From Terriglobia bacterium (GTDB lineage: Bacteria > Acidobacteriota > Terriglobia > Bryobacterales > Bryobacteraceae), in NCBI GenBank assembly GCA_021325175.1, contig JAJPHS010000139.1, positions 1 through 64,000 of the forward strand: a stretch of DNA of 64,000 nt. The letters are read 5' to 3'. The position numbers and the translations under genes are program-made. Within the stretch, counting starts at the first letter, position 1; each line of letters begins with the position of its first letter. The notes under the pieces were generated by a model. It did no database searches and was not told the DNA's origin. It worked only from the letters and a program-made list of their open reading frames with translations. Positions 1 to 64,000 of this stretch are shown here, piece after piece.

Positions 1-1037
1 CCGGTTCCGCCGTAGCGGCGGGTGATGCTGCCGTCGGCCTGAGTGAATTTCTCGAAAATCTTATCGAGCTTATCGGCCGGGATTCCGGGTCCGGTGTCGC
101 TTACCCGAATCCCCACTAGAATTTTTTCGTCGCTCCGGCGGGCCGTCGTGAGCCGGACCCGGACCTCGCCGCGCTCGGTGAACTTCAGGGCGTTCGACAG
201 CAGATTGGCAACGATTTGCTGCAGCCGCAGCGGATCGCCCAGAAGGTCGAACGGGCCGGCGTCATCGGCTTCGAACTTCAGATCCAGGCGCTTCTGCACG
301 GCCTTGGTGTTCTGCGATTTCACGCAATCTTCAATGACCGAGCGCACGTTGAAGGGCAGACGCTCCATCACCATCTTTCCGGCTTCGATCTTGGACAGGT
401 CGAGAATATCGTTGAGCACGCCGAGCAGCGAATAGGCGCAGCGCTGCGCGGTTTCCAGGTGCTCGCGCTGCTCGGGCGCGATGGGCGAGTCCAGCACCAC
501 GTCCAGCATCCCCAACAATCCATTCATGGGAGTGCGCAGTTCGTGGGACATGTTGGCGAGAAATTCGCTCTTGGCCTGGCTGGCGGCGAGGGCGGCGTGC
601 ATGGCTTTTTCCAGGTCCGCCGTGCGCTGCCGGATGCGCTCCTCGAGCAGTTCCTGATGCTGGCGAATCTCTTCCTGAGAGGCGGCCAGCGCCTCGATCA
701 TGCGATTGAAGCTTTCCCCCAGATACTCGATTTCATCGCCGGTCCGGCTCACCTGGATCGGCTCGAATTTGCCTTCGCGCACGCTGGTGATGCCGGCCTG
801 TAGCAGCGCCAGCGGGCGCGCCAGCAGGCGGATGGTAAAGCGCGAAAGCGCTCCGGCCACCACCACCACGATCGCGCACAGCATGATCCCCTTGCTCACG
901 TCGAAGGTGTGCATGCGCAGATCCCAGCACAGAACCATGATCACCACCCACAACACCAGCACGCCGGTGAAAATCGAAAATTTCGAGGCGAGCGAGCGGA
1001 AATGGGGCGGCTTGGGCTGCTTGGGGTCTTCTCTCAT
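1..1037 (-). CDS. sensor histidine kinase (TM + HAMP-like + HisKA + HATPase), C-terminus cut by window edge
   Basis: Reverse complement reads [25 protein letters not shown]...; H-box [26 protein letters not shown]; G-box [33 protein letters not shown]. Open at left edge, so absent from ORF track. Confidence 0.9.
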   Translation of the reverse strand, partial: [345 protein letters not shown]

Positions 1038-1219
1038 GCCGTCAGCAGCCCTTATCGGCGTGAGCTGCGTTTCTTTCGCGCCTGCCTCCACATTTTCATG
1101 GTGCGCCGAATCGGCGCGGCGGAATATCAGCAAGAGACCTTAGTACTCGCCTGTTTTCGCTTTTAGCTCCGCCCGCCGCTTCGTTTTCGTCGAGCAAGTC
1201 CCGTTACATCAGGCGCGCA

Positions 1220-2158
1220 GTGGCTGCTATGCTGTATAAAATGTCCCCGCGGCTGGCCGCCTCGCTGTGCGGCATTTCCCTTAAAAATCCGGTACTGGCG
1301 GCCTCCGGGACTTACGGATATGGGGTCGAGTTTAAGGAGTTCGTCGATCTTTCGGAGTTGGGCGGAATCGTAGTGAAGGGCCTTTCGCTCGAACCGATGC
1401 CCGGCAATCCGCCGCCGCGGCTGTTTGAAACTCAGGCCGGCATGATCAACTCGATCGGTTTGCAGAACATCGGCGTTCGCGCCTTCGTGCGCGAAAAACT
1501 CCCGGAGCTGCGGGCGGCCGGCGCGACCGTGATCGCGAATCTCTTTGGCTACGCCGTCGAGGACTACGTGGAGGTCGCCCACATACTTGAGGATGCAGAC
1601 GGCATCGCCGCTTATGAGCTGAACGTTTCCTGCCCGAATACGCGGCATGGCGGGATTTTTTTTTCAAGCGATCCGGTGCTGCTCGCCGAAGTGGTCGCGG
1701 CCGTGCGCGCCGTGGCCAGGCGCCCCCTGATCGTGAAGCTTTCCCCGAACGTCGCGCGCATCGAGCCGCTGGCGCAAGCCGCAGCCGCGGCCGGCGCCGA
1801 CGCCCTTTCGCTGGTGAACACTTTTGTCGCCCTGGCCATCGACCCGCGCACGCGCCGCTCCCGCATCGGAGCCGGATTCGGCGGCCTTTCCGGCCCGGCA
1901 ATCAAACCCATTGCCCTGCGAATGGTTTACGAGGCGGCGCAGGCCGTGAAAATTCCGGTGGTCGGCATTGGCGGCATTGCCAGCGGCCTCGACGTCGCGG
2001 AATTCCTGATGGCAGGCGCCTCGGCCGTGGAGGTTGGCTCGGTGAATTTCTGGGATCCGGCCGCCCCGCTGCGCATCGCGGGCGAACTGGACCGGTTTTT
2101 GGAACAGGAAAAAATCGAAAATATCTCCCAAATCATCGGGACATTCAAACTAAATTAA
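1220..2158 (+). CDS. pyrD: dihydroorotate dehydrogenase (class 1B-like catalytic subunit)
   Basis: [74 protein letters not shown]; start could be 1241. Confidence 0.93.
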
Positions 2159-2174
2159 CACAGGAGAAATCGGC

Positions 2175-2552
2175 ATGACCAGAACCATTTCCACCGCCAA
2201 CGCCCCGAAAGCGATCGGGCCGTATTCACAAGCGGTGATTTCAAACGGCTTTGCGTTTTTGAGCGGGCAGATCCCGCTCGACCCGTCCTCCGGAGAGGTG
2301 ATTGAGGGAGACGTGGCGGCGCAAACCGAGCGCGTCCTGGAAAATCTGAAAGCGGTGCTTGAAGCCTCCGGATCGTCGCTGCAAAACGTGGTCAAGACCA
2401 CGGTATTTTTGAAAGATATGGGCGACTTCTCGAAAATGAACGAGGTTTACGCGCGTTACTTCGGGCAGAATTCGCCGGCCCGCAGCACCGTCGAAGTGGC
2501 GCGGCTGCCGCGCGGCGTGCGCGTCGAAATCGACTGCATCGCCTCGGCCTGA
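2175..2552 (+). CDS. ridA: RidA/YjgF family enamine/imine deaminase
   Basis: [25 protein letters not shown]...[23 protein letters not shown]. Confidence 0.93.
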
Positions 2553-2556
2553 CCCC

Positions 2557-3921
2557 ATGACCAGGGAAACCGGCTGGCTGCCGGATCTGATTTATCTGGA
2601 CGGCCGCTTCGCCTCCGGCGTGGCGATGTTCGCCGATGAATCCGGCCGTATTTCGCGTTTTTCGAGCGATCCCGAGGATTTGAAAGCCGCGCAGCGGATG
2701 GCCGGCCGCGCGCTGTTGCCCGGCTTGGTGAACGTCCATTCGCATGCCTTTCAACGGGTGATTCGCGGCCGAACCGAAAAACGCACCGCCGAGCGTGATA
2801 CCTTCTGGACCTGGCGCGCGGCGATGTACCACGCCGCTAATCGCGTCTCCGCCCAAGCCATGTACGATGTGGCGCGCATGGCCTTTCTGGAGATGCTGCT
2901 TTCCGGCATCACCACCGCCGGCGAATTTCATTACCTGCATCATCAGCCGGATGGAAGCGCCTGCCACCCGCGCAACCTTCTGGCGCTCGAAATCCTGCGC
3001 GCGGCGCGCGATTTGGGCCTCAGAATCGCGCTGCTGCGGACCGCATACGTTCGCGCCGGATGGAACAAGCCGCCCGATCCGGGGCAGATCCGGTTTCTCA
3101 CCCCGCGTGTCGAGGATTTTATAGCCGACACCGAGGCGCTGCGCGAATCGGCCGCCGACGATCGCGCCTGGGTCGGCGTCGCGCCGCACAGTATTCGCGC
3201 GGTTCCGCTCGACTATTTGCGCCGTGTCGCGAAATACGCCCGCGAAAACAAGCTCAGGACGCACATGCACGTGGCCGAGCAGCCGGCCGAAGTCGACGCC
3301 TGTTTGGGCGAGTACGGCTGCCGGCCGGTGGAACTGCTGCATCGCGAGGGCCTGCTCGATCATCGCTTCACCGCGATTCACGCCATCCACATTACTCCGG
3401 AAGAGGCCGGTTTTCTTGGAAATTCGCAGGTCTGCGCCTGTCCGACTTCGGAGCGAAATCTGGGCGACGGCGCCGTTCCCGCCGATCTGCTCTACAACGC
3501 CGGCGCAAAAATTTGTTTCGGAACCGACAGCAATATTCAGATCGATGTGCTGGAGGACGCGCGTCTGCTTGAATACGATCTGCGAATGAACAAGTTGCAG
3601 CGCGTGGTTCTTTCAGACAGCGACGATCTGGCGCGGCGCTTATTTCAAAGCGCCACGGAATCGGGCGCCGACAGCCTCGGCTCGCCCGGCGGAAAATTGG
3701 AAGCGGGCCGCGCCGCCGATTTCTTCACCATCGACCTGGAGGATTTATCGGTGGCCGGCGCGGACCCGTCTTCCCTGCTCGATCACATCGTTTTTTCGCT
3801 GGAACGGACCGCGATTCGCGAGGTTTTCATCGGCGGAAAGCGCGTCGTTCAAGACGGACGGCATCCTGCGCAGGAAGAGGTAATTCGCAATTTCGCGCGC
3901 ATTCAGCGGAATTTATGGTGA
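2557..3921 (+). CDS. hutF: formimidoylglutamate deiminase (HutF-type amidohydrolase)
   Basis: LPGLVNVHSHAFQRVIRGR, THMHVAEQPAEV, CPTSERNLGDG, FGTDSNIQIDVLEDARLLEYDLR. Confidence 0.88.
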   Translation: MTRETGWLPDLIYLDGRFASGVAMFADESGRISRFSSDPEDLKAAQRMAGRALLPGLVNVHSHAFQRVIRGRTEKRTAERDTFWTWRAAMYHAANRVSAQAMYDVARMAFLEMLLSGITTAGEFHYLHHQPDGSACHPRNLLALEILRAARDLGLRIALLRTAYVRAGWNKPPDPGQIRFLTPRVEDFIADTEALRESAADDRAWVGVAPHSIRAVPLDYLRRVAKYARENKLRTHMHVAEQPAEVDACLGEYGCRPVELLHREGLLDHRFTAIHAIHITPEEAGFLGNSQVCACPTSERNLGDGAVPADLLYNAGAKICFGTDSNIQIDVLEDARLLEYDLRMNKLQRVVLSDSDDLARRLFQSATESGADSLGSPGGKLEAGRAADFFTIDLEDLSVAGADPSSLLDHIVFSLERTAIREVFIGGKRVVQDGRHPAQEEVIRNFARIQRNLW

Positions 3922-5027
3922 AAACGGCGTCGATTTTGCGCGATTTAGTCGCCATCCCCTCGGTTTCTTCGCTGAGCAACGTCCCGGTGGTGAATTACGC
4001 GCTCAATTTTCTCCAGGGATGGAAGATCGAGCGCCACCCCTACACCGATCCCGCGGGAACCGCGAAATTAAACGTCGTGGCCCGCACCAGGCCCGGAATC
4101 GCCGGGCTCGCGCTCGTTTGCCACACCGATACGGTGCCGTTCGACCCGGATTGGAAGGAAGCGGTAAATCCGAAAATTCGCGGCGGGAAGCTGTACGGAC
4201 GCGGCAGTTGCGACGTCAAAGGATTTCTGGCTTGCGTTCTGAGCGCGGCGTCGAAGATCGATCCGCAAGAACTGACGACGCCGCTGGCGGTCGCGCTCAC
4301 AGCCGATGAAGAGATCGGATGCGTGGGCGCTAAATTTTTAGCGAAGAAAAAAGCTCTTCGCGCCCGCCACACGATTATCGGCGAGCCGACCGGACTCGCG
4401 CCGGTTCGCGCCGGGAAAGGATACGCGCTGGCGGAGATCGTGGTTCGGGGAAAAGAGGCGCATAGCGCTTTTCCGGCAAGCGGGCGATCGGCGATTGGCG
4501 ACGCAGCGCGCGTGATTCTCGCACTGGAGCGCGTATCCAGGAAGCTGGCGTCGCGGCGCAATCGCGCTTTCGATCCCTCCTACACGACGCTGAACGCCGG
4601 AGTGATCCGGGGCGGATCCGCGAAAAACATCGTGCCGGGAGAATGTCGTATTACGGTCGAGTGGCGGCCGATCCCGGGACAGGACGGCGGATGGGCGGCG
4701 GAGTTGATTCGCGAAGAACTCGCGGCGCTGCGGGAAAAGGACGCGGGCTTCGCCGCGGAGCTCGAAGTGAAGCGGCTTGATCCGGCATTCGCGCCGTCGC
4801 GGGACGATGCGCTGGCGGGGCTGCTCGAAACGCTCAGCGGCCGGCGCGCGACCACGGTCGCGTTTGGAACCGAGGCGGCGCACCTGGGAACGCCGGGCGC
4901 GGAAACGGTCGTCTTCGGTCCCGGCGATATGACGGTGGCGCACAAGTCGGGCGAGTTTGTACCGATCGACGAGTTGGAAGAGTGCGTAACCTATCTGGAC
5001 GCGGCGATCCGGAATTTTTGCGCGTGA
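3915..5027 (+). CDS. M20 family metallopeptidase/deacylase (ArgE/DapE-like)
   Basis: LVCHTDTVPFD, GRGSCDVKGFLA, ALTADEEIGCVGAK, HTIIGEPTGL, FGTEAAHLG; overlaps hutF by 7 bp. Confidence 0.85.
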   Translation: MVKTASILRDLVAIPSVSSLSNVPVVNYALNFLQGWKIERHPYTDPAGTAKLNVVARTRPGIAGLALVCHTDTVPFDPDWKEAVNPKIRGGKLYGRGSCDVKGFLACVLSAASKIDPQELTTPLAVALTADEEIGCVGAKFLAKKKALRARHTIIGEPTGLAPVRAGKGYALAEIVVRGKEAHSAFPASGRSAIGDAARVILALERVSRKLASRRNRAFDPSYTTLNAGVIRGGSAKNIVPGECRITVEWRPIPGQDGGWAAELIREELAALREKDAGFAAELEVKRLDPAFAPSRDDALAGLLETLSGRRATTVAFGTEAAHLGTPGAETVVFGPGDMTVAHKSGEFVPIDELEECVTYLDAAIRNFCA

Positions 5028-5045
5028 CGGCTATGATAAGACTCT

Positions 5046-6629
5046 GTGCCTGAAAATTTCGATGCAATCATCATCGGCGGCGGGCATAACGGGCTCGTCA
5101 CCGCCGCGTATCTGGCGCGCGCCAGGCGGCGCGTGATCGTTTTGGAAGCCCGCGAGCTGGTGGGCGGATGCGCCGTTACCGAAGAAATCTGGCCCGGCTA
5201 CCGGGTCTCGACGGGGGCGTATCTTTCGAGCCTTCTGCAACAAAAAGTGGTTCGCGATCTGGAGCTGGAGAAGTTCGGATATAAGGTCGACGCGAAAGAT
5301 CCGGCGTTTTTTTCTCCCTTTCCCGATGGGCGGTGCCTGTTCATGTGGCAGGACCGGGCGAAGACGATTGAAGAAATCGCGAAATTTTCCAAGCGCGACG
5401 CGGAAACCTATCCCCGATATGAAGAGCGGCTGGAAAAACTGGCGCGCGTCGCCGAAGAAATGCTGCTCACCACGCCGCCTCCGTTTCCGCCGGGCGGCAT
5501 GGGCGATGCGATGGAGTATCTGAAGCTGGCCGGATCGATGCGTGGGTTGTCGAAGCGCGAGGTTGTGGCGCTGATCAAAATTTTCACTCAAAGCGCGGCG
5601 GATTTTTTGGATGAGTGGTTTGAATCGGAAGAAGTGAAGGTCACGCTGGCCACCGATGGCGTGATCGGCGCAAACGGCGGGCCGCGATCGCCGGGAACGG
5701 CCTACATTCTGTTGCATCACTGCATGGGCGGCGTGAACGGCCATCGCGGGCTGTGGGGATTCGTGCGCGGCGGGATGGGCGCGGTGTCCAATGCGATCGC
5801 GGAATCGGCGCGCTCGCGCGGCGCGGTGATCCGCACCAGTTCCCCGGTCGCGAAAATTTTGGTGAAGGAGGGGCGCGTTCGCGGCGTCGCGCTCGAAAAT
5901 GGCGACGAGATTCAGGCGCGCATCGTGGCGAGCGGCGTCGATCCGCGGCGGACTTTTCTCCAATTGATGGAGGAGCGCGACCTCGATCCGGATTTTCTCG
6001 AAGACATTCGGCACTTCCGGTCCGAGGGAACGTCGCTCAAAATGAATCTTGCGCTGAGCGGCTTGCCGGAGTTTCGCGCGCTCGCCGGAGCGCCCGGGCC
6101 GCAGCACAAAGCGACCATGCACATCTGCCCGTCGATCGATTACATCGAGCGCGCCTGGGACGACGCCAAATACGGCCGCCCGTCGCAATCGCCGCTGATC
6201 GAGATGACCATTCCCACCATGTACGATCCGTCGCTTGCGCCGCCGGGCCGCCACATCATGGGAATTTTTCTGCAATACGCGCCGTACACGCTGCGCGGCG
6301 CCACCTGGGACGAGCTGCGCGAAGGCTACGCGGATCGCGTGCTGGAGGTGATCGAGGAATATTGCCCGAATATCAAATCGATCGTGCTGGAGCGGCAGAC
6401 GCTCACGCCGCTCGATCTGGAGCGCCGTTTCGGCATCACCGGCGGAAACATTTTTCACGGCGAGATGAGCGCGGATCAAATGTTTGTCCTGCGGCCCGTG
6501 GCCGGATTCGCGCGCTACCGGATGCCGGTTCGCGGGCTTTATTTATGCGGCTCCGGCGCGCATCCGGGCGGCGGCGTGATGGGCGCGCCGGGCCACAACT
6601 GCGCGCGGGAAATCTTAAAGGATCGTTAA
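5046..6629 (+). CDS. FAD-dependent NAD(P)/FAD oxidoreductase (phytoene desaturase/PYROXD2-like)
   Basis: Rossmann DAIIIGGGHNGLVTAAYLARARRRVIVLEA; C-terminal LYLCGSGAHPGGGVMGAPGHNCARE. Confidence 0.9.
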   Translation: MPENFDAIIIGGGHNGLVTAAYLARARRRVIVLEARELVGGCAVTEEIWPGYRVSTGAYLSSLLQQKVVRDLELEKFGYKVDAKDPAFFSPFPDGRCLFMWQDRAKTIEEIAKFSKRDAETYPRYEERLEKLARVAEEMLLTTPPPFPPGGMGDAMEYLKLAGSMRGLSKREVVALIKIFTQSAADFLDEWFESEEVKVTLATDGVIGANGGPRSPGTAYILLHHCMGGVNGHRGLWGFVRGGMGAVSNAIAESARSRGAVIRTSSPVAKILVKEGRVRGVALENGDEIQARIVASGVDPRRTFLQLMEERDLDPDFLEDIRHFRSEGTSLKMNLALSGLPEFRALAGAPGPQHKATMHICPSIDYIERAWDDAKYGRPSQSPLIEMTIPTMYDPSLAPPGRHIMGIFLQYAPYTLRGATWDELREGYADRVLEVIEEYCPNIKSIVLERQTLTPLDLERRFGITGGNIFHGEMSADQMFVLRPVAGFARYRMPVRGLYLCGSGAHPGGGVMGAPGHNCAREILKDR

Positions 6630-6648
6630 AGGGTACAATTGATCGGTT

Positions 6649-7326
6649 ATGGCGCTTGACGTCCTGCTGGTGGACGACCACAAGATCATGCGCGACGGCA
6701 TTAAAGCCATCCTGAGCCGCGGCGAAGAGTTTCGCGTGGTGGGCGAGGCCGAGTCGGGCATGGACGCGGTGCAGTTCGTCAAGAATCACCGGCCCGATCT
6801 GGTGCTGATGGACATCGGCCTTCCGGGGCTGAACGGCGTCGAGACGACGGCCGAAATTTTGCGCCACCACCCCGCCTGTAAAATCATCATCCTTTCGATG
6901 TACGACGATGAAAATTCTGTGGTGAGCGCGATCCGCAGCGGCGCGCGCGCCTTCATTTTGAAAAAAGCGTCGGATACGGATCTGGTGGAGGCGCTGCGCA
7001 TGGTGGCCCGCGGCGGAGCGTATCTGAGCCCGCAGGTCTCCGACCGGCTGCTGGCGCGCATTCAGAAAGGCGATTTGCAGGCAAAGGCGGCGCCGGCCGC
7101 GCTCGAAGGATTGTCGCCGCGCGAGCTACAGGTGCTGCGCATGGTGGCGGAGGGCAAGACGAGCAAGGAAATCGCGGTCGTGCTCGATCTGCGCGAGCAG
7201 ACGGTCCGCAGTTACCGCAAAACCATGATGAAAAAACTGGGCGTGAATAACGTGGCCGGACTGACGCAGCTCGCCTTATCGACCGGCCTGACGCGGTTAC
7301 CGAAGGGCGCGGCGGAAGGCGGCTAG
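6649..7326 (+). CDS. NarL/LuxR family response regulator
   Basis: Receiver DVLLVDDHKIMRDGI...DLVLMDIGLPGLNG; HTH LSPRELQVLRMVAEGKTSKEIAVVLDLREQTVRSYRKTMMKKLGV. Confidence 0.94.
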   Translation: MALDVLLVDDHKIMRDGIKAILSRGEEFRVVGEAESGMDAVQFVKNHRPDLVLMDIGLPGLNGVETTAEILRHHPACKIIILSMYDDENSVVSAIRSGARAFILKKASDTDLVEALRMVARGGAYLSPQVSDRLLARIQKGDLQAKAAPAALEGLSPRELQVLRMVAEGKTSKEIAVVLDLREQTVRSYRKTMMKKLGVNNVAGLTQLALSTGLTRLPKGAAEGG

Positions 7327-7329
7327 CGA

Positions 7330-8229
7330 GTGCAACGCGACTCGCCTTGGGGACCGATCGCCGTCGCCGACGCGCACCTGCACTTTTTTTCCCATCGTTT
7401 TTTCACCACGCTCGCCGCGCAAAAGCCCGGGCTCACGACGGAGGAAATCAGGTCGAAAACGGGAGTCAACCTGCCGCCGGAAGAGCCGGAACGCTTCGCG
7501 GCGATGTGGGCGCGCGAGCTGGACCGCCATGGCGTGGAGCGCGCCGCGCTGATCGCCAGCGTGCCCGGCGACGAAAGCTCCGTACTGGCCGCGGCGCGCG
7601 CGTTTCCCGGTCGATTTTTCGCCTTTGCGATGGTCCATCCGCGGATGTGGACGCCCGAGAATTTCGCCGGCGCGAGCGCGGCGTGCCTGTTTCCGGCGAT
7701 GCACGGCTACTCGGTTCACGACGATTTCGCGCAGCCGGTGTTTCAATGGGCGGAACAAAACCGGAGCGTCGTGTTTGTGCACTGCGGTGTGCTGAGCGTG
7801 GGGATTCGCGGCAAGCTGGGGCTGGCCTCGCCATTCGACATGCGGTTTTCGAATCCGGTCGATCTGCATGCCGTCGCGCTTCGCTACCCGGCCGCGCGTT
7901 TCGTCGTGCCGCATTTCGGCGCCGGATATTTTCGCGAAGCGCTGATGCTGGCCGATCTGTGCCCCAACGTGTACCTGGATACGTCCAGCTCCAATTCCTG
8001 GATGCGCTATCAGGAATCGCACCTTGATTTGCGGCAGGTGTTCCGGCGCGCGCTGGACGTCGCAGGTCCGCAGCGGCTGCTGTTCGGCAGCGATTCGGCG
8101 CTGCTGCCGCCGGGTTGGAAGCATCAGGTCTTTGACGATCAGGCGACGGCGCTGTACGAGCTTGGCGTGAGCCTGCATGACGCGCGGGCGATTTTCGGGG
8201 AAAATTTGCTGAGAATTCTGGCGCGCTGA
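7330..8229 (+). CDS. amidohydrolase (COG2159-type) family protein
   Basis: VADAHLHFF, VVPHFGAGYFREALMLADLCPNVYLDTSSSNSW, LLFGSDSALLPPGWK; GTG start. Confidence 0.8.
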   Translation: MQRDSPWGPIAVADAHLHFFSHRFFTTLAAQKPGLTTEEIRSKTGVNLPPEEPERFAAMWARELDRHGVERAALIASVPGDESSVLAAARAFPGRFFAFAMVHPRMWTPENFAGASAACLFPAMHGYSVHDDFAQPVFQWAEQNRSVVFVHCGVLSVGIRGKLGLASPFDMRFSNPVDLHAVALRYPAARFVVPHFGAGYFREALMLADLCPNVYLDTSSSNSWMRYQESHLDLRQVFRRALDVAGPQRLLFGSDSALLPPGWKHQVFDDQATALYELGVSLHDARAIFGENLLRILAR

Positions 8230-8280
8230 GCCGACATTGTAAATGTGCTGGCGCGAATTCTCGGGCTGCGAAAAGCAGCG

Positions 8281-8745
8281 ATGATTTATCCCATTCGTCC
8301 AGTGCCGCGATGCGCGGTGCTCGCGGACGGATTCCGGTCGCTGGGACCGGTGCGCGTTTTTCCCTCCGGATGGAACGAGGAAGCGGCGAAGTTCGATCCG
8401 CAGGCCATCGCGGCGCCGCTCCCCCGGTTGGAAACGCTGGCGGGCGCGGTAACGCTGACGCACGCGGTGATCGTTTTCCGGCGCCAATGGGAGCCGCGTC
8501 TCGATGCGGCGCAGCGCGATCGCCTGTGGCGCGCTTTTCGCGTGCCCGTATTTGAGCAGATCATCGCGGAAGATTGCACCCTGCTGGCCGCCGAATGCGA
8601 AGCGCACGATGGATTGCACATCGAATCGGCGAAATTCGCGGCGGGCGATCATGAAATCGACCGCTCGGCGTGCGCGTGCGGAAAAACAACGCCGAGACTG
8701 ACCGGACGCGAAGCAATCCGCCGGGCGGCGGCGTACGCGCGCTGA
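8281..8745 (+). CDS. hypothetical protein
   Basis: ORF 8245-8745; internal ATG (MIYPIRPVPRCAVLADG) more likely; coding direction agrees with upstream genes. Confidence 0.5.
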   Translation: MIYPIRPVPRCAVLADGFRSLGPVRVFPSGWNEEAAKFDPQAIAAPLPRLETLAGAVTLTHAVIVFRRQWEPRLDAAQRDRLWRAFRVPVFEQIIAEDCTLLAAECEAHDGLHIESAKFAAGDHEIDRSACACGKTTPRLTGREAIRRAAAYAR

Positions 8746-8796
8746 AAACGGCCTGGCGCGCGCCGGCTCCGACGTCCATTCTGTTATCCGACGGCG

Positions 8797-9372
8797 CTAT
8801 AAGGAGATTGCTTTTAGAATCGTTTCGGCGGGGCTTTCACCGCTTTCCGACCAGAGCTGGCGGCGTTCGAGGGGGACTATGCGCTCGATTTCGTGAATCA
8901 GGTGAACCAGGCTTTTCAGATTGGACTCGCCCATCTTAATTCCTCCCTCTATGCGGGGATCGGGAAGATAGCGCGAGTCGTTACCGAAATCGATCCGGAG
9001 TTGATCGCCGATTTCGTTTTCAAAGGCTGGGCCGAAGCAGGAAATCATTACGCCGGCGGGGGCTAATTTCCAATCGCCTTCGTATTGAAAAAGATCCCAG
9101 GCGGTATCCACCTCGGCCAGGGAGTCGTCCTGCATGAATTCGCCCGCGGCCTCCGCCAGCGCGGCCGGATCGGCGCCGGGAGAAAATTCGCGCTCGAACT
9201 GCGGCGGCTCGGAATGCTCCAGCGCGTAGATTCGAAGCGCGGGACCGCGCGCGGCGAGCTTTGAAAAAGGGAAGATTCCCAGGATGTTTTCGAAGTAACG
9301 CAAAGCCCGGTGCGCGCTGTATCCTCCGTTGCGGCGAGCGATCCAGCAGGAAAGATAAAGACGGTCAGCCAT
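8797..9372 (-). CDS. conserved hypothetical protein
   Basis: 191-aa ORF MADRLYLSCWIARRNGGYSAHRALRYFENILGIFPFSK...; no competing ORF on + strand. Confidence 0.65.
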   Translation of the reverse strand: MADRLYLSCWIARRNGGYSAHRALRYFENILGIFPFSKLAARGPALRIYALEHSEPPQFEREFSPGADPAALAEAAGEFMQDDSLAEVDTAWDLFQYEGDWKLAPAGVMISCFGPAFENEIGDQLRIDFGNDSRYLPDPRIEGGIKMGESNLKSLVHLIHEIERIVPLERRQLWSESGESPAETILKAISL

Positions 9373-9427
9373 GAAAATACGGTTAAAGGTCGCTCGCGGG
9401 CCTGAAGCGATTGTATCCTACTGAGAT

Positions 9428-9931
9428 ATGATCACGGATTTAGTGCAGATCCGGCGCCTGGGCGAGAAGAAGCACGCGGAAAATGAGCGGTTCCGGAAGC
9501 ATTTGAAGACGCGCGAATGGGCCGAAAAGCAGTTGCGGCGCGCGGCGCGGGAGATTCAGGAAAAATTCGATTGCCGGCAATGCGCCGAATGCTGTCGCGT
9601 CACGGAAGTGGAGCCCACCCGGCGCGATATCGAGCGGCTTTCCAAATTTCTGGGCATCAGCACTCGTGAGTTCATCGCAAAATACACCATGATTGCCGAA
9701 GACAAATCGCGTATTTTGAAAAGATCGGAGAAAAAAGGCTGCATTTTTCTGAGCGGCAACGATTGCACGGTGTATGAAGCGCGGCCGCTCGACTGCTCCG
9801 GCTTCCCCCATTTAATGAAAGGGGCGGGATCGATTCCGGCCAAGATGTGGGCGTTCGTCGAGCGCGCGGAATTTTGCCCGATCGTCTACAACTGGATGGA
9901 GGAGGCCAAAAAGCTCACGAAATTTCGTTGA
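9428..9931 (+). CDS. YkgJ family cysteine cluster protein
   Basis: FDCRQCAECCRVTEVEPTRRDIERLSKFLG...CIFLSGNDCTVYEARPLDCSGFP. Confidence 0.88.
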   Translation: MITDLVQIRRLGEKKHAENERFRKHLKTREWAEKQLRRAAREIQEKFDCRQCAECCRVTEVEPTRRDIERLSKFLGISTREFIAKYTMIAEDKSRILKRSEKKGCIFLSGNDCTVYEARPLDCSGFPHLMKGAGSIPAKMWAFVERAEFCPIVYNWMEEAKKLTKFR

Positions 9932-10103
9932 GCGACGTGTCGTTTTCCTCGTCAGCGGGCCGGTCCTGCGCCGGACCTGCTTCGCTGCACGGCGAACCGG
10001 CCGGCTCCCATGTTCCGTCGTTACAACGAATCTCGCGTCCGTTCTGGCAGGCGGTGGCGCCGTGTTCGTAGCGCTTACCGTCGAGCGTGCATTCGCGCGG
10101 CAT
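9915..10103 (-). CDS. small DUF1496-like/secreted-type protein
   Basis: MPRECTLDGKRYEHGATACQNGREIRCNDGTWEPAGSPCSEA..., paired-Cys pattern; 3' end overlaps the ykgJ-like gene. Confidence 0.5.
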   Translation of the reverse strand: MPRECTLDGKRYEHGATACQNGREIRCNDGTWEPAGSPCSEAGPAQDRPADEENDTSLNEIS

Positions 10104-10149
10104 ATGAATCGGACGATTTGCGGCCCGGCTGTGTTTCGCGTGCCGCCAA

Positions 10150-12603
10150 TTACTGCACGATGGCCGGCCACTCGGTTTTCCAGGCGGGGCCGAGCGCGCG
10201 CGGGCTGTTTGCGCGGGATCGCTTTTCTTTGTACATCCGCCGGTCGGCTTCGGCCAGCAGCTCTTCGGCGTCCTCGCCATCGATCGGGAAATGGGCTACT
10301 CCGATGCTCGCGGTGAGCGAGCTTCCCGAAAACATCTGGCGGCCGATGTCGTGCACCACCTCGCGCAATTGGACGATCTTGGCGGGGATGTCGGCCGGTT
10401 CGACGCTTGGCAGCAAAACCACGAACTCGTCGCCGCCCATTCGCGCAATGTAATCGTATTCGCGGCAGGCGTGCTTCAATCCGGTGGCGACGGCGAGCAG
10501 AACCTTGTTTCCTTCCAGGTGCCCGAAACGATCGTTGACCAGCTTGAATCCGTCCAGATCGATCACCAGAACAGCAAGAGGAGTGCGGCCGCGGCGGGCG
10601 CGCGAAATTTCGGCATCGAGCTGAAGGAACAGCGAACGCGCGTTGGGCAGCGCAGTCATGTAATCGGTGGTGGCCGAGGATTCGGCCTGACGGAAACGCA
10701 GCGCGTTCTCGATGGACATGCCGATTTTGCCGCTGATCGCCAGCAGGATACGGAGATGATCCTTGGTGAAGGCGTCGCGCTCGGCGTGATACAAGGAAAG
10801 CACCCCCAGCACGCCGTTCATTCCCTCCAGCGGCACGGCGACCGCGGCGCGAAGCGTCGAAAATTTTTGCGCGTCGTTCAAATATCCCGGCTCAACCGAG
10901 GGATTGCCGTTGAGGATGGGCTTGCGGTTTTCGGCGACCCATCCGGAAAGCCCCTGCCCCATCGGAATTTCGAGCGTCGAGAACAGGCGGAAATCGTCGC
11001 CGCTGACGTAATCGGGCTGCAAAACGGCGCCGCGCCTGATCCAGATGGCGAGCGAATGGTGGGGGATGATTTTCCGCAATCGAACAGCCAGCACCGATAA
11101 TGTTTCATCCAGGCTGAGCGAATTGCCGAGGTCCTGGGAAATCTCAAACAGCGCCTGCACCTCCTGCCGGGCCGCGGCGATGGAGGTGAGGAAGTCCATC
11201 GAAGAATTTTTGGGGGTCGCCTCCGGACGCGACGACGATTCGAAACCGGCGGCGGGCGCCTCGCCGCGTTCGACCTTCAGGCCGACCGAGAGCTTCGACG
11301 CTTCCGGATTGGCCGACTGCGCGCGCCTTTCGAGCTCGACGTAACTGCGCGCGAGAAGATCGACGATTTTCGGATCGAAGGCCTTGCCCGATTCCGATTG
11401 CACGATCCGCATGGCTTCATCAAGCGGCAGGGCGCGGCGGTATTGACGGTCGGTGGCCAGCGCGTCCAGGCAATCGACCGCGGCGAGAATTCGCGCGCCG
11501 ATGGGAATTTCCTCTCCGGCGAGCCCGTAAGGATAGCCGGTGCCGTCCCATTTTTCGTGATGCGCGCGCACGATCGGCACCACCGGATAGGGGAACTGCA
11601 CGCGTTCCAGGATTTCCGCGCCCACGACCGGATGGATTTTCATCTTCTCGAACTCCTCGGGCGTGAGGCGGCCGGGCTTGGAGATGATATGCTCCGGTAC
11701 CGCGAGCTTGCCGATATCGTGCAGGATGGAAGCGGCGCGCAGGGCTTCCTGTTGTTCGGCGCTGAGGCCGAGCTGGCGCGCCAGATCCATCGCGTAGACC
11801 TGCACCCGCTGGAGATGGTCGTGCGTGGTGTGATCCTTGGCCTCGATCGCCAGCGCCAGCGCTTCAATGGTGCGCAGATGAAGACTGGACACCTCCTCGG
11901 CGTGGCGTTTTTCATTTTCCAGGCGCTCGAGATAAAGCCGATAGGAGCGGTAGATGAGATACACCACCGGTCCGGTGAGCAAAACGGTTTGCCATCCGAC
12001 GTAGTGATTCAGCAGGCTGGCGCATTTGGCGACGGCGGCGCCGCCCAGATAATACGGCAGCGACCAGAAAAAATCTTCGCGCCAGGTCGATACGAATCCG
12101 CGATGTTCCTGGAAGGCGGCCGGCAGAGCGTTTTGGGCGGTGCTGAACAGAAACAGAGTGCAGGTGGCCGCGGCGAGCCGGATGGCCGGATCGATTTGGT
12201 GGGATAAAAGGAACGGCGCCTGATAAACACGCTCGGTGGCCTCGATGGCCACGATCATCGAAGAAACATGAAAAACGGTTTCGATCCAGCGCGGCCGGTT
12301 CGTCTGGTTCCAGTAGCATTGGACCAGGGTGACGAAAACGCCCAGCAAAATGGTTTCGGCCTGGCTCAAATCGAGCACTCCGATGAGCACGAACACGAAG
12401 GTGAGCGGCAGCGGTCCGTTGATTCCGGGCACGGCAACGCGCATTCCAGACGTGCAAATCGCCGCGGCGAGGAATCCGGCGTATTTGATCAGATCCGGCG
12501 ATTCCCAATTGGCGAGGGTGAATACCAGAACAGTCATCCCGAGCGCGGCGGTCAGCCAGACGTAGAGGCGCGCCGCCGGAAGGGGCTGGAAGCGAGATTC
12601 CAT
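10150..12603 (-). CDS. membrane HD-GYP + GAF + GGDEF c-di-GMP signalling protein
   Basis: N-terminal TM region; HDIGKLAVPEHI and HHEKWDGTGYPYGL (HD-GYP); GAF-like middle; REYDYIARMGGDEFVVLLP (I-site RxxD + GGDEF). ATG at 12603 preceded by GGAGG. Confidence 0.9.
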   Translation of the reverse strand: MESRFQPLPAARLYVWLTAALGMTVLVFTLANWESPDLIKYAGFLAAAICTSGMRVAVPGINGPLPLTFVFVLIGVLDLSQAETILLGVFVTLVQCYWNQTNRPRWIETVFHVSSMIVAIEATERVYQAPFLLSHQIDPAIRLAAATCTLFLFSTAQNALPAAFQEHRGFVSTWREDFFWSLPYYLGGAAVAKCASLLNHYVGWQTVLLTGPVVYLIYRSYRLYLERLENEKRHAEEVSSLHLRTIEALALAIEAKDHTTHDHLQRVQVYAMDLARQLGLSAEQQEALRAASILHDIGKLAVPEHIISKPGRLTPEEFEKMKIHPVVGAEILERVQFPYPVVPIVRAHHEKWDGTGYPYGLAGEEIPIGARILAAVDCLDALATDRQYRRALPLDEAMRIVQSESGKAFDPKIVDLLARSYVELERRAQSANPEASKLSVGLKVERGEAPAAGFESSSRPEATPKNSSMDFLTSIAAARQEVQALFEISQDLGNSLSLDETLSVLAVRLRKIIPHHSLAIWIRRGAVLQPDYVSGDDFRLFSTLEIPMGQGLSGWVAENRKPILNGNPSVEPGYLNDAQKFSTLRAAVAVPLEGMNGVLGVLSLYHAERDAFTKDHLRILLAISGKIGMSIENALRFRQAESSATTDYMTALPNARSLFLQLDAEISRARRGRTPLAVLVIDLDGFKLVNDRFGHLEGNKVLLAVATGLKHACREYDYIARMGGDEFVVLLPSVEPADIPAKIVQLREVVHDIGRQMFSGSSLTASIGVAHFPIDGEDAEELLAEADRRMYKEKRSRANSPRALGPAWKTEWPAIVQ

Positions 12604-12794
12604 TGCGCCCTCCGCACAAGCACGCCGTCTGCCCATTTCCGCCCTGACTTTTCAATCGATTCCTCGGGCGCCGAGGGGACAAGCTGTCGCGGTTGCGACA
12701 AAGTGTCGCGGGGCTCGAGTGAGTTTTAGGCCAGACGCTAAGGTGTTTCGCGGAGAGTGAAATGTCCGGAATCGTGGCGAAATAGGATGTGAAC

Positions 12795-13760
12795 ATGGAG
12801 GACTTGACGACCGAGCGAACCGCGGCGTTCCTGGGGATGCACGCGGTGATCGCCAGCGAGCCGATGCGGCGGCTGCTGGCGATGGCCGAACGCGTGGCGC
12901 GCTCCAACGCGACCGTTCTGATCACGGGCGAAAGCGGCTCGGGCAAGGAGCTGATCGCGCGGGCGCTGCACCATTTTTCACCGCGCGCACACCGGCCCTG
13001 GGTGGACTTGAGCTGCGCGGCGCTGCCCGATCATCTGCTTGAAAGCGAGCTGTTCGGCTACGATAAAGGCGCGTTCAGCGGCGCCGATAACGCCAAGCCC
13101 GGCTTGTTCGAGCTGGCCGATCGCGGAACCATCTTTTTGGACGAAGTGGGCGAGCTCGATCCGAAGATGCAGGTGAAGCTGCTGCGCGTGCTGGATGGAG
13201 TTTCTTATTACCGGCTGGGCGGCGTAAAAAAAATCTCCGTGGATGTCCGCGTGGTGGCGGCGACCAATCAGGATCTGGAGCGCTCCGTCGAGCAAGGACG
13301 TTTTCGCGGCGATTTGTTTCATCGTCTGGGCCAGATCACGTTGCATGTCCCGCCGCTGCGGGAGCGCGGCGACGATATCGTGCCGATCGCCCGCTATTTC
13401 CTGGCCCAGCAGGATGCGCGGCTGCGATTCTCCGACCCGGCGCTGGCGCTGCTGCGGTCTTATTCCTGGCCGGGGAATATTCGCGAGCTGCGCAACGTGG
13501 TGACCAAAGCGGCGGTGCTCGCGCAGGGCGACCTGATCCTGCCCGGCGATTTGCCCCTGGCTCGTCTCAACCGCGTTGGGGCGGCGCATGTTCCGGAACC
13601 GGTGAGCCTCGATGGAATGGAGCGGCGCATGATCCTCGATGCGCTTCGCGCCACGGGCGGCCATCACCAGAAAGCGGCGGCGCGGCTGGGAATTTCCAGG
13701 AGAACGCTGAGCCGCAAATTGAAGCTCTACGAAGCGGGCGCGGCGCAGGCGGCGCTATGA
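12795..13760 (+). CDS. sigma-54 dependent transcriptional activator (AAA+ and Fis-type HTH, no receiver)
   Basis: [78 protein letters not shown]. Confidence 0.93.
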
Positions 13761-14026
13761 GCGGGCCCGAGAAGCGCCGCGAACAACGCCGGCAGGCGAG
13801 CGGCACGGTGCGCATCCGCTTCGAGGATCCGCGGCCGCAGGAGATCGCCGGAGACCTGGTGGACGTCAGCGAAAACGGCTTTCGCATGGCGCACGCGTTC
13901 CCCTCGCTTGCGGCCGGACAGGTGGTGGAGTTTTCTCATCTGGAGGCGCGCGGCATGGCCCGGGTGATGTGGAACCGGATTCTCGAGCAGCGGGTCGAAA
14001 CCGGGTTTTTCGTCGTCGGGAATTGA
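13757..14026 (+). CDS. PilZ domain protein
   Basis: [18 protein letters not shown]...DVSENGFRM; overlaps activator stop by 4 nt (ATGA). Confidence 0.85.
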
Positions 14027-14045
14027 GGCGTGCGGGCGTCGGAAT

Positions 14046-14924
14046 TCAGCCGGCGATGTGCGCGCCCTTGCTTGCAGGAACCGTGGAAATGCGCAGGCGG
14101 CGGTCCAGTTGGGCGTAGAGCGCGAGAGTCGCCAGAATCAAAATGGGGCCTTCAATCGGCGATAATTCGTGGAATTTGTGCGGCCCGAACAGCGGATTGA
14201 TGTACCAGTATTGCGGCGGTTTATCGCGGCTGAGCGCGAACCAGTAGTGCGCCGCCGGACTCGAGTAAATCAGCATCGCGCCGCTCGCCCACAGCACGAT
14301 TCCCCCGGCGACCAAAGCCAGGATCAGGCGGGCACCACTGCGATGCAGGATCTGTTTCCAGGTGGTGCGCCGCGCCGGCTCGCAATAAAGGAACGCCATG
14401 GCGAGGACGATGCCGGCGGCGCCGCCGGCCAGATCCATATAAATATCGTTGAAGTCGTAACCCACCGGACGGCCGGCCATCAGATGCCAGTATTGGAAGC
14501 ACTCATCGAGGCCGCCGAAGAAGGTAACCCAGGCAAGCGCGTCCACCGGCGACAACGTCAGCGCGAGCAGGGCCATTCCTTCGGGAAGGTACTGCGGAAA
14601 ATGCACCAATTCCGTGTTATTTGCGGTGAAAACGCGCCAGATGCACCACATCAGCGCGACCGTGACAATCCAGGCGACGGCGATCGTGCGCCGCGCGGGC
14701 TGGCGCGCGAGGGCGCGCCACAGAATCGGCGTGAGGATCAGAAGCTCCACGATGGCGATCACGGCGGAGGCCTGATACACGCGGCGATGCGTATAGCGGA
14801 TGCAGAACAGATTCACCACATATTGAACCTTTTCATGCGGGAATATTACCAGGGCCGCGTAGGCAACAAGCGCGCTCCAACTCAGGCGCGGGTGCGAGTG
14901 AATCCAGGCGAGTATGGCGCGCAA
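14046..14924 (-). CDS. VanZ-like family membrane protein
   Basis: Multiple hydrophobic segments; GLDECFQYWHLMAGRPVGYDFNDIYMDLAGGAAGIVLA. Confidence 0.7.
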   Translation of the reverse strand: MRAILAWIHSHPRLSWSALVAYAALVIFPHEKVQYVVNLFCIRYTHRRVYQASAVIAIVELLILTPILWRALARQPARRTIAVAWIVTVALMWCIWRVFTANNTELVHFPQYLPEGMALLALTLSPVDALAWVTFFGGLDECFQYWHLMAGRPVGYDFNDIYMDLAGGAAGIVLAMAFLYCEPARRTTWKQILHRSGARLILALVAGGIVLWASGAMLIYSSPAAHYWFALSRDKPPQYWYINPLFGPHKFHELSPIEGPILILATLALYAQLDRRLRISTVPASKGAHIAG

Positions 14925-14942
14925 ACGCCATTATGCCACGCG

Positions 14943-16166
14943 TTAACGTGACAGAACAGCCTGCGACGATCCGCGCGTGTTCCGATAAACCCTGCCGCCC
15001 TTCATCACGAACACGATGCGGCGGACGGCGGTGATGTCATCCAGCAGATTGCCCTCCACCGCCACCAGATCGGCTTCGTATCCCGGCGCGATCGTGCCGA
15101 TTTTATCGCCCATTCCGAGCGATTCGGCGGCGGCGGAGGTGGCGCTGATCAGCGCATCCATCGGTTTTTCGTGCGCGTCCCGCACGCGATAAATAAACTC
15201 CTCGGCGTTGCGGCCGTGCGCGCCGGCGACGGCATCGGTTCCGAACACAATCTTGACGTGATGCGCGCGGGCGCGACCAAAAACTTCCGCCGTCGGAGCG
15301 AGCGCGTCCTGAAGCGGCTTGAAATCGCGAATGTTCGGAAAACTTTCTTTTTTGTCGATATAGTTGTGAATCACCAGCAGATTCGGATCGAAAAACGTCC
15401 CGCGCGTGGCCATCAATTCGAGCGTATCGTCCTTCACGAAATTGCCGTGCTCGATTGACGTGCAGCCGGCCAGAACGCTGGCCCTAATGCCGGAATCGCC
15501 GATGGCGTGCACGATCGCGCGAAGGCCCACGTTTTTCGCCTCCCCGCACACGGCCTGGATCTGCTCATCGCTCATATTCTGGCCCCCGCCGGCGCCCATG
15601 CCGGCCGTGGCGAAAAGCTTGATCAGATCCGCGCCCTCGCTTTTGGTTTTGCGGACGTATTCGCGCAGAGCATCGGGCGAGGCGGGATGATCCGGGTCCG
15701 GCCGGGCCGTGGTGTTGTTGATCTGATGAATCGAGGTGAGGATGCGCGGCCCGGCGAGCGAGCCCTGACGGATGCGGTCGCGAACATTGGCGTCCATCGG
15801 CGCGCCGACGCTCTGCACGGTGGTGAATCCGCCCATCAGCGTGATGTACGCATTTTCGGCGGTGTAAAGCGCGGAGCTCGCCGGGTCCTCGCGGCCGTTG
15901 ACCAGAATGTTTTGCGAATTGAAGTGCCAGGTGATGTGAACGTGCGTGTCGATCCAGCCGGGCGTGACGGTGAAGGCGCGCAGATCGTAGGTGGATTTTC
16001 CCCTGGCGGGACGGATCTCGACGATTTTCGAGCCTTCGATAACGATCTGCTGGTTCTTATGGATTCCGCCCTTGCCGTCGATGACCGTGCCGGCATCGAT
16101 GGTGATGCGATCCTGCGCGAAACCAATCGAGCAGGCGAGGAGGAAAGAACAAAATAGCCAGCGCAT
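14943..16166 (-). CDS. secreted metal-dependent amidohydrolase
   Basis: MRWLFCSFLLACSIGFAQ signal peptide; VTPGWIDTHVHITWH; FGTDAVAGAHG; longer ORF extension to 16403 rejected. Confidence 0.88.
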   Translation of the reverse strand: MRWLFCSFLLACSIGFAQDRITIDAGTVIDGKGGIHKNQQIVIEGSKIVEIRPARGKSTYDLRAFTVTPGWIDTHVHITWHFNSQNILVNGREDPASSALYTAENAYITLMGGFTTVQSVGAPMDANVRDRIRQGSLAGPRILTSIHQINNTTARPDPDHPASPDALREYVRKTKSEGADLIKLFATAGMGAGGGQNMSDEQIQAVCGEAKNVGLRAIVHAIGDSGIRASVLAGCTSIEHGNFVKDDTLELMATRGTFFDPNLLVIHNYIDKKESFPNIRDFKPLQDALAPTAEVFGRARAHHVKIVFGTDAVAGAHGRNAEEFIYRVRDAHEKPMDALISATSAAAESLGMGDKIGTIAPGYEADLVAVEGNLLDDITAVRRIVFVMKGGRVYRNTRGSSQAVLSR

Positions 16167-16213
16167 GTCAGTAGCGTAAGCCGTTGGGACCGCCTTGCGC
16201 AACACGGAGCGGC

Positions 16214-17029
16214 TTATGCGCCCAGACGCGAATACCATCCGGCGACGACCTCGCCGAACATCGCCACGGCCAGCGCCGCGATCCCCAAAAAACTTCCGAA
16301 CGGCAGCTCGTACGTGGACGCATCCTTGCGAGTAATAAAGATATAGCCGAGGCCTAAAACAGAGCCGAACAGCGAAGCGGCGATCAGCGTCAGCAGCGCC
16401 CATTTCAATCCCAGGAACGCACCGATCATGGCGATCATTTTCACATCCCCGAATCCGAGGCCCTCGCGATGGCGGAATTTTTCATACAACCACGCCACCA
16501 GCCAGATCATGGCGCTCGAAAATCCCGCGGCCAGCGCCGCTTCGCCGAAGGAAAGCCATCGCGGCCCGAGCGAGGGCGGCAGCAGGATGTGCGCCCATCC
16601 GAAGTCCATGGGCACGAAAGGCGCGAGCGCCAATCCGATGGCCGTACCACCGATGGTAAACTCGTCCGGCAAAATTCTTTCCTCGAAGTCGGAGGCGATC
16701 AGCGCGATCAGGATGGCGGAAAATATCGCGTATTTGAGGGCCGCCAGCGTCGTTCCCAGCGCGGCGAAACACACCGCGAAGGCGGCGGCCGTAGCCAATT
16801 CCACCAGCGGATAGCGCAGCGGAATGCGCGCGCGGCAATGGCGGCAGCGCCCGCCGAGCAGCAGATAGCTGGCGACCGGAATGTTGTCGTACCAGACGAT
16901 CATCTTTTCGCAATTCGGGCAAAAAGAGCGCGGGCGCACGACGCTCAGATCGCGCGGCATCCGATAGATGCAGACGTTCAGAAAACTCCCGATCAGCAGG
17001 CCGGCCAGGAATGCAATCGCCTCGATCAT
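16214..17029 (-). CDS. type IV prepilin peptidase/leader peptidase
   Basis: FLAGLLIGSFLNVCIYRMPRDLSVVRPRSFCPNCEKMIVWYDNIPVASYLLLGGRCRHCRARI; GFGDVKMIAMIGAFLGLK. Confidence 0.93.
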   Translation of the reverse strand: MIEAIAFLAGLLIGSFLNVCIYRMPRDLSVVRPRSFCPNCEKMIVWYDNIPVASYLLLGGRCRHCRARIPLRYPLVELATAAAFAVCFAALGTTLAALKYAIFSAILIALIASDFEERILPDEFTIGGTAIGLALAPFVPMDFGWAHILLPPSLGPRWLSFGEAALAAGFSSAMIWLVAWLYEKFRHREGLGFGDVKMIAMIGAFLGLKWALLTLIAASLFGSVLGLGYIFITRKDASTYELPFGSFLGIAALAVAMFGEVVAGWYSRLGA

Positions 17030-17892
17030 CGGAGGACCTCATTGTACGCCGCGACGGTTCGGCGCACCATCTCTTCGATCGTGAACATTCTTTCGACGCG
17101 CTCCCGGCCCCGCCGGCCCATCTCGCGCGCCAGTTGCGGTTCGCGCAGCAGGCGAGCGATGGCGGCGGCGAAATCTTCGGCGCGGTTTGCGGCCAGGATG
17201 CCGGTTCGCTCGTGCTCCACCGCCTCGGCCAGGCCGCCGATATTACTGGCGATCACGGGCACGGCGGCCGACATCGCCGCCAGCGCGGCCGATCCCAATC
17301 CTTCCGAGTTGCTCGCGTATAGGAACATTTTCGCTTGCGATAGATCGTCCCACAAATTGCGCGTGAAACGCACCTCGACCCCGGCCAGCTCCGCCGCGCG
17401 GCGCACCAGATCCTCGCGTTTCGAAGCCAGGGCGACGATCGCATCGCCCTCGCCGGGACCGCGCAGCGGCACGCCGTCATGCACGACGCGAATTTTTTCC
17501 TTCTTCACGCCGGCGCGTTCCAGCTCGGCCGCGACGCAACGGGAAACCGCAAGGAACAGATTCGCGCGCGCGTATTTTACGCGGGAAACGAGCGTGGTTC
17601 GCACCGGAAACGCGACGCGCCGCGCGACCACGAGCTTTGCTCCAGCAACGGCCGCGGCCATCAAATGGGCGCGGGCGTCGTGGGCGTGGATCAGGTCCGC
17701 CCGTTGCGCCGCGCGGAACATCGCGGCAACCGAGAACGGAGAAGCGTCGATGCCTCGCGCGCGGGCGTGCTCCAACGCCGGCGATCCCGGCCGCGCCAGC
17801 AGCGTGGCGTCCTCGATTCGTTCGAGCAGATAAATCATCTGCCACTGCCCGCCGCCCATCTCGCGTCCGAGGTCGATGTGGAGCGTCTTCAT
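17026..17892 (-). CDS. glycosyltransferase family 4 protein
   Basis: FLYASNSEGLGSAALAAMSAAVPVIASNIGGLAEAVEHERTGILA. Confidence 0.9.
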   Translation of the reverse strand: MKTLHIDLGREMGGGQWQMIYLLERIEDATLLARPGSPALEHARARGIDASPFSVAAMFRAAQRADLIHAHDARAHLMAAAVAGAKLVVARRVAFPVRTTLVSRVKYARANLFLAVSRCVAAELERAGVKKEKIRVVHDGVPLRGPGEGDAIVALASKREDLVRRAAELAGVEVRFTRNLWDDLSQAKMFLYASNSEGLGSAALAAMSAAVPVIASNIGGLAEAVEHERTGILAANRAEDFAAAIARLLREPQLAREMGRRGRERVERMFTIEEMVRRTVAAYNEVLR

Positions 17893-17926
17893 GGCAGCGC
17901 CGCGGCATGTTTCGCCGAGCCAGGCC

Positions 17927-18673
17927 TCATCGGCCCGGGCTCATAAAGCGAGCCTTGGCGTACTTCACGTAGTTATAGAGCGCGGCCATATTCGCGATCG
18001 TCAAGCCTTCGATGCCGTCGAGAAATCCGAACTTCAGAAAATATGTATTGAAAAACGTCCATGGCGGCTCGAAGATTAAACGGGCCCAGGTGACGCGTTC
18101 GCCGGTGGCGAGCAACTGCTCGGCGGCGAGCGTCGTGTAGCGGTCCATGGTTTTTAAATGCTCCGATAAGGAGTCGCAGGTGAAATGGAGCAGATTGGAG
18201 TTGAGCTCGCCGATGCGGCCGTTCACGCGCACGGTCTCATGCACGAAATCGCCTTCCCACTGCGCCTTCCTGCGATCGTAGAGCCGCACTTTCCGATCCG
18301 GATACCAGCCGGAGTGGCGGATCCAGCGGCCGAGATACTGGGCCATGCGCGGCATGCGATAAGCATCATACTCCGGACCATTCTTCTTAAGCTGCCAGAT
18401 CTCGCCTTCAAGCGCCTCACTCAGCGATTCATCGGCATCGAGCGAAAAGATCCAATCGTTGGAGGCCTGCTCCGCCGCGAAATTCTTCTGCTTGGCGTAT
18501 CCCGGCCAGGGACTTTCGATTACGCGCGCGCCGAGCTTTTCGGCGATCTCCACCGTCCGATCGCTCGAACCGCTGTCGATGACGATCACCTCGTCGGCAC
18601 ATCGCAGGCTCTCGATGGCGCGCGGCAGGTTGCGCTCTTCGTTGTAGGTGATGATCGTGGCGGAAATTTTCAC
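17927..18673 (-). CDS. glycosyltransferase family 2 (LPS core GT, WaaE/KdtX-like)
   Basis: KISATIITYNEERNLPRAIESLRCADEVIVIDSGSSDRTVEIAEKLGARVIESPWPGYAKQKNFA. Confidence 0.93.
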   Translation of the reverse strand: MKISATIITYNEERNLPRAIESLRCADEVIVIDSGSSDRTVEIAEKLGARVIESPWPGYAKQKNFAAEQASNDWIFSLDADESLSEALEGEIWQLKKNGPEYDAYRMPRMAQYLGRWIRHSGWYPDRKVRLYDRRKAQWEGDFVHETVRVNGRIGELNSNLLHFTCDSLSEHLKTMDRYTTLAAEQLLATGERVTWARLIFEPPWTFFNTYFLKFGFLDGIEGLTIANMAALYNYVKYAKARFMSPGR

Positions 18674-19647
18674 AAGCCCGTGGTCCGGATCGGCGCCAGG
18701 GTGAACGACAGGATAAAGATAACCAGCGCCGCCAGTCCCAGCCAGCGCCGCCGGGGACTCAATGGCAACGGATCAACGATCACCGGATGGCGCATGCCCA
18801 GCAGCAGCAAGACCACCGCCCAGAACAGCCACATGTAGCCCATTTTGTAAGCGCTGGTGAAAAGCTGCGCCGCCCCCAGCGCCGCCAATCCGACCACGAA
18901 AATCCGCGAGGTAATTTTCGTCCGCTCCCCGAAGAATGCGTACATGATATGGCCGCCGTCAAGCTGCCCGATCGGCAGAAGATTTAGCGCCGTGGCGAGC
19001 AACCCGACCCAGGCGGCTCGCGCCACCGGGTGCAGATAAATATCGTTGGGCGAAACTCCGGGAAACGCGATCCACTCGAACAGGCGCAGAAGCAGCGGCG
19101 TGCCGAAAACCACGTCGCCGCGCAGAGCGATGCCCGCGTCCACCTTCGAAAGACTCACCCCGGCGATCAGCGGCAGAAGCAGCGTCAGAAATCCCGCGAT
19201 CGGCCCAGCGATGCCGATGTCGAATAGGATTCTCTTGGCCAGGATCGCGGATCGAATGCGGATGAACGCGCCGAAGGTTCCGATCAGCGTCGGCGCGGGA
19301 AGAAAAAACGGAAGCGTCACGTTCACGCGATAATAGCGCGCCGCGAGATAGTGACCCATTTCGTGCGCCAGCAGAATCGCCAGCAGCGTCAGCGAAAACG
19401 GCAGCCCGTCGAGCACCGACGCCGGATTCCGCAGAAATCGAGCATAGCCCGAAAAATCGACGATAAAGGGCTGATTTTGCGCAAAGCTGTGCTGAAGCTC
19501 CGATCCGACAATGGTCGTCGTCGCCAGCGTCAGCAGCAGCAACAGCGCGTGCAGCCAATAGGGATGACGCGGGCGCGCATATTCCTCCTGAAGAGTTTCA
19601 AACCAGCCCGGAGTGACGGCCGTCGGGGGGTAGCCGTTAGTGGACAC
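18670..19647 (-). CDS. site-2 protease family (M50) membrane protein
   Basis: LLAHEMGHYLAARYYRVNVTLPFFLPAP; LNLLPIGQLDGGHIMYAFFG. Confidence 0.9.
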   Translation of the reverse strand: MSTNGYPPTAVTPGWFETLQEEYARPRHPYWLHALLLLLTLATTTIVGSELQHSFAQNQPFIVDFSGYARFLRNPASVLDGLPFSLTLLAILLAHEMGHYLAARYYRVNVTLPFFLPAPTLIGTFGAFIRIRSAILAKRILFDIGIAGPIAGFLTLLLPLIAGVSLSKVDAGIALRGDVVFGTPLLLRLFEWIAFPGVSPNDIYLHPVARAAWVGLLATALNLLPIGQLDGGHIMYAFFGERTKITSRIFVVGLAALGAAQLFTSAYKMGYMWLFWAVVLLLLGMRHPVIVDPLPLSPRRRWLGLAALVIFILSFTLAPIRTTGL

Positions 19648-19664
19648 AAAACTTCGTTGACCCG

Positions 19665-19934
19665 CTATTGAAGCGTTTGTAATTCCTTGCCCGGTTTGAA
19701 CCGGACGGCCTTTCCCGGCGGAATCGCAACCTCGGCGCCGGTTCGTGGATTGCGCCCGATGCCCGTCTTGCGCGGCCGCACGTTGAAAATTCCGAAGCCG
19801 CGCAGTTCGATGCGTTCGCCGCGTCCTAAAGCCCGCTTCATACTCTCGAAGACGGTTTCGACCGCCATCTCCGCTTTGGTCTTGGTGATGCCGGTTTTGT
19901 TGACCACTTCGTTTATAATATCGAGTTTGATCAA
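19665..19934 (-). CDS. HU/IHF family DNA-binding protein
   Basis: MIKLDIINEVVNKTGITKTKAEMAVETVFESMKRALGRGERIELRGFGIFNVRPRKTGIGRNPRTG. Confidence 0.95.
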   Translation of the reverse strand: MIKLDIINEVVNKTGITKTKAEMAVETVFESMKRALGRGERIELRGFGIFNVRPRKTGIGRNPRTGAEVAIPPGKAVRFKPGKELQTLQ

Positions 19935-19964
19935 AGCCGCCTCCTGAGCCTAGCGCGAAACCTC

Positions 19965-19994
19965 ATGATAGGATTAGGGTTAGCGAGTTGTCAA
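19965..19994 (-). promoter_or_regulatory. sigma-70-type promoter of the HU gene (TTGACA-N18-TATCAT)
   Basis: Reverse complement TTGACA ACTCGCTAACCCTAATCC TATCAT about 31 bp upstream of the HU ATG. Confidence 0.75.
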
Positions 19995-20479
19995 GCGCGC
20001 CCTTCAATTCCGCCGATTTTCGCCGCGCCTGCGGCCTGTTTGCCACCGGTGTGGCCGTGCTGACCACGCGCGCCGCTGACGGCGCTCCGCACGGCATCAC
20101 CATTAATTCTTTTACCTCGCTTTCTCTGGTTCCCCCCCTCGCCATGGTGGCGATCGCGCGCAACTGCACCTTCATTGAACACTTTGAATCCAGCGGATTT
20201 TTCGCCGTCAACATTCTTCGCGAAGAACAGGTGGACCTGTCGATCCGCTTTGCGCAGTTGCCCGAGGGGCGTTTCAACGGCCTGCGCTGGGCCCCGGCCA
20301 AAACCGGCTCGCCGATTCTTGAAGAAGTGCTCGGCTGGATCGACTGCGTCACCGAGGAGGTGATCGGCGTAGGCGATCATCGTGTTCTGATCGGACGAGT
20401 TACCGGCGTGCACACCGGGCACGGGCGGCCGCTGCTGTTTTTCCGGGGCCGCTATGCCCGCCTGGATGAAACCGTTTAA
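19988..20479 (+). CDS. flavin reductase family protein
   Basis: ADFRRACGLFATGVAVLTTRAADGAPHGITINSFTSLSLVPPLAMVAIARN; TTG start. Confidence 0.88.
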   Translation: MSSAPFNSADFRRACGLFATGVAVLTTRAADGAPHGITINSFTSLSLVPPLAMVAIARNCTFIEHFESSGFFAVNILREEQVDLSIRFAQLPEGRFNGLRWAPAKTGSPILEEVLGWIDCVTEEVIGVGDHRVLIGRVTGVHTGHGRPLLFFRGRYARLDETV

Positions 20480-20548
20480 CCGCGATCCTTTGTAGCACCG
20501 GAAGCTTCCGCATACATCTACCCAGATGGGCTTCTCTCGATAGGCGCT

Positions 20549-22156
20549 ATGATGCGGAGTCTGATCTCTATTCTCTTTGCGGTCTCGTTTGCCGCCGCGC
20601 AGTCGAATCCGCCGGCGCTCACCGGCACTCATTTTCCGCAGCTTTCTGATTTTCCGGAATTGGCCCAACTCGGATACGATTTCGCGCTGGTGGTCGTCGA
20701 TCCCAACCAGCCGAATACCTGGAAGCAGGCGCTGGACGCGGCGCAGTCGACCGGTTTAAAACTCATCGTCGGCGCGTATCCTTTGCCCTACACCTACAAC
20801 GCCGGAAGCTGGAGCGTCAGCCAGCAGGGCCAGCAACTGCTCAATTATTTGCAGTCGCGATCGAATCTGGTGCTGGCCGTTTACGTTTTTAACGAGCCCT
20901 ACGGAAGCGATCCGTACACCGGAAATGTGACGCCCTGCGGAAACTTTTCCGCCGCCGATCTTCGCGCCCTTCGCAGCACGATTCAATCCTACTGGCCGGG
21001 CGCGAAAATCTATCACGATATCGGATCGCCCGCCGATTGGGCGCCCGGCGGCGGGTACGCTTCGAGCACGCCTTGTGTGGGAACCAAATACGCGGATCAG
21101 AGCAATATGGCCGATTATGTCGGCATCTGGTATTACCCGTTTCTGGGAATGGGCGATCAGAACTCGGCCGGGCTGGCCAATCTTAAAACGCAAGTGCAGT
21201 ACGTTCTGAATTCGATGAAGCCCGCGGTGCCGGTCAGCTTGAACCAGTCCTACGCCTGCCCCAACTGCATCTTTTCCGGTTACGTGTTTCCCACGGCGTC
21301 CCAGTTGTATCAATGGAACTGCGCGGTCCGCAACATCGCCTTCGGCGCGGTGTCCTGGTATCCCTGGCGCAAATTCAGCGATTACAGCGAAGCGCTCGCC
21401 GATGCGCCGGCGCTATGGCCGCTCACCACGGCGGCGTCCTGCGGCTCCGGTATGGGATCTTCCGTAGTGGGGCTGTCCTCGGCAAGCGGCATGCCGTTCG
21501 TCGCGCCGGACTCCTTCGTTTCGCTTTATGGATCGAATCTGGCGGCGGCGCCGCAGACCGCGCAGGTCGATCCCCTGCCCTTATCCTTAAGCGGCGTGAA
21601 TCTGCAAATCACCGATTCGGGCGGCAATCCCGTGAGCGCGGCGCTGTCCTTCGTTTCGCCGCAGCTCATCAATTTCGTGATGCCGTCGAACGTCGCGCCA
21701 GGCCAGGCCGCGATCTCCGTGGATAACGGCCTCGGGACAACTCAACTGGGAACCGCGATTGTGCGGAATGTCGCGCCGGCTCTGTTCAGCGCCGACGGAA
21801 CCGGAACGGGCATCGCAGCCGCGGCCGCTTTGGTGGTGAATGGCAATCAGCAAAGCGTGACGCCCGCATTTCAGTGTGCCGGCAGCGCTTGCACGCCCAC
21901 GCCCATCGACCTTTCAAGCGGAACCGTTTATCTGATCCTGTACGGCACCGGCATCCGCCATTATCAGAAATCGGTCCTTTGCTCCATTGCCGGCGCCAGC
22001 CAGCCGGTTCAGTTCGCCGGCGCCCAGCTCACCTTTGCGGGTCTGGATCAGATCAATGTCGGGCCGCTGAACGGTCTGGCCGGCAAAGGGAACGTCAACG
22101 TTTACCTGATCGTCGACGGCTACGCGAGCAATACCCTTTCAGTTCAATTCAAGTGA
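20549..22156 (+). CDS. secreted protein: glycoside-hydrolase-like N-terminal region + Solibacter-type TIGR03437 C-terminal domain
   Basis: Signal peptide; LVLAVYVFNEPYGSDPYTG; VAPDSFVSLYGSNLAAAP...LPLSLSGVNLQITDSGGNPVSAALSFVSPQLINFVMPSNVAPGQAAISVDNG, recalled as TIGR03437-like. Confidence 0.75.
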   Translation: MMRSLISILFAVSFAAAQSNPPALTGTHFPQLSDFPELAQLGYDFALVVVDPNQPNTWKQALDAAQSTGLKLIVGAYPLPYTYNAGSWSVSQQGQQLLNYLQSRSNLVLAVYVFNEPYGSDPYTGNVTPCGNFSAADLRALRSTIQSYWPGAKIYHDIGSPADWAPGGGYASSTPCVGTKYADQSNMADYVGIWYYPFLGMGDQNSAGLANLKTQVQYVLNSMKPAVPVSLNQSYACPNCIFSGYVFPTASQLYQWNCAVRNIAFGAVSWYPWRKFSDYSEALADAPALWPLTTAASCGSGMGSSVVGLSSASGMPFVAPDSFVSLYGSNLAAAPQTAQVDPLPLSLSGVNLQITDSGGNPVSAALSFVSPQLINFVMPSNVAPGQAAISVDNGLGTTQLGTAIVRNVAPALFSADGTGTGIAAAAALVVNGNQQSVTPAFQCAGSACTPTPIDLSSGTVYLILYGTGIRHYQKSVLCSIAGASQPVQFAGAQLTFAGLDQINVGPLNGLAGKGNVNVYLIVDGYASNTLSVQFK

Positions 22157-22166
22157 AGCGGGCGGA

Positions 22167-22382
22167 TTAATTTCTGCCGCACAGATCCGGGGTTCTGCAC
22201 ATTCCACCCGGGCAGGACGGCATCGCCTCCGCCGCTTTGCCGTTGGCATGCGCGGCGAAGGTCGAAAATTGCGGGGTGAGATGCGCCTCGCCGCACGACG
22301 GGCACAGAACTTTGTCCCCGTTGCGAACCAGCTTCTCGAATTTCGTTCCACAGTCCTCGCACAGATATTCGAATATGGGCAT
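22167..22382 (-). CDS. FmdB-type zinc ribbon protein
   Basis: MPIFEYLCEDCGTKFEKLVRNGDKVLCPSCGEAHLTPQFSTF. Confidence 0.9.
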   Translation of the reverse strand: MPIFEYLCEDCGTKFEKLVRNGDKVLCPSCGEAHLTPQFSTFAAHANGKAAEAMPSCPGGMCRTPDLCGRN

Positions 22383-22388
22383 AATCGC

Positions 22389-23834
22389 TTACTCCAGCAG
22401 CGCTGCCGCTATTTTATCAATCCAGGCGCGAACTTCGGAAGAGGGCGCGGAAAAATTGTTGACCAGAATCGAAAACGCCAGCCGCCCGCACGATTTGCTC
22501 TCGGCATAACCCGACAAGGCCAGCGCGCGGCTCAACGATCCCGTCTTGGCGCGGATCGATCCCGCTTCCGCCAGGCAGCACAGGCGATGCTCGAGCGTTC
22601 CATCCTCGCCAGCCACCGGCAGCAGCGAAAACCATTGCTCGCGATACGGCCCTTGATTCAGATATGCCAAAAGACGCGTCACCAGCCGCGGCGTCACCAG
22701 CGCATTACGCGACAATCCGCTGCCGTCTTCCAGGCGCCAATCGTCCTTGGCCGCGCCGATCCCGGCGAGCATCGCGTCCATTTCTTGCAGGCCCGCTTCC
22801 CGCGTTCCCATGTGCCGCGCGACGCGGCCCGCCTCGCGAAGCATCAGCTCCGCGAAAAGATTCTGGCTGACTTTATCCATCACGCGCAGCAGATCGATCA
22901 GAGGCGGCGAGCTGCGCGAGGCGACTACGCGGCCCCGCGGAGCAATGTAATCGTCGGCCGCGCTGCGATGCCACGCCACCGGTCCGCCGGCGATCGCCAC
23001 GCCCCGCCGCGTCAGCGCATCATAGAGCGCGCAGGCCGCGTACAATGCCGGATCGTCGATCGCCACCGTTTCCACGATCGGGGCGTGGCCCAGCGGAATG
23101 CTTCCCCACAGCAGCAACTGCCGCGATCCGGCCTGCCGCGACAGGCGAATCTTCGCTTCCGCGCCGCGCGCGACCGTGGCGACGCGCTGATCGATGGCAT
23201 AGTATTCAAGCGGCGGATCGAGCGAAATGCCGGCCGCGTCGCCCGCGCCCTCGCCCGGCTGCAGCGTGATCGACAGCGCGTTTTCATTCACGCTCAGCGC
23301 GCTCACCGGCGCGCCGTAATCGCGCAGCGCGTCGTCCTGAGTCCAGCTCGGCGCATAGGGCGACCAGGGATAGAGCCGGTCATCGCCGGCCACGTCGCCG
23401 CGGATTCGCCTCACCCCGCTGGCCACGATCTGATCCGCCAAATCCTCGATCGGCGCCAGACCGGGGCCCATCGGCGCGTTCTTCTGATACGGAAACGCTC
23501 GCCCGGAAAGCGAGGGATCGCCGCTGCCCACCAGCACCAGGTTTCCCGCGTCATCGAGCAACACCTGCGTCGTGAATTTTCGGTCCGGCCCGAGCCGCAG
23601 CAGAGCCAGCGCGCTGGTGAACAGCTTCATATTCGACGCCGGCAGAAACAGCCGGTCCTGGTTCAGGTGGTAAATCGTTTTCCCGGTGGCAAGTTCGACG
23701 ACGTGAATTCCCGCGAATGCCTTGAGCGGAGCCGCGCCGGCCGCGATATCGATGCGGTGCTCCAGGTCCACGGCCATCGATCGCGGGGCGAGCAATAACA
23801 GAATCGAGCACAGCGCCAGCCGCGCCAACCACAT
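22389..23834 (-). CDS. dacB: D-alanyl-D-alanine carboxypeptidase/endopeptidase (PBP4 family)
   Basis: FLPASNMKLFTSALALLRLG (SxxK), EDGSGLSRNALVTPRLV (SxN), RAKTGSLSRALALSGYAE (KTG). Confidence 0.93.
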   Translation of the reverse strand: MWLARLALCSILLLLAPRSMAVDLEHRIDIAAGAAPLKAFAGIHVVELATGKTIYHLNQDRLFLPASNMKLFTSALALLRLGPDRKFTTQVLLDDAGNLVLVGSGDPSLSGRAFPYQKNAPMGPGLAPIEDLADQIVASGVRRIRGDVAGDDRLYPWSPYAPSWTQDDALRDYGAPVSALSVNENALSITLQPGEGAGDAAGISLDPPLEYYAIDQRVATVARGAEAKIRLSRQAGSRQLLLWGSIPLGHAPIVETVAIDDPALYAACALYDALTRRGVAIAGGPVAWHRSAADDYIAPRGRVVASRSSPPLIDLLRVMDKVSQNLFAELMLREAGRVARHMGTREAGLQEMDAMLAGIGAAKDDWRLEDGSGLSRNALVTPRLVTRLLAYLNQGPYREQWFSLLPVAGEDGTLEHRLCCLAEAGSIRAKTGSLSRALALSGYAESKSCGRLAFSILVNNFSAPSSEVRAWIDKIAAALLE

Positions 23835-23865
23835 GTAACGAGAATCTCACAATTTCGCATCCCGC

Positions 23866-23982
23866 TCAGCGGCCCAGCATCCCTTCCACGGCCGCGATCA
23901 CCGTGCATACCGCCACGTGCGCAAGAAACCCGTAGTGAATCCAGTGACGCGTGAAACGGAGAACCAGAAAAAAGTCCTGCAT
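23866..23982 (-). CDS. possible small hydrophobic protein (38 aa)
   Basis: MQDFFLVLRFTRHWIHYGFLAHVAVCTVIAAVEGMLGR; one hydrophobic segment; no clear Shine-Dalgarno. Confidence 0.25.
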   Translation of the reverse strand: MQDFFLVLRFTRHWIHYGFLAHVAVCTVIAAVEGMLGR

Positions 23983-24152
23983 AGCGGCGGGGGTTATTTT
24001 CGCCCCTCGCCTGCCTATGGGACCAATAGCCCAGGACTCATCTCCCAGGGAGAAAAGTTCCAGTACGGCTTAAGGCGCCACCTTGCGTTTCGTACTAAGT
24101 TGTTTGGGTCGGTAGGATTTCATCGTAAAAAAGAGATATGCTAGAGCAGACG

Positions 24153-24211
24153 AAAAAACCGCATCGGAATTGGCGCTGCGAGGTGACGGTGCTGCCTTTT
24201 CCGATGCGGTT
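24153..24211 (-). terminator. intrinsic-terminator-like hairpin reading on the minus strand
   Basis: Perfect 13-bp arms AACCGCATCGGAA/TTCCGATGCGGTT (24157-24169 and 24199-24211), then TTTTTT on minus strand. Confidence 0.65.
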
Positions 24212-24277
24212 CGCCCAAGACGGGCTTGGATCCCGGCCTCTAACTTCGACAACTGCTGGTCAAGGCCCGCGTCCTAT

Positions 24278-24373
24278 TTAGTTCCTCAACCAGGCTGCTT
24301 CCGGCAGATTCCCGCGATCCATGAAGTCCGTATAAAACTCGAAGAATTCCGTTTTTAAAAACCGTGCCGCCAT
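24278..24373 (-). CDS. possible 31-aa small protein
   Basis: Reverse complement MAARFLKTEFFEFYTDFMDRGNLPEAAWLRN*, upstream of the terminator-like hairpin; too short for the ORF track. Confidence 0.3.
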   Translation of the reverse strand: MAARFLKTEFFEFYTDFMDRGNLPEAAWLRN

Positions 24374-24387
24374 AAAAAGTTGTTTTC

Positions 24388-24522
24388 AAAAAACCCCTCT
24401 GTTGCAACTTGCCCAAACGAAAGAAGAGGACATTACTCGAACCTCAAAAACCACCGGCTCCCGCAAGCACGCTAGAAACTGGCCGCCCGCTTCTCTCATT
24501 CGTGCCCGTTGCAAACAGAGGG
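24388..24522 (-). ncRNA. candidate structured RNA or leader, long closing stem followed by T6
   Basis: CCCTCTGTTTGCAAC pairs with GTTGCAACAGAGGG (one bulge) across about 128 nt; TTTTTT follows on the minus strand. Confidence 0.4.
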
Positions 24523-24682
24523 CAGGTTTCGAAAAGAGTTACTCCATCAATTCGTGATGAATAGAGCACGGCCCTTGCCACGGATCGCGCCGTTCGTTTT
24601 CAAAGCTTTCCGCCGGATCGGGGCTTGCGTGCGCGGGGATGTGGCCCCGCCCGGTGTGTCGCTGTGACACAATATCGGGCAG

Positions 24683-26029
24683 GTGGGCGCGCGCTTGCTG
24701 GTTGTGCTGCTGACAGCTTGGCTGCTGCTTTCGACGGCCGGCGCCGCTTTTGCCCAGACCGCCGGGGACGAAGATTTCCACGTCTACACCGATTCTCCCC
24801 GCCTTCTTCTCACCCGCGCGCGGCTTCGTCTGCTCCAGCGCGAGCGCGAGCGCCAGTCGATGCGCTGGGAGCAGTTCGATGCCCTCATCCGCGGCGGCGC
24901 GCCGATGCCCGAACCCGGCTTCGCCCTTGCCCTTTACTCTCAGATCGCGCGCGATCCCAGCGCGGCGAAAAAAGCGATCGATTGGGCGCTGGGCGACACA
25001 ACGGATCTGCGCCAGCTCGCCCTCGTGTTCGATTGGTGTGGTCCGATGCTGAATCCTGCGCAGGCCGAACGGCTGGCGGCAAAAATCCAGCAGGCGCTCG
25101 CGGTGCCCTCCAGCGACGTTCGCCGCCAGAGCGCGCGCGTGCTGGCCGCCATCGCCCTGGCCGATCGTCTGCCCGATCAGGGCGAAGCATTGTTGAAGCC
25201 CCTGGTTCTTGAATGGTGGCGTTCCGGCATCGCGCCGCGGCTTGAAAAAGGTCAACCCGCGATCCCCCGCGAGCAGATCTATTTTCTCTATGAAATGATG
25301 CACGCCCTCCGCGACAATCTGAAAATCGATTTGCGCGACTCGGCGCCGGAGTATTTTAAGGATTTGCCCACGGACCATCTCGCCGGCCATTATCCGGCAT
25401 CGCTGCAAACTCCGGAAAACGAATACCGCGTGCCGGTTTATGCCCGCGACGGGAATCCGGACGTGACCGACGCCATATTGTCGCGCGCGGCCGAGCTGGC
25501 GATGGTCGCCTATGACGGCAACGCGCTCGATAGCCAGTATTTACAAGGCTGGCTGATGCAGGACCGGTTCCTGATGCGCGGCGCGATGGGCATCGTCTAC
25601 GAATTCCTGTGGGCGAATCCCTATCAGCCCGGCCTCAGCTATTTTCAACTGCCGTTGATTTTCCACAACTCGATTACGGGCCACGTCTTCGCGCGAACCA
25701 GCTGGGATGAAAACGCCACTTGGCTGGGATATTTCGACGGGCACTTGCAGCTTTTCCGCGATGGCCAGATCGAATCGCTGCGGGCCGGCGCGAAGATCAA
25801 GCCGCTGCAAGCCGCGGGCGCGCTGGTTTTAAGCGCCGATCGTCCCGAAGCGCTGAAATTCCGGGCCAATGCGGAAGCCGTTTTCGTGCTCAATCTGACG
25901 CCGCGCACCTCCTACGACGTGGAAGTGGACGACGAAGAAATGTGGGACGCCGAGACGGATTCCGGCGGAACCCTGCTGTTGTCCTTTCCGGAAAACACCG
26001 ACACCGGCGTGAGAATTCACCGGCATTGA
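24683..26029 (+). CDS. secreted hypothetical protein, weak heparinase II/III-like C-terminal signature
   Basis: Signal peptide LLVVLLTAWLLLSTAGAAFAQ; HVFARTSWDENATWLGYFDGHLQLF. Confidence 0.65.
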   Translation: MGARLLVVLLTAWLLLSTAGAAFAQTAGDEDFHVYTDSPRLLLTRARLRLLQRERERQSMRWEQFDALIRGGAPMPEPGFALALYSQIARDPSAAKKAIDWALGDTTDLRQLALVFDWCGPMLNPAQAERLAAKIQQALAVPSSDVRRQSARVLAAIALADRLPDQGEALLKPLVLEWWRSGIAPRLEKGQPAIPREQIYFLYEMMHALRDNLKIDLRDSAPEYFKDLPTDHLAGHYPASLQTPENEYRVPVYARDGNPDVTDAILSRAAELAMVAYDGNALDSQYLQGWLMQDRFLMRGAMGIVYEFLWANPYQPGLSYFQLPLIFHNSITGHVFARTSWDENATWLGYFDGHLQLFRDGQIESLRAGAKIKPLQAAGALVLSADRPEALKFRANAEAVFVLNLTPRTSYDVEVDDEEMWDAETDSGGTLLLSFPENTDTGVRIHRH

Positions 26030-26045
26030 TGGCCGCGATCGCGTC

Positions 26046-27026
26046 TCAGCCGGTCTTGCGCTTGCGGTATTGGCGGACCGCATGTTCGTGATCCGCAAGC
26101 GTGGTCGAAAACCGGTGGCCGGACCCGTCCGCCTTGGCGACAAAGTACAGGTATTTTGTTTCGGCCGGATGCAGCGCCGCCTGAATCGATTCCACGCCCG
26201 GATTGGCGATCGGCCCGGGCGGCAATCCCGGATGCTGATAGGTGTTGTAGGCGTTGTGGCTGTCCAGGTCCGAGCGGTGAATCGCATTGCGATAGCGGTT
26301 TTCGAGAAGCGCCGCGTAAATCGTCGTGGGATCGCATTGCAGCAGCATCCCGGCCTTCAGGCGGTTTTCGAAGACTCCGGCGATCAGCGGCCGCTCCCCC
26401 GATACGCCCGTTTCCTTTTCAACCAGAGATGCCAGAGTCACCGTGCGCAGCGGGTCCGCGGCCGATCCCGCCGCGATTTTCTTCCATTGCTTGCGAAACT
26501 GGTCAGTCATGATCCGGCAGAACTCGAATGGCGTGGTCGAGTGCGAAAGCCGGTAGGTGGAGGGAAATAAAAATCCTTCGAGCGTTTTCGCGCCCGGCGC
26601 GACATCCTGGATCAGCTTCGGATCCGAGGCGGCGGCCAGGAAATCGGCGGCGTGCATCGCGCCGGCCGATTCCAGCGCGTTGGCGATATCGAACATATTG
26701 CTGCCTTCCGGCACGGTGAACTCGAAATAATAAATATCGCCGCGCTCCAGCCGGCTGAAAACCTCCGCCACGGTCGCCGGGCGCGCAAACCGATATTCGC
26801 CCGCCTGAATTTTCGCCGAGGGATGCAGCGCGCGCTCCGCCCAAAAAACCCACGGCGAACGAATCACGCCCGCCCGCGCCAGCGTCCGGCTGATCTCGAT
26901 CGTGCCGGTTCCGCGCTCCAGCTCGATGAACGTCTCGCCGCGAAATCCGGCATAAGGCTCAAGAAACCAAACCAGCGCCGCCGCGACCAGCGCCATTGCG
27001 GAAATTGCGATGATTCGCTTCATCAT
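26046..27026 (-). CDS. mltG: endolytic transglycosylase MltG
   Basis: FLFPSTYRLSHSTTPFEFCRIMTDQF, ASLVEKETGVSGERPLIAGVFENRLKAGMLLQCDPTTIYA, NAYNTYQHPGLPPGPIANPGVESIQAALHP. Confidence 0.95.
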   Translation of the reverse strand: MMKRIIAISAMALVAAALVWFLEPYAGFRGETFIELERGTGTIEISRTLARAGVIRSPWVFWAERALHPSAKIQAGEYRFARPATVAEVFSRLERGDIYYFEFTVPEGSNMFDIANALESAGAMHAADFLAAASDPKLIQDVAPGAKTLEGFLFPSTYRLSHSTTPFEFCRIMTDQFRKQWKKIAAGSAADPLRTVTLASLVEKETGVSGERPLIAGVFENRLKAGMLLQCDPTTIYAALLENRYRNAIHRSDLDSHNAYNTYQHPGLPPGPIANPGVESIQAALHPAETKYLYFVAKADGSGHRFSTTLADHEHAVRQYRKRKTG

Positions 27027-27045
27027 GTGCGTTACGGCGCTGCGG

Positions 27046-27483
27046 TCATGCCTGGCGATCAAGGTAACTTTCGAGCAGAATCACCGCGGCCAGCCGATCC
27101 ACCGCGCGGGCGCGCTTTTCAATGCTGATCCCGCTTTCGCGTAGCACGCGCTGCGCCTCCACGGTGGTTAGACGCTCATCCCAGAATTGGACTTCGATGC
27201 CCGTCTTTTTTGCCAGCCGTTCGGCGAACTCGCGTGCGTAGGCGGCCTGCCGTCCTTCTTTCCCGTTCATATGCCGGGGATTTCCCATCAGGAGCAACGT
27301 CACTTGACGCTCCTTCGCCAGCCGGTCCAGCGCGGCGAGGTCCTCGCGGATATTGGTCCGTTCAAGCGTGGGAAGGCCCTGGGCGGTGATGCCCAGCGAA
27401 TCGCTTAGCGCCAGTCCAATGCGTTTTTTCCCTAAATCGAGCGCAAGAATCCTTCCTTTGGCTGTTTTTTGGTGGTAATCCAC
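27046..27483 (-). CDS. ruvX: Holliday junction resolvase RuvX (YqgF)
   Basis: RILALDLGKKRIGLALSDSLGITAQGLPTL, VQFWDERLTTVEAQRVLRESG; GTG start inferred. Confidence 0.92.
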   Translation of the reverse strand: MDYHQKTAKGRILALDLGKKRIGLALSDSLGITAQGLPTLERTNIREDLAALDRLAKERQVTLLLMGNPRHMNGKEGRQAAYAREFAERLAKKTGIEVQFWDERLTTVEAQRVLRESGISIEKRARAVDRLAAVILLESYLDRQA

Positions 27484-27509
27484 GATTCGTACAATTATAG
27501 TGATAATCA

Positions 27510-28667
27510 ATGGCCGTCCCGGTTTCATCCTCGCGCCAGACCATCCGCTCGGGCGTGGGAGTACTCGCGCTGGGTGCCGCCATCGCCCTGCTTTACTTCG
27601 GCCGCGTCTTCTTTATCACCGTGATTATCGCCGCGATGATCGCGTTTCTGCTGGATCCGCTGGTGGTTCTGTTCATGCGGATGCGGCTGCCGCGCGGGGT
27701 GGCGAGCTTTGCGGTGTGCGCGATCGGTCTTGTTTTCCTGTATTTTGCCGGATTGGGGCTGTACACCGAATCGCTCTCGATCATCTCCGATCTGCCGGCC
27801 TATAGCGATCGGATCAATGAACTGGTCGATAACGCGGCGGATCGTTTCGAGCATTTTGAATCCGGCATTTATCGCACGCTGATCCCCAAACGTTTCCAGG
27901 AGCAGGCGCCGCCGCCGATCGAGCCGCCGCAGGTGGCGCGCGGGAAAAGACGGGCCGCCTCGCAGCCCGCGCCGCCGCAGCAGCCTCCGCCGATCCAGGA
28001 AGTTCGCGTGCGCCAGGAACCGGCTACCGTCTTCAGCGCGGTTTCGAATTACCTGAGTTCGTTTTATAACCTCGTTTTAATGGCGTCTTTTGTGCCATTT
28101 TTGGTCTATTTTCTGCTTAGCTGGCGCGATCATCTGCGCACGCGATTTTTGCTGATGTTTGAAGGCGAGGAGCGCGATTCGGCCCAATCGGCCTGGGCCG
28201 GCGTCGGGGAAATGGTGCGAGCCTACGTGATCGGCAATTTTTTGCTGGGACTGCTGTTGAGCCTGGCGAGCGCGATCCTGTTCGCCTCCGTCAAGCTGCC
28301 TTATTGGCTGCTGGTTGCGCCGCTCAGCGGATTCCTCAGCCTGGTGCCCTACGTCGGGCTTCCCCTGGCGATGCTGCCGCCGATGTTCGCCGCTCTGCCG
28401 ATGCACGCCATGCCCAGCTTGTACCTATTTATCGCCTCCAGCGTGTCGCTGCTGCATCTGTTCGCGCTGAATCTGCTGTATCCGAAGTTTGTCGGCGCGC
28501 GCGTGCATCTCAATCCGCTGGCGGTGACCCTGGCGCTCATGTTCTGGGGCCTGCTGTGGGGCGGCATCGGGCTGCTGCTGGCGATTCCCATGACGGCCGC
28601 GATTAAAGCGATCTGCGATAACGTCGGCGAACTGCGCGCCTACGGCAGATTATTGGGCGACTCGTGA
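27510..28667 (+). CDS. AI-2E family transporter
   Basis: Hydrophobic multi-pass; GLLLSLASAILFASVKLPYWLLVAPLSGFLSLVPYVGLPLAMLPP; YPKFVGARVHLNPLAVTLALMFWGLLWGGIGLLLAIPMTAAIK. Confidence 0.9.
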   Translation: MAVPVSSSRQTIRSGVGVLALGAAIALLYFGRVFFITVIIAAMIAFLLDPLVVLFMRMRLPRGVASFAVCAIGLVFLYFAGLGLYTESLSIISDLPAYSDRINELVDNAADRFEHFESGIYRTLIPKRFQEQAPPPIEPPQVARGKRRAASQPAPPQQPPPIQEVRVRQEPATVFSAVSNYLSSFYNLVLMASFVPFLVYFLLSWRDHLRTRFLLMFEGEERDSAQSAWAGVGEMVRAYVIGNFLLGLLLSLASAILFASVKLPYWLLVAPLSGFLSLVPYVGLPLAMLPPMFAALPMHAMPSLYLFIASSVSLLHLFALNLLYPKFVGARVHLNPLAVTLALMFWGLLWGGIGLLLAIPMTAAIKAICDNVGELRAYGRLLGDS

Positions 28668-29152
28668 GCCGGACGTTCTGGTCTTTCCTGGGAATCGGAC
28701 TGGCGGTGGTCGCGATTGTGGTCGCGATCACGGTGTGGGGGACCAAGGGCGCGCATCTTCAGCTCGACGGGAAAATTTTGAAAGTCCGCGTCCTGAGCCT
28801 TAATCCGAATGCTTCAATCGTCGTAGTCGATTTCCGGGCGAAGAACCCGTCCGATGTTTTGTTCATGGTGAAGAACGTAACTCTGGTGCTGACGCCGGCC
28901 CATGGCGATCCGGTGGAAGGCACGACCATCTCCAAGGCAGACATCGAAAACGTTTTCAAGTACGAAAAACTTCTCGGCGATAAGTACAACGACGTGCTGA
29001 GCATTCGCGACCGGATCGAGCCGCATCAGAGCGTGGACCGCATGGCGGGCGCGCGCTTCGAGCTCGGCGAAGCGGCCATCGACGCGCGAAAATCGATCAA
29101 GCTTCAGATCGAAGACATGGACGGCGCGATCGCGGAAATCGGGGAGAAGTAA
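28664..29152 (+). CDS. hypothetical membrane-anchored protein
   Basis: Single N-terminal TM; ATGA-type overlap with upstream gene. Confidence 0.75.
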   Translation: MSRTFWSFLGIGLAVVAIVVAITVWGTKGAHLQLDGKILKVRVLSLNPNASIVVVDFRAKNPSDVLFMVKNVTLVLTPAHGDPVEGTTISKADIENVFKYEKLLGDKYNDVLSIRDRIEPHQSVDRMAGARFELGEAAIDARKSIKLQIEDMDGAIAEIGEK

Positions 29153-29171
29153 CGCCGGATTTTGAGCACAC

Positions 29172-29621
29172 CTATCGGCTCTGACTCTGCCGGCGAGCGG
29201 CCTCCGCCGCCAGCTCATCGGCGCGGTTGTTGTCTTCGTGGGCGGCGTGTCCCTTCGTCCACGTCCAATGCACATTGTGCTTGGACACAAGCTCATCGAG
29301 CTCCGTCCACAGGTCCTGATTCAGCACCGGTTTTTTCGCGCTGGTCTTCCAGCCGTTGCGTTTCCAGCCGTGAATCCATTGCGTGATCCCATTCTTCAAA
29401 TATTCCGAATCGGTGATGATCTCGACATCGCACGGCTCTTTCAGTGCTTTCAATCCTTCGATGGCAGCCGTCAGCTCCATGCGGTTATTCGTTGTCTGCG
29501 GAGACGATCCGGCCAGTTCGCGTTTGTGGGCGCCGTAGCGCAAGATCGCCGCCCAGCCGCCGCGGCCGGGATTTCCCAGGCACGCGCCGTCGGTGATCAG
29601 TTGCACACGTTTCATCATCAA
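29172..29621 (-). CDS. rnhA: ribonuclease HI
   Basis: [85 protein letters not shown]. Confidence 0.96.
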
Positions 29622-29628
29622 CTATCAT

Positions 29629-30423
29629 ATGGTTGTGGCCGACGAGCCTAAGGAAAAGACGCTGAATGCGGCTGCGCCGCTGGTCCTGATCCCCGTCACG
29701 GCCGAGGACATGGCTCGCCGCAAACGCCGCCTAGTGGCGGCCTTCTGCGGGGTGGTGCTGCTGGTTGCCGCGGCCGCCGGATGGCTCTACAAACGATCCG
29801 TCGATCCGCTGCGTGCTCAGGAATCCTACGACGCCGGCGTTCGCCTGCTGAAAACGGCGCGCTACAGCCAGGCGATTCTTTCCTTCGACCGGGCGATTGC
29901 GTTGAAGCCGGACTTCGCCGATGCCTATCTGATGCGCGGCCAAGCCTACGCGAGCGAGTCGAAGACGGATCGCGCGATCGCCGATTTCAGCAAAGCGCTG
30001 GAGATTCGCCGCAACGACACGGCCGCGCTGCTCGATCGCGCTTCCGCCTATCTCGACTCGAAAGATTTTCAGGGCGCGATTCTGGATGCCGATCGCGCGC
30101 TGCAAGTCGATCCCAAGCTCGCCTCGGCCTACAATCTCCGCGCCACCGCGGAGCGCTACCTGGGCGATGCGCAAAAAGCTCTGGCCGATTTTTCCCGCGC
30201 CCTGGAGCTGGCGCCGAACGCGGATAACTATTTCCAGCACGGGGCGACGCTTCAGCTTCTGGGCGAACACAAGCGCGCCATCGCCGATTTCGATCAAGTG
30301 ATCGCGATGAAGCCGGATGATGCGCCCGCTTATTTTGCGCGCGCCGAATCGCGCCGCGCCGTCGGCGATCTAAAAGGCGCGCAAGCCGACCATCTGAAGG
30401 GCCGTTATCTGGACGGGCGTTAA
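29629..30423 (+). CDS. tetratricopeptide repeat membrane protein
   Basis: TM LVAAFCGVVLLVAAAAGWLY; TPR repeats AILSFDRAIALKPDFADAYLMRGQAY...AIADFSKALEIRRNDTAALLDRASAY. Confidence 0.88.
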   Translation: MVVADEPKEKTLNAAAPLVLIPVTAEDMARRKRRLVAAFCGVVLLVAAAAGWLYKRSVDPLRAQESYDAGVRLLKTARYSQAILSFDRAIALKPDFADAYLMRGQAYASESKTDRAIADFSKALEIRRNDTAALLDRASAYLDSKDFQGAILDADRALQVDPKLASAYNLRATAERYLGDAQKALADFSRALELAPNADNYFQHGATLQLLGEHKRAIADFDQVIAMKPDDAPAYFARAESRRAVGDLKGAQADHLKGRYLDGR

Positions 30424-30468
30424 TTAATAGGAAACCTGCGGGTCGGAGGACGATGCAGCCGCCGCGGC

Positions 30469-30987
30469 TCACGCGTCCGTGTAGCGATTCGCGCCGGCGC
30501 CCGCCGCCGGGAGTTGCGCGGCGATGATGCGCGCCAGTTCCACGGGCCGCCCGGAGCCGATCAGGACCAGTCCACGCCTGGTTTCCAACTCCACGCCTTC
30601 GTTGCCGCCGGCCAGGTAGGCGCGGCCGCGGCGGGTGACGCGAATGCCGTAGCCGCCCCAGTCGCGAACGGGGTCAAAAGAAACCGCGCGGGCGGAGATA
30701 ATTTCGGCGAAAGGAATTCTTCGCGATCGCCACAGCCCCCGCAAGGCGACGCGCACCTCCGGCGGGCGCACCTCCGTCACCAGCCGGACCATCATCAAAC
30801 GCCAGTAGACCAGCCATAGAAAAATCGTCCAGCCGATCAGGCTGCCATTGGTTTGCGCGCCCCAATGAAACCCGAAAGCAACCTGAAGAATCGTCAATCC
30901 CAGCATCGCGGCGGGAACGATCGCGGTGAGGATGCGCATGCGCCGCGGGCGAAAATTCTGGCGCTCGTAGAAAAGGGATCGCGGCAA
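30469..30987 (-). CDS. hypothetical membrane protein (PH-like)
   Basis: Two hydrophobic segments; ISARAVSFDPVRDWGGYGIRVTRRGRAYLAGGNEGVELETRRG. Confidence 0.7.
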   Translation of the reverse strand: MPRSLFYERQNFRPRRMRILTAIVPAAMLGLTILQVAFGFHWGAQTNGSLIGWTIFLWLVYWRLMMVRLVTEVRPPEVRVALRGLWRSRRIPFAEIISARAVSFDPVRDWGGYGIRVTRRGRAYLAGGNEGVELETRRGLVLIGSGRPVELARIIAAQLPAAGAGANRYTDA

Positions 30988-30989
30988 AG

Positions 30990-32312
30990 CTAATGGAGAA
31001 CGCCGATCGCGTATTCGAGCGCGGCGTACTGCGCCTCATAACCATACTTGGCGCCGACATTTTGAATCTCGGCTTCGGTGAGGTTCAATTGCGCCTGCGT
31101 CAGCTCGACGATCGACGACAGACCGAGATTATAACGGCCTTGCGCCAGATCGAGGGCGAGAGCGGCCTGGCGCAGGAACTGCGCGGTGACGTCGATGCGC
31201 TGAAAGGCCGCCACGGCGCTCGAATAGGCGACGCGAACGTCCCGCGAGATTCGCTCCTGCTGATCGCGAATGCGCTGCTCCGCTTCCAGAGCGCGTTGCC
31301 TCGCGGCTTCCTCGCGCGCGGAAAACAGATGCCCGTTGAACACCGGAATGTTTACGTTGGCGGCGACGGCCTCGTATTCTTTGGGGATGGGCGCGTTGCC
31401 CGGGGTGTTGATAAAAGGAATGAAGCCGCCCACGGCGACCACGCTCACGGTGGGGCGCTTCAAATCGCGCTCGGCCTCATAAAATTTCTGAGCGGACTCG
31501 CGGGAATATTGAAGGCTGGCGAGCTCGGGGCGATTGCGCATCGCTTGCGCGACCAGATCCTCCACGTTTTGCGGCGGGCCCGGCGGAAGCTGTTCCTCGG
31601 CGAGCTGATAATTCACGGACTGATCGGAGCCCAGGGCCCGCGCCAGTTCCGCGTAGGCTGCCGTGACAGCCTCCTGCGCGTCGAGAAGAATCAGCTTGGC
31701 TTGCGAGACCGTGACCTCCGCTTCGCTGACGTCGAGCTGGGATTTGAGGTTGTTCCTGGCGAGCTCGGTGACCTGATCCGCAAGCAACTGGCGCGCGTCG
31801 ACGGTTTGCTGCGCCACCTTCACCACGGCTTGCGCCTGGAGCACGCCGAAGTAGGCGCGATGGACTGCGAGGATGACGTCATATCGGGCGGCGGAGAGAT
31901 TTTGCTCCGCGGCCCGGCTTTGTAAACGCGCGCTGGCCACCAGGCTCGGGGTGCGGCCGGAATCGGTGATGAGCTGATTGAGGACCGCGCCCTGGCCGAA
32001 GCGGTCAAACAGGCGCGAGGCCGAGATGTCGCCGGCCCCCAGGCGCGAAAGGTTGTTGCCTTGCGATCCGGTGATTTCCCCGTTAAATGCGGGGTAATAG
32101 GGAGCGCGATTTATGATGATTTGTTCCGCGGCCGCGTTCAACTCGTTTTGGGCGGCCTGGATCTGCGGATGATTTTTCAGCGCGATGGCGTCGGCTTCCT
32201 GAAGCGTGAGACGCTGCGGGGTTTGAGCCGGCGCGCCGACGCGTAAAAGCGCCGCCCCGGCCAGAAGAAAAAACGCACGCAGCGGGATTGGATTATTCGG
32301 GTTGAGTCGCAT
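30990..32312 (-). CDS. TolC family outer membrane efflux protein
   Basis: LTLQEADAIALKNHPQIQAAQNELNAA...; GLSSIVELTQAQLNLTEAEIQN. Confidence 0.92.
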   Translation of the reverse strand: MRLNPNNPIPLRAFFLLAGAALLRVGAPAQTPQRLTLQEADAIALKNHPQIQAAQNELNAAAEQIIINRAPYYPAFNGEITGSQGNNLSRLGAGDISASRLFDRFGQGAVLNQLITDSGRTPSLVASARLQSRAAEQNLSAARYDVILAVHRAYFGVLQAQAVVKVAQQTVDARQLLADQVTELARNNLKSQLDVSEAEVTVSQAKLILLDAQEAVTAAYAELARALGSDQSVNYQLAEEQLPPGPPQNVEDLVAQAMRNRPELASLQYSRESAQKFYEAERDLKRPTVSVVAVGGFIPFINTPGNAPIPKEYEAVAANVNIPVFNGHLFSAREEAARQRALEAEQRIRDQQERISRDVRVAYSSAVAAFQRIDVTAQFLRQAALALDLAQGRYNLGLSSIVELTQAQLNLTEAEIQNVGAKYGYEAQYAALEYAIGVLH

Positions 32313-35300
32313 GAGGCCTCTTCCTTCCATAGACGAGCAGGTAGGCGGCCGGAACAATGAAAATCGTGAGAAGAACCGACGACGTCAGACCGCCGATAAT
32401 CGCCCGCGCCATGGGCGTGTATTGTTCGCCGCCTTCGCCCAGCTTCATGGCCATGGGCAGCATGCCGATAATGGTGGCCAGAGAGGTCATTAAAATCGGC
32501 CGCAGGCGCACGCGGCACGCCATGATGACGGCGTCGGCGACCGAATAACCCTGCTCTTCGAGTTTGTGCGCGAAGTCGACGATCAGGATGCTGTTGGAGT
32601 CGGCGATGCCGATCAGCATCAGCACGCCCATCAACGACATCACGTTCAAAGTGGTGTGGGTCAGCGGCAGAATAATCAGGACGCCGACGAAGCCCATCGG
32701 AATCGCGAGCATGATCAGAAACGGATCAATCCAGGAGCGGAACTGCGCGACCAGAATCAGGAAAAGCAGGATAAAGGAAATACCGAAACCCAGCCCGAAG
32801 CTCTTGAACGATTCCTCCATCGAATTGACCATGCCGCGCAGATTCACGCGGATGTTCGATGGCAGATGGGCATCCTGGATCGTGTTGAGAATTTCGCCGC
32901 GCAGCCGGCCCAGATCTTCGCCCTTGGGCGTGACATAGACGTCCACGACGCGCTGGATCTGATAGTGGTCGACCTCGGTCGGCGACTGCAAGTCGACCAG
33001 TCTGGCGACGGTATCGAGCGTGGTTGGCTGCTTCAGATTGGGGGCGCGCAGCGGAATCTGCCGCAGATCGATCAGACTGTGGATGGCAGCGCTGCCGCTT
33101 TCCGGATACTGCACACTGAGAAAGTAATCGTTGCCGGTTTTATAGTCGACCCAGTAATTCGGCGCGATCATGATGTTCGAATTGAGCGCCGTGATCACGT
33201 TATCGATGACGTCGGCCTGGGTGAGGCCGAGTTCGGCCGCGTGCACGCGGTCGATATCAAGGCGGACCGAGGGGTAATTCATATCCTGGGGAATATAGAT
33301 CTCCCCGGCGCCGGGCAAGGCGCGGATGCGCGCGGCAAGATCCTGCGCGGTCTTATAAGTGACTCCCAGGTCGCGCGTGTTCACCTGCACGTCGATCGGC
33401 GCGGGCTGACCCTGGTTTAAGATCGCGTCCTGAAGGGATCCGCTTTGAAAGAAAGTCCGGACCTCCGGGAATTTTTGCGCAAGCTCGGCGCGCAGCTTGT
33501 CCATGTATTCGTAGCTGCCGGTCGCGTGGCCATCGTTGAGCGCCACCTGAATGGTCGCCATGTACATTCCGGCGTTGCTGGTGTAAAGCGAAGAGATATC
33601 GTTCACCACGCCGATGTTGGAAAGAATCATTTTGAGATCCCCTGGCGCGACCACGTGGCGAATGACATCTTCGATTTTCGCCACATAATCGTTGGTGACC
33701 TCCAGACGCGTGCCCGTGGGGACCTTCACGTTGATGGTGAACTGGCCGGCGTCGGTTCGGGGAAAAAACGATTGGCCGAGCAGCGGATAAATCAGCAGGC
33801 TTCCCGCAAAGACGCCCACCAAAACGATTAAAGTGATCAAAGGCGCACGGAGCGCGCCACGGACCAGAAATTCATAGCCGTCCAGGATCCGGTTGAACTG
33901 CCGGTTAAACCACGCATTGAAGCGTCCTCCCCAGGAGAGATTTTCGACGTGCGCGTGTTCGCCGTGGCCGGCCGGAACCCCTTTAAGGAACTTCGCGCAG
34001 AACAGCGGGATCACCGTCATCGCCACCACAAACGACGCCAGCAGCGCCAGGCAGAAGGCGAGCGCCAGCGCCGAAAAAAGAAATTTGCTGACGCCGAAAA
34101 GCATCGTCACCGGGAAAAAATCGACCACATCCACCAGCGTGGCGGCGAGCACGGCCAGATTCACTTCGGCTCCGCCCTGCTCGGCGGCCATGGCCGGCGA
34201 GGCGCCCATCTCCAGATGCCGGTAGATATTTTCGAGCGAAATCACCGAATTATCGATCACGCGCGAGAATGCCAGCGCCAGCCCGCCGAGAATCATCGTG
34301 TTAATCGTGCTGCCCAGCAGATACAGCACGACCACCGTCGCCAGCGCCGAGATCGGAATCGACAGAAGGACCGCGCCGGTGGCCCGCATGCTGCCGAGAA
34401 ACAGAAGAATCATCAGTCCGGTGAGGACCAGGCCCATCAGGCCTTCATGCATCACGGTGCGGAGCGCGTCGCGCACGAATTTCGATTGATCGAAAACAAT
34501 GTTGGTGACCAGTTGCGGGGGCAGATCGAACAGATGCGCGGTCAGATTGCGCAAATCGTCGACCACCTGGATGGTATTGCTGTCGCCGCCGGATTTCATC
34601 ACCGGAATGTAGGCGGATTTTTGCCCGTCAATGCGGACGATATTGTATTGAAGCTGGCTCGCGTCCTTGGCTTCTCCGATATCGCCGATCGACACCCAGC
34701 GCTGGCCGATGGTCTTGATCGGCACATTGTCCAGGTCCTTCACCTGGTTGACCATGCTGTTGGAATAAACGTAGTAATCGTTCGGCCCGATCTTTACGTC
34801 GCCGGCGGGAAGAATCAGATTGCTTTTATTAACCGCGTCCACTACATCCATCACGCTCAACTGGCGCGAAAAAAGCCGGTACGGATCGACGTAGATCATC
34901 GCCTGCCGGTATTTGCCGCCGAACACTGCCGGAATCTCGGCGCCCTTGATCACCGCGAGCTGATTGCGAATGGTGAATTGCGCCGTATCGTGAAGCTGGG
35001 TTTCCGTCATCCCCTCGCCCTTCACCGTGACCAGCGCGACCGGCAGACTGGAGGCGTCGAATTTCAGAACCACCGGCGGAAGAGTGCCCGGCGGAAGGCG
35101 CTTCAGATCGGCCAGCGCGAGATTCGAGAGCTGGGTGAGATCGGCGTCGGCGTCCGTGCCCGGTTGAAAATATGCCTTGATGATGCTGACCCCCAGCAGC
35201 GACCGCGATTCCATATGATCCATTCCGCTCGCCTGCGTAAACCAGCGCTCCAGCGGATTGGTGATGTCGGTTTCGATATCGATCGGCGGCATGCCGTTAT

Positions 35301-35445
35301 AAAACGTCGCCACCGTGATCACCGGAAGATTGATCGGCGGAAACAGATCCACCGGCATGCGCATTGCGGCGTTAATGCCAATCACAGCGAGGGCAAGACA
35401 GCAGACGACGATGAAATAGGGATTGCGGATCGAAAAGCGGGGCAT
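32293..35445 (-). CDS. RND efflux permease (AcrB/MMPL superfamily)
   Basis: RNPYFIVVCCLALAVIGINAAMRMPVDLFPPINLPVITVATFYNG; 1050 aa, two TM repeats. Confidence 0.95.
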   Translation of the reverse strand: MPRFSIRNPYFIVVCCLALAVIGINAAMRMPVDLFPPINLPVITVATFYNGMPPIDIETDITNPLERWFTQASGMDHMESRSLLGVSIIKAYFQPGTDADADLTQLSNLALADLKRLPPGTLPPVVLKFDASSLPVALVTVKGEGMTETQLHDTAQFTIRNQLAVIKGAEIPAVFGGKYRQAMIYVDPYRLFSRQLSVMDVVDAVNKSNLILPAGDVKIGPNDYYVYSNSMVNQVKDLDNVPIKTIGQRWVSIGDIGEAKDASQLQYNIVRIDGQKSAYIPVMKSGGDSNTIQVVDDLRNLTAHLFDLPPQLVTNIVFDQSKFVRDALRTVMHEGLMGLVLTGLMILLFLGSMRATGAVLLSIPISALATVVVLYLLGSTINTMILGGLALAFSRVIDNSVISLENIYRHLEMGASPAMAAEQGGAEVNLAVLAATLVDVVDFFPVTMLFGVSKFLFSALALAFCLALLASFVVAMTVIPLFCAKFLKGVPAGHGEHAHVENLSWGGRFNAWFNRQFNRILDGYEFLVRGALRAPLITLIVLVGVFAGSLLIYPLLGQSFFPRTDAGQFTINVKVPTGTRLEVTNDYVAKIEDVIRHVVAPGDLKMILSNIGVVNDISSLYTSNAGMYMATIQVALNDGHATGSYEYMDKLRAELAQKFPEVRTFFQSGSLQDAILNQGQPAPIDVQVNTRDLGVTYKTAQDLAARIRALPGAGEIYIPQDMNYPSVRLDIDRVHAAELGLTQADVIDNVITALNSNIMIAPNYWVDYKTGNDYFLSVQYPESGSAAIHSLIDLRQIPLRAPNLKQPTTLDTVARLVDLQSPTEVDHYQIQRVVDVYVTPKGEDLGRLRGEILNTIQDAHLPSNIRVNLRGMVNSMEESFKSFGLGFGISFILLFLILVAQFRSWIDPFLIMLAIPMGFVGVLIILPLTHTTLNVMSLMGVLMLIGIADSNSILIVDFAHKLEEQGYSVADAVIMACRVRLRPILMTSLATIIGMLPMAMKLGEGGEQYTPMARAIIGGLTSSVLLTIFIVPAAYLLVYGRKRPHATQPE

Positions 35446-35470
35446 GGTTGGTCAGTTCAGCACACGCGGC

Positions 35471-36715
35471 TCACTTCGATGGCGCGCGATATTCAATCAA
35501 CTCCACTTGCTTGGGACGAACCGTCTGGCCGGCTTTGAGTCCGCTGCGGTCGCTGACCACCACGGAATCGCCTTCCTTCAGGCCGGACAGGACTTCGGCT
35601 TGATTTTCGGTTTGGATTCCCAGCTCCACTTGGCGGATTTCGATCTTATTGTCCGGCGTGACGACGTCGACGGTGGTATTGTCGCCGTTGCGGTCGATCG
35701 CCTGAAGCGGCACCGCGAGCGCGTTAGGAATGCGCTCCAGGGTGATGGTGGCATCGGCGTAAAGCCCCGGAACCAGCACCCGATTGGGATTCGGCACGTC
35801 TACCTCGGTGTGCATGGTGCGCGTGTCCTCGCGGACATCCACGGAAAAGCGCGCCACCTTGCCGGGAAACTTCTTGTTGAGCGACGGCACGCTCACCTCC
35901 ACCGGATCGCCGATGTGAATAAAGCGTACGAACGATTCGGGAACGGGAATCACCAGCCGGAAAAGATCGTCCTCGGAAAGACGCACCAGCGGCAGCGCCT
36001 GGGTGCTGGAACTCGTTCCGGCTTGCAGCAGCGTGCCGTAATTGGCGTAGCGCTCTGTGACGACGCCTGCGAAGGGCGCGGTGATCTTGGTGTAATCGAA
36101 CAGCACCTGATCGTGCGCGCGCTTGGCTTTGGCTTGCTCGAGAACGCTCTGGGCCGATTGCAGCGTGGATTTGGTCGCCTCCACCTGCGCCTGCGCCGCC
36201 AGATCGGCGCCTTCCGCGTTATCCACTTCCTGTTGCGCCACCAGCCCCGGCTTCGACTTGGCGACGCTGCTCAGCCGGTCGTATGCCAGATGCAAGACCT
36301 TGGCGTTCGCCTCCCGCCGGTTCAGCTCGTTTTCGGCGTGCGCGATCATTTCCTGGGCATTCCGGATCGCGGCGTCGTCCTGCGCCAGTTGTTCCTGCAA
36401 TTCGGGAATCTCCAGCACGGCCATCACATCGCCGGCTTTCACCCGCGAGCCGTAGTCGACATTGAGTGTCTTCACATAGCCCGATTCCTTCGCATAAACG
36501 TCGATCTCCTGAAAAGGCACCAGTTCGGAGGATTGCGTCAGCCGCCGGACCAGTGTCGCGCGGCCCACCTGGGTCACCCCCACCGCGACAGCCTCGGATA
36601 CCTCCGTGCCGTTGTTGGCGGCGCTGGCCTTTTCCCCCGTGCTGCACGAGCACAGCGCAACTGCCAGCATTCCCGCCGCTCCGGCCAGCAGAAAACATTT
36701 TCTTCGATCGATCAC
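35471..36715 (-). CDS. RND periplasmic adaptor (MFP) lipoprotein
   Basis: GTG start VIDRRKCFLLAGAAGMLAVALCSCSTG (lipobox); ESGYVKTLNVDYGSRVKAGDVMAVLEIPEL; ITAPFAGVVTERYANYGTLLQAG. Confidence 0.92.
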   Translation of the reverse strand: MIDRRKCFLLAGAAGMLAVALCSCSTGEKASAANNGTEVSEAVAVGVTQVGRATLVRRLTQSSELVPFQEIDVYAKESGYVKTLNVDYGSRVKAGDVMAVLEIPELQEQLAQDDAAIRNAQEMIAHAENELNRREANAKVLHLAYDRLSSVAKSKPGLVAQQEVDNAEGADLAAQAQVEATKSTLQSAQSVLEQAKAKRAHDQVLFDYTKITAPFAGVVTERYANYGTLLQAGTSSSTQALPLVRLSEDDLFRLVIPVPESFVRFIHIGDPVEVSVPSLNKKFPGKVARFSVDVREDTRTMHTEVDVPNPNRVLVPGLYADATITLERIPNALAVPLQAIDRNGDNTTVDVVTPDNKIEIRQVELGIQTENQAEVLSGLKEGDSVVVSDRSGLKAGQTVRPKQVELIEYRAPSK

Positions 36716-37416
36716 AGACAATCGGTCGCCACGCCTTTCAATTTTTCTTCCAAGCCATCCAGCGAAAAGTGCGGGGACCGGCAGAATTCCGTCAGCGCTT
36801 TTTCCCCGCAAAGGATGCGCTCCGCCTCGCCGGGAATGTCCGCGGCGACTTCGCGCGGAATCGCCTGCACGCCGTGCATGTCGCCATGCAGGAGATCGCC
36901 GGAGGAAATCTTCAACCCGCCGATCACCACCGGTTCGCCAAACTCCACCAGGTGCGCATAGGAGTGCGAGACCGACAGGCTTCCCGAGAAAAGCTGAAAG
37001 CCCAGAGCGCCAACCGCGGGCAGATCGCGAACCGCTCCGTTGGTGACGCATCCGACGCAATCCAGAGCCCGGCCGATGCTGGCATGAATCTCGCCCACGA
37101 AAGCGCCAAGACCGGGCTGCGGATCCACGTCTTCGAGAACCAGAATGCGCGGAGCCGGGATCGTCGCCACAAATCGCCAGAAATCCATCCGGTCGTAGTA
37201 GCACCGGCCATGCAGCGGCGGCACTGAACTGCGAATTCGCCCGGTTACGGCATAGCCCACTATCGGCGGAAGCGTGTTGAACCGGCAGAGCACCGCGCCG
37301 CAAATGAATCCCTCATTCCGAAGCCGAACCCCCAAGCGCTCAATCGCATTACTGACGGTGCAGCCGTCGAGGGCACGCAGGCGATCCAAATCAATACCCG
37401 AAAGGGTCTGTTTCAT
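36712..37416 (-). CDS. RraA family / HMG-aldolase-like protein
   Basis: LDGCTVSNAIERLGVRLRNEGF; VGCVTNGAVRDLPAVGALGFQLFSG; ISSGDLLHGDMHGVQAIP. Confidence 0.88.
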   Translation of the reverse strand: MKQTLSGIDLDRLRALDGCTVSNAIERLGVRLRNEGFICGAVLCRFNTLPPIVGYAVTGRIRSSVPPLHGRCYYDRMDFWRFVATIPAPRILVLEDVDPQPGLGAFVGEIHASIGRALDCVGCVTNGAVRDLPAVGALGFQLFSGSLSVSHSYAHLVEFGEPVVIGGLKISSGDLLHGDMHGVQAIPREVAADIPGEAERILCGEKALTEFCRSPHFSLDGLEEKLKGVATDCL

Positions 37417-37481
37417 TCACACTCACCATTTTTTTGAGACGCCTTAACCGCCAATATAGCGATCCCCGGCCGTCGTCTAAC

Positions 37482-37499
37482 ATACCAGACAGTCGGTAT
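37482..37499. promoter_or_regulatory. operator candidate site 1 (ATACC-N8-GGTAT)
   Basis: ATACCAGACAGTCGGTAT, 66 bp upstream of the RraA/RND operon start. Confidence 0.6.
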
Positions 37500-37526
37500 T
37501 TTTAAAACCCGAATTAGGTAGCCATT

Positions 37527-37991
37527 TTAGTCCGCCGGTATCGCAGTCGGCCGGTGCGCGCCCATCCAATATGACCACGCCAGACGTATGGCCCGAGCCA
37601 GGTCTTCCCGCCGCAGCGGCTTGGGAAGGATGTCGTAGCCGCCCCTGCGCACGACTTCGTTCCAAAGATGATCATCGAAAACCTTCGGAATCAGCAGAAT
37701 GCACAGCGCGCCCGCGGCCGCGAGGCCGCTAATTGCTTGACGCCACGCATCCCCGGCCACCTCCCGGTCCAGGAGAACGATTTGATACGCGTAGCGCTCG
37801 AGCTGGCGCTGCGCAAGCTCGGTGTCGCCCGCGAACGAGACGCTCCAGCCGTGCTCCCGGCACGTTTCGCGGATCAGGGATTCGTCACGCTTATTGCCCA
37901 CCACGCACAGGATCGCGATCTCGGAATAAGCCGCACATCGGCGCTGTTCCCGCGCAAAGAACCGAGAGATGACATCAAGGATTGGGAACAC
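37527..37991 (-). CDS. orphan receiver-like (CheY-fold) protein without output domain
   Basis: AILCVVGNKRDESLIRETCREHGWSVSFAGDTELAQRQLERYAYQIVLLDREVAG...GGYDILPKPLRREDLARAIRLAW; GTG start at 37991 inferred. Confidence 0.7.
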   Translation of the reverse strand: MFPILDVISRFFAREQRRCAAYSEIAILCVVGNKRDESLIRETCREHGWSVSFAGDTELAQRQLERYAYQIVLLDREVAGDAWRQAISGLAAAGALCILLIPKVFDDHLWNEVVRRGGYDILPKPLRREDLARAIRLAWSYWMGAHRPTAIPAD

Positions 37992-38037
37992 GCGCCGCCC
38001 TACCCCGGATGCTAGCCGAGAACTGGAGCCCGGAAGA

Positions 38038-38055
38038 ATACCAGCTTTCCGGTAT
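38038..38055. promoter_or_regulatory. operator candidate site 2 (ATACC-N8-GGTAT)
   Basis: ATACCAGCTTTCCGGTAT upstream of the receiver-like gene. Confidence 0.6.
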
Positions 38056-38091
38056 TTCTCGAATGGATAGGCCGGTAGATAAGCCGTCAAA

Positions 38092-38135
38092 TAAAAAAGA
38101 CGGGCGATTCGGTGAGTGGAAAGGATCGCCCGTCT
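38092..38135 (-). terminator. intrinsic terminator of the minus-strand gene ending at 38237
   Basis: 11-bp perfect stem AGACGGGCGAT/ATCGCCCGTCT (38098-38108, 38125-38135) followed by TTTTT on minus strand. Confidence 0.85.
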
Positions 38136-38191
38136 GTCGTAACGAGGGTTTTGAGGTGATTCCAGTTTAGGAAAGCCAGATTCTATTTCCC

Positions 38192-38209
38192 ATACCATGA
38201 ATCTGGTAT
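38192..38209. promoter_or_regulatory. operator candidate site 3 (ATACC-N8-GGTAT)
   Basis: ATACCATGAATCTGGTAT. Confidence 0.55.
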
Positions 38210-38236
38210 TCGCGCACCGCACGAGCCGGTAGGCCG

Positions 38237-39610
38237 TCAGCCGATCTCGAGAATCGCCGCGCTCGCCGCGGGCAGATCGAGCCGGATTCGCCCGTTCTTA
38301 GCTGCCGGATGTTCGATTTTCGATGGCTTCCACGCGCCGCTGGAGGTTACTTCGGCTGCGGCGAGGGAAACGCCCGATTTCGCCTCGATTGAAGGAGCGC
38401 TAAGGCGCAGCAGAGAAGCTCGATTGGCTTCGACCTCAAACGAGCGCGGCGTGCGTCCTTTATTGATCAGTGTGAGCGCGAGAGCGCCGCCGTTTTGCGC
38501 GGCCCAAGCCTTCACCTCGGGCGGAGCATTCATTTCCACCGCGACCATCCGTCCCTTCGCCGCGAGCGCGAAGGCCAACATGCCGTAATATTCCGGGCGC
38601 GCCGAATAATGGCCGTGTTCATCGTCGCCGATCGGTGAATAGTGGCTTACGAAATCGAGTTGATTTACACCGGTTTCCATATTTACGCCGGCGCATCCGC
38701 TGGCAGCGAGCGTAAACAGATAATCGAGCACCCACAGCGCGGCGGCCATGGTATCGCTCACCCCCGCGCGTCCGCCGCCCGAAAATGAGTTCACTTCGCA
38801 GATGCGATACGGCAGCCCGGAGGCTTTCGAGGCGGCGTTGAGTTTGGCAAGCTCCGGCTCCAGCTTGGGATCGGGAGCAAGCAGCTTTTCGATCGTGCTG
38901 GCAGGGTTCTGGCCTTCGCGATAATAATGGTGCGTCAGCAGCACGGCATCGCGGCCTTCGTCGTTTGCGAAGCGCGTGACCCAATCGGTTTCCCGCGCGG
39001 CGTCGGGTCCGGCAAAACGGATGTTCGGGATCTCCTGGCGCAGCGCTTTCTTGAACCGCCGGTAATCAGCGAGCCATTCCTCGTAACCGTAGCCGGGTGG
39101 GCGATGCCCGGCGCGGCCGAACAGGTCGGGTTCGTTGCCGATCTCAAAGGCGAGCAGATTTGCGCCCGCCCCGGCTATGACCGCCTTCGCTTCCGCGACG
39201 GCTTCTTTTTCACTTCCGGCGCCAAGATTGAGCCCCCAGATAAGCTTCCAGCCGGTCGCTGCGCAGAATCCGCCGAGATCTTTCAAAACGCGATCGTTCA
39301 CCACGGTTCCCTTGGGCGTCGAAACCGGCGCGGCCAATGGGGAATAGCGCGCATAGTCGGAGGTATTGCCGCCAATGCGAATCACCCCGCGCGGGGCGAG
39401 CGTGCGCACCAGTTGCACATAAACGCGATTGTCGCGATGCAGCAGTCCAGGCCGCGCAACCGAGGAGATTTCGTAGCCGAGACCCATAAAATCGGCAGCG
39501 ATGCTGTAGCCCGGATTGCGCCGGGCGACAGCGACCCGGATCGGCTCATCGGCAAACGCGTTCGCGCTTGCAAGGGCGGCGGCGCCGGCGAGGAACTGGC
39601 GGCGATTCAT
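38237..39610 (-). CDS. secreted glycoside hydrolase (GH79/heparanase-like)
   Basis: Signal MNRRQFLAGAAALASANAFA; VIRIGGNTSDYARYSP, ANLLAFEIGNEPDLFG, YRICEVNSFSGGG. Confidence 0.8.
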   Translation of the reverse strand: MNRRQFLAGAAALASANAFADEPIRVAVARRNPGYSIAADFMGLGYEISSVARPGLLHRDNRVYVQLVRTLAPRGVIRIGGNTSDYARYSPLAAPVSTPKGTVVNDRVLKDLGGFCAATGWKLIWGLNLGAGSEKEAVAEAKAVIAGAGANLLAFEIGNEPDLFGRAGHRPPGYGYEEWLADYRRFKKALRQEIPNIRFAGPDAARETDWVTRFANDEGRDAVLLTHHYYREGQNPASTIEKLLAPDPKLEPELAKLNAASKASGLPYRICEVNSFSGGGRAGVSDTMAAALWVLDYLFTLAASGCAGVNMETGVNQLDFVSHYSPIGDDEHGHYSARPEYYGMLAFALAAKGRMVAVEMNAPPEVKAWAAQNGGALALTLINKGRTPRSFEVEANRASLLRLSAPSIEAKSGVSLAAAEVTSSGAWKPSKIEHPAAKNGRIRLDLPAASAAILEIG

Positions 39611-39663
39611 GCGTGTGAATAACGGCGCGCGGCGGAGTTAAAGCCCGCACAGACCGCGGAACG

Positions 39664-39735
39664 TATTATTACTGCTTCTTATTACTGCTTCGCCTCGATC
39701 TACTGCTTCGCCTCGATCTACTGCTTCGCCTCGGC
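39664..39735. repeat. 18-bp tandem repeat duplicating the cyclophilin stop codon, plus nested 13-bp repeat
   Basis: Minus strand GAGGCGAAGCAGTAGATC GAGGCGAAGCAGTAGATC GAGGCGAAGCAGTAATAAGAAGCAGTAATAATA. Confidence 0.9.
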
Positions 39736-40383
39736 CGCCGGTTTCGGCGGCGCGGGCACGATCGTCGCTCGAATAATTTTATCGACGTGCGGCATGTTGC
39801 GGTCGAGATAAGCCTGACCGCCGTTTTCGATCTCGCCTTCCTTGCTCGCCGTATCGCCGTAGCCGGAATAGAACTGCTCGGCAATTTCCATTCCTTCGAC
39901 CACCTGGCCGATCGGCGCAAATCCTTGCGAATCGAGGAAGGTGTTGTCCTTATAGTTGATGAAAAGCTGCGTGCCGCGCGAATTGGGCTGGCCGGTGGTG
40001 GCGAACGTCAGCGTGCCGCGCTTGTTCGACTGATAGGGCTTGGGATCGTCCGGCAGCCGGCGCGCTTCCCAGGTTTTGTTCACGGCGGGCGTCGGGCTGA
40101 TGCCGAACTGGCACATAAAATTCGGGATCACGCGGAAAAACGGCGCGCCGGTGAAGAATCCGCTGCGGACCAGTTGATAGAAACGATCCGCGCCGAGCGG
40201 CGCCCAGGCTCGAGTAATCTCGACGACGACGTCGCCCTTGGTCGTGGTAAGCTTCACGCGATAGACCGCCGGGGCGTGCGCTGCCGCCGGCGCCGCTTTG
40301 CTCGCCGTGCCGGTTTTCGTGGCGGTCTTGCTCTGGGCAAACGCCAGGCCACCAAGCAACAGAATCGTCAGGATGTGTTTCAT
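39718..40383 (-). CDS. peptidyl-prolyl cis-trans isomerase (cyclophilin), secreted
   Basis: Signal peptide MKHILTILLLGGLAFAQ; FYQLVRSGFFTGAPFFRVIPNFMCQFGI; GTLTFATTGQPNSRGTQLFINYKDN. Confidence 0.94.
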   Translation of the reverse strand: MKHILTILLLGGLAFAQSKTATKTGTASKAAPAAAHAPAVYRVKLTTTKGDVVVEITRAWAPLGADRFYQLVRSGFFTGAPFFRVIPNFMCQFGISPTPAVNKTWEARRLPDDPKPYQSNKRGTLTFATTGQPNSRGTQLFINYKDNTFLDSQGFAPIGQVVEGMEIAEQFYSGYGDTASKEGEIENGGQAYLDRNMPHVDKIIRATIVPAPPKPAAEAKQ

Positions 40384-40419
40384 AGAATTTCTATCATACT
40401 AAACCGGTTGACGCTTCTT

Positions 40420-40722
40420 TCACCTCGCCTGCCGCTGGCGAAATCGAAACTCGTGGCGCTTCATATCGACTTTGCCGCCGCGAAACGCCACGCCCTCCGA
40501 TTCCAGGCGCAGGCGCTGTTCGGCTCCGGCCTGGCGGGGCAGCAAAATTTTTCCGCCGGCCCCGAGCACACGATGCCACGGGAGTTTTCCTTCCGTATTG
40601 CGCAGCGCCCACGCCACGCGGCGCGCATTGCCCGGAAATCCGGCGGCTTTGGCGACGGCGCCGTAGGTGGAAACTTTACCCTGGGGGATTTTTCGGACAG
40701 CGGAGCGGATCTCGGCGAACAT
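40420..40722 (-). CDS. MGMT-fold alkyltransferase-like (ATL) protein
   Basis: IPQGKVSTYGAVAKAAGFPGNARRVAWALRNTEGKLPWHRVLGAGG; PWHRV in place of PCHRV. Confidence 0.88.
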   Translation of the reverse strand: MFAEIRSAVRKIPQGKVSTYGAVAKAAGFPGNARRVAWALRNTEGKLPWHRVLGAGGKILLPRQAGAEQRLRLESEGVAFRGGKVDMKRHEFRFRQRQAR

Positions 40723-40733
40723 AAACGCAGACT

Positions 40734-41225
40734 TTATGCGGATTTTTCGGCGAATTCGCGCGATAATCGCTCATAAGTCACTTCCAGCGTCTCCGGCAGC
40801 ACACGGGTTTCGCCGATCGTCGTCATGAAATTCACGTCGCCCGACCAGCGCGGCAGCAAATGCAAATGGATATGCCCGGCGACACCGGCGCCCGCGCTCG
40901 CGCCGATATTCATTCCCATGTTGAAGCCATCCGGGGTATACAGGCGGCGCAGCGCGGATTCGGCGAACTGCGCGAGCGCGGCCATTTCCCGCAGCGCCTC
41001 CAGATCGGCCTCGGCAAGCGAGGCGACGTGCGCGTACGGGGCGATCATCAGATGCCCGCTTGTGTAGGGGAACGCGTTCAGTATGATGAAATTTTTGGAG
41101 GCGCGCCACACCACGTAATTCTCGCGATCATTCGCGGAGCAGGCGGCGCGGCAGAAAAGACACCCGTCTCCCGGCGAGGCTTTGGAGACATAGCGGTAGC
41201 GCCACGGGCTCCAGAGATAATCCAT
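40734..41225 (-). CDS. HIT family hydrolase
   Basis: YVVWRASKNFIILNAFPYTSGHLMIAPYAHVASLAEA; GAGVAGHIHLHLLPRW. Confidence 0.94.
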   Translation of the reverse strand: MDYLWSPWRYRYVSKASPGDGCLFCRAACSANDRENYVVWRASKNFIILNAFPYTSGHLMIAPYAHVASLAEADLEALREMAALAQFAESALRRLYTPDGFNMGMNIGASAGAGVAGHIHLHLLPRWSGDVNFMTTIGETRVLPETLEVTYERLSREFAEKSA

Positions 41226-41246
41226 CTTAAAAAAGCCTGACGCCCT

Positions 41247-41576
41247 TCAGGCGTGGGTTTCCGGAGGTTGGCCGTCGGCGGCGGGCGCGCCTTCGCCGCT
41301 TTCGTTGTTGACCAGATCCTTTAGTTCCTTGCTGGGCTTGAAATAAGGGATTCGTTTGGCCGGGACTTCGACGCGCGCTCCGGTTTTCGGATTGCGGCCG
41401 ACGCGAGGCTGCCGCTGGCGCGTGCGGAAACTTCCGAAGCCGCGGATCTCGATTTTGTCTCCGGTTCGTAAGGCGCGCACAACGCTATCGAAGATCGCTT
41501 CCACGATCACCTCCGAATCCTTGCGCGTCATTTCCACCACCCGCGAGACCTCTTCGATAAGTTCCGCTTTGGTCAT
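41247..41576 (-). CDS. HU/IHF family DNA-binding protein
   Basis: MTKAELIEEVSRVVEMTRKDSEVIVEAIFDSVVRALRTGDKIEIRGFGSFRTRQRQPRVGRNPKTGARVEVPAKRIPYFKPSKELKD. Confidence 0.95.
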   Translation of the reverse strand: MTKAELIEEVSRVVEMTRKDSEVIVEAIFDSVVRALRTGDKIEIRGFGSFRTRQRQPRVGRNPKTGARVEVPAKRIPYFKPSKELKDLVNNESGEGAPAADGQPPETHA

Positions 41577-43297
41577 CGTTCCCCTTTCCCTCGTAAGCTC
41601 ATGGCTTCTTCTATCGTCATGGTCGCCGCGGCGGCCTGGCGCTGATAATCTTCCAGGCGAGTGCGCTCTTCCTCCTCGGCCACGGCGCGCAAGCTTAAGC
41701 CGATTTTTTTGTCCGCTTCGTTCATCTTGATAATCTTGAAATCGTATTCTTCGCCGATCGGGAGCGGCGATTCGCCCTCGGGAGTGCCGGAGGGCATTGG
41801 GGGAATCTCGGATTTATGGCTCAGCGCCTCGACGCCCGGCGCCAGCTCCACGAATACCCCGAAGGCGCAGGCGCGGCAGACGCGCCCGCGAACCATGTCG
41901 CCGACTTCGTGCGATCGGAAAAAGCTTTCCCACGCATCCGGCTGAAGCTGCTTGATCCCGAGCGAAAGGCGGCGATTCGGGGCGTCGATATTTAAAATCA
42001 CGGCCTGCATCACCTGGCCCTTTTTCAAAACCTCCGACGGATGTTTGACGTGCTTGGTCCAGGAAAGGTCGGAGACGTGAACCAGCCCGTCCACGCCCTC
42101 CTCGATTTCCAGAAACGCGCCGAAATCGGCGAGCTTTCGCACCCGTCCTTCGACCACGCTGCCGATGCTGTAGCGCTCGGCCACCGTGGTCCAGGGATCG
42201 GGCTCGAGCTGTTTGATGCCGAGCGAAACGCGGCGATCCTTGGGCTTGACCTCGAGCACCACGGCCTCCACCTGATCGCCGACCTTCACCACCTTGCTCG
42301 GATGCTTCATCCGCCGGCTCCAGGTCATTTCCGAAACGTGGATCAAGCCTTCGACGCCGGGCTCGATTTCGACGAAGGCGCCGTAATCGGTGATGCTCAT
42401 GACGCGCCCGATGACGCGGCTTCCCGGCGGGCAGCGCTGCGGCAGCGTTTCCCACGGGTCCGGCGTCAACTGGCGCAGGCCGAGCGAGATTCGCTCCTTT
42501 TCGCGATCGAACTTTAAAACCTTGACCGTGATTTCATCGCCGACGTGGACCACCTCGCTCGGATGATTCACGCGGCCGTGCGACATGTCGCTTACGTGCA
42601 ACAAGCCATCGATTCCGCCCAGATCGACAAAAGCGCCGTAGTCGGTCAGGTTTTTCACCACGCCGGTGACCACCGCGCCTTCAAAAAGATGCTGTAGCGC
42701 GTTCTGCTTGCGCGCCTTCAGATCCTCCTCGATGGCCATTTTGCGCGAAACCACGACATTCCCGCGCCGCCGGTTGATCTTGAGAACCTTGACCGGGATG
42801 TCCTGGCCGATAAACTGATCGAGGTCGTGAATCGGCCGCAGATCCACTTGCGAGCCCGGCATGAACGCCGGCACGCCGACGTCTACCATCAGGCCGCCCT
42901 TGGTGCGCTCGATCACGCGCCCGGACACCAGAAGCTGCTCGCGCATCGCGCGCTCAAGCGTGTCCCAAATCCGCAGCCGGCTTGCCTTCGAATAGGAAAG
43001 GAGCACGTAGCCTTCCGGCTGAGCGCCGTGGCGGTCGATCATTACGTCGATCGTGTCGCCGGGGCGCACCGGCACGGTGCCATCGGGCTGCCGGAGCTGC
43101 TCGATGGGAACTACGCCTTCAAGCTTGTAGCCGAAATCGACGATGATTTCCTGCGGGGTGACTTTGACGACGTGGCCCTGCAACAGCTCCCCTTCAGAAG
43201 GAGGGGCGAGATGACTGTAGTCTTCGATGAGATGCTCGAGGTCATCTTCAGCGGGGAAGTTGACATCCACATCCCGTTCATCTGCGCTGCTGGCCAT
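41573..43297 (-). CDS. rpsA: 30S ribosomal protein S1
   Basis: Multiple S1 repeats (DYGAFVDLGGIDGLLHVSDMSHGRVNHPSEVVHVGDEITVKVLKFDREKERISLGLRQL...). Confidence 0.96.
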   Translation of the reverse strand: MASSADERDVDVNFPAEDDLEHLIEDYSHLAPPSEGELLQGHVVKVTPQEIIVDFGYKLEGVVPIEQLRQPDGTVPVRPGDTIDVMIDRHGAQPEGYVLLSYSKASRLRIWDTLERAMREQLLVSGRVIERTKGGLMVDVGVPAFMPGSQVDLRPIHDLDQFIGQDIPVKVLKINRRRGNVVVSRKMAIEEDLKARKQNALQHLFEGAVVTGVVKNLTDYGAFVDLGGIDGLLHVSDMSHGRVNHPSEVVHVGDEITVKVLKFDREKERISLGLRQLTPDPWETLPQRCPPGSRVIGRVMSITDYGAFVEIEPGVEGLIHVSEMTWSRRMKHPSKVVKVGDQVEAVVLEVKPKDRRVSLGIKQLEPDPWTTVAERYSIGSVVEGRVRKLADFGAFLEIEEGVDGLVHVSDLSWTKHVKHPSEVLKKGQVMQAVILNIDAPNRRLSLGIKQLQPDAWESFFRSHEVGDMVRGRVCRACAFGVFVELAPGVEALSHKSEIPPMPSGTPEGESPLPIGEEYDFKIIKMNEADKKIGLSLRAVAEEEERTRLEDYQRQAAAATMTIEEAMSLRGKGER

Positions 43298-43338
43298 TCC
43301 AATCTCCGGCGAAACCGTTGAAGAATCAGTACTTCAGA

Positions 43339-43367
43339 ACTATAGCCGAGGCGGTAGTCCTTGTCAA
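43339..43367 (-). promoter_or_regulatory. sigma-70-type promoter of rpsA (TTGACA-N17-TATAGT)
   Basis: Minus strand TTGACA AGGACTACCGCCTCGGC TATAGT, about 40 bp upstream of rpsA. Confidence 0.85.
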
Positions 43368-43464
43368 CCTGAGTCGTCGGCGGTCCCCATGTTGGTTTTA
43401 CCATAATTAGATGCCGAAAGGGAGCTAAACCTTCTTTGAGACCACGCTATGCCGACTGGCGTAA

Positions 43465-46337
<2,873 letters not shown>

Positions 46338-46404
46338 TGCCGCGCAACTCGGAGGCTCAACAGCGGGGATGGTCGAGGGTCCTGATTCGGAAACCCGGTG
46401 AACG

Positions 46405-47151
46405 CTAATGCCGCCAGCGATGGAGGCGCGAATCCAGCTTTAGCTTCCTTTTGATGTCCGGCCAGAACTCCTGCATCACGTCGGAGCCGGCGGCGATTCC
46501 CAGGCCCACCGTTCCCGCGCGCAGCGGCTGCGGGCTCAGGAAATGCTGCAATCCCCAGCGATCGGCCAAGAGCGGGGCGCCGTAGGCTGCGGCAAAAAGG
46601 CTGTAGGCCGGCATCGTTCCGCCCGAATCATTTCGCACCAGAAATGTTCGGGTGACCGCGTACTTGACCCGCGTCCAGGCCGTGCCCGTGCCCAGCACGA
46701 AATAGCGCGGATCTTCATGATCGAAGGCGCGCACGCCAAAGGCCAGGTTCTGGCGCAGGAAGCTTCTCCCCAGAAACGACGCCGTGCGGACGCCATAGGA
46801 ATCCTCCACGCCCCACGGCATTCGCTTGCGCAGCAGCAGATCCGCGCCCGAACGGAAGTTGTAAAGAACCATTGCTCCGGGCGAAAAAACCTTGTTGGCC
46901 GTAAACATGTACTTTTGGCCGAGCGTCAGCGGCACGAAGGGGGCGGGCACGGTGGTTGAGGCGCCGTCCGGCGGAGCTTGCGCATCCTGAGACTGCGAAT
47001 CCGGAGCCAGCGATGTTTGCGCTGTTAATGGCGCCAGCGAAACTCCGCCGAACGCTAGCACGACCCACGCGGTAAAACAAAATCGCGTCAAAAAAACAAT
47101 ATCCTCGTTACGGCTTTGGACTACTATACGCTGGAAAATTCTTTTCCACAA
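46405..47151 (-). CDS. hypothetical exported protein
   Basis: Hydrophobic N-terminal segment FCFTAWVVLAFGGVSLAPLTAQ; start uncertain. Confidence 0.7.
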   Translation of the reverse strand: MWKRIFQRIVVQSRNEDIVFLTRFCFTAWVVLAFGGVSLAPLTAQTSLAPDSQSQDAQAPPDGASTTVPAPFVPLTLGQKYMFTANKVFSPGAMVLYNFRSGADLLLRKRMPWGVEDSYGVRTASFLGRSFLRQNLAFGVRAFDHEDPRYFVLGTGTAWTRVKYAVTRTFLVRNDSGGTMPAYSLFAAAYGAPLLADRWGLQHFLSPQPLRAGTVGLGIAAGSDVMQEFWPDIKRKLKLDSRLHRWRH

Positions 47152-47212
47152 GGGAAATTTTTACGAAACACGGCGACAAAGCGCCTCTGGCGGGGCTTAT
47201 TCCTGTAAACCG

Positions 47213-48388
47213 CTAAACCGCGCCGGATTCGCGCAGGCGCGCGATTTCGGATTCGGAATAACCGAGCTCTTTTAAAACCGCTTCAGTGTGCTCGCCGAGA
47301 GCGGGAACCGCAGCCATTTGTGCGTCTACGCGGCCCGGCGGCAACAGCATTGGGAGGGGGCCGGCCGGCGTCGCCACGCTGCGCCAGCGGCAGCGAGCCT
47401 TCAGTTGCGGGTGCGACCACGCCTCCGCCATTTCGTTCATTCGCGCGCTGGCGATACCGGCGCGCTCCAGCCGGGCTAGAACTTCGCCGGCGCTCAGCCC
47501 GGAAAACGCCTCGCAGATGATTTCGGTGAGCGCAGCGCGATGTTCCGAGCGCAGGAAATTCGTCGCAAAACGCGCGTCCGCCGCCAGTTCTGGCCGCTCC
47601 AGCACAATTTGGCAAAAAGCGAGCCATTCTCTTTCGTTTTGCAATCCGAAAAAAACCTTGCGGCCATCGCCCGCCGGAAAAGGACCGTAAGGAAACACGG
47701 TGGCGTGAAATGCGCCGCTGCGCGCCGGAGGCGGCGCGCCGTCGATCGTGTAATAAAGCGGATAGCCCATCCATTCGCTGAGCGATTCGAACAGCGACAG
47801 ATCGATGTGGCAGCCGTAACCGGTTTTTTCGCGTTGAACCAGCGCGGCCAGAATATTCGTCACCGCGTACATCGCGGCGGAAATGTCGGCGATGGAAATT
47901 CCGCACTTGGCTGGTTCGTCCGGCGTGCCGGTGATCGACAGCAGACCGGCCTCGGCCTGGATCAGGAGATCATACGCTTTTTTCGAGGCAAAAGGCCCCG
48001 TGGCGCCGTAACCGGAAATATCGCAGGAAATCAGCCGCGGATAGCGCGGGTGAAGCGATTCGAAGCCGAGCCCCAGGCGCGCCGCCGCTCCGGGCGCGAG
48101 ATTTTGCATGAGAACGTCGGCTTTCTCGACCAATTTGAACAGAATTTCGCTCGCCGCGGCATGTTTCAGATCGAGCGTGACGCTTTCTTTGGAGCGATTG
48201 GTCCAGACGAAGTGCGAGGAAAGGCCGCGGGCGCGGCGATCGTAGTCGCGGGCGAAATCGCCGCCGCCGGGGCGCTCGATTTTGATGACGCGCGCGCCGA
48301 GATCAGCCAAATGCCTGCTCGCCAGCGGAGCGGAGACGGCATGCTCCAGGCTGAGGACGACAACTCCGTCGAGCGGCAGCGATGGCAT
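47213..48388 (-). CDS. CaiB/BaiF family CoA-transferase
   Basis: LPLDGVVVLSLEHAVSAPLASRHLADLGARVIKIERPGGGDFARDYD; KESVTLDLKH; CDISGYGATGPFASKKAYDLLIQAEAGLLSITG. Confidence 0.95.
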   Translation of the reverse strand: MPSLPLDGVVVLSLEHAVSAPLASRHLADLGARVIKIERPGGGDFARDYDRRARGLSSHFVWTNRSKESVTLDLKHAAASEILFKLVEKADVLMQNLAPGAAARLGLGFESLHPRYPRLISCDISGYGATGPFASKKAYDLLIQAEAGLLSITGTPDEPAKCGISIADISAAMYAVTNILAALVQREKTGYGCHIDLSLFESLSEWMGYPLYYTIDGAPPPARSGAFHATVFPYGPFPAGDGRKVFFGLQNEREWLAFCQIVLERPELAADARFATNFLRSEHRAALTEIICEAFSGLSAGEVLARLERAGIASARMNEMAEAWSHPQLKARCRWRSVATPAGPLPMLLPPGRVDAQMAAVPALGEHTEAVLKELGYSESEIARLRESGAV

Positions 48389-48400
48389 AAAAGATGAATG

Positions 48401-49195
48401 TTACGACATCGCGCGCGAGGCTTCGCTCAGGATGCGTTCGGCGCGGGTGATCACCGGGCGGTCGACCATTTTGCCGCGCACCAGAATTGGCCCGCCGGCC
48501 GAGCGCCGCGCGGCTTCGACGATCTCCTCGGCCCAGGCGATTTCGGCCGCACGGGGGCGAAAGCATTCATTCACGATCGGGATCTGCCGGGGATGGATGC
48601 ACAGTTTTCCGCCGAAGCCGAGGCGGATGGCGCGCTCGGTATCGGCGCGGATCAGATCGAGGGAATCAATGGCGGTGGTGATGCCATCGATGGGCGGAAG
48701 AAGTCCGGCGAGGCGGGAAGCGAGAACGATGGTTGAACGGAAGAACAGCAACTCGTCATCGGAGACGCCGAGGTCGAGCTGCAAGTCCAGATGACCGAAC
48801 ACCAGGCGCTGGACGCACGGGCATCGCGCGATTTCAACCGCGTTGGCGATACCGCGGGCGGTTTCGATGAGCGGCAGCAGAGCCGTCTGCGCGGAACATT
48901 GGCCGGCGGCGGTCAGAACATGATCGGGAGTTTCTGTTTTGGGAAGGACGATCGCGGCGCATTGCCCGCAGGCCGCGGTGTCCTCCCGGAACCATTCGGT
49001 TTCGACGGCGTTGACGCGCACGATCATGCCCGGCGGAAGATTCTTCAGCGCCTGGCGCGCGGCGCTTTTTTCGGGCGGCGGAACGGCGTCTTCCAGGTCG
49101 GCGATGACGGCGTGCGCGCCGGAGGCCAGGGCTTTTTCGAAGCGATCCGGCCGGGTGGCGGGGACGAAAAGGTAAGAACGCGGGATCGGGGTCAT
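48401..49195 (-). CDS. HpcH/HpaI aldolase / CitE-like lyase
   Basis: MTPIPRSYLFVPATRPDRFEKALASGAHAVIADLEDAVPPPEKSAAR; RLGFGGKLCIHPRQIPIVNE; ORF extension to 50746 rejected. Confidence 0.92.
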   Translation of the reverse strand: MTPIPRSYLFVPATRPDRFEKALASGAHAVIADLEDAVPPPEKSAARQALKNLPPGMIVRVNAVETEWFREDTAACGQCAAIVLPKTETPDHVLTAAGQCSAQTALLPLIETARGIANAVEIARCPCVQRLVFGHLDLQLDLGVSDDELLFFRSTIVLASRLAGLLPPIDGITTAIDSLDLIRADTERAIRLGFGGKLCIHPRQIPIVNECFRPRAAEIAWAEEIVEAARRSAGGPILVRGKMVDRPVITRAERILSEASRAMS

Positions 49196-49264
49196 GCGAA
49201 GGAACCATGGTACGTGATGGCGCGGCATGAAGTCGCCGCCGGAATTTTGAGTTACAATCGCGTT

Positions 49265-50680
49265 TTGAATCGCGCCTGCTTTGTCGTCGCGGCGGCCTTC
49301 CTGGCGGCTTGCTCCAAGCCCGGTTCCGAAAATCCGCCGCCGATTCCCAAACTGCAAATCGAGCGCTTCAAGCCGCAAATTCGCGCGCGGCTCAAGGAGG
49401 CGTATCGCGCGGCGCTGGCTCGGCCGAACGACGCCGGCGCAAACGGCGAGCTGGGGATGCTGCTTCACGCCTTCGAGCAACTGGAATCGGCCGAGGCGTG
49501 CTATCGCCGCGCCCGCGCCTTCGATGCGGGACGATTCGACTGGGCATATTATCTCGGGCTGGTGCAATCGCTGAACGGCGAAAACGCCGAAGCGGCGAAA
49601 AATCTCGCCGACGCGATTCGCCTCGATCCGGGATATGTGCCGGCGAAAATCAAGCTGGCCGAAGTGCTGCTGATTTTGGGACGGCTGGAAGAAAGCCGGC
49701 AAATTTCGGAAGCGCTGCTCAAAGACGATCCGCGAATCGCACCGGCGTATTATTGGCTGGGTCGCGCGGCATCGGCTCGCGGCGATCTGCGCGAGGCCGA
49801 GCAGTGGTACGCGCAAGCCTGCCAGCAGTGGCCCAGCTACGGAACGGCGCATTACGCGCTCGCGCTGGCTTATCAGAAAACCGGCCAGAGCACGAAGGCG
49901 CAGCGGCACATGTCCGTGTATCAGAAATATCAGGCCAATGGCGATCCGGAGCCGGAGGATCCCAAGCTCGAAGCGGTGCGCGCGCTGGATAATTCGGCGA
50001 TCGCGCATCTGATGAAAGCGGCGGATCTGGAAAACGCGGGCCAGATGCGGCAGGCCATCGCGGAGGATGAAGAGGCTGCGCGCCAGGATCCGAAGCTGGT
50101 GCAGGCGCGGGCCAATCTCATTTCCCTTTATGCCCGCGCGGGCGAACCCGAAAAAGCGGAACAGGCGTATCGGGCCGTGCTCGCCATTAATCCGAATCTT
50201 CCGCAGAGCCATTACGATTACGGCGTGTTTCTGGTGAGCCGCTCGCGATTCGCGGAGGCGGAAGCCGCGTTTGACAAGGCCATCGAGTGCAGCCCGCATT
50301 ACGCGGAAGCGCACAGCAATCTGGGCGCGATGCTGGAGCGCCGCGGCAGGCTGGATGAAGCGGCGCGGGAATATCGCGCGGCGATCGAGGATAAGCCGAA
50401 TTTCCGGCAGGCGCATTATCAGCTCGGCCGATTGCTGCTGATGGAGCGCAAGCCTGCGCAGGCGATCGAGGAGTTGCGCCAGACGCTCGAGCCATCCGAC
50501 GAGGCGACGCCGCAATTCTTGTACGCGCTCGGAGTGGCATGCGCCGAAGCGAACGATTTCGCCTCCGCGCGGGACTACTTGCGGCGCGGCGCCTCGCAGG
50601 CCCAGGCGCTCGGTCAGGATGAGCTGGCATCGCGGATTCAAGGCGTGCTCGCGCGTCTGGAGCAGAGCGGCGGAAAATGA
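49265..50680 (+). CDS. TPR repeat lipoprotein
   Basis: TTG start; lipobox FVVAAAFLAACSKPG; many TPR units (AEQAYRAVLAINPNLPQSHYDYGVFL...). Confidence 0.88.
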   Translation: MNRACFVVAAAFLAACSKPGSENPPPIPKLQIERFKPQIRARLKEAYRAALARPNDAGANGELGMLLHAFEQLESAEACYRRARAFDAGRFDWAYYLGLVQSLNGENAEAAKNLADAIRLDPGYVPAKIKLAEVLLILGRLEESRQISEALLKDDPRIAPAYYWLGRAASARGDLREAEQWYAQACQQWPSYGTAHYALALAYQKTGQSTKAQRHMSVYQKYQANGDPEPEDPKLEAVRALDNSAIAHLMKAADLENAGQMRQAIAEDEEAARQDPKLVQARANLISLYARAGEPEKAEQAYRAVLAINPNLPQSHYDYGVFLVSRSRFAEAEAAFDKAIECSPHYAEAHSNLGAMLERRGRLDEAAREYRAAIEDKPNFRQAHYQLGRLLLMERKPAQAIEELRQTLEPSDEATPQFLYALGVACAEANDFASARDYLRRGASQAQALGQDELASRIQGVLARLEQSGGK

Positions 50681-52368
50681 GGGCCGCGGCGATCGCGCTC
50701 GCCTGTCTTTTGGCGGCCTGCTCTCCTCGCGCGAGCCAATCGCCAAACCCGCGCTTTCGCGATGCCGCCGCGGAAACGGGACTCGACTTTCATCATTTCA
50801 CCGGCGCGACGGGAAAATTTTATCTGCCGGAGATCATGGGATCGGGCGTGGCGCTGCTCGACTATGACGGCGACGGCGATCTGGACGTTTTTTTCGTGCA
50901 GGGCGCCCCGCTTGAACCCGGCGCTCCGTTGGTGTTCCCGCCGCCGGCCGGATTCAAGCCGGGCAACCGTCTTTATCGCAACCTGCTGAAGGAGACCGGC
51001 AAGCTGCGTTTCGTCGATGTCACCGAACAGGCCGGGCTCGCCTCGACGGGCTATGGCATGGGCGTCGCCGTGGCCGATTACAACAACGACGGCTATCCCG
51101 ATCTTTATGTGACAAATTTCGGGTCGAACGTTTTATACCGGAACAACGGCAACGGCGGCTTTACCGATGTCACCAGCGACGCGGGCCTTGCCGGCGGCGG
51201 ATGGAGCACCAGCGCAAGCTGGCTTGATTACGATCAGGACGGTCTGCTCGATCTTTATGTCGCGCGTTATCTGGACTTCACGGTGCGCGGAAACAAGGAC
51301 TGCTTCACGCCGGCCGGTGAGCCCGATTACTGCTCTCCGAAAGCTTATAAAGGTCTTGCCGGCCGGCTCTACCGGAATCTGGGAAATGGAAAGTTCGAAG
51401 ACGTAACGCGAAAAACGGGAGTGGGAGCGGTGGCCGCGCCGGGGCTGGGCGTCCGCTCGGCGGATTTCAACGGCGACGGCCGCCCTGATATCTACGTCGC
51501 CAACGACGGCGAGGCAAATCTTCTGTGGCTGAACAACGGCGACGGGACATTTCGTGAAGCGGCGCTGCTGGCGGGCGCTGCGTACTCGGCCGACGGGGTC
51601 GCCCGGGCGGGCATGGGTCTGGCGGTCGGCGATTTCGATGCGAGCGGAAATCAGAGCATCTTCGTCACTAATCTTACGCGCGAAGGCGCGACGCTTTATC
51701 GAAACTCCGGCAACGCGCAATTCAGCGATTCGACCATGCAGGTCGGGCTTTATCTGCCGACGGTCCCGTTTACCGGATTCGGAACGGAGTGGTTCGACTA
51801 CGATAATGACGGCCGCCCGGATCTATTTATCGCCAATGGCGCGGTGACCATGGTGGAAGCACTGCGCGGCGAGCGCTACCCGTATCATCAGCGCAATCTG
51901 CTGCTGCATAACGAAGGCGCGCGGTTTCGCGACGTGAGCGCAGAGGCCGGTTCGCCGTTCGGCTTATCGGAGGTCGGCCGAGGCGCGGCCTTTGGCGACA
52001 TCGATAACAACGGCACTGTGGATATTGTCGTGGCGAATAATAATGGTCCGGCGCGGCTCCTGCTGAACGAAACGAAATCGCCGGGCCATTGGCTGGAGCT
52101 ACGCCTTCGCGGCGTGAAATCGAATCGCGACGCAATCGGCGCACGGGTCGTAGTGCGAAGGAGCGGCGGGCCGCCGCTAGCCGCCCAAGTCCACACCGAT
52201 GGCAGCTATCTGAGTTCGAGCGACCCGCGTATCCACTTGGGGGTGGGGGATGCCGCGGCTGTCTCGATTGTGGTCGAATGGCCCAGCGGGCTCAAGGAAG
52301 AGTGGACGAACGTCCGCGTCGATTCCGAAATCATCCTCGTTGAAGGCTCCGGCCGTCGCGTTCCATAG
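50677..52368 (+). CDS. CRTAC1-type FG-GAP/VCBS + ASPIC/UnbV lipoprotein
   Basis: ALACLLAACSPRAS lipobox; ALLDYDGDGDLDVFFVQG; VADYNNDGYPDLYVTNFG; GVKSNRDAIGARVVVRRSGGPPLAAQVHTDGSYLSSSDPRIHLGVGDAAAVSIVVEWPSG. Confidence 0.92.
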   Translation: MRAAAIALACLLAACSPRASQSPNPRFRDAAAETGLDFHHFTGATGKFYLPEIMGSGVALLDYDGDGDLDVFFVQGAPLEPGAPLVFPPPAGFKPGNRLYRNLLKETGKLRFVDVTEQAGLASTGYGMGVAVADYNNDGYPDLYVTNFGSNVLYRNNGNGGFTDVTSDAGLAGGGWSTSASWLDYDQDGLLDLYVARYLDFTVRGNKDCFTPAGEPDYCSPKAYKGLAGRLYRNLGNGKFEDVTRKTGVGAVAAPGLGVRSADFNGDGRPDIYVANDGEANLLWLNNGDGTFREAALLAGAAYSADGVARAGMGLAVGDFDASGNQSIFVTNLTREGATLYRNSGNAQFSDSTMQVGLYLPTVPFTGFGTEWFDYDNDGRPDLFIANGAVTMVEALRGERYPYHQRNLLLHNEGARFRDVSAEAGSPFGLSEVGRGAAFGDIDNNGTVDIVVANNNGPARLLLNETKSPGHWLELRLRGVKSNRDAIGARVVVRRSGGPPLAAQVHTDGSYLSSSDPRIHLGVGDAAAVSIVVEWPSGLKEEWTNVRVDSEIILVEGSGRRVP

Positions 52369-52397
52369 CTCGATTGTTTTCTTGCGTATGGGCTGGT

Positions 52398-52413
52398 GTT
52401 ACGCCTTCGTAAC
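52398..52413. promoter_or_regulatory. perfect inverted repeat GTTACG-CCTT-CGTAAC, operator candidate
   Basis: 6-bp arms in the 157-bp gap before the TonB receptor ATG. Confidence 0.3.
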
Positions 52414-52525
52414 AGCAGCAACATACGCCATGAAACTTGCGATTACCCCCAAGCTCCAGGTGACAATCACGAAACATGGTCGGGTGGTCGATCCACGTAG
52501 TCTCATCGAGCCAGGGGGTGTGTTC

Positions 52526-55500
52526 ATGTCCGCGAAATGTTTAGGAATGGCGTGCGTCGCGGCGATGTTGGCGTCCGTTCCGTCATATGGGCAGCTTCTG
52601 AAGGGAACGATTCTGGGCAGCGTCACGGATCAGACCCATGCAGTCATGCCCATGGTCCCGGTGCAATTGACGGAAGTGAACACCAACTATCAGCGGACCG
52701 AAACCACCAACGACGCTGGATTTTTCGCGTTCGCGAACCTGGACCCCGGCACTTACCGGATCAATATCAAACAGCCGGGATTTAAGGAAGCCAAGCGGGA
52801 AGGCATCGCGCTTGAAGTAAACCAGACGATCCGCGCCGATTTCGAGTTGTCCCCGGGCGACGTGACGCAGGTGGTGGACGTAACCAGCGAAGCGCCAGTG
52901 CTGCAAACCGATCGCGCCGACACCGGCGGGCAGGTAGAGGCCAGCCAGATCCGGGATCTGACCATCGCCAACCAGAGGAATTATCAGGCGACGCTGGTGC
53001 TTTTGCCGGGCGCGACGGCGGGCTACCGGTCCAATTCGCCGTTTTTTAACTCGCAGGAGTCATTGCAGGTGCCGGTGAACGGCCTGGACCGGCAGAACAA
53101 CTTCATGATCGAGGGTCTGGATAACAACATTGAGCAGGACAACAACTTAACGGCCGTGGTGCTGCCTCCGGACGCGATCCAGACGGTCAGCGTGAGCACC
53201 ACCGCTTACGACCCGGAGTTTGGGCGGGCGGGAGCGGCGGCGGTGAACGTGATCATGAAATCCGGCACCAACAATTTCCATGGAACGCTGTTTGAATATC
53301 ACAACAACAGCGACTTTCAGGCGCGCAACTTCTTCTCTTATACGCCGCCCAAGGTGCCGCACGCAGTTCACAACCAATATGGCGGCTCGGCCGGCGGGCA
53401 TATCATTCGTGACAAGCTGTTCTACTTCGCCGACTTTCAGGGAACGAACGATATTGTCGGGCAGATCGCCACGCCGACCATCCCTACCGCGGCGATGCGA
53501 ACCGGCGATTTCAGCGCGTCGCCGACCGTGATTTACGATCCGCAGACGGGCAATCCGGCGACGGGCGCCGGCCGCACTCCGTTTCCCAACCAGCAGATTC
53601 CCGCCAATCGCATCAGCCCCATTTTCCGGGACTACATGAGCCTGCTGCCGGAGCCGACGCTTCCCGGGCAATCGAATAACATCGGAATCGCGACCGACCA
53701 GACGAAACAGATTTATTCCTTCGATACCAAGATCGACTGGGTGATCGACGCCAAGAACACGATGTTCGTCCGCTACAGTTTCGCGCACCTGAACGTGACC
53801 AATCCGGGCCTGTACGGCCCCGGGCTGGGAATCTACGGCGGGCCATCGAACAGCGGATTTGACGCAACGGGTCCGGCGCTGAATCAGAGCCCCGGCTTGA
53901 ACTACAGCCATATTTTCAGCCCGACGCTGGTGACCGAGGTTCGCTTGGGCGCGGTTCGCAACCGGAACGACGCGACCAACGTGGACACCGGCTTGAATCT
54001 GTCGCAAAAATTCGGCATTCCGAACGGGAATATCGGCGGATTCTGGTACGAAGGCTTGGCCGAGGTTTTCGTCAACGGATACGATACGCCGATGGTCGGC
54101 GTGAATGGCTGCCTGCCCTGGCGGCGCGCCAATACCAACTACGAAACGGCGAACAACTGGACCAAAACGAAAGGCACGCACGTGATCTCCTGGGGTGGCG
54201 GCTGGCGGCATGAAAATTATTTCCTGCTGCAAACCGCCACATTCAGCCCGCGAGGCCGGTTCACGTTTACCGCCGGACCTACGACGCTCAACGCGCCGGG
54301 AATCGCCAATAGTTACGCCAACGCATTGGCGTCGTTTGAACTCGATCAGCCGAACGGGATTGGCCGCGACCTGGCGGGAATCGAGCCGGTCCGAAACGAC
54401 ACGGTGGAGGCTTTATACGTCCACGACAAGTGGCAGGCCACGCCGAAACTGACGCTCGATTTGGGCGCCCGGTGGGAATATTGGCCTGCATCGCATCCGC
54501 AATTTCCCGGCGGGCAGTTTAATTACGATCCGAATACCAACAGCTTGCTGGCGGCCGGATACGGAAACATCCCGATGGATCTCGGCGTAAAAAATTATCC
54601 GAAAAATGTCTATCCGAGAGAAGGGCTTGCCTACCGGTTGAACGAGAAGACCGTGATCCGCGCCGGGTTCGGGATGAGCAGCGTTTATCGCTATATCGCG
54701 AACTGGCAGGGTCCGGTGAAGCAAAACCAGCAGTTGATCGCGGCCAACTCATTTGTCGCGGCCGGATCGATGGCCGGCGGATTCCCCCAGCCGCAATTCT
54801 TCGTCATCCCGCAGAACGGCATCATCACCAACGCTCCCAACCAGAACTATTCAGTGACTCCCACGAAAGTCCCGGTCCCGTATACCGAAAGCTGGAACTT
54901 CACCATCCAGCGGACGCTGCCGGCGAGTCTTACGCTTGAGGTCGCGTATGTGGGCAATCACGGTCTGTTTATCTCCAATTCGAACGTGATCAACAGCGGG
55001 ATCAACATTAACGCGGCGCCGGTTGCGGGAAAGGGCGCGGCGAGCGAGCCGGAAAATATCGCCTTCGGCCGCACCGCCACTACCAATTATCCGTTCTTTG
55101 AAGGCTCCCATTACGAGGCGCTTCAGGTGAAGTTGAATCGCCGGTTTGCCAACGGGTTTATGATGACGACGGCGTATACCTTCGGCAAGGGAATTGACTA
55201 TTCTCCCTATAATTTGCTTGGGTACGCGTCGCTGCCGGGCCTGACCAGATATAATCGGGCGAATACGTTTACCTACACCGCCACCTGGCTGGTGCCGTTC
55301 GGGACCGGCAGAAAGTATCTGACCAGTGGTCCTGGAAAATACATTCTCGGCGACTGGCAGATTGCCGCGCTGTGGACCTGGGAGAGCGGGCTGCCGTTGA
55401 ACTTTGTCACCGGCGCGGGCTCCAACCTATCCACGCCGCTGAATGCTCCCGGAAATGCGCAGACGCCGGAACTGGTCGCTCCGGTCCAGATTTTGGGCCA

Positions 55501-55831
55501 TGAAGGGCCGGGGCAGTATTGGTTCACGGCAAGCTCGTTCGCGGCGCCGCCTGCGGGCACCATCGGAAACGTCGGCCGGGATATTCTGTATGGTCCAAAT
55601 CTGTTTTCGATTAACGCCTCGCTGACGCGGCAGTTCAGCCTCACCGAGCGATTTAAACTGGCGTTCCGCGCCGAAGCCTTCAATTTGACCAACACGCCGG
55701 AGTTCGATCTGCCCGACACGACCTTCGGCGACGCGCAGTTCGGCCAGATCACGACCGCCAATCAGAGCGCCCAGGCCGTCAAAGTGAATCCGAACCGGCT
55801 GCTGCAACTCAGTCTGCGGTTGTCCTTCTGA
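52526..55831 (+). CDS. TonB-dependent receptor with carboxypeptidase-regulatory-like N-terminal domain (Oar-like)
   Basis: MSAKCLGMACVAAMLASVPSYGQ signal; GTILGSVTDQTHAVMPMVPVQLTEVNTNYQRTETTNDAGFFAFANLDPGTYRINIKQPGF; C-terminal beta-barrel ending LRLSF. Confidence 0.92.
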   Translation: MSAKCLGMACVAAMLASVPSYGQLLKGTILGSVTDQTHAVMPMVPVQLTEVNTNYQRTETTNDAGFFAFANLDPGTYRINIKQPGFKEAKREGIALEVNQTIRADFELSPGDVTQVVDVTSEAPVLQTDRADTGGQVEASQIRDLTIANQRNYQATLVLLPGATAGYRSNSPFFNSQESLQVPVNGLDRQNNFMIEGLDNNIEQDNNLTAVVLPPDAIQTVSVSTTAYDPEFGRAGAAAVNVIMKSGTNNFHGTLFEYHNNSDFQARNFFSYTPPKVPHAVHNQYGGSAGGHIIRDKLFYFADFQGTNDIVGQIATPTIPTAAMRTGDFSASPTVIYDPQTGNPATGAGRTPFPNQQIPANRISPIFRDYMSLLPEPTLPGQSNNIGIATDQTKQIYSFDTKIDWVIDAKNTMFVRYSFAHLNVTNPGLYGPGLGIYGGPSNSGFDATGPALNQSPGLNYSHIFSPTLVTEVRLGAVRNRNDATNVDTGLNLSQKFGIPNGNIGGFWYEGLAEVFVNGYDTPMVGVNGCLPWRRANTNYETANNWTKTKGTHVISWGGGWRHENYFLLQTATFSPRGRFTFTAGPTTLNAPGIANSYANALASFELDQPNGIGRDLAGIEPVRNDTVEALYVHDKWQATPKLTLDLGARWEYWPASHPQFPGGQFNYDPNTNSLLAAGYGNIPMDLGVKNYPKNVYPREGLAYRLNEKTVIRAGFGMSSVYRYIANWQGPVKQNQQLIAANSFVAAGSMAGGFPQPQFFVIPQNGIITNAPNQNYSVTPTKVPVPYTESWNFTIQRTLPASLTLEVAYVGNHGLFISNSNVINSGININAAPVAGKGAASEPENIAFGRTATTNYPFFEGSHYEALQVKLNRRFANGFMMTTAYTFGKGIDYSPYNLLGYASLPGLTRYNRANTFTYTATWLVPFGTGRKYLTSGPGKYILGDWQIAALWTWESGLPLNFVTGAGSNLSTPLNAPGNAQTPELVAPVQILGHEGPGQYWFTASSFAAPPAGTIGNVGRDILYGPNLFSINASLTRQFSLTERFKLAFRAEAFNLTNTPEFDLPDTTFGDAQFGQITTANQSAQAVKVNPNRLLQLSLRLSF

Positions 55832-55838
55832 GATAGGA

Positions 55839-57008
55839 TTGGAGGCGTGGCCGAGTGCAGGACGCACGTTTTCAACCCGCCGGGCATTCCTCGCCGCGGG
55901 TCTGGCTCTTCCGTTTGCGGCGCTGGCGGCGGATGAGCAGCTGGTCCCCTTCGCCGATTACGATCCGGAATATCGCGCCGACGCGCAGGACGATCATCCG
56001 CGCGTAAAATCGTTTGATTTGCGCAAGCTTGATTCGCCGATCACGCCCGCGAGCGATTTTTTCACTTTTCATCAGACCAGCACGCTCGACTTGGACGCGC
56101 AAGCCTGGCGGCTGCGGATCGGCGGATTAGTAAAGCGACCAGTCGAGCTCGCGCTTTCCGATCTTCTCAAGCGGGACCGCCGCGAGATGCTGGTCACGAT
56201 CGAATGCTCCGGCAACACTGGCGATCCGCAAATCATGAACGGATTGGTGAGCACCGCGGTGTGGTCCGGCGTCGGTTTGGCGGCGCTGCTGAACGAGTGC
56301 GGCGTGCTGCCGGAAGCTCGCGAGGCGGTCTTGCTCGGCGCCGATGTCGAACAGGACCCGAAATTCGAGGCCGGCGGGGCCAGCTATGTTTCCCCGCACG
56401 GCTGGAGTCTGTTTATCCAGGATGCGATGGCGGCCGGGAATCTGCTGGCCTTCGCGATGAATGGCCGGCCGCTTGAGCCCGAACATGGTTTTCCGCTGCG
56501 GCTGGTGATGCCGGGATGGTATGGCATGTCGCAGATCAAATGGCTCACGCGAATCGAGCTGATCGACTGGCATTACGAAGGCCGGCACATGGCGCGAAAT
56601 TATCAGAGCCTGCGCGCGCTGGATGGCGATCTCTGGCTCGATAGCTCGATCTCGCGCAACCGCTTGAAATCGGTGGTGGCGAGAGTCACGCGGCGGCGCG
56701 CCGGTCAGAAATTCGAATATAAGATCGCCGGCGCGGCCTGGGGCGGACCCGCGACGATCAACCGCATCGAAGTGCGGATCGACGGCGGCGAATGGCGCGC
56801 CGCCACGATCGAGGAGCGCGCCGGCGATGAGGCTTGGGTTCTCTGGTCGATGCGCTGGCCGGAGGCCGCGGCGGGCGAGCACGTGATCGTTTCGCGGGCG
56901 ATCAACGCTCGCGGCGAGATTCAGCCCACTCGCGAGGAAATCGCGAAGCTGCGCGTCAGCAACCGCGAAGACAATTCGCAATGGCCGCGGCGTGTGCGGA
57001 TCGAATAG
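55839..57008 (+). CDS. sulfite oxidase-like molybdopterin-dependent oxidoreductase (Tat-type signal)
   Basis: STRRAFLAAGLALPFAALA; RREMLVTIECSGNTGDPQIMNG; GFPLRLVMPGWYGMSQIKWLTRIEL. Confidence 0.9.
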   Translation: MEAWPSAGRTFSTRRAFLAAGLALPFAALAADEQLVPFADYDPEYRADAQDDHPRVKSFDLRKLDSPITPASDFFTFHQTSTLDLDAQAWRLRIGGLVKRPVELALSDLLKRDRREMLVTIECSGNTGDPQIMNGLVSTAVWSGVGLAALLNECGVLPEAREAVLLGADVEQDPKFEAGGASYVSPHGWSLFIQDAMAAGNLLAFAMNGRPLEPEHGFPLRLVMPGWYGMSQIKWLTRIELIDWHYEGRHMARNYQSLRALDGDLWLDSSISRNRLKSVVARVTRRRAGQKFEYKIAGAAWGGPATINRIEVRIDGGEWRAATIEERAGDEAWVLWSMRWPEAAAGEHVIVSRAINARGEIQPTREEIAKLRVSNREDNSQWPRRVRIE

Positions 57009-57012
57009 AGAA

Positions 57013-57982
57013 TCACCGCGCGCGAGTGCCCGGCCGGAGCGAAAAAAAGCTCACCGACGATTCGGCGACGCGCCCGGCGGCATCGACCAAAGCTCGCGCT
57101 TCGAGTCCCGGCTCGCGAGGCGTGCCGAAGCGCAGATCGATCAACTCGACCGCGGTTCCGTCCACGGCAGGCGTGATCTTCCAGAACGGCAGTTGATCGA
57201 ATTTCGCGAATTTCTGAAACGCCGGCGTCGCGCGCGCCGCTTCGATCGCGGGCGACGGCTCAGGCGCGTAATCGATGCGGCCCGCGTCCGGATCGAATGT
57301 TCCACGCAGATCGATGGAGATGTCCTCCACCCAACCGGGGCCTTCGACGACGCCGCGCCAGCGCCAGATTGCGCCCTCGGCGAGCGCGGCCACCCGTTGC
57401 GGGACCGATCCGTTGAACAGGTGCGCTCCCATTTCCGCCAGCGCGCGCTGATGGGCCGCCGATCGCGCGCCTTCATACGCCGCCAGCGCGATCAGCGCGC
57501 ACCAGGCCCATCCGCGCTTGGGGCCGCGCGACTTGGCTCCGATTTCGCCGCTCACCATACGCGCCAGCGCCGGCGCCGCCACCGCCAGCAGCAAAATCGC
57601 CCAGATCCACGGATCCACCACGCCGGTTTGATCCAGCCGCAGCCAGCGCGCGGAAAACGGAAGCAGCAAGCGGACGCCGTAAACATTGGTCCAATCGAGC
57701 AGAAGATGGCTCAGCACGCCGGCCAGCGAAAAAAAATAGGCCCAGCAGGAGATGCGCCGCCCCAGAACGATCAGCGCCGCGATCAGCGCCATCAGCGGCG
57801 CGAAGGCAAACGAGTGAGTATAGCCGCGATGCCAGCTTAAATACGACAGCGTTCCGCCGGCAAGCGAAATTACGTCAACGTCCGGGAGGTTCGCGGCGAC
57901 GATCATCAGCGGCGCGGCTCGCGGGATTTTCCGGTCGATTCCGCTTCGCGACATCATCAGCCCGACCAGGGAGTGCGTCAGG

Positions 57983-57990
<8 letters not shown>
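57013..57990 (-). CDS. membrane-bound metal-dependent hydrolase (YdjM-like)
   Basis: MDNLTHSLVGLMMSRSG; HRGYTHSFAFAPLMALI; SHLLLDWTNVYGVRLLLPF. Confidence 0.88.
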
Positions 57991-60959
<2,969 letters not shown>

Positions 60960-61550
60960 ATGGGCCATCTCAAAAACGTTCTGGTCTCCTGGGGGCCCGC
61001 GGGAATCTTTCTGTTCGCCGTAATCGACGGCGCCGGCGTGCCCAATCCGGGCGGAACGGACCTGCTGCTGATTGCGGTCACCATCGCGCAGCCTTCCTCG
61101 ATGCTGCTGGCGGCGGGTCTGGCGGTGCTGGGAGCATTGGCCGGCAGCGTGATCTTCTATGAAATTTTCAGCCGCGGAGGAGAACGTGTGCTCAGCCGCT
61201 ATACGTCCTCGGGCCGGGGCCTGCGCCTTCGCGCGTGGTTCCTCCGCTACGGCCTGATCACCGTCTTTATTCCCGCGCTGCTGCCGATTCCGGTTTTGCC
61301 ATTCAAACTTTTCGCCGCCTCGGCCAGCGCGATGCGAGTCGGCCGTGCGCGATTCCTCATGGTGATTCTTGCCGGACGCGTGCCGCGCTATTTTGGCCTC
61401 GCCTATCTCGGCTCGACGCTCGGCGAAAAAAGCTGGCCGTGGGTTCAGGCGCACATCTGGCTGTTTTGTGTGATCGCGATCGTGCTGTTCGCCGGGTTGT
61501 ATTTCGCGGCTCGCTCCGCCTCGAAAAGCGGCGCCGGGCAGGAATTTTGA
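60960..61550 (+). CDS. DedA/VTT-domain membrane protein
   Basis: DGAGVPNPGGTDLLLIAVTIAQPSS; RYGLITVFIPALLPIPVLPFKLFAASASAMRVGRARFLMVILAGRVPRYFGLAYLG. Confidence 0.85.
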   Translation: MGHLKNVLVSWGPAGIFLFAVIDGAGVPNPGGTDLLLIAVTIAQPSSMLLAAGLAVLGALAGSVIFYEIFSRGGERVLSRYTSSGRGLRLRAWFLRYGLITVFIPALLPIPVLPFKLFAASASAMRVGRARFLMVILAGRVPRYFGLAYLGSTLGEKSWPWVQAHIWLFCVIAIVLFAGLYFAARSASKSGAGQEF

Positions 61551-61558
61551 ACCCCTTG

Positions 61559-61582
61559 ACCCGCAACCAACCAGCGGGTTTT
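61559..61582 (+). terminator. weak intrinsic terminator candidate
   Basis: ACCCGC-N9-GCGGGT followed by TTT. Confidence 0.45.
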
Positions 61583-61612
61583 GAATCTATATCCGTATAA
61601 TAGGGGAAACAA

Positions 61613-61630
61613 GCCTCCCCAGCGGAGGGC
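61613..61630 (+). promoter_or_regulatory. hairpin that would occlude the nadA Shine-Dalgarno
   Basis: GCCTCC-ccagc-GGAGG(G)C, GGAGG lies 6 nt before ATG. Confidence 0.4.
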
Positions 61631-61634
61631 GAAC

Positions 61635-62564
61635 ATGCTCGCCACAGCTTCCATCACCGAGGAAATCGCCGAGCTGAAGCGCGCGCGCCGCGCCATCATT
61701 CTCGCGCACCATTATCAGGACCCGGAAATTCAGGATCTGGCCGACGCGGTCGGCGACAGCCTGGAGCTGGCGCGGAAAGCTCGCGCTTTCGAGGGCGACG
61801 TGATCGCGTTTTGCGGCGTCTGGTTCATGGCCGAAACGGCCAAAGTCCTGAATCCGGAGCGAATCGTGATTGTTCCCGATCGCGACGCCGGATGCAGCCT
61901 GGTCGATTCCTGCCCGGCGGGGAAGCTGCGCGAGTGGAAGGCGAAAAATCCCGGCTACGCGATTGTCAGCTACATCAATACATCAATCGAGGTAAAAGCC
62001 GAAAGCGATATCCTCTGCACTTCGCGTAACGCCGTGAATATCGTCAACTCGATTCCGGCCGAGCAGCCGATTCTGTTCGTCCCCGATATCAACCTCGGCA
62101 ACTACGTTCGCGAGCAAACCGGCCGCGCCGATATGAAGATCTGGCAGGGCGCCTGCATCGTGCACGCCACGTTTGCCGCGCGCAAGCTTTCCCGGGCGCG
62201 CTCGGAGCATCCTTCGGCTCTGGTCGCCGCGCATCCGGAATGCCCGGGCGATGTCCTCGCGATGGCCGATTTTATCGGCTCGACGTCGGCGATCATTGAC
62301 TGGTGCGCCGCGCAGAACGCCTCCGAGTTCATCGTAATGACCGAAAGCGGGGTGCGGCATTCGCTGGAAAAACTCGCGCCGGAAAAGACGTTCCACTTCA
62401 TCCCCAACGAGCAGTGCAATTGCAGCGAATGTCCCTACATGAAGCGCAACACGCTCGAAAAGCTGCGCGACGCGCTGCGCAATCTCTCGCCGCGCGTCGA
62501 TCTTTCGCCGGAGCTGATAGAGCGCGCGCGCCGGCCCATCGATCGCATGTTGGCGGTCCAATGA
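61635..62564 (+). CDS. nadA: quinolinate synthase
   Basis: AIILAHHYQDPEIQDLADAVGDSLELAR; FCGVWFMAETAKVLNPERIVIVPDRDAGCSLVDSCP; HPECPGDVLAMADFIGSTSAI; NEQCNCSECPYMKRNTLEKL. Confidence 0.97.
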   Translation: MLATASITEEIAELKRARRAIILAHHYQDPEIQDLADAVGDSLELARKARAFEGDVIAFCGVWFMAETAKVLNPERIVIVPDRDAGCSLVDSCPAGKLREWKAKNPGYAIVSYINTSIEVKAESDILCTSRNAVNIVNSIPAEQPILFVPDINLGNYVREQTGRADMKIWQGACIVHATFAARKLSRARSEHPSALVAAHPECPGDVLAMADFIGSTSAIIDWCAAQNASEFIVMTESGVRHSLEKLAPEKTFHFIPNEQCNCSECPYMKRNTLEKLRDALRNLSPRVDLSPELIERARRPIDRMLAVQ

Positions 62565-63547
62565 ATCTTGTCGATAGCTTCGGCCGTCTGCACGATAATC
62601 TGCGCATTTCCGTCACGGATCGCTGCAATATCCGCTGTTTTTACTGCATGCCGGAAGCGGGCGTGAAGTTTCAGCCGCACGATCAGATCCTGCGTTTCGA
62701 GGAAATTGAGCGCTTCGTTCGCGTGGCCGTCACGCTGGGCGTGCGCAAAGTGCGCGTCACCGGAGGCGAGCCGCTGGTGCGCAAGGATCTTCCGGTCCTG
62801 ATCCGCAAGCTGGCCGCGATTGAAGGCGTCCAGGATCTGGCGCTCACCACCAATGGCGTTTTGCTCGGCGAGCAGGCCCGGGCGCTCTACGATGCCGGGC
62901 TGCGCCGGATCAACGTGCATCTGGATACTCTGGACCGCGAACGTTTTAAACAGATCACCCGGCGCGACGATCTGGCAAAGGTGCTGGAGGCGATTGAGAT
63001 CTGCCGCGAGCTGGGTTACGGTCCGATTAAAATCAACGCCGTCGCGGTGAAGAATCTGGTCGAAGCCGATATCGTGCCGCTGGCTCGCTTTGGACGGGAG
63101 CGCGGCATCGAGATTCGCTACATCGAATTCATGCCGCTCGACGCGCAGAATCTGTGGGATCGCGGCCGCGTTCTGCTTGCCGAGGACATAATCGCGATGC
63201 TCGAGCGTGAAATCGGGCCGCTCGAAGAAATCGCGGGCGGCGATCCGCGCGCCCCGGCAACCGAATATCGCTTCGCCGACGGCATCGGTCGGGTCGGATT
63301 CATCGCCAGCGTCAGCCGCCCGTTCTGCCTGAACTGCAACCGCATCCGCCTGACCGCCGACGGAAAATTGCGCTACTGCCTGTTCGCGATCGAGGAGACG
63401 GACGTCCGTTCGATTCTGCGCGGCGGAAGCGACGAGGATCTACGAGCCGCAATTCGCGCCAACGTTTCGGCGAAGTGGCTGGGACACGAAATCAACTCAA
63501 CACAATTCGTCCCCCCGCCAAGACCCATGTATTCCATCGGCGGCTAA
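62561..63547 (+). CDS. moaA: GTP 3',8-cyclase
   Basis: LVDSFGRLHDNLRISVTDRCNIRCFYCMPEAGV; VRVTGGEPLVRKDLPVLI; FCLNCNRIRLTADGKLRYCLF. Confidence 0.97.
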   Translation: MNLVDSFGRLHDNLRISVTDRCNIRCFYCMPEAGVKFQPHDQILRFEEIERFVRVAVTLGVRKVRVTGGEPLVRKDLPVLIRKLAAIEGVQDLALTTNGVLLGEQARALYDAGLRRINVHLDTLDRERFKQITRRDDLAKVLEAIEICRELGYGPIKINAVAVKNLVEADIVPLARFGRERGIEIRYIEFMPLDAQNLWDRGRVLLAEDIIAMLEREIGPLEEIAGGDPRAPATEYRFADGIGRVGFIASVSRPFCLNCNRIRLTADGKLRYCLFAIEETDVRSILRGGSDEDLRAAIRANVSAKWLGHEINSTQFVPPPRPMYSIGG

Positions 63548-63605
63548 TTCCCCGATTCACGGAGAGTCGGCGCGCGAGGTTCGCCGTTCGGTCTAAGCTT
63601 GAAGA

Positions 63606-64000
63606 ATGCGGGCGACGTTCTGGCTCCTCCTGGTTTCCACACTTCAGGCGGACGAGCTGACGCAGAAAATGGCCGCTCGGGTTTCCGAAGAAGCGGAGGC
63701 ATTTCGCAAAATCGCGCCGGAAGTTCTCGGGACCGAGAAATTGCACCAAAGCGCGATCCAGCCTTCCCGGCGATTCCATCCCCATGGCGCAAAACCCAGC
63801 CAGCCGGAATGGCGGGATCGCGACGTCGTTTCTGAATACGCGTTTGCGTCGTTTTCCGGCCAATCCGGCGCGATTCACGAGGTCCGCCAGGTGATCTCCG
63901 TCGACGGCCGCAAGGTTTCCGATTCAAAGAATGCGCAGGACGCGCTGGCCAGGGCGATTCTGGCATCCGATGACGGCCAGAAGAGAGAACTGCTGAAACA
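63606..64000 (+). CDS. hypothetical secreted protein, truncated at window edge
   Basis: MRATFWLLLVSTLQADELTQKMAARVSEEAEAFRKIAPEVLGTEKLHQSAIQPS...; frame open to the right edge, hence absent from ORF track. Confidence 0.65.
   Translation, partial: MRATFWLLLVSTLQADELTQKMAARVSEEAEAFRKIAPEVLGTEKLHQSAIQPSRRFHPHGAKPSQPEWRDRDVVSEYAFASFSGQSGAIHEVRQVISVDGRKVSDSKNAQDALARAILASDDGQKRELLK

Follow-up and report, generated by a model that had tools for sequence, protein, structure and literature searches.

Two tandem structured RNAs with a predicted sigma-54 promoter in Bryobacteraceae

The window analysed here, a stretch of 64,000 nt of bacterial DNA, contains a gap of 848 nt between a carboxypeptidase gene and a plus-strand gene at 24683, which raises the question of what is encoded there. 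A preliminary description saw in this gap one minus-strand unit, either a leader or attenuator RNA with a micro-peptide or an orphan structured RNA. We found that the locus is two conserved structured RNAs in tandem, RNA1 then RNA2, and that a sigma-54 promoter element and a palindrome, both missed by that description, lie just outside the unit that it outlined (Table 1). The RNA pair is real and family-wide and, at the sequence level, its sigma-54 promoter and activator-like site are well supported. It is probable that the two are non-coding RNAs that share one sigma-54 promoter and act in trans as regulators.

Table 1. Features of the locus and its surroundings, with window coordinates
Feature	Position	Strand	Basis or remark
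D-Ala-D-Ala carboxypeptidase gene	22389-23834	-	PF02113
38-aa ORF MQDFFLVLRFTRHWIHYGFLAHVAVCTVIAAVEGMLGR	23866-23982	-	20 genus members, core RFTRHWIHYG
RNA2: closing stem UGGAUC/GGAUCC, hairpin with GGACGCGG, small hairpin GCCC/GGGC, terminator	about 24153-24325	-	R2 model, two-clade fold, z = -4.95
RNA2 intrinsic terminator CCGCAUCGGAA...UUCCGAUGCGG-U6	24153-24209	-	stem kept through base changes
RNA2 main hairpin CUGGUUGAGG...GGACGCGG...CCUUGACCAG	24256-24293	-	core in 90/98 loci; covariation
31-codon ORF of the preliminary description	24278-24373	-	no counterpart in any relative; not considered a gene
RNA1: 5' tail GAAUUGAUGgAGU, rod-like hairpin, terminator U6	24388-24553	-	covariance model R1, covariation, z = -4.0
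RNA1 hairpin proper, closed by CCCUCUG/CAGAGGG	24395-24522	-	closing stem all but invariant, 33 blastn loci
RNA1 apical hairpin CG-u-GCUU-[GCGG]-GAGC-CG	24454-24471	-	GUGCUUGCGG nearly invariant; paired in 97% of cells
Sigma-54 -24/-12 promoter element TGGCAAGGGCCGTGCT (GG-N10-GC)	24565-24580	-	fixed distance in 100/103 loci
Palindrome TGTGTCACAGCGACACA, candidate sigma-54 activator (bEBP) site	24655-24671	-	0-2 mismatches in 101/101 loci
Divergent neighbour gene: secreted protein, predicted heparinase II-like (polysaccharide lyase) fold	24683-26029	+	AF2 pLDDT 91.7; Foldseek

RNA1 and RNA2 are conserved structured RNAs

Comparison of the gap with 60 related genomes by blastn gave three conserved blocks: a 128-nt segment with its flanks, the region of the last stem, and a block near the carboxypeptidase gene. 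The structured elements noted earlier were all recovered on the minus strand. CCCTCTG (24522-24516) pairs with CAGAGGG (24401-24395) to close a segment of 128 nt end to end, which is followed by T6 (24393-24388); further along lie the 10-bp helix CTGGTTGAGG (24293-24284)/CCTTGACCAG (24265-24256) and the perfect stem CCGCATCGGAA (24209-24199)/TTCCGATGCGG (24169-24159) with its own T6 (24158-24153). The region stands beyond chance both in its folding, with none of 200 shuffles as good for either RNA (z scores in Table 1), and in its conservation, with covariation, in more than 100 genomes.

RNA1 is a long rod of about 165 nt whose lower stem doubles as a terminator. Among 33 aligned homologues, picked by blastn without use of the tip or closing motif, the closing stem and the tip GUGCUUGCGG are near-invariant and the intervening arms are variable. 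A later scan of public genomes selected loci by that motif, the loci being among the matches listed, and the invariance of the motif in these loci is therefore by construction. Unconstrained folds of single sequences repeatedly gave the long rod, with the small tip hairpin in most genera. In an alignment of 68 distinct sequences that leans to the covariance model, 89.6% of cells were paired, a share that fell to 38-48% when the partners were slid by 1-3 columns, and 30 of 43 pairs were changed on both sides, a count that none of 500 shuffles reached. A plain MAFFT alignment analyzed with RNAalifold still gave 10 pairs, and both partners had changed in 5 of these.

The tip has another predicted form in genus g1, where GCGAGnGGCUA can pair with UAGCGUGCUUGC (for example in loci L015, L017 and L021) to give a branched structure, which in this genus beats the rod by as much as 9 kcal/mol and in other genera is mostly much worse. 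By predicted energy the branched tip often matches the stability of the rod in g1, which counts against the explanation that we favor; a switch and drift are both possible.

For RNA2, covariance model R2 matches the window at 24237-24316. The core GGACGCGG, or a one-base variant, lies 3' of RNA1 in 90 of the 98 loci whose sequence extends far enough, in most cases 60-160 nt from RNA1, and a few of these matches, such as that in L114, are probably due to chance. The RNA2 rows were picked by the core, making its invariance a selection effect, which the covariation of the stem is not: both partners have changed in 11 of the 12 pairs of the hairpin, with a covariation score of 0.518 compared with 0.268 in shuffles (0 of 500 shuffles as high). 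Folds of the whole RNA2 in two clades contain the closing stem, the main hairpin, the small hairpin and a covarying terminator, the stem of which is base-changed yet paired in relatives, for example as CCGCACCGGAU and CCGUAUCGGAA.

The two RNAs are linked. Genome-wide, 61 of the 63 R2 matches sit downstream of an R1 match on the same strand, at most about 260 nt away; the model did not detect RNA2 in about half of the RNA1-bearing genomes, though the pattern sees the core in most loci, as given above. Two RNA1-RNA2 units occur in one genome (G505:C78 and G505:C10), and two further genomes (G553:C463 and G489:C21) each have a further weak R2 match with no RNA1 reported beside it. We wondered whether RNA1 and RNA2 are separate genes, with their own promoters and functions, that merely lie next to each other, a reading that would replace only the step of co-transcription. 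Each RNA has its own terminator, and several members of the genus have retained RNA1 while their RNA2 is missing or strongly diverged, as would suit separate genes; however, no conserved promoter-like block was found between the U-tract of RNA1 and RNA2, the two RNAs stay side by side in almost every genome, and both members are duplicated in G505. We regard separate genes as doubtful, and we infer co-transcription by read-through because no conserved promoter was seen between the RNAs.

A model search of 150 genomes from the order recovered RNA1 in 119, at about one copy per genome; the carriers are almost all of family f1, with one of two genomes in f2 and none in f3. Among 396 genomes sampled across the phylum, matches to RNA1 occurred only in the genus of the window and none lay outside the order, in a search whose strict filters could have passed over distant relatives. 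The public loci that the model confirmed, among the matches listed, have record titles that nearly all read Bryobacterales, Bryobacteraceae, Solibacter or Acidobacteria. A cultured relative, strain F-183, has the unit on AP025252.1. High-scoring RNA1 was also seen on MAG contigs titled Bordetella parapertussis, Arcobacter sp. and Planctomycetota (L060, L078 and L101), titles that look wrong. The RNA pair, with its promoter-like elements, appears to be present in nearly every sampled member of one family of soil Acidobacteria, the Bryobacteraceae.

The region had earlier been described as matching no 6S, SRP, RNase P, tmRNA or riboswitch consensus. When it was searched against Rfam 15, no family was found at gathering score or at E up to 1-5, with one chance-level match to a miRNA. 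RNA1 has the rod shape, the single copy and the length of about 165 nt that a second 6S RNA, binding RNA polymerase, might have. This identity is extremely unlikely, since cmscan gave no match to 6S RNA (RF00013) in the region even at E 5, RNA1 is without the conserved central bubble and carries a sigma-54 promoter element, and the genome has a 6S RNA on another contig (G000:C26:5916-6114) that scores 49.3 bits against a cut-off of 46.4. CsrA-type titration by GGA in the RNA2 loop was also considered and was dropped because GGAC becomes GAAC in some loci. Of the readings first offered, that of an orphan structured RNA stands: the locus is conserved and covaries, has no counterpart in Rfam and carries a promoter-like element and terminators of its own.

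Promoter element and upstream palindrome

Alignment of the sequences upstream of RNA1 revealed TGGC-N8-TGCT, with GG-N10-GC, at one constant distance from RNA1. This -24/-12 element was present in 100 of 103 loci, as compared with 1-9% at eleven shifted control anchors, and a scan for sigma-70 promoters found none. A start placed 12 nt after the C of the -12 element is predicted at 24554/24553, on the conserved GAATTGATG, and if this expected start holds, the conserved GAAUUGAUGAAGU would be the 5' end of RNA1; the predicted minus-strand transcript would run from GAAUUGAUG to the two U-tracts. RpoN and Hfq are both encoded in this genome.

Further upstream, about 95-105 bp from the -12 element, the palindrome TGTGTC-N5-GACACA was found with 0-2 mismatches in 101 of 101 loci tested, 72 of them perfect, as against at least 4 mismatches in all but 3 cases among control windows. 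In almost every locus the spacing to the -12 element falls at 94-97 or 103-107 bp, at the near edge of the 100-150 bp given for activator sites in a review (PMC7057263). The two clusters of distances are 10 bp apart, but the helical-phase statistic stays level between 9.5 and 11.5 and does not tell periods apart. This genome has a single perfect copy of the palindrome. A wider regulon marked by the palindrome was rejected, the matches obtained with 3 mismatches allowed being about as many as those of a reversed control pattern. In three loci (L015, L020 and L023), extra TTGTGTCACA half-sites or copies lie beside the palindrome, as if the enhancer had been duplicated.

The unit has, as sequence features, several marks of a sigma-54-dependent sRNA, with a predicted -24/-12 promoter and a candidate upstream site at about 100 bp, and it is stand-alone, structured and closed by an intrinsic terminator. 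This kind of RNA is known. The family is new to Rfam and apparently undescribed, with the Solibacter-1 motif considered by its published description; for Bryobacter and Solibacter, our search of the literature on RNAs returned only the motif survey of 2010, with almost no RNA work on Bryobacteraceae found.

Neighboring genes and small open reading frames

The palindrome and the region around it could instead be the operator of the divergent gene, with the hairpins serving only to end transcription. In 97 loci that gene lies next to RNA1 in divergent orientation, and its predicted start region overlaps with the palindrome. Its protein had no match in Pfam, in NCBIfam or, by single sequence, in the PDB; a weak match to a heparinase II profile was found, and the AF2 model had heparinase II (3e7j) as its best Foldseek match (E 1.3e-7), the predicted fold resembling heparinase II and also related polysaccharide lyases. 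An orthologue is present in 16 of the 21 genomes in which RNA1 was not found, and the gene was also seen in f3 genomes without RNA1. Neither RNA1 nor the palindrome was found near the orthologues in those RNA1-less genomes (six of family f3, genus g248 and others), of which at least three loci are cut by contig ends, so that RNA1 may there be merely unassembled. The palindrome thus goes with RNA1 and not with the gene, because the same gene without RNA1 has no palindrome. In addition, the sigma-54 element points at RNA1 rather than at the gene, and mere terminators would have no need of a conserved promoter, 5' tail and invariant tip. We consider an operator of the heparinase-like gene very unlikely. 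Pairing of the RNA1 5' tail or tip with the start of the neighbor gene was no better than in shuffles.

On the other side of the pair, the genes downstream vary and include those for an NMN transporter, astacin, HDOD, RecO, a lipase and a peptidase S9. These genes bear no relation to one another across genera, so the unit is not a leader, and the leader or attenuator RNA first proposed, with or without the 31-codon peptide, becomes highly improbable. The terminator-like stems in series would suit a leader, as would the followers on the same strand, namely a conserved 38-aa ORF in genus g1 and dacB in this window. However, we saw the 38-aa ORF in this genus only, whereas the RNAs are family-wide, and several members of the genus that retain this ORF yielded no RNA2. 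The differences among copies of the 38-aa ORF are concentrated at third codon positions, and its predicted product, with no Pfam or NCBIfam match, looks like a small membrane protein.

The 31-codon ORF fared differently from the structured elements of the preliminary description. No counterpart was found in 32 relatives, including one that is 88% identical over the gap, which argues against the proposed micro-peptide; the ORF overlaps the 5' side of RNA2 by accident, and its lack of conservation also speaks against a peptide-coding leader.

Proposed regulation and related systems

In the regulation that we favor, a putative sigma-54 activator (bEBP) answering a signal would bind the palindrome about 100 bp upstream and loop to RNA polymerase-sigma-54 at the -24/-12 element, starting RNA1 at 24553, as predicted from the sequence. 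RNA1 would end at its own closing stem and U6, and read-through would extend the transcript across RNA2 as far as the second terminator. The tips of RNA1 and RNA2 have GCGG in common, and the RNAs would regulate in trans, most likely through these conserved GCGG tips, which may bind a protein or a complementary mRNA. A further elaboration, rather unlikely as it stands, is that one signal-controlled transcript gives two serial RNAs through a leaky terminator in the RNA1 stem, both offering their shared GCGG tip to a single RNA-binding protein, whereby the read-through ratio would set a two-stage response. We know of no described system with such a layout of a two-RNA sponge and a read-through ratio.

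Among known systems, Pxr of Myxococcus xanthus is reported to be likewise an intergenic sRNA with several stem-loops, a sigma-54 promoter and an upstream enhancer site, and its syntenic place is kept across a group of genera (PMC5568312). By the description on which this likeness rests, Pxr is 108 nt long and stands alone downstream of the response-regulator gene nla19, whereas the present unit has two RNAs and another neighbor gene and belongs to another phylum. GlmY and GlmZ of enterobacteria are also two structured sRNAs, and PMC6075780 describes how QseF, acting at upstream sites, activates glmY from a sigma-54 promoter; unlike RNA1 and RNA2, they are separate, mutually related genes that act on glmS through RapZ, and no Rfam match to such a family was found here. 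The Qrr sRNAs of Vibrio are reported to be sigma-54-dependent regulatory RNAs under bEBP control (PMC10162802), but had no Rfam sequence match in this region. The Solibacter-1 motif (Weinberg 2010; PMC2864571), known here by its description, is a candidate structured RNA from Solibacter usitatus, listed for that species only and without an Rfam number. Pxr and glmY resemble the unit in their control, a likeness by analogy with no evidence of common descent.

Taken together, the locus represents a family-wide and apparently undescribed pair of putative regulatory RNAs in soil Bryobacteraceae, for which searchable models, R1 and R2, result. The genomes that have the same neighbor gene without the RNA and the palindrome provide a natural control. 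The unit also points to a dedicated sigma-54 activator, and because the perfect site of this activator occurs once in the genome, a signaling route of signal, activator, RNA and targets becomes testable in these bacteria.

Follow-up and report, generated by a model that had tools for sequence, protein, structure and literature searches.

The window analysed here, the whole 64,000-nucleotide stretch of Terriglobia bacterium DNA, carries on its minus strand an operon for RND efflux, a gene for a receiver-like protein (REC) and a predicted small RNA gene, each preceded by a copy of the palindromic motif ATACC-N8-GGTAT. The features of the locus are as follows.

30990-32357, minus strand: TolC-type outer membrane channel.
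32293-35445, minus strand: RND permease (PF00873, E 8e-206).
35471-36700, minus strand: RND periplasmic adaptor (MFP).
36712-37416, minus strand: RraA-like protein, first gene of the operon (Pfam PF03737, E 3e-17).
37453-37458, minus strand: putative -10 element of P1, TATATT, 23 nt past GGTAT.
37482-37499, minus strand: P1, putative operator/promoter (ATACCGACTGTCTGGTAT) of the RraA-MFP-RND-TolC operon, kept upstream of RraA in relatives.
~37517-37521, minus strand: upstream half-site CTACC of P1.
37527-37991, minus strand: receiver-like protein (putative pseudo-receiver), 154 aa, GTG start (weak Pfam Response_reg match; alignment).
38009-38014, minus strand: putative -10 element of P2, TAGCAT.
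38038-38055, minus strand: P2, putative operator/promoter (ATACCGGAAAGCTGGTAT) of the receiver-like gene; the orthologous site of the same-genus genome G012 is in the same place.
~38074-38078, minus strand: upstream half-site CTACC of P2.
38089-38163, minus strand: predicted small RNA gene (covariance-model match E 1e-16, the sequence itself being in the model; fold z -3.1).
38164-38169, minus strand: putative -10 element of P3, TAAACT.
38192-38209, minus strand: P3, putative operator/promoter (ATACCAGATTCATGGTAT) of the small RNA, with a G012 counterpart that has one mismatch.
~38228-38232, minus strand: upstream half-site CTACC of P3.

Upstream of the small RNA, a GH79-like protein (weak Pfam match) is encoded at 38237-39610 on the minus strand and is 85% conserved in G012.

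The 154-aa protein is probably a pseudo-receiver, as judged from its alignment. The Asp of LLDRE and the Lys of LPKP are retained, and the acidic pair of beta-1 that marks a canonical receiver is replaced (VVGN and the like); phosphorylation is therefore doubtful. In several relatives, a nucleotidyltransferase gene of the sugar-nucleotide type adjoins REC (L078:11235-12197, L079:9212-10174 and near 1242 in L199), in one case with its own motif promoter, and the nucleotidyltransferase is a possible further member of the regulon.

By their layout, P1, P2 and P3 are assigned to one promoter class, each on the minus strand. When the promoters of RraA, REC and small RNA genes are aligned on the motif, they share the arrangement [CTACC]-N~18-AATACC-N8-GGTAT-N22/23-TANNNT. 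Among 51 distinct promoters, collected with a pattern permitting 21-24 nt between GGTAT and the -10 element, this spacing was 22 nt in 26 and 23 nt in 23 (49/51 together), while CTAC was found at -22/-23 in 20/51 and at most twice at every other position. The first-pass annotation had assigned sites 1 and 2 to the minus strand and site 3 to the plus strand, and had read GGTAT as merging into an extended -10. Once the -10 is included, all three promoters point along the minus strand, and the extended -10 reading is ruled out by the conserved -10 located 22-23 nt downstream of GGTAT. The composite pattern yielded 63 matches in the 200 family genomes versus 3 in the control, and exactly three in the own genome, each on the minus strand. 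Within 400 bp of RraA, REC, MFP/RND or a histidine kinase (HK) gene lie 48 of the 58 distinct composite sites; the other 10 have no gene of the system nearby.

A search for a -35 box gave no clear signal above shuffles (2.85 vs 2.60 matches of 6). If the -10 element spans -12 to -7, the operator is centred at about -44, which, without a -35 box, would be the position of a class II activator. As a rule, the sites of repressors overlap with the core promoter, and their spacing is not so fixed. It is improbable that the regulator is instead a repressor, bound at about -44 and blocking transcription until a signal lifts the block, even though NarL itself represses some promoters (PMC4549865); the fixed spacing of 22-23 nt to the -10 and the lack of a recognisable -35 suit an activator.

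The regulator is likely a response regulator (RR) of the NarL/FixJ type with a HisKA_3 kinase, encoded on contig C139 of the own genome (G000). In G004 and G005, the site has the RraA-MFP-RND operon on one side and a divergent HK-RR pair on the other; the HK of this pair has 4HB_MCP, HisKA_3 and HATPase domains, and its RR has a GerE HTH. In many relatives, the HK-RR pair is a direct neighbour of REC, of the RND operon or of both. The G004 orthologue of the RR combines a receiver with a C-terminal GerE/LuxR HTH (Response_reg E 1e-29; GerE E 3e-21), and the kinase adjacent to it is of the HisKA_3 class (HisKA_3 E 1e-11; HATPase_c). In G000, the orthologous pair is intact on C139, away from the sites, which agrees with the earlier remark that no regulator gene is adjacent. 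The C139 RR is ~81% identical over nearly its full length, and the HK adjoining the RR at L145:6725-8044 is at 65%. The motif was not found in the region upstream of the C139 HK-RR genes. The recognition helix YTVETHRRNL is kept in the RR orthologues of G000 and G012. Across operons the comparison of this helix with the motif is not clean, as some operons linked to an RR with an altered helix lack the motif and others with altered helices keep it; the match between RR and motif is imperfect, and suggestive. From linkage, geometry and position, we infer that the C139 regulator is the protein that binds ATACC-N8-GGTAT.

In a paralogous HK-RR pair on contig C8 of G000 (L146:6567), the kinase is preceded at 49 bp by ATCCC-N8-GGTAT, a sister operator, and the same sequence is found likewise 49 bp upstream of the paralogous kinase on contig C41 of G012 (L161:4166). 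The ATCCC-N8-GGTAT of the C8 pair suggests a related specificity.

NarL operators are inverted heptamers with a 2-bp gap (7-2-7, TACCCCTAAAGGGGTA), located at -40 to -49 in napF and at -38 to -47 in yeaR of E. coli (PMC4549865). All three sites described here have the form TACC-N8-GGTA and carry the outer bases of the 7-2-7 arrangement. They thus resemble the activating NarL/NarP sites of napF and yeaR in their inverted TACC/GGTA heptamers with 2 bp between them and in a location close to the ~-44 centre, and the candidate regulator comes from the same fold family. The inner eight positions vary between the sites and do not follow the inner heptamer bases of E. coli NarL; therefore, the site works like a NarL site rather than being one. 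In contrast to the NarL/NarP sites, the acidobacterial ones have relaxed inner heptamer positions and added outer A/T, their promoters have an upstream CTACC half-site, and their presumed target is RND efflux, not nitrate respiration. The nearest solved relatives of the regulator are VraR and NarL, and it scores closer to VraR than to NarL.

The first-pass annotation had likened the 8-nt spacing to that of PadR- or TetR-type operators. We regard it as highly unlikely that the sites are operators of another dimeric protein (PadR, TetR, MarR or similar) encoded elsewhere and that the linkage to a NarL-type two-component system is incidental. The own genome has no adjacent regulator, the inner NarL positions are not conserved, and the motif copies at L083 (G022) and L101 (G019) have TetR genes next to them. 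These TetR-linked sites, however, fall outside the RraA/REC/RND system, whereas linkage of the HK-RR pair to this operon and to REC recurs in many genomes, the site lying in the common intergenic region, and the 7-2-7 geometry and -44 position suit NarL-type activators. The regulator linked across genomes is thus an HK-RR pair with a NarL-type response regulator. The companion proposal, that the RraA/RND operon and the receiver-like gene are under one and the same dimeric regulator, is supported and very probably correct; it withstands the two refuting conditions named with it, since the motif is rare genome-wide and is kept in orthologous upstream regions.

Control of RND efflux pumps by two-component systems is a known class of regulation. 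As in that class, an HK-RR pair is linked to, and probably controls, an MFP-RND-TolC operon; unlike them, the acidobacterial regulon would add an RraA-like protein, a pseudo-receiver and a small RNA. Our literature searches found no report of the regulon or of the small RNA.

On the minus strand, about 28 nt past the -10 of P3, an 11-bp hairpin (38135-38125 pairing with 38108-38098, loop CCUUUCCACUCACCGA) is followed by a T-run. Site 3 would therewith be the minus-strand promoter of a small RNA and not a plus-strand site; the predicted transcript of ~65 nt runs from ~38157 to 38092 and ends in an intrinsic terminator. Its own promoter, a conserved structure and this terminator, the marks of a bacterial small regulatory RNA, are all present at the sequence level. 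A generic terminator scan of the window did not pick up the hairpin because the loop limit of the scan is 8.

Hairpins of this kind are found downstream of motif promoters in G000, G012, G015, G017 (two loci) and G079. An initial six-RNA alignment mixed divergent members, and a five-member alignment was taken for the covariance model. This model, which makes no use of the promoter, had hits in 111 of the 200 family genomes (E<=0.01), at roughly one copy each, and detected no copies in f3, the other well-sampled family of the order. In 49 aligned copies, 96.4% of the cells pair, and 8/11 pairs are changed on both sides, with 48 such cells versus 9.1 in shuffles (0/500); the alignment was fitted to the structure and hence leans towards it, and a slide control was far lower. 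No Rfam match was obtained for the window region at E<=1 or for 11 family loci at gathering thresholds.

The hairpin at 38135-38098 might alternatively be only the terminator of the GH79-like gene, with site 3 a distal operator of the receiver gene and no small RNA at all. The 5' segment (CCCGTTACGA) and the hairpin are, however, kept amid unrelated genes, with a separate promoter at each locus, a family-wide copy exists, in the own genome too, and the -10 and CTACC of P3 occupy the standard places. Although the GH79-like gene, also on the minus strand, stops 28 bp before site 3 and the hairpin makes a good intrinsic terminator, we consider this explanation very improbable and retain the small RNA driven from site 3.

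The 44 copies outside the regulon have GTAA(C/T) upstream, followed in 35/44 by CGT at 14-19 nt, an ECF-like promoter; ATACC-N8-GGTAT was found at none of the 44. The own genome keeps such a family-wide copy at C43:4681-4760, so that the window copy looks like a duplicate whose promoter has been replaced by a NarL-type one. The family-wide small RNA, with its ECF-like GTAAC-N17-CGT promoter and C-rich loop, at times occurs in tandem (L296; also G142 and G195). ECF-sigma-dependent small RNAs with C-rich loops are a known class. The family-wide copies resemble it in their GTAAC-N~17-CGT promoters, intrinsic terminator and C-rich loop; unlike it, the acidobacterial family has no Rfam match, and the window copy has a NarL-type promoter.

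In the own genome, the loop segment CACUCACC of the small RNA is fully complementary to GGUGAGUG in the ribosome-binding region and start of RraA, and RraA ranks third of the 451 candidate start regions in the window. For the G015 small RNA, the best partner is the REC leader and the RraA pairing is not repeated; RraA therefore stays a candidate target.

The three 18-mers reported earlier are present at their positions, the case for them is stronger than first stated, and they are the only exact matches to ATACC-N8-GGTAT in the own genome (4.26 Mb, 178 contigs), all inside one 728-bp span; the reversed-pattern control gave 0 exact matches in the same 4.26 Mb. The motif is thus rare genome-wide. 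With one mismatch allowed, 41 sites were found versus 19 with the reversed control, and the relaxed matches are therefore mostly background.

The motif is also kept in orthologous upstream regions of relatives. The nearest relatives of the operon that carry a name are metagenome assemblies of Acidobacteriota (Terriglobia, Bryobacterales/Bryobacteraceae), and the sample consists mostly of incomplete assemblies of this kind. In G012, the REC orthologue is 82% identical and both flanking sites are present, and remoter REC homologues (33-44%) have the site immediately upstream too. In a motif-blind test on 29 upstream regions of RraA homologues of the family, ATACC-8-GGTAT was the top gapped palindrome (7/29; 200 shuffles gave maxima of 1-3). 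In Acidobacteriaceae and Sulfotelmatobacter-type genomes, the homologous operons are mostly without the motif, and the operator is therefore clade-specific. When the region upstream of RraA was searched for a substitute operator at 36 loci without the exact motif, mostly from Acidobacteriaceae and Sulfotelmatobacter relatives, nothing rose clearly above shuffles. Exact copies that fall within a long ORF in G004 and G022 were discarded as coding sequence. Paired copies lie between divergent RraA and receiver genes at a distance of 67 bp (L082:6290 and 6357, G036) and next to a TetR gene at a distance of 19 bp (L083:1224 and 1243, G022).

That the three matches in the window are a chance or repeat artefact has a negligible probability, as the first-pass annotation had held: the ten fixed positions are expected ~2 times per genome from base composition, yet only 0.0003 times per 728 bp (Poisson P ~6e-12 for three), and conservation of the site across many genera and genomes already refutes it.

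The sites, their rarity and conservation, the promoter layout, the gene linkage and the conservation of the RNA structure are established. We consider it likely that the three sites are operators of one NarL/FixJ regulator, which would co-activate efflux, the pseudo-receiver and the small RNA in the class II manner; the parts deduced from sequence are regulator binding, activation over repression, and what the pseudo-receiver and the RNA do. We propose that a signal is sensed by the partner histidine kinase (4HB_MCP sensor, C139), which would phosphorylate the response regulator. A dimer of the regulator would then bind the inverted TACC/GGTA heptamers centred near -44 in promoters without a -35 box, possibly assisted by the CTACC half-site two helical turns upstream, and would recruit RNA polymerase as a class II activator at the three promoters. 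The RraA-MFP-RND-TolC efflux system, the pseudo-receiver protein and the ~65-nt small RNA, presumably a paralogue of the ECF-sigma-type family-wide RNA that acquired a NarL-type promoter, would thus be co-induced, and the pseudo-receiver may tune the pathway.

A further, rather unlikely extension is that an ECF-type small RNA was duplicated and captured by the NarL-type system, and that its loop pairs with RraA in an incoherent feed-forward arrangement with the pseudo-receiver as an extra brake. If this were true, the same regulator would switch on the efflux operon together with an RNA that damps it.

For Bryobacterales-like Acidobacteriota, a soil group that is hard to culture, the proposed system would be an RND efflux regulon defined by sequence, from its operator and promoter layout to a candidate regulator and the member genes. 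It comes with a structured small RNA family absent from Rfam, one member of which appears to have been rewired to a different regulator. Together, the regulon and the RNA family yield clear and cheap predictions as to the binding regulator, the transcript starts and the messages paired.
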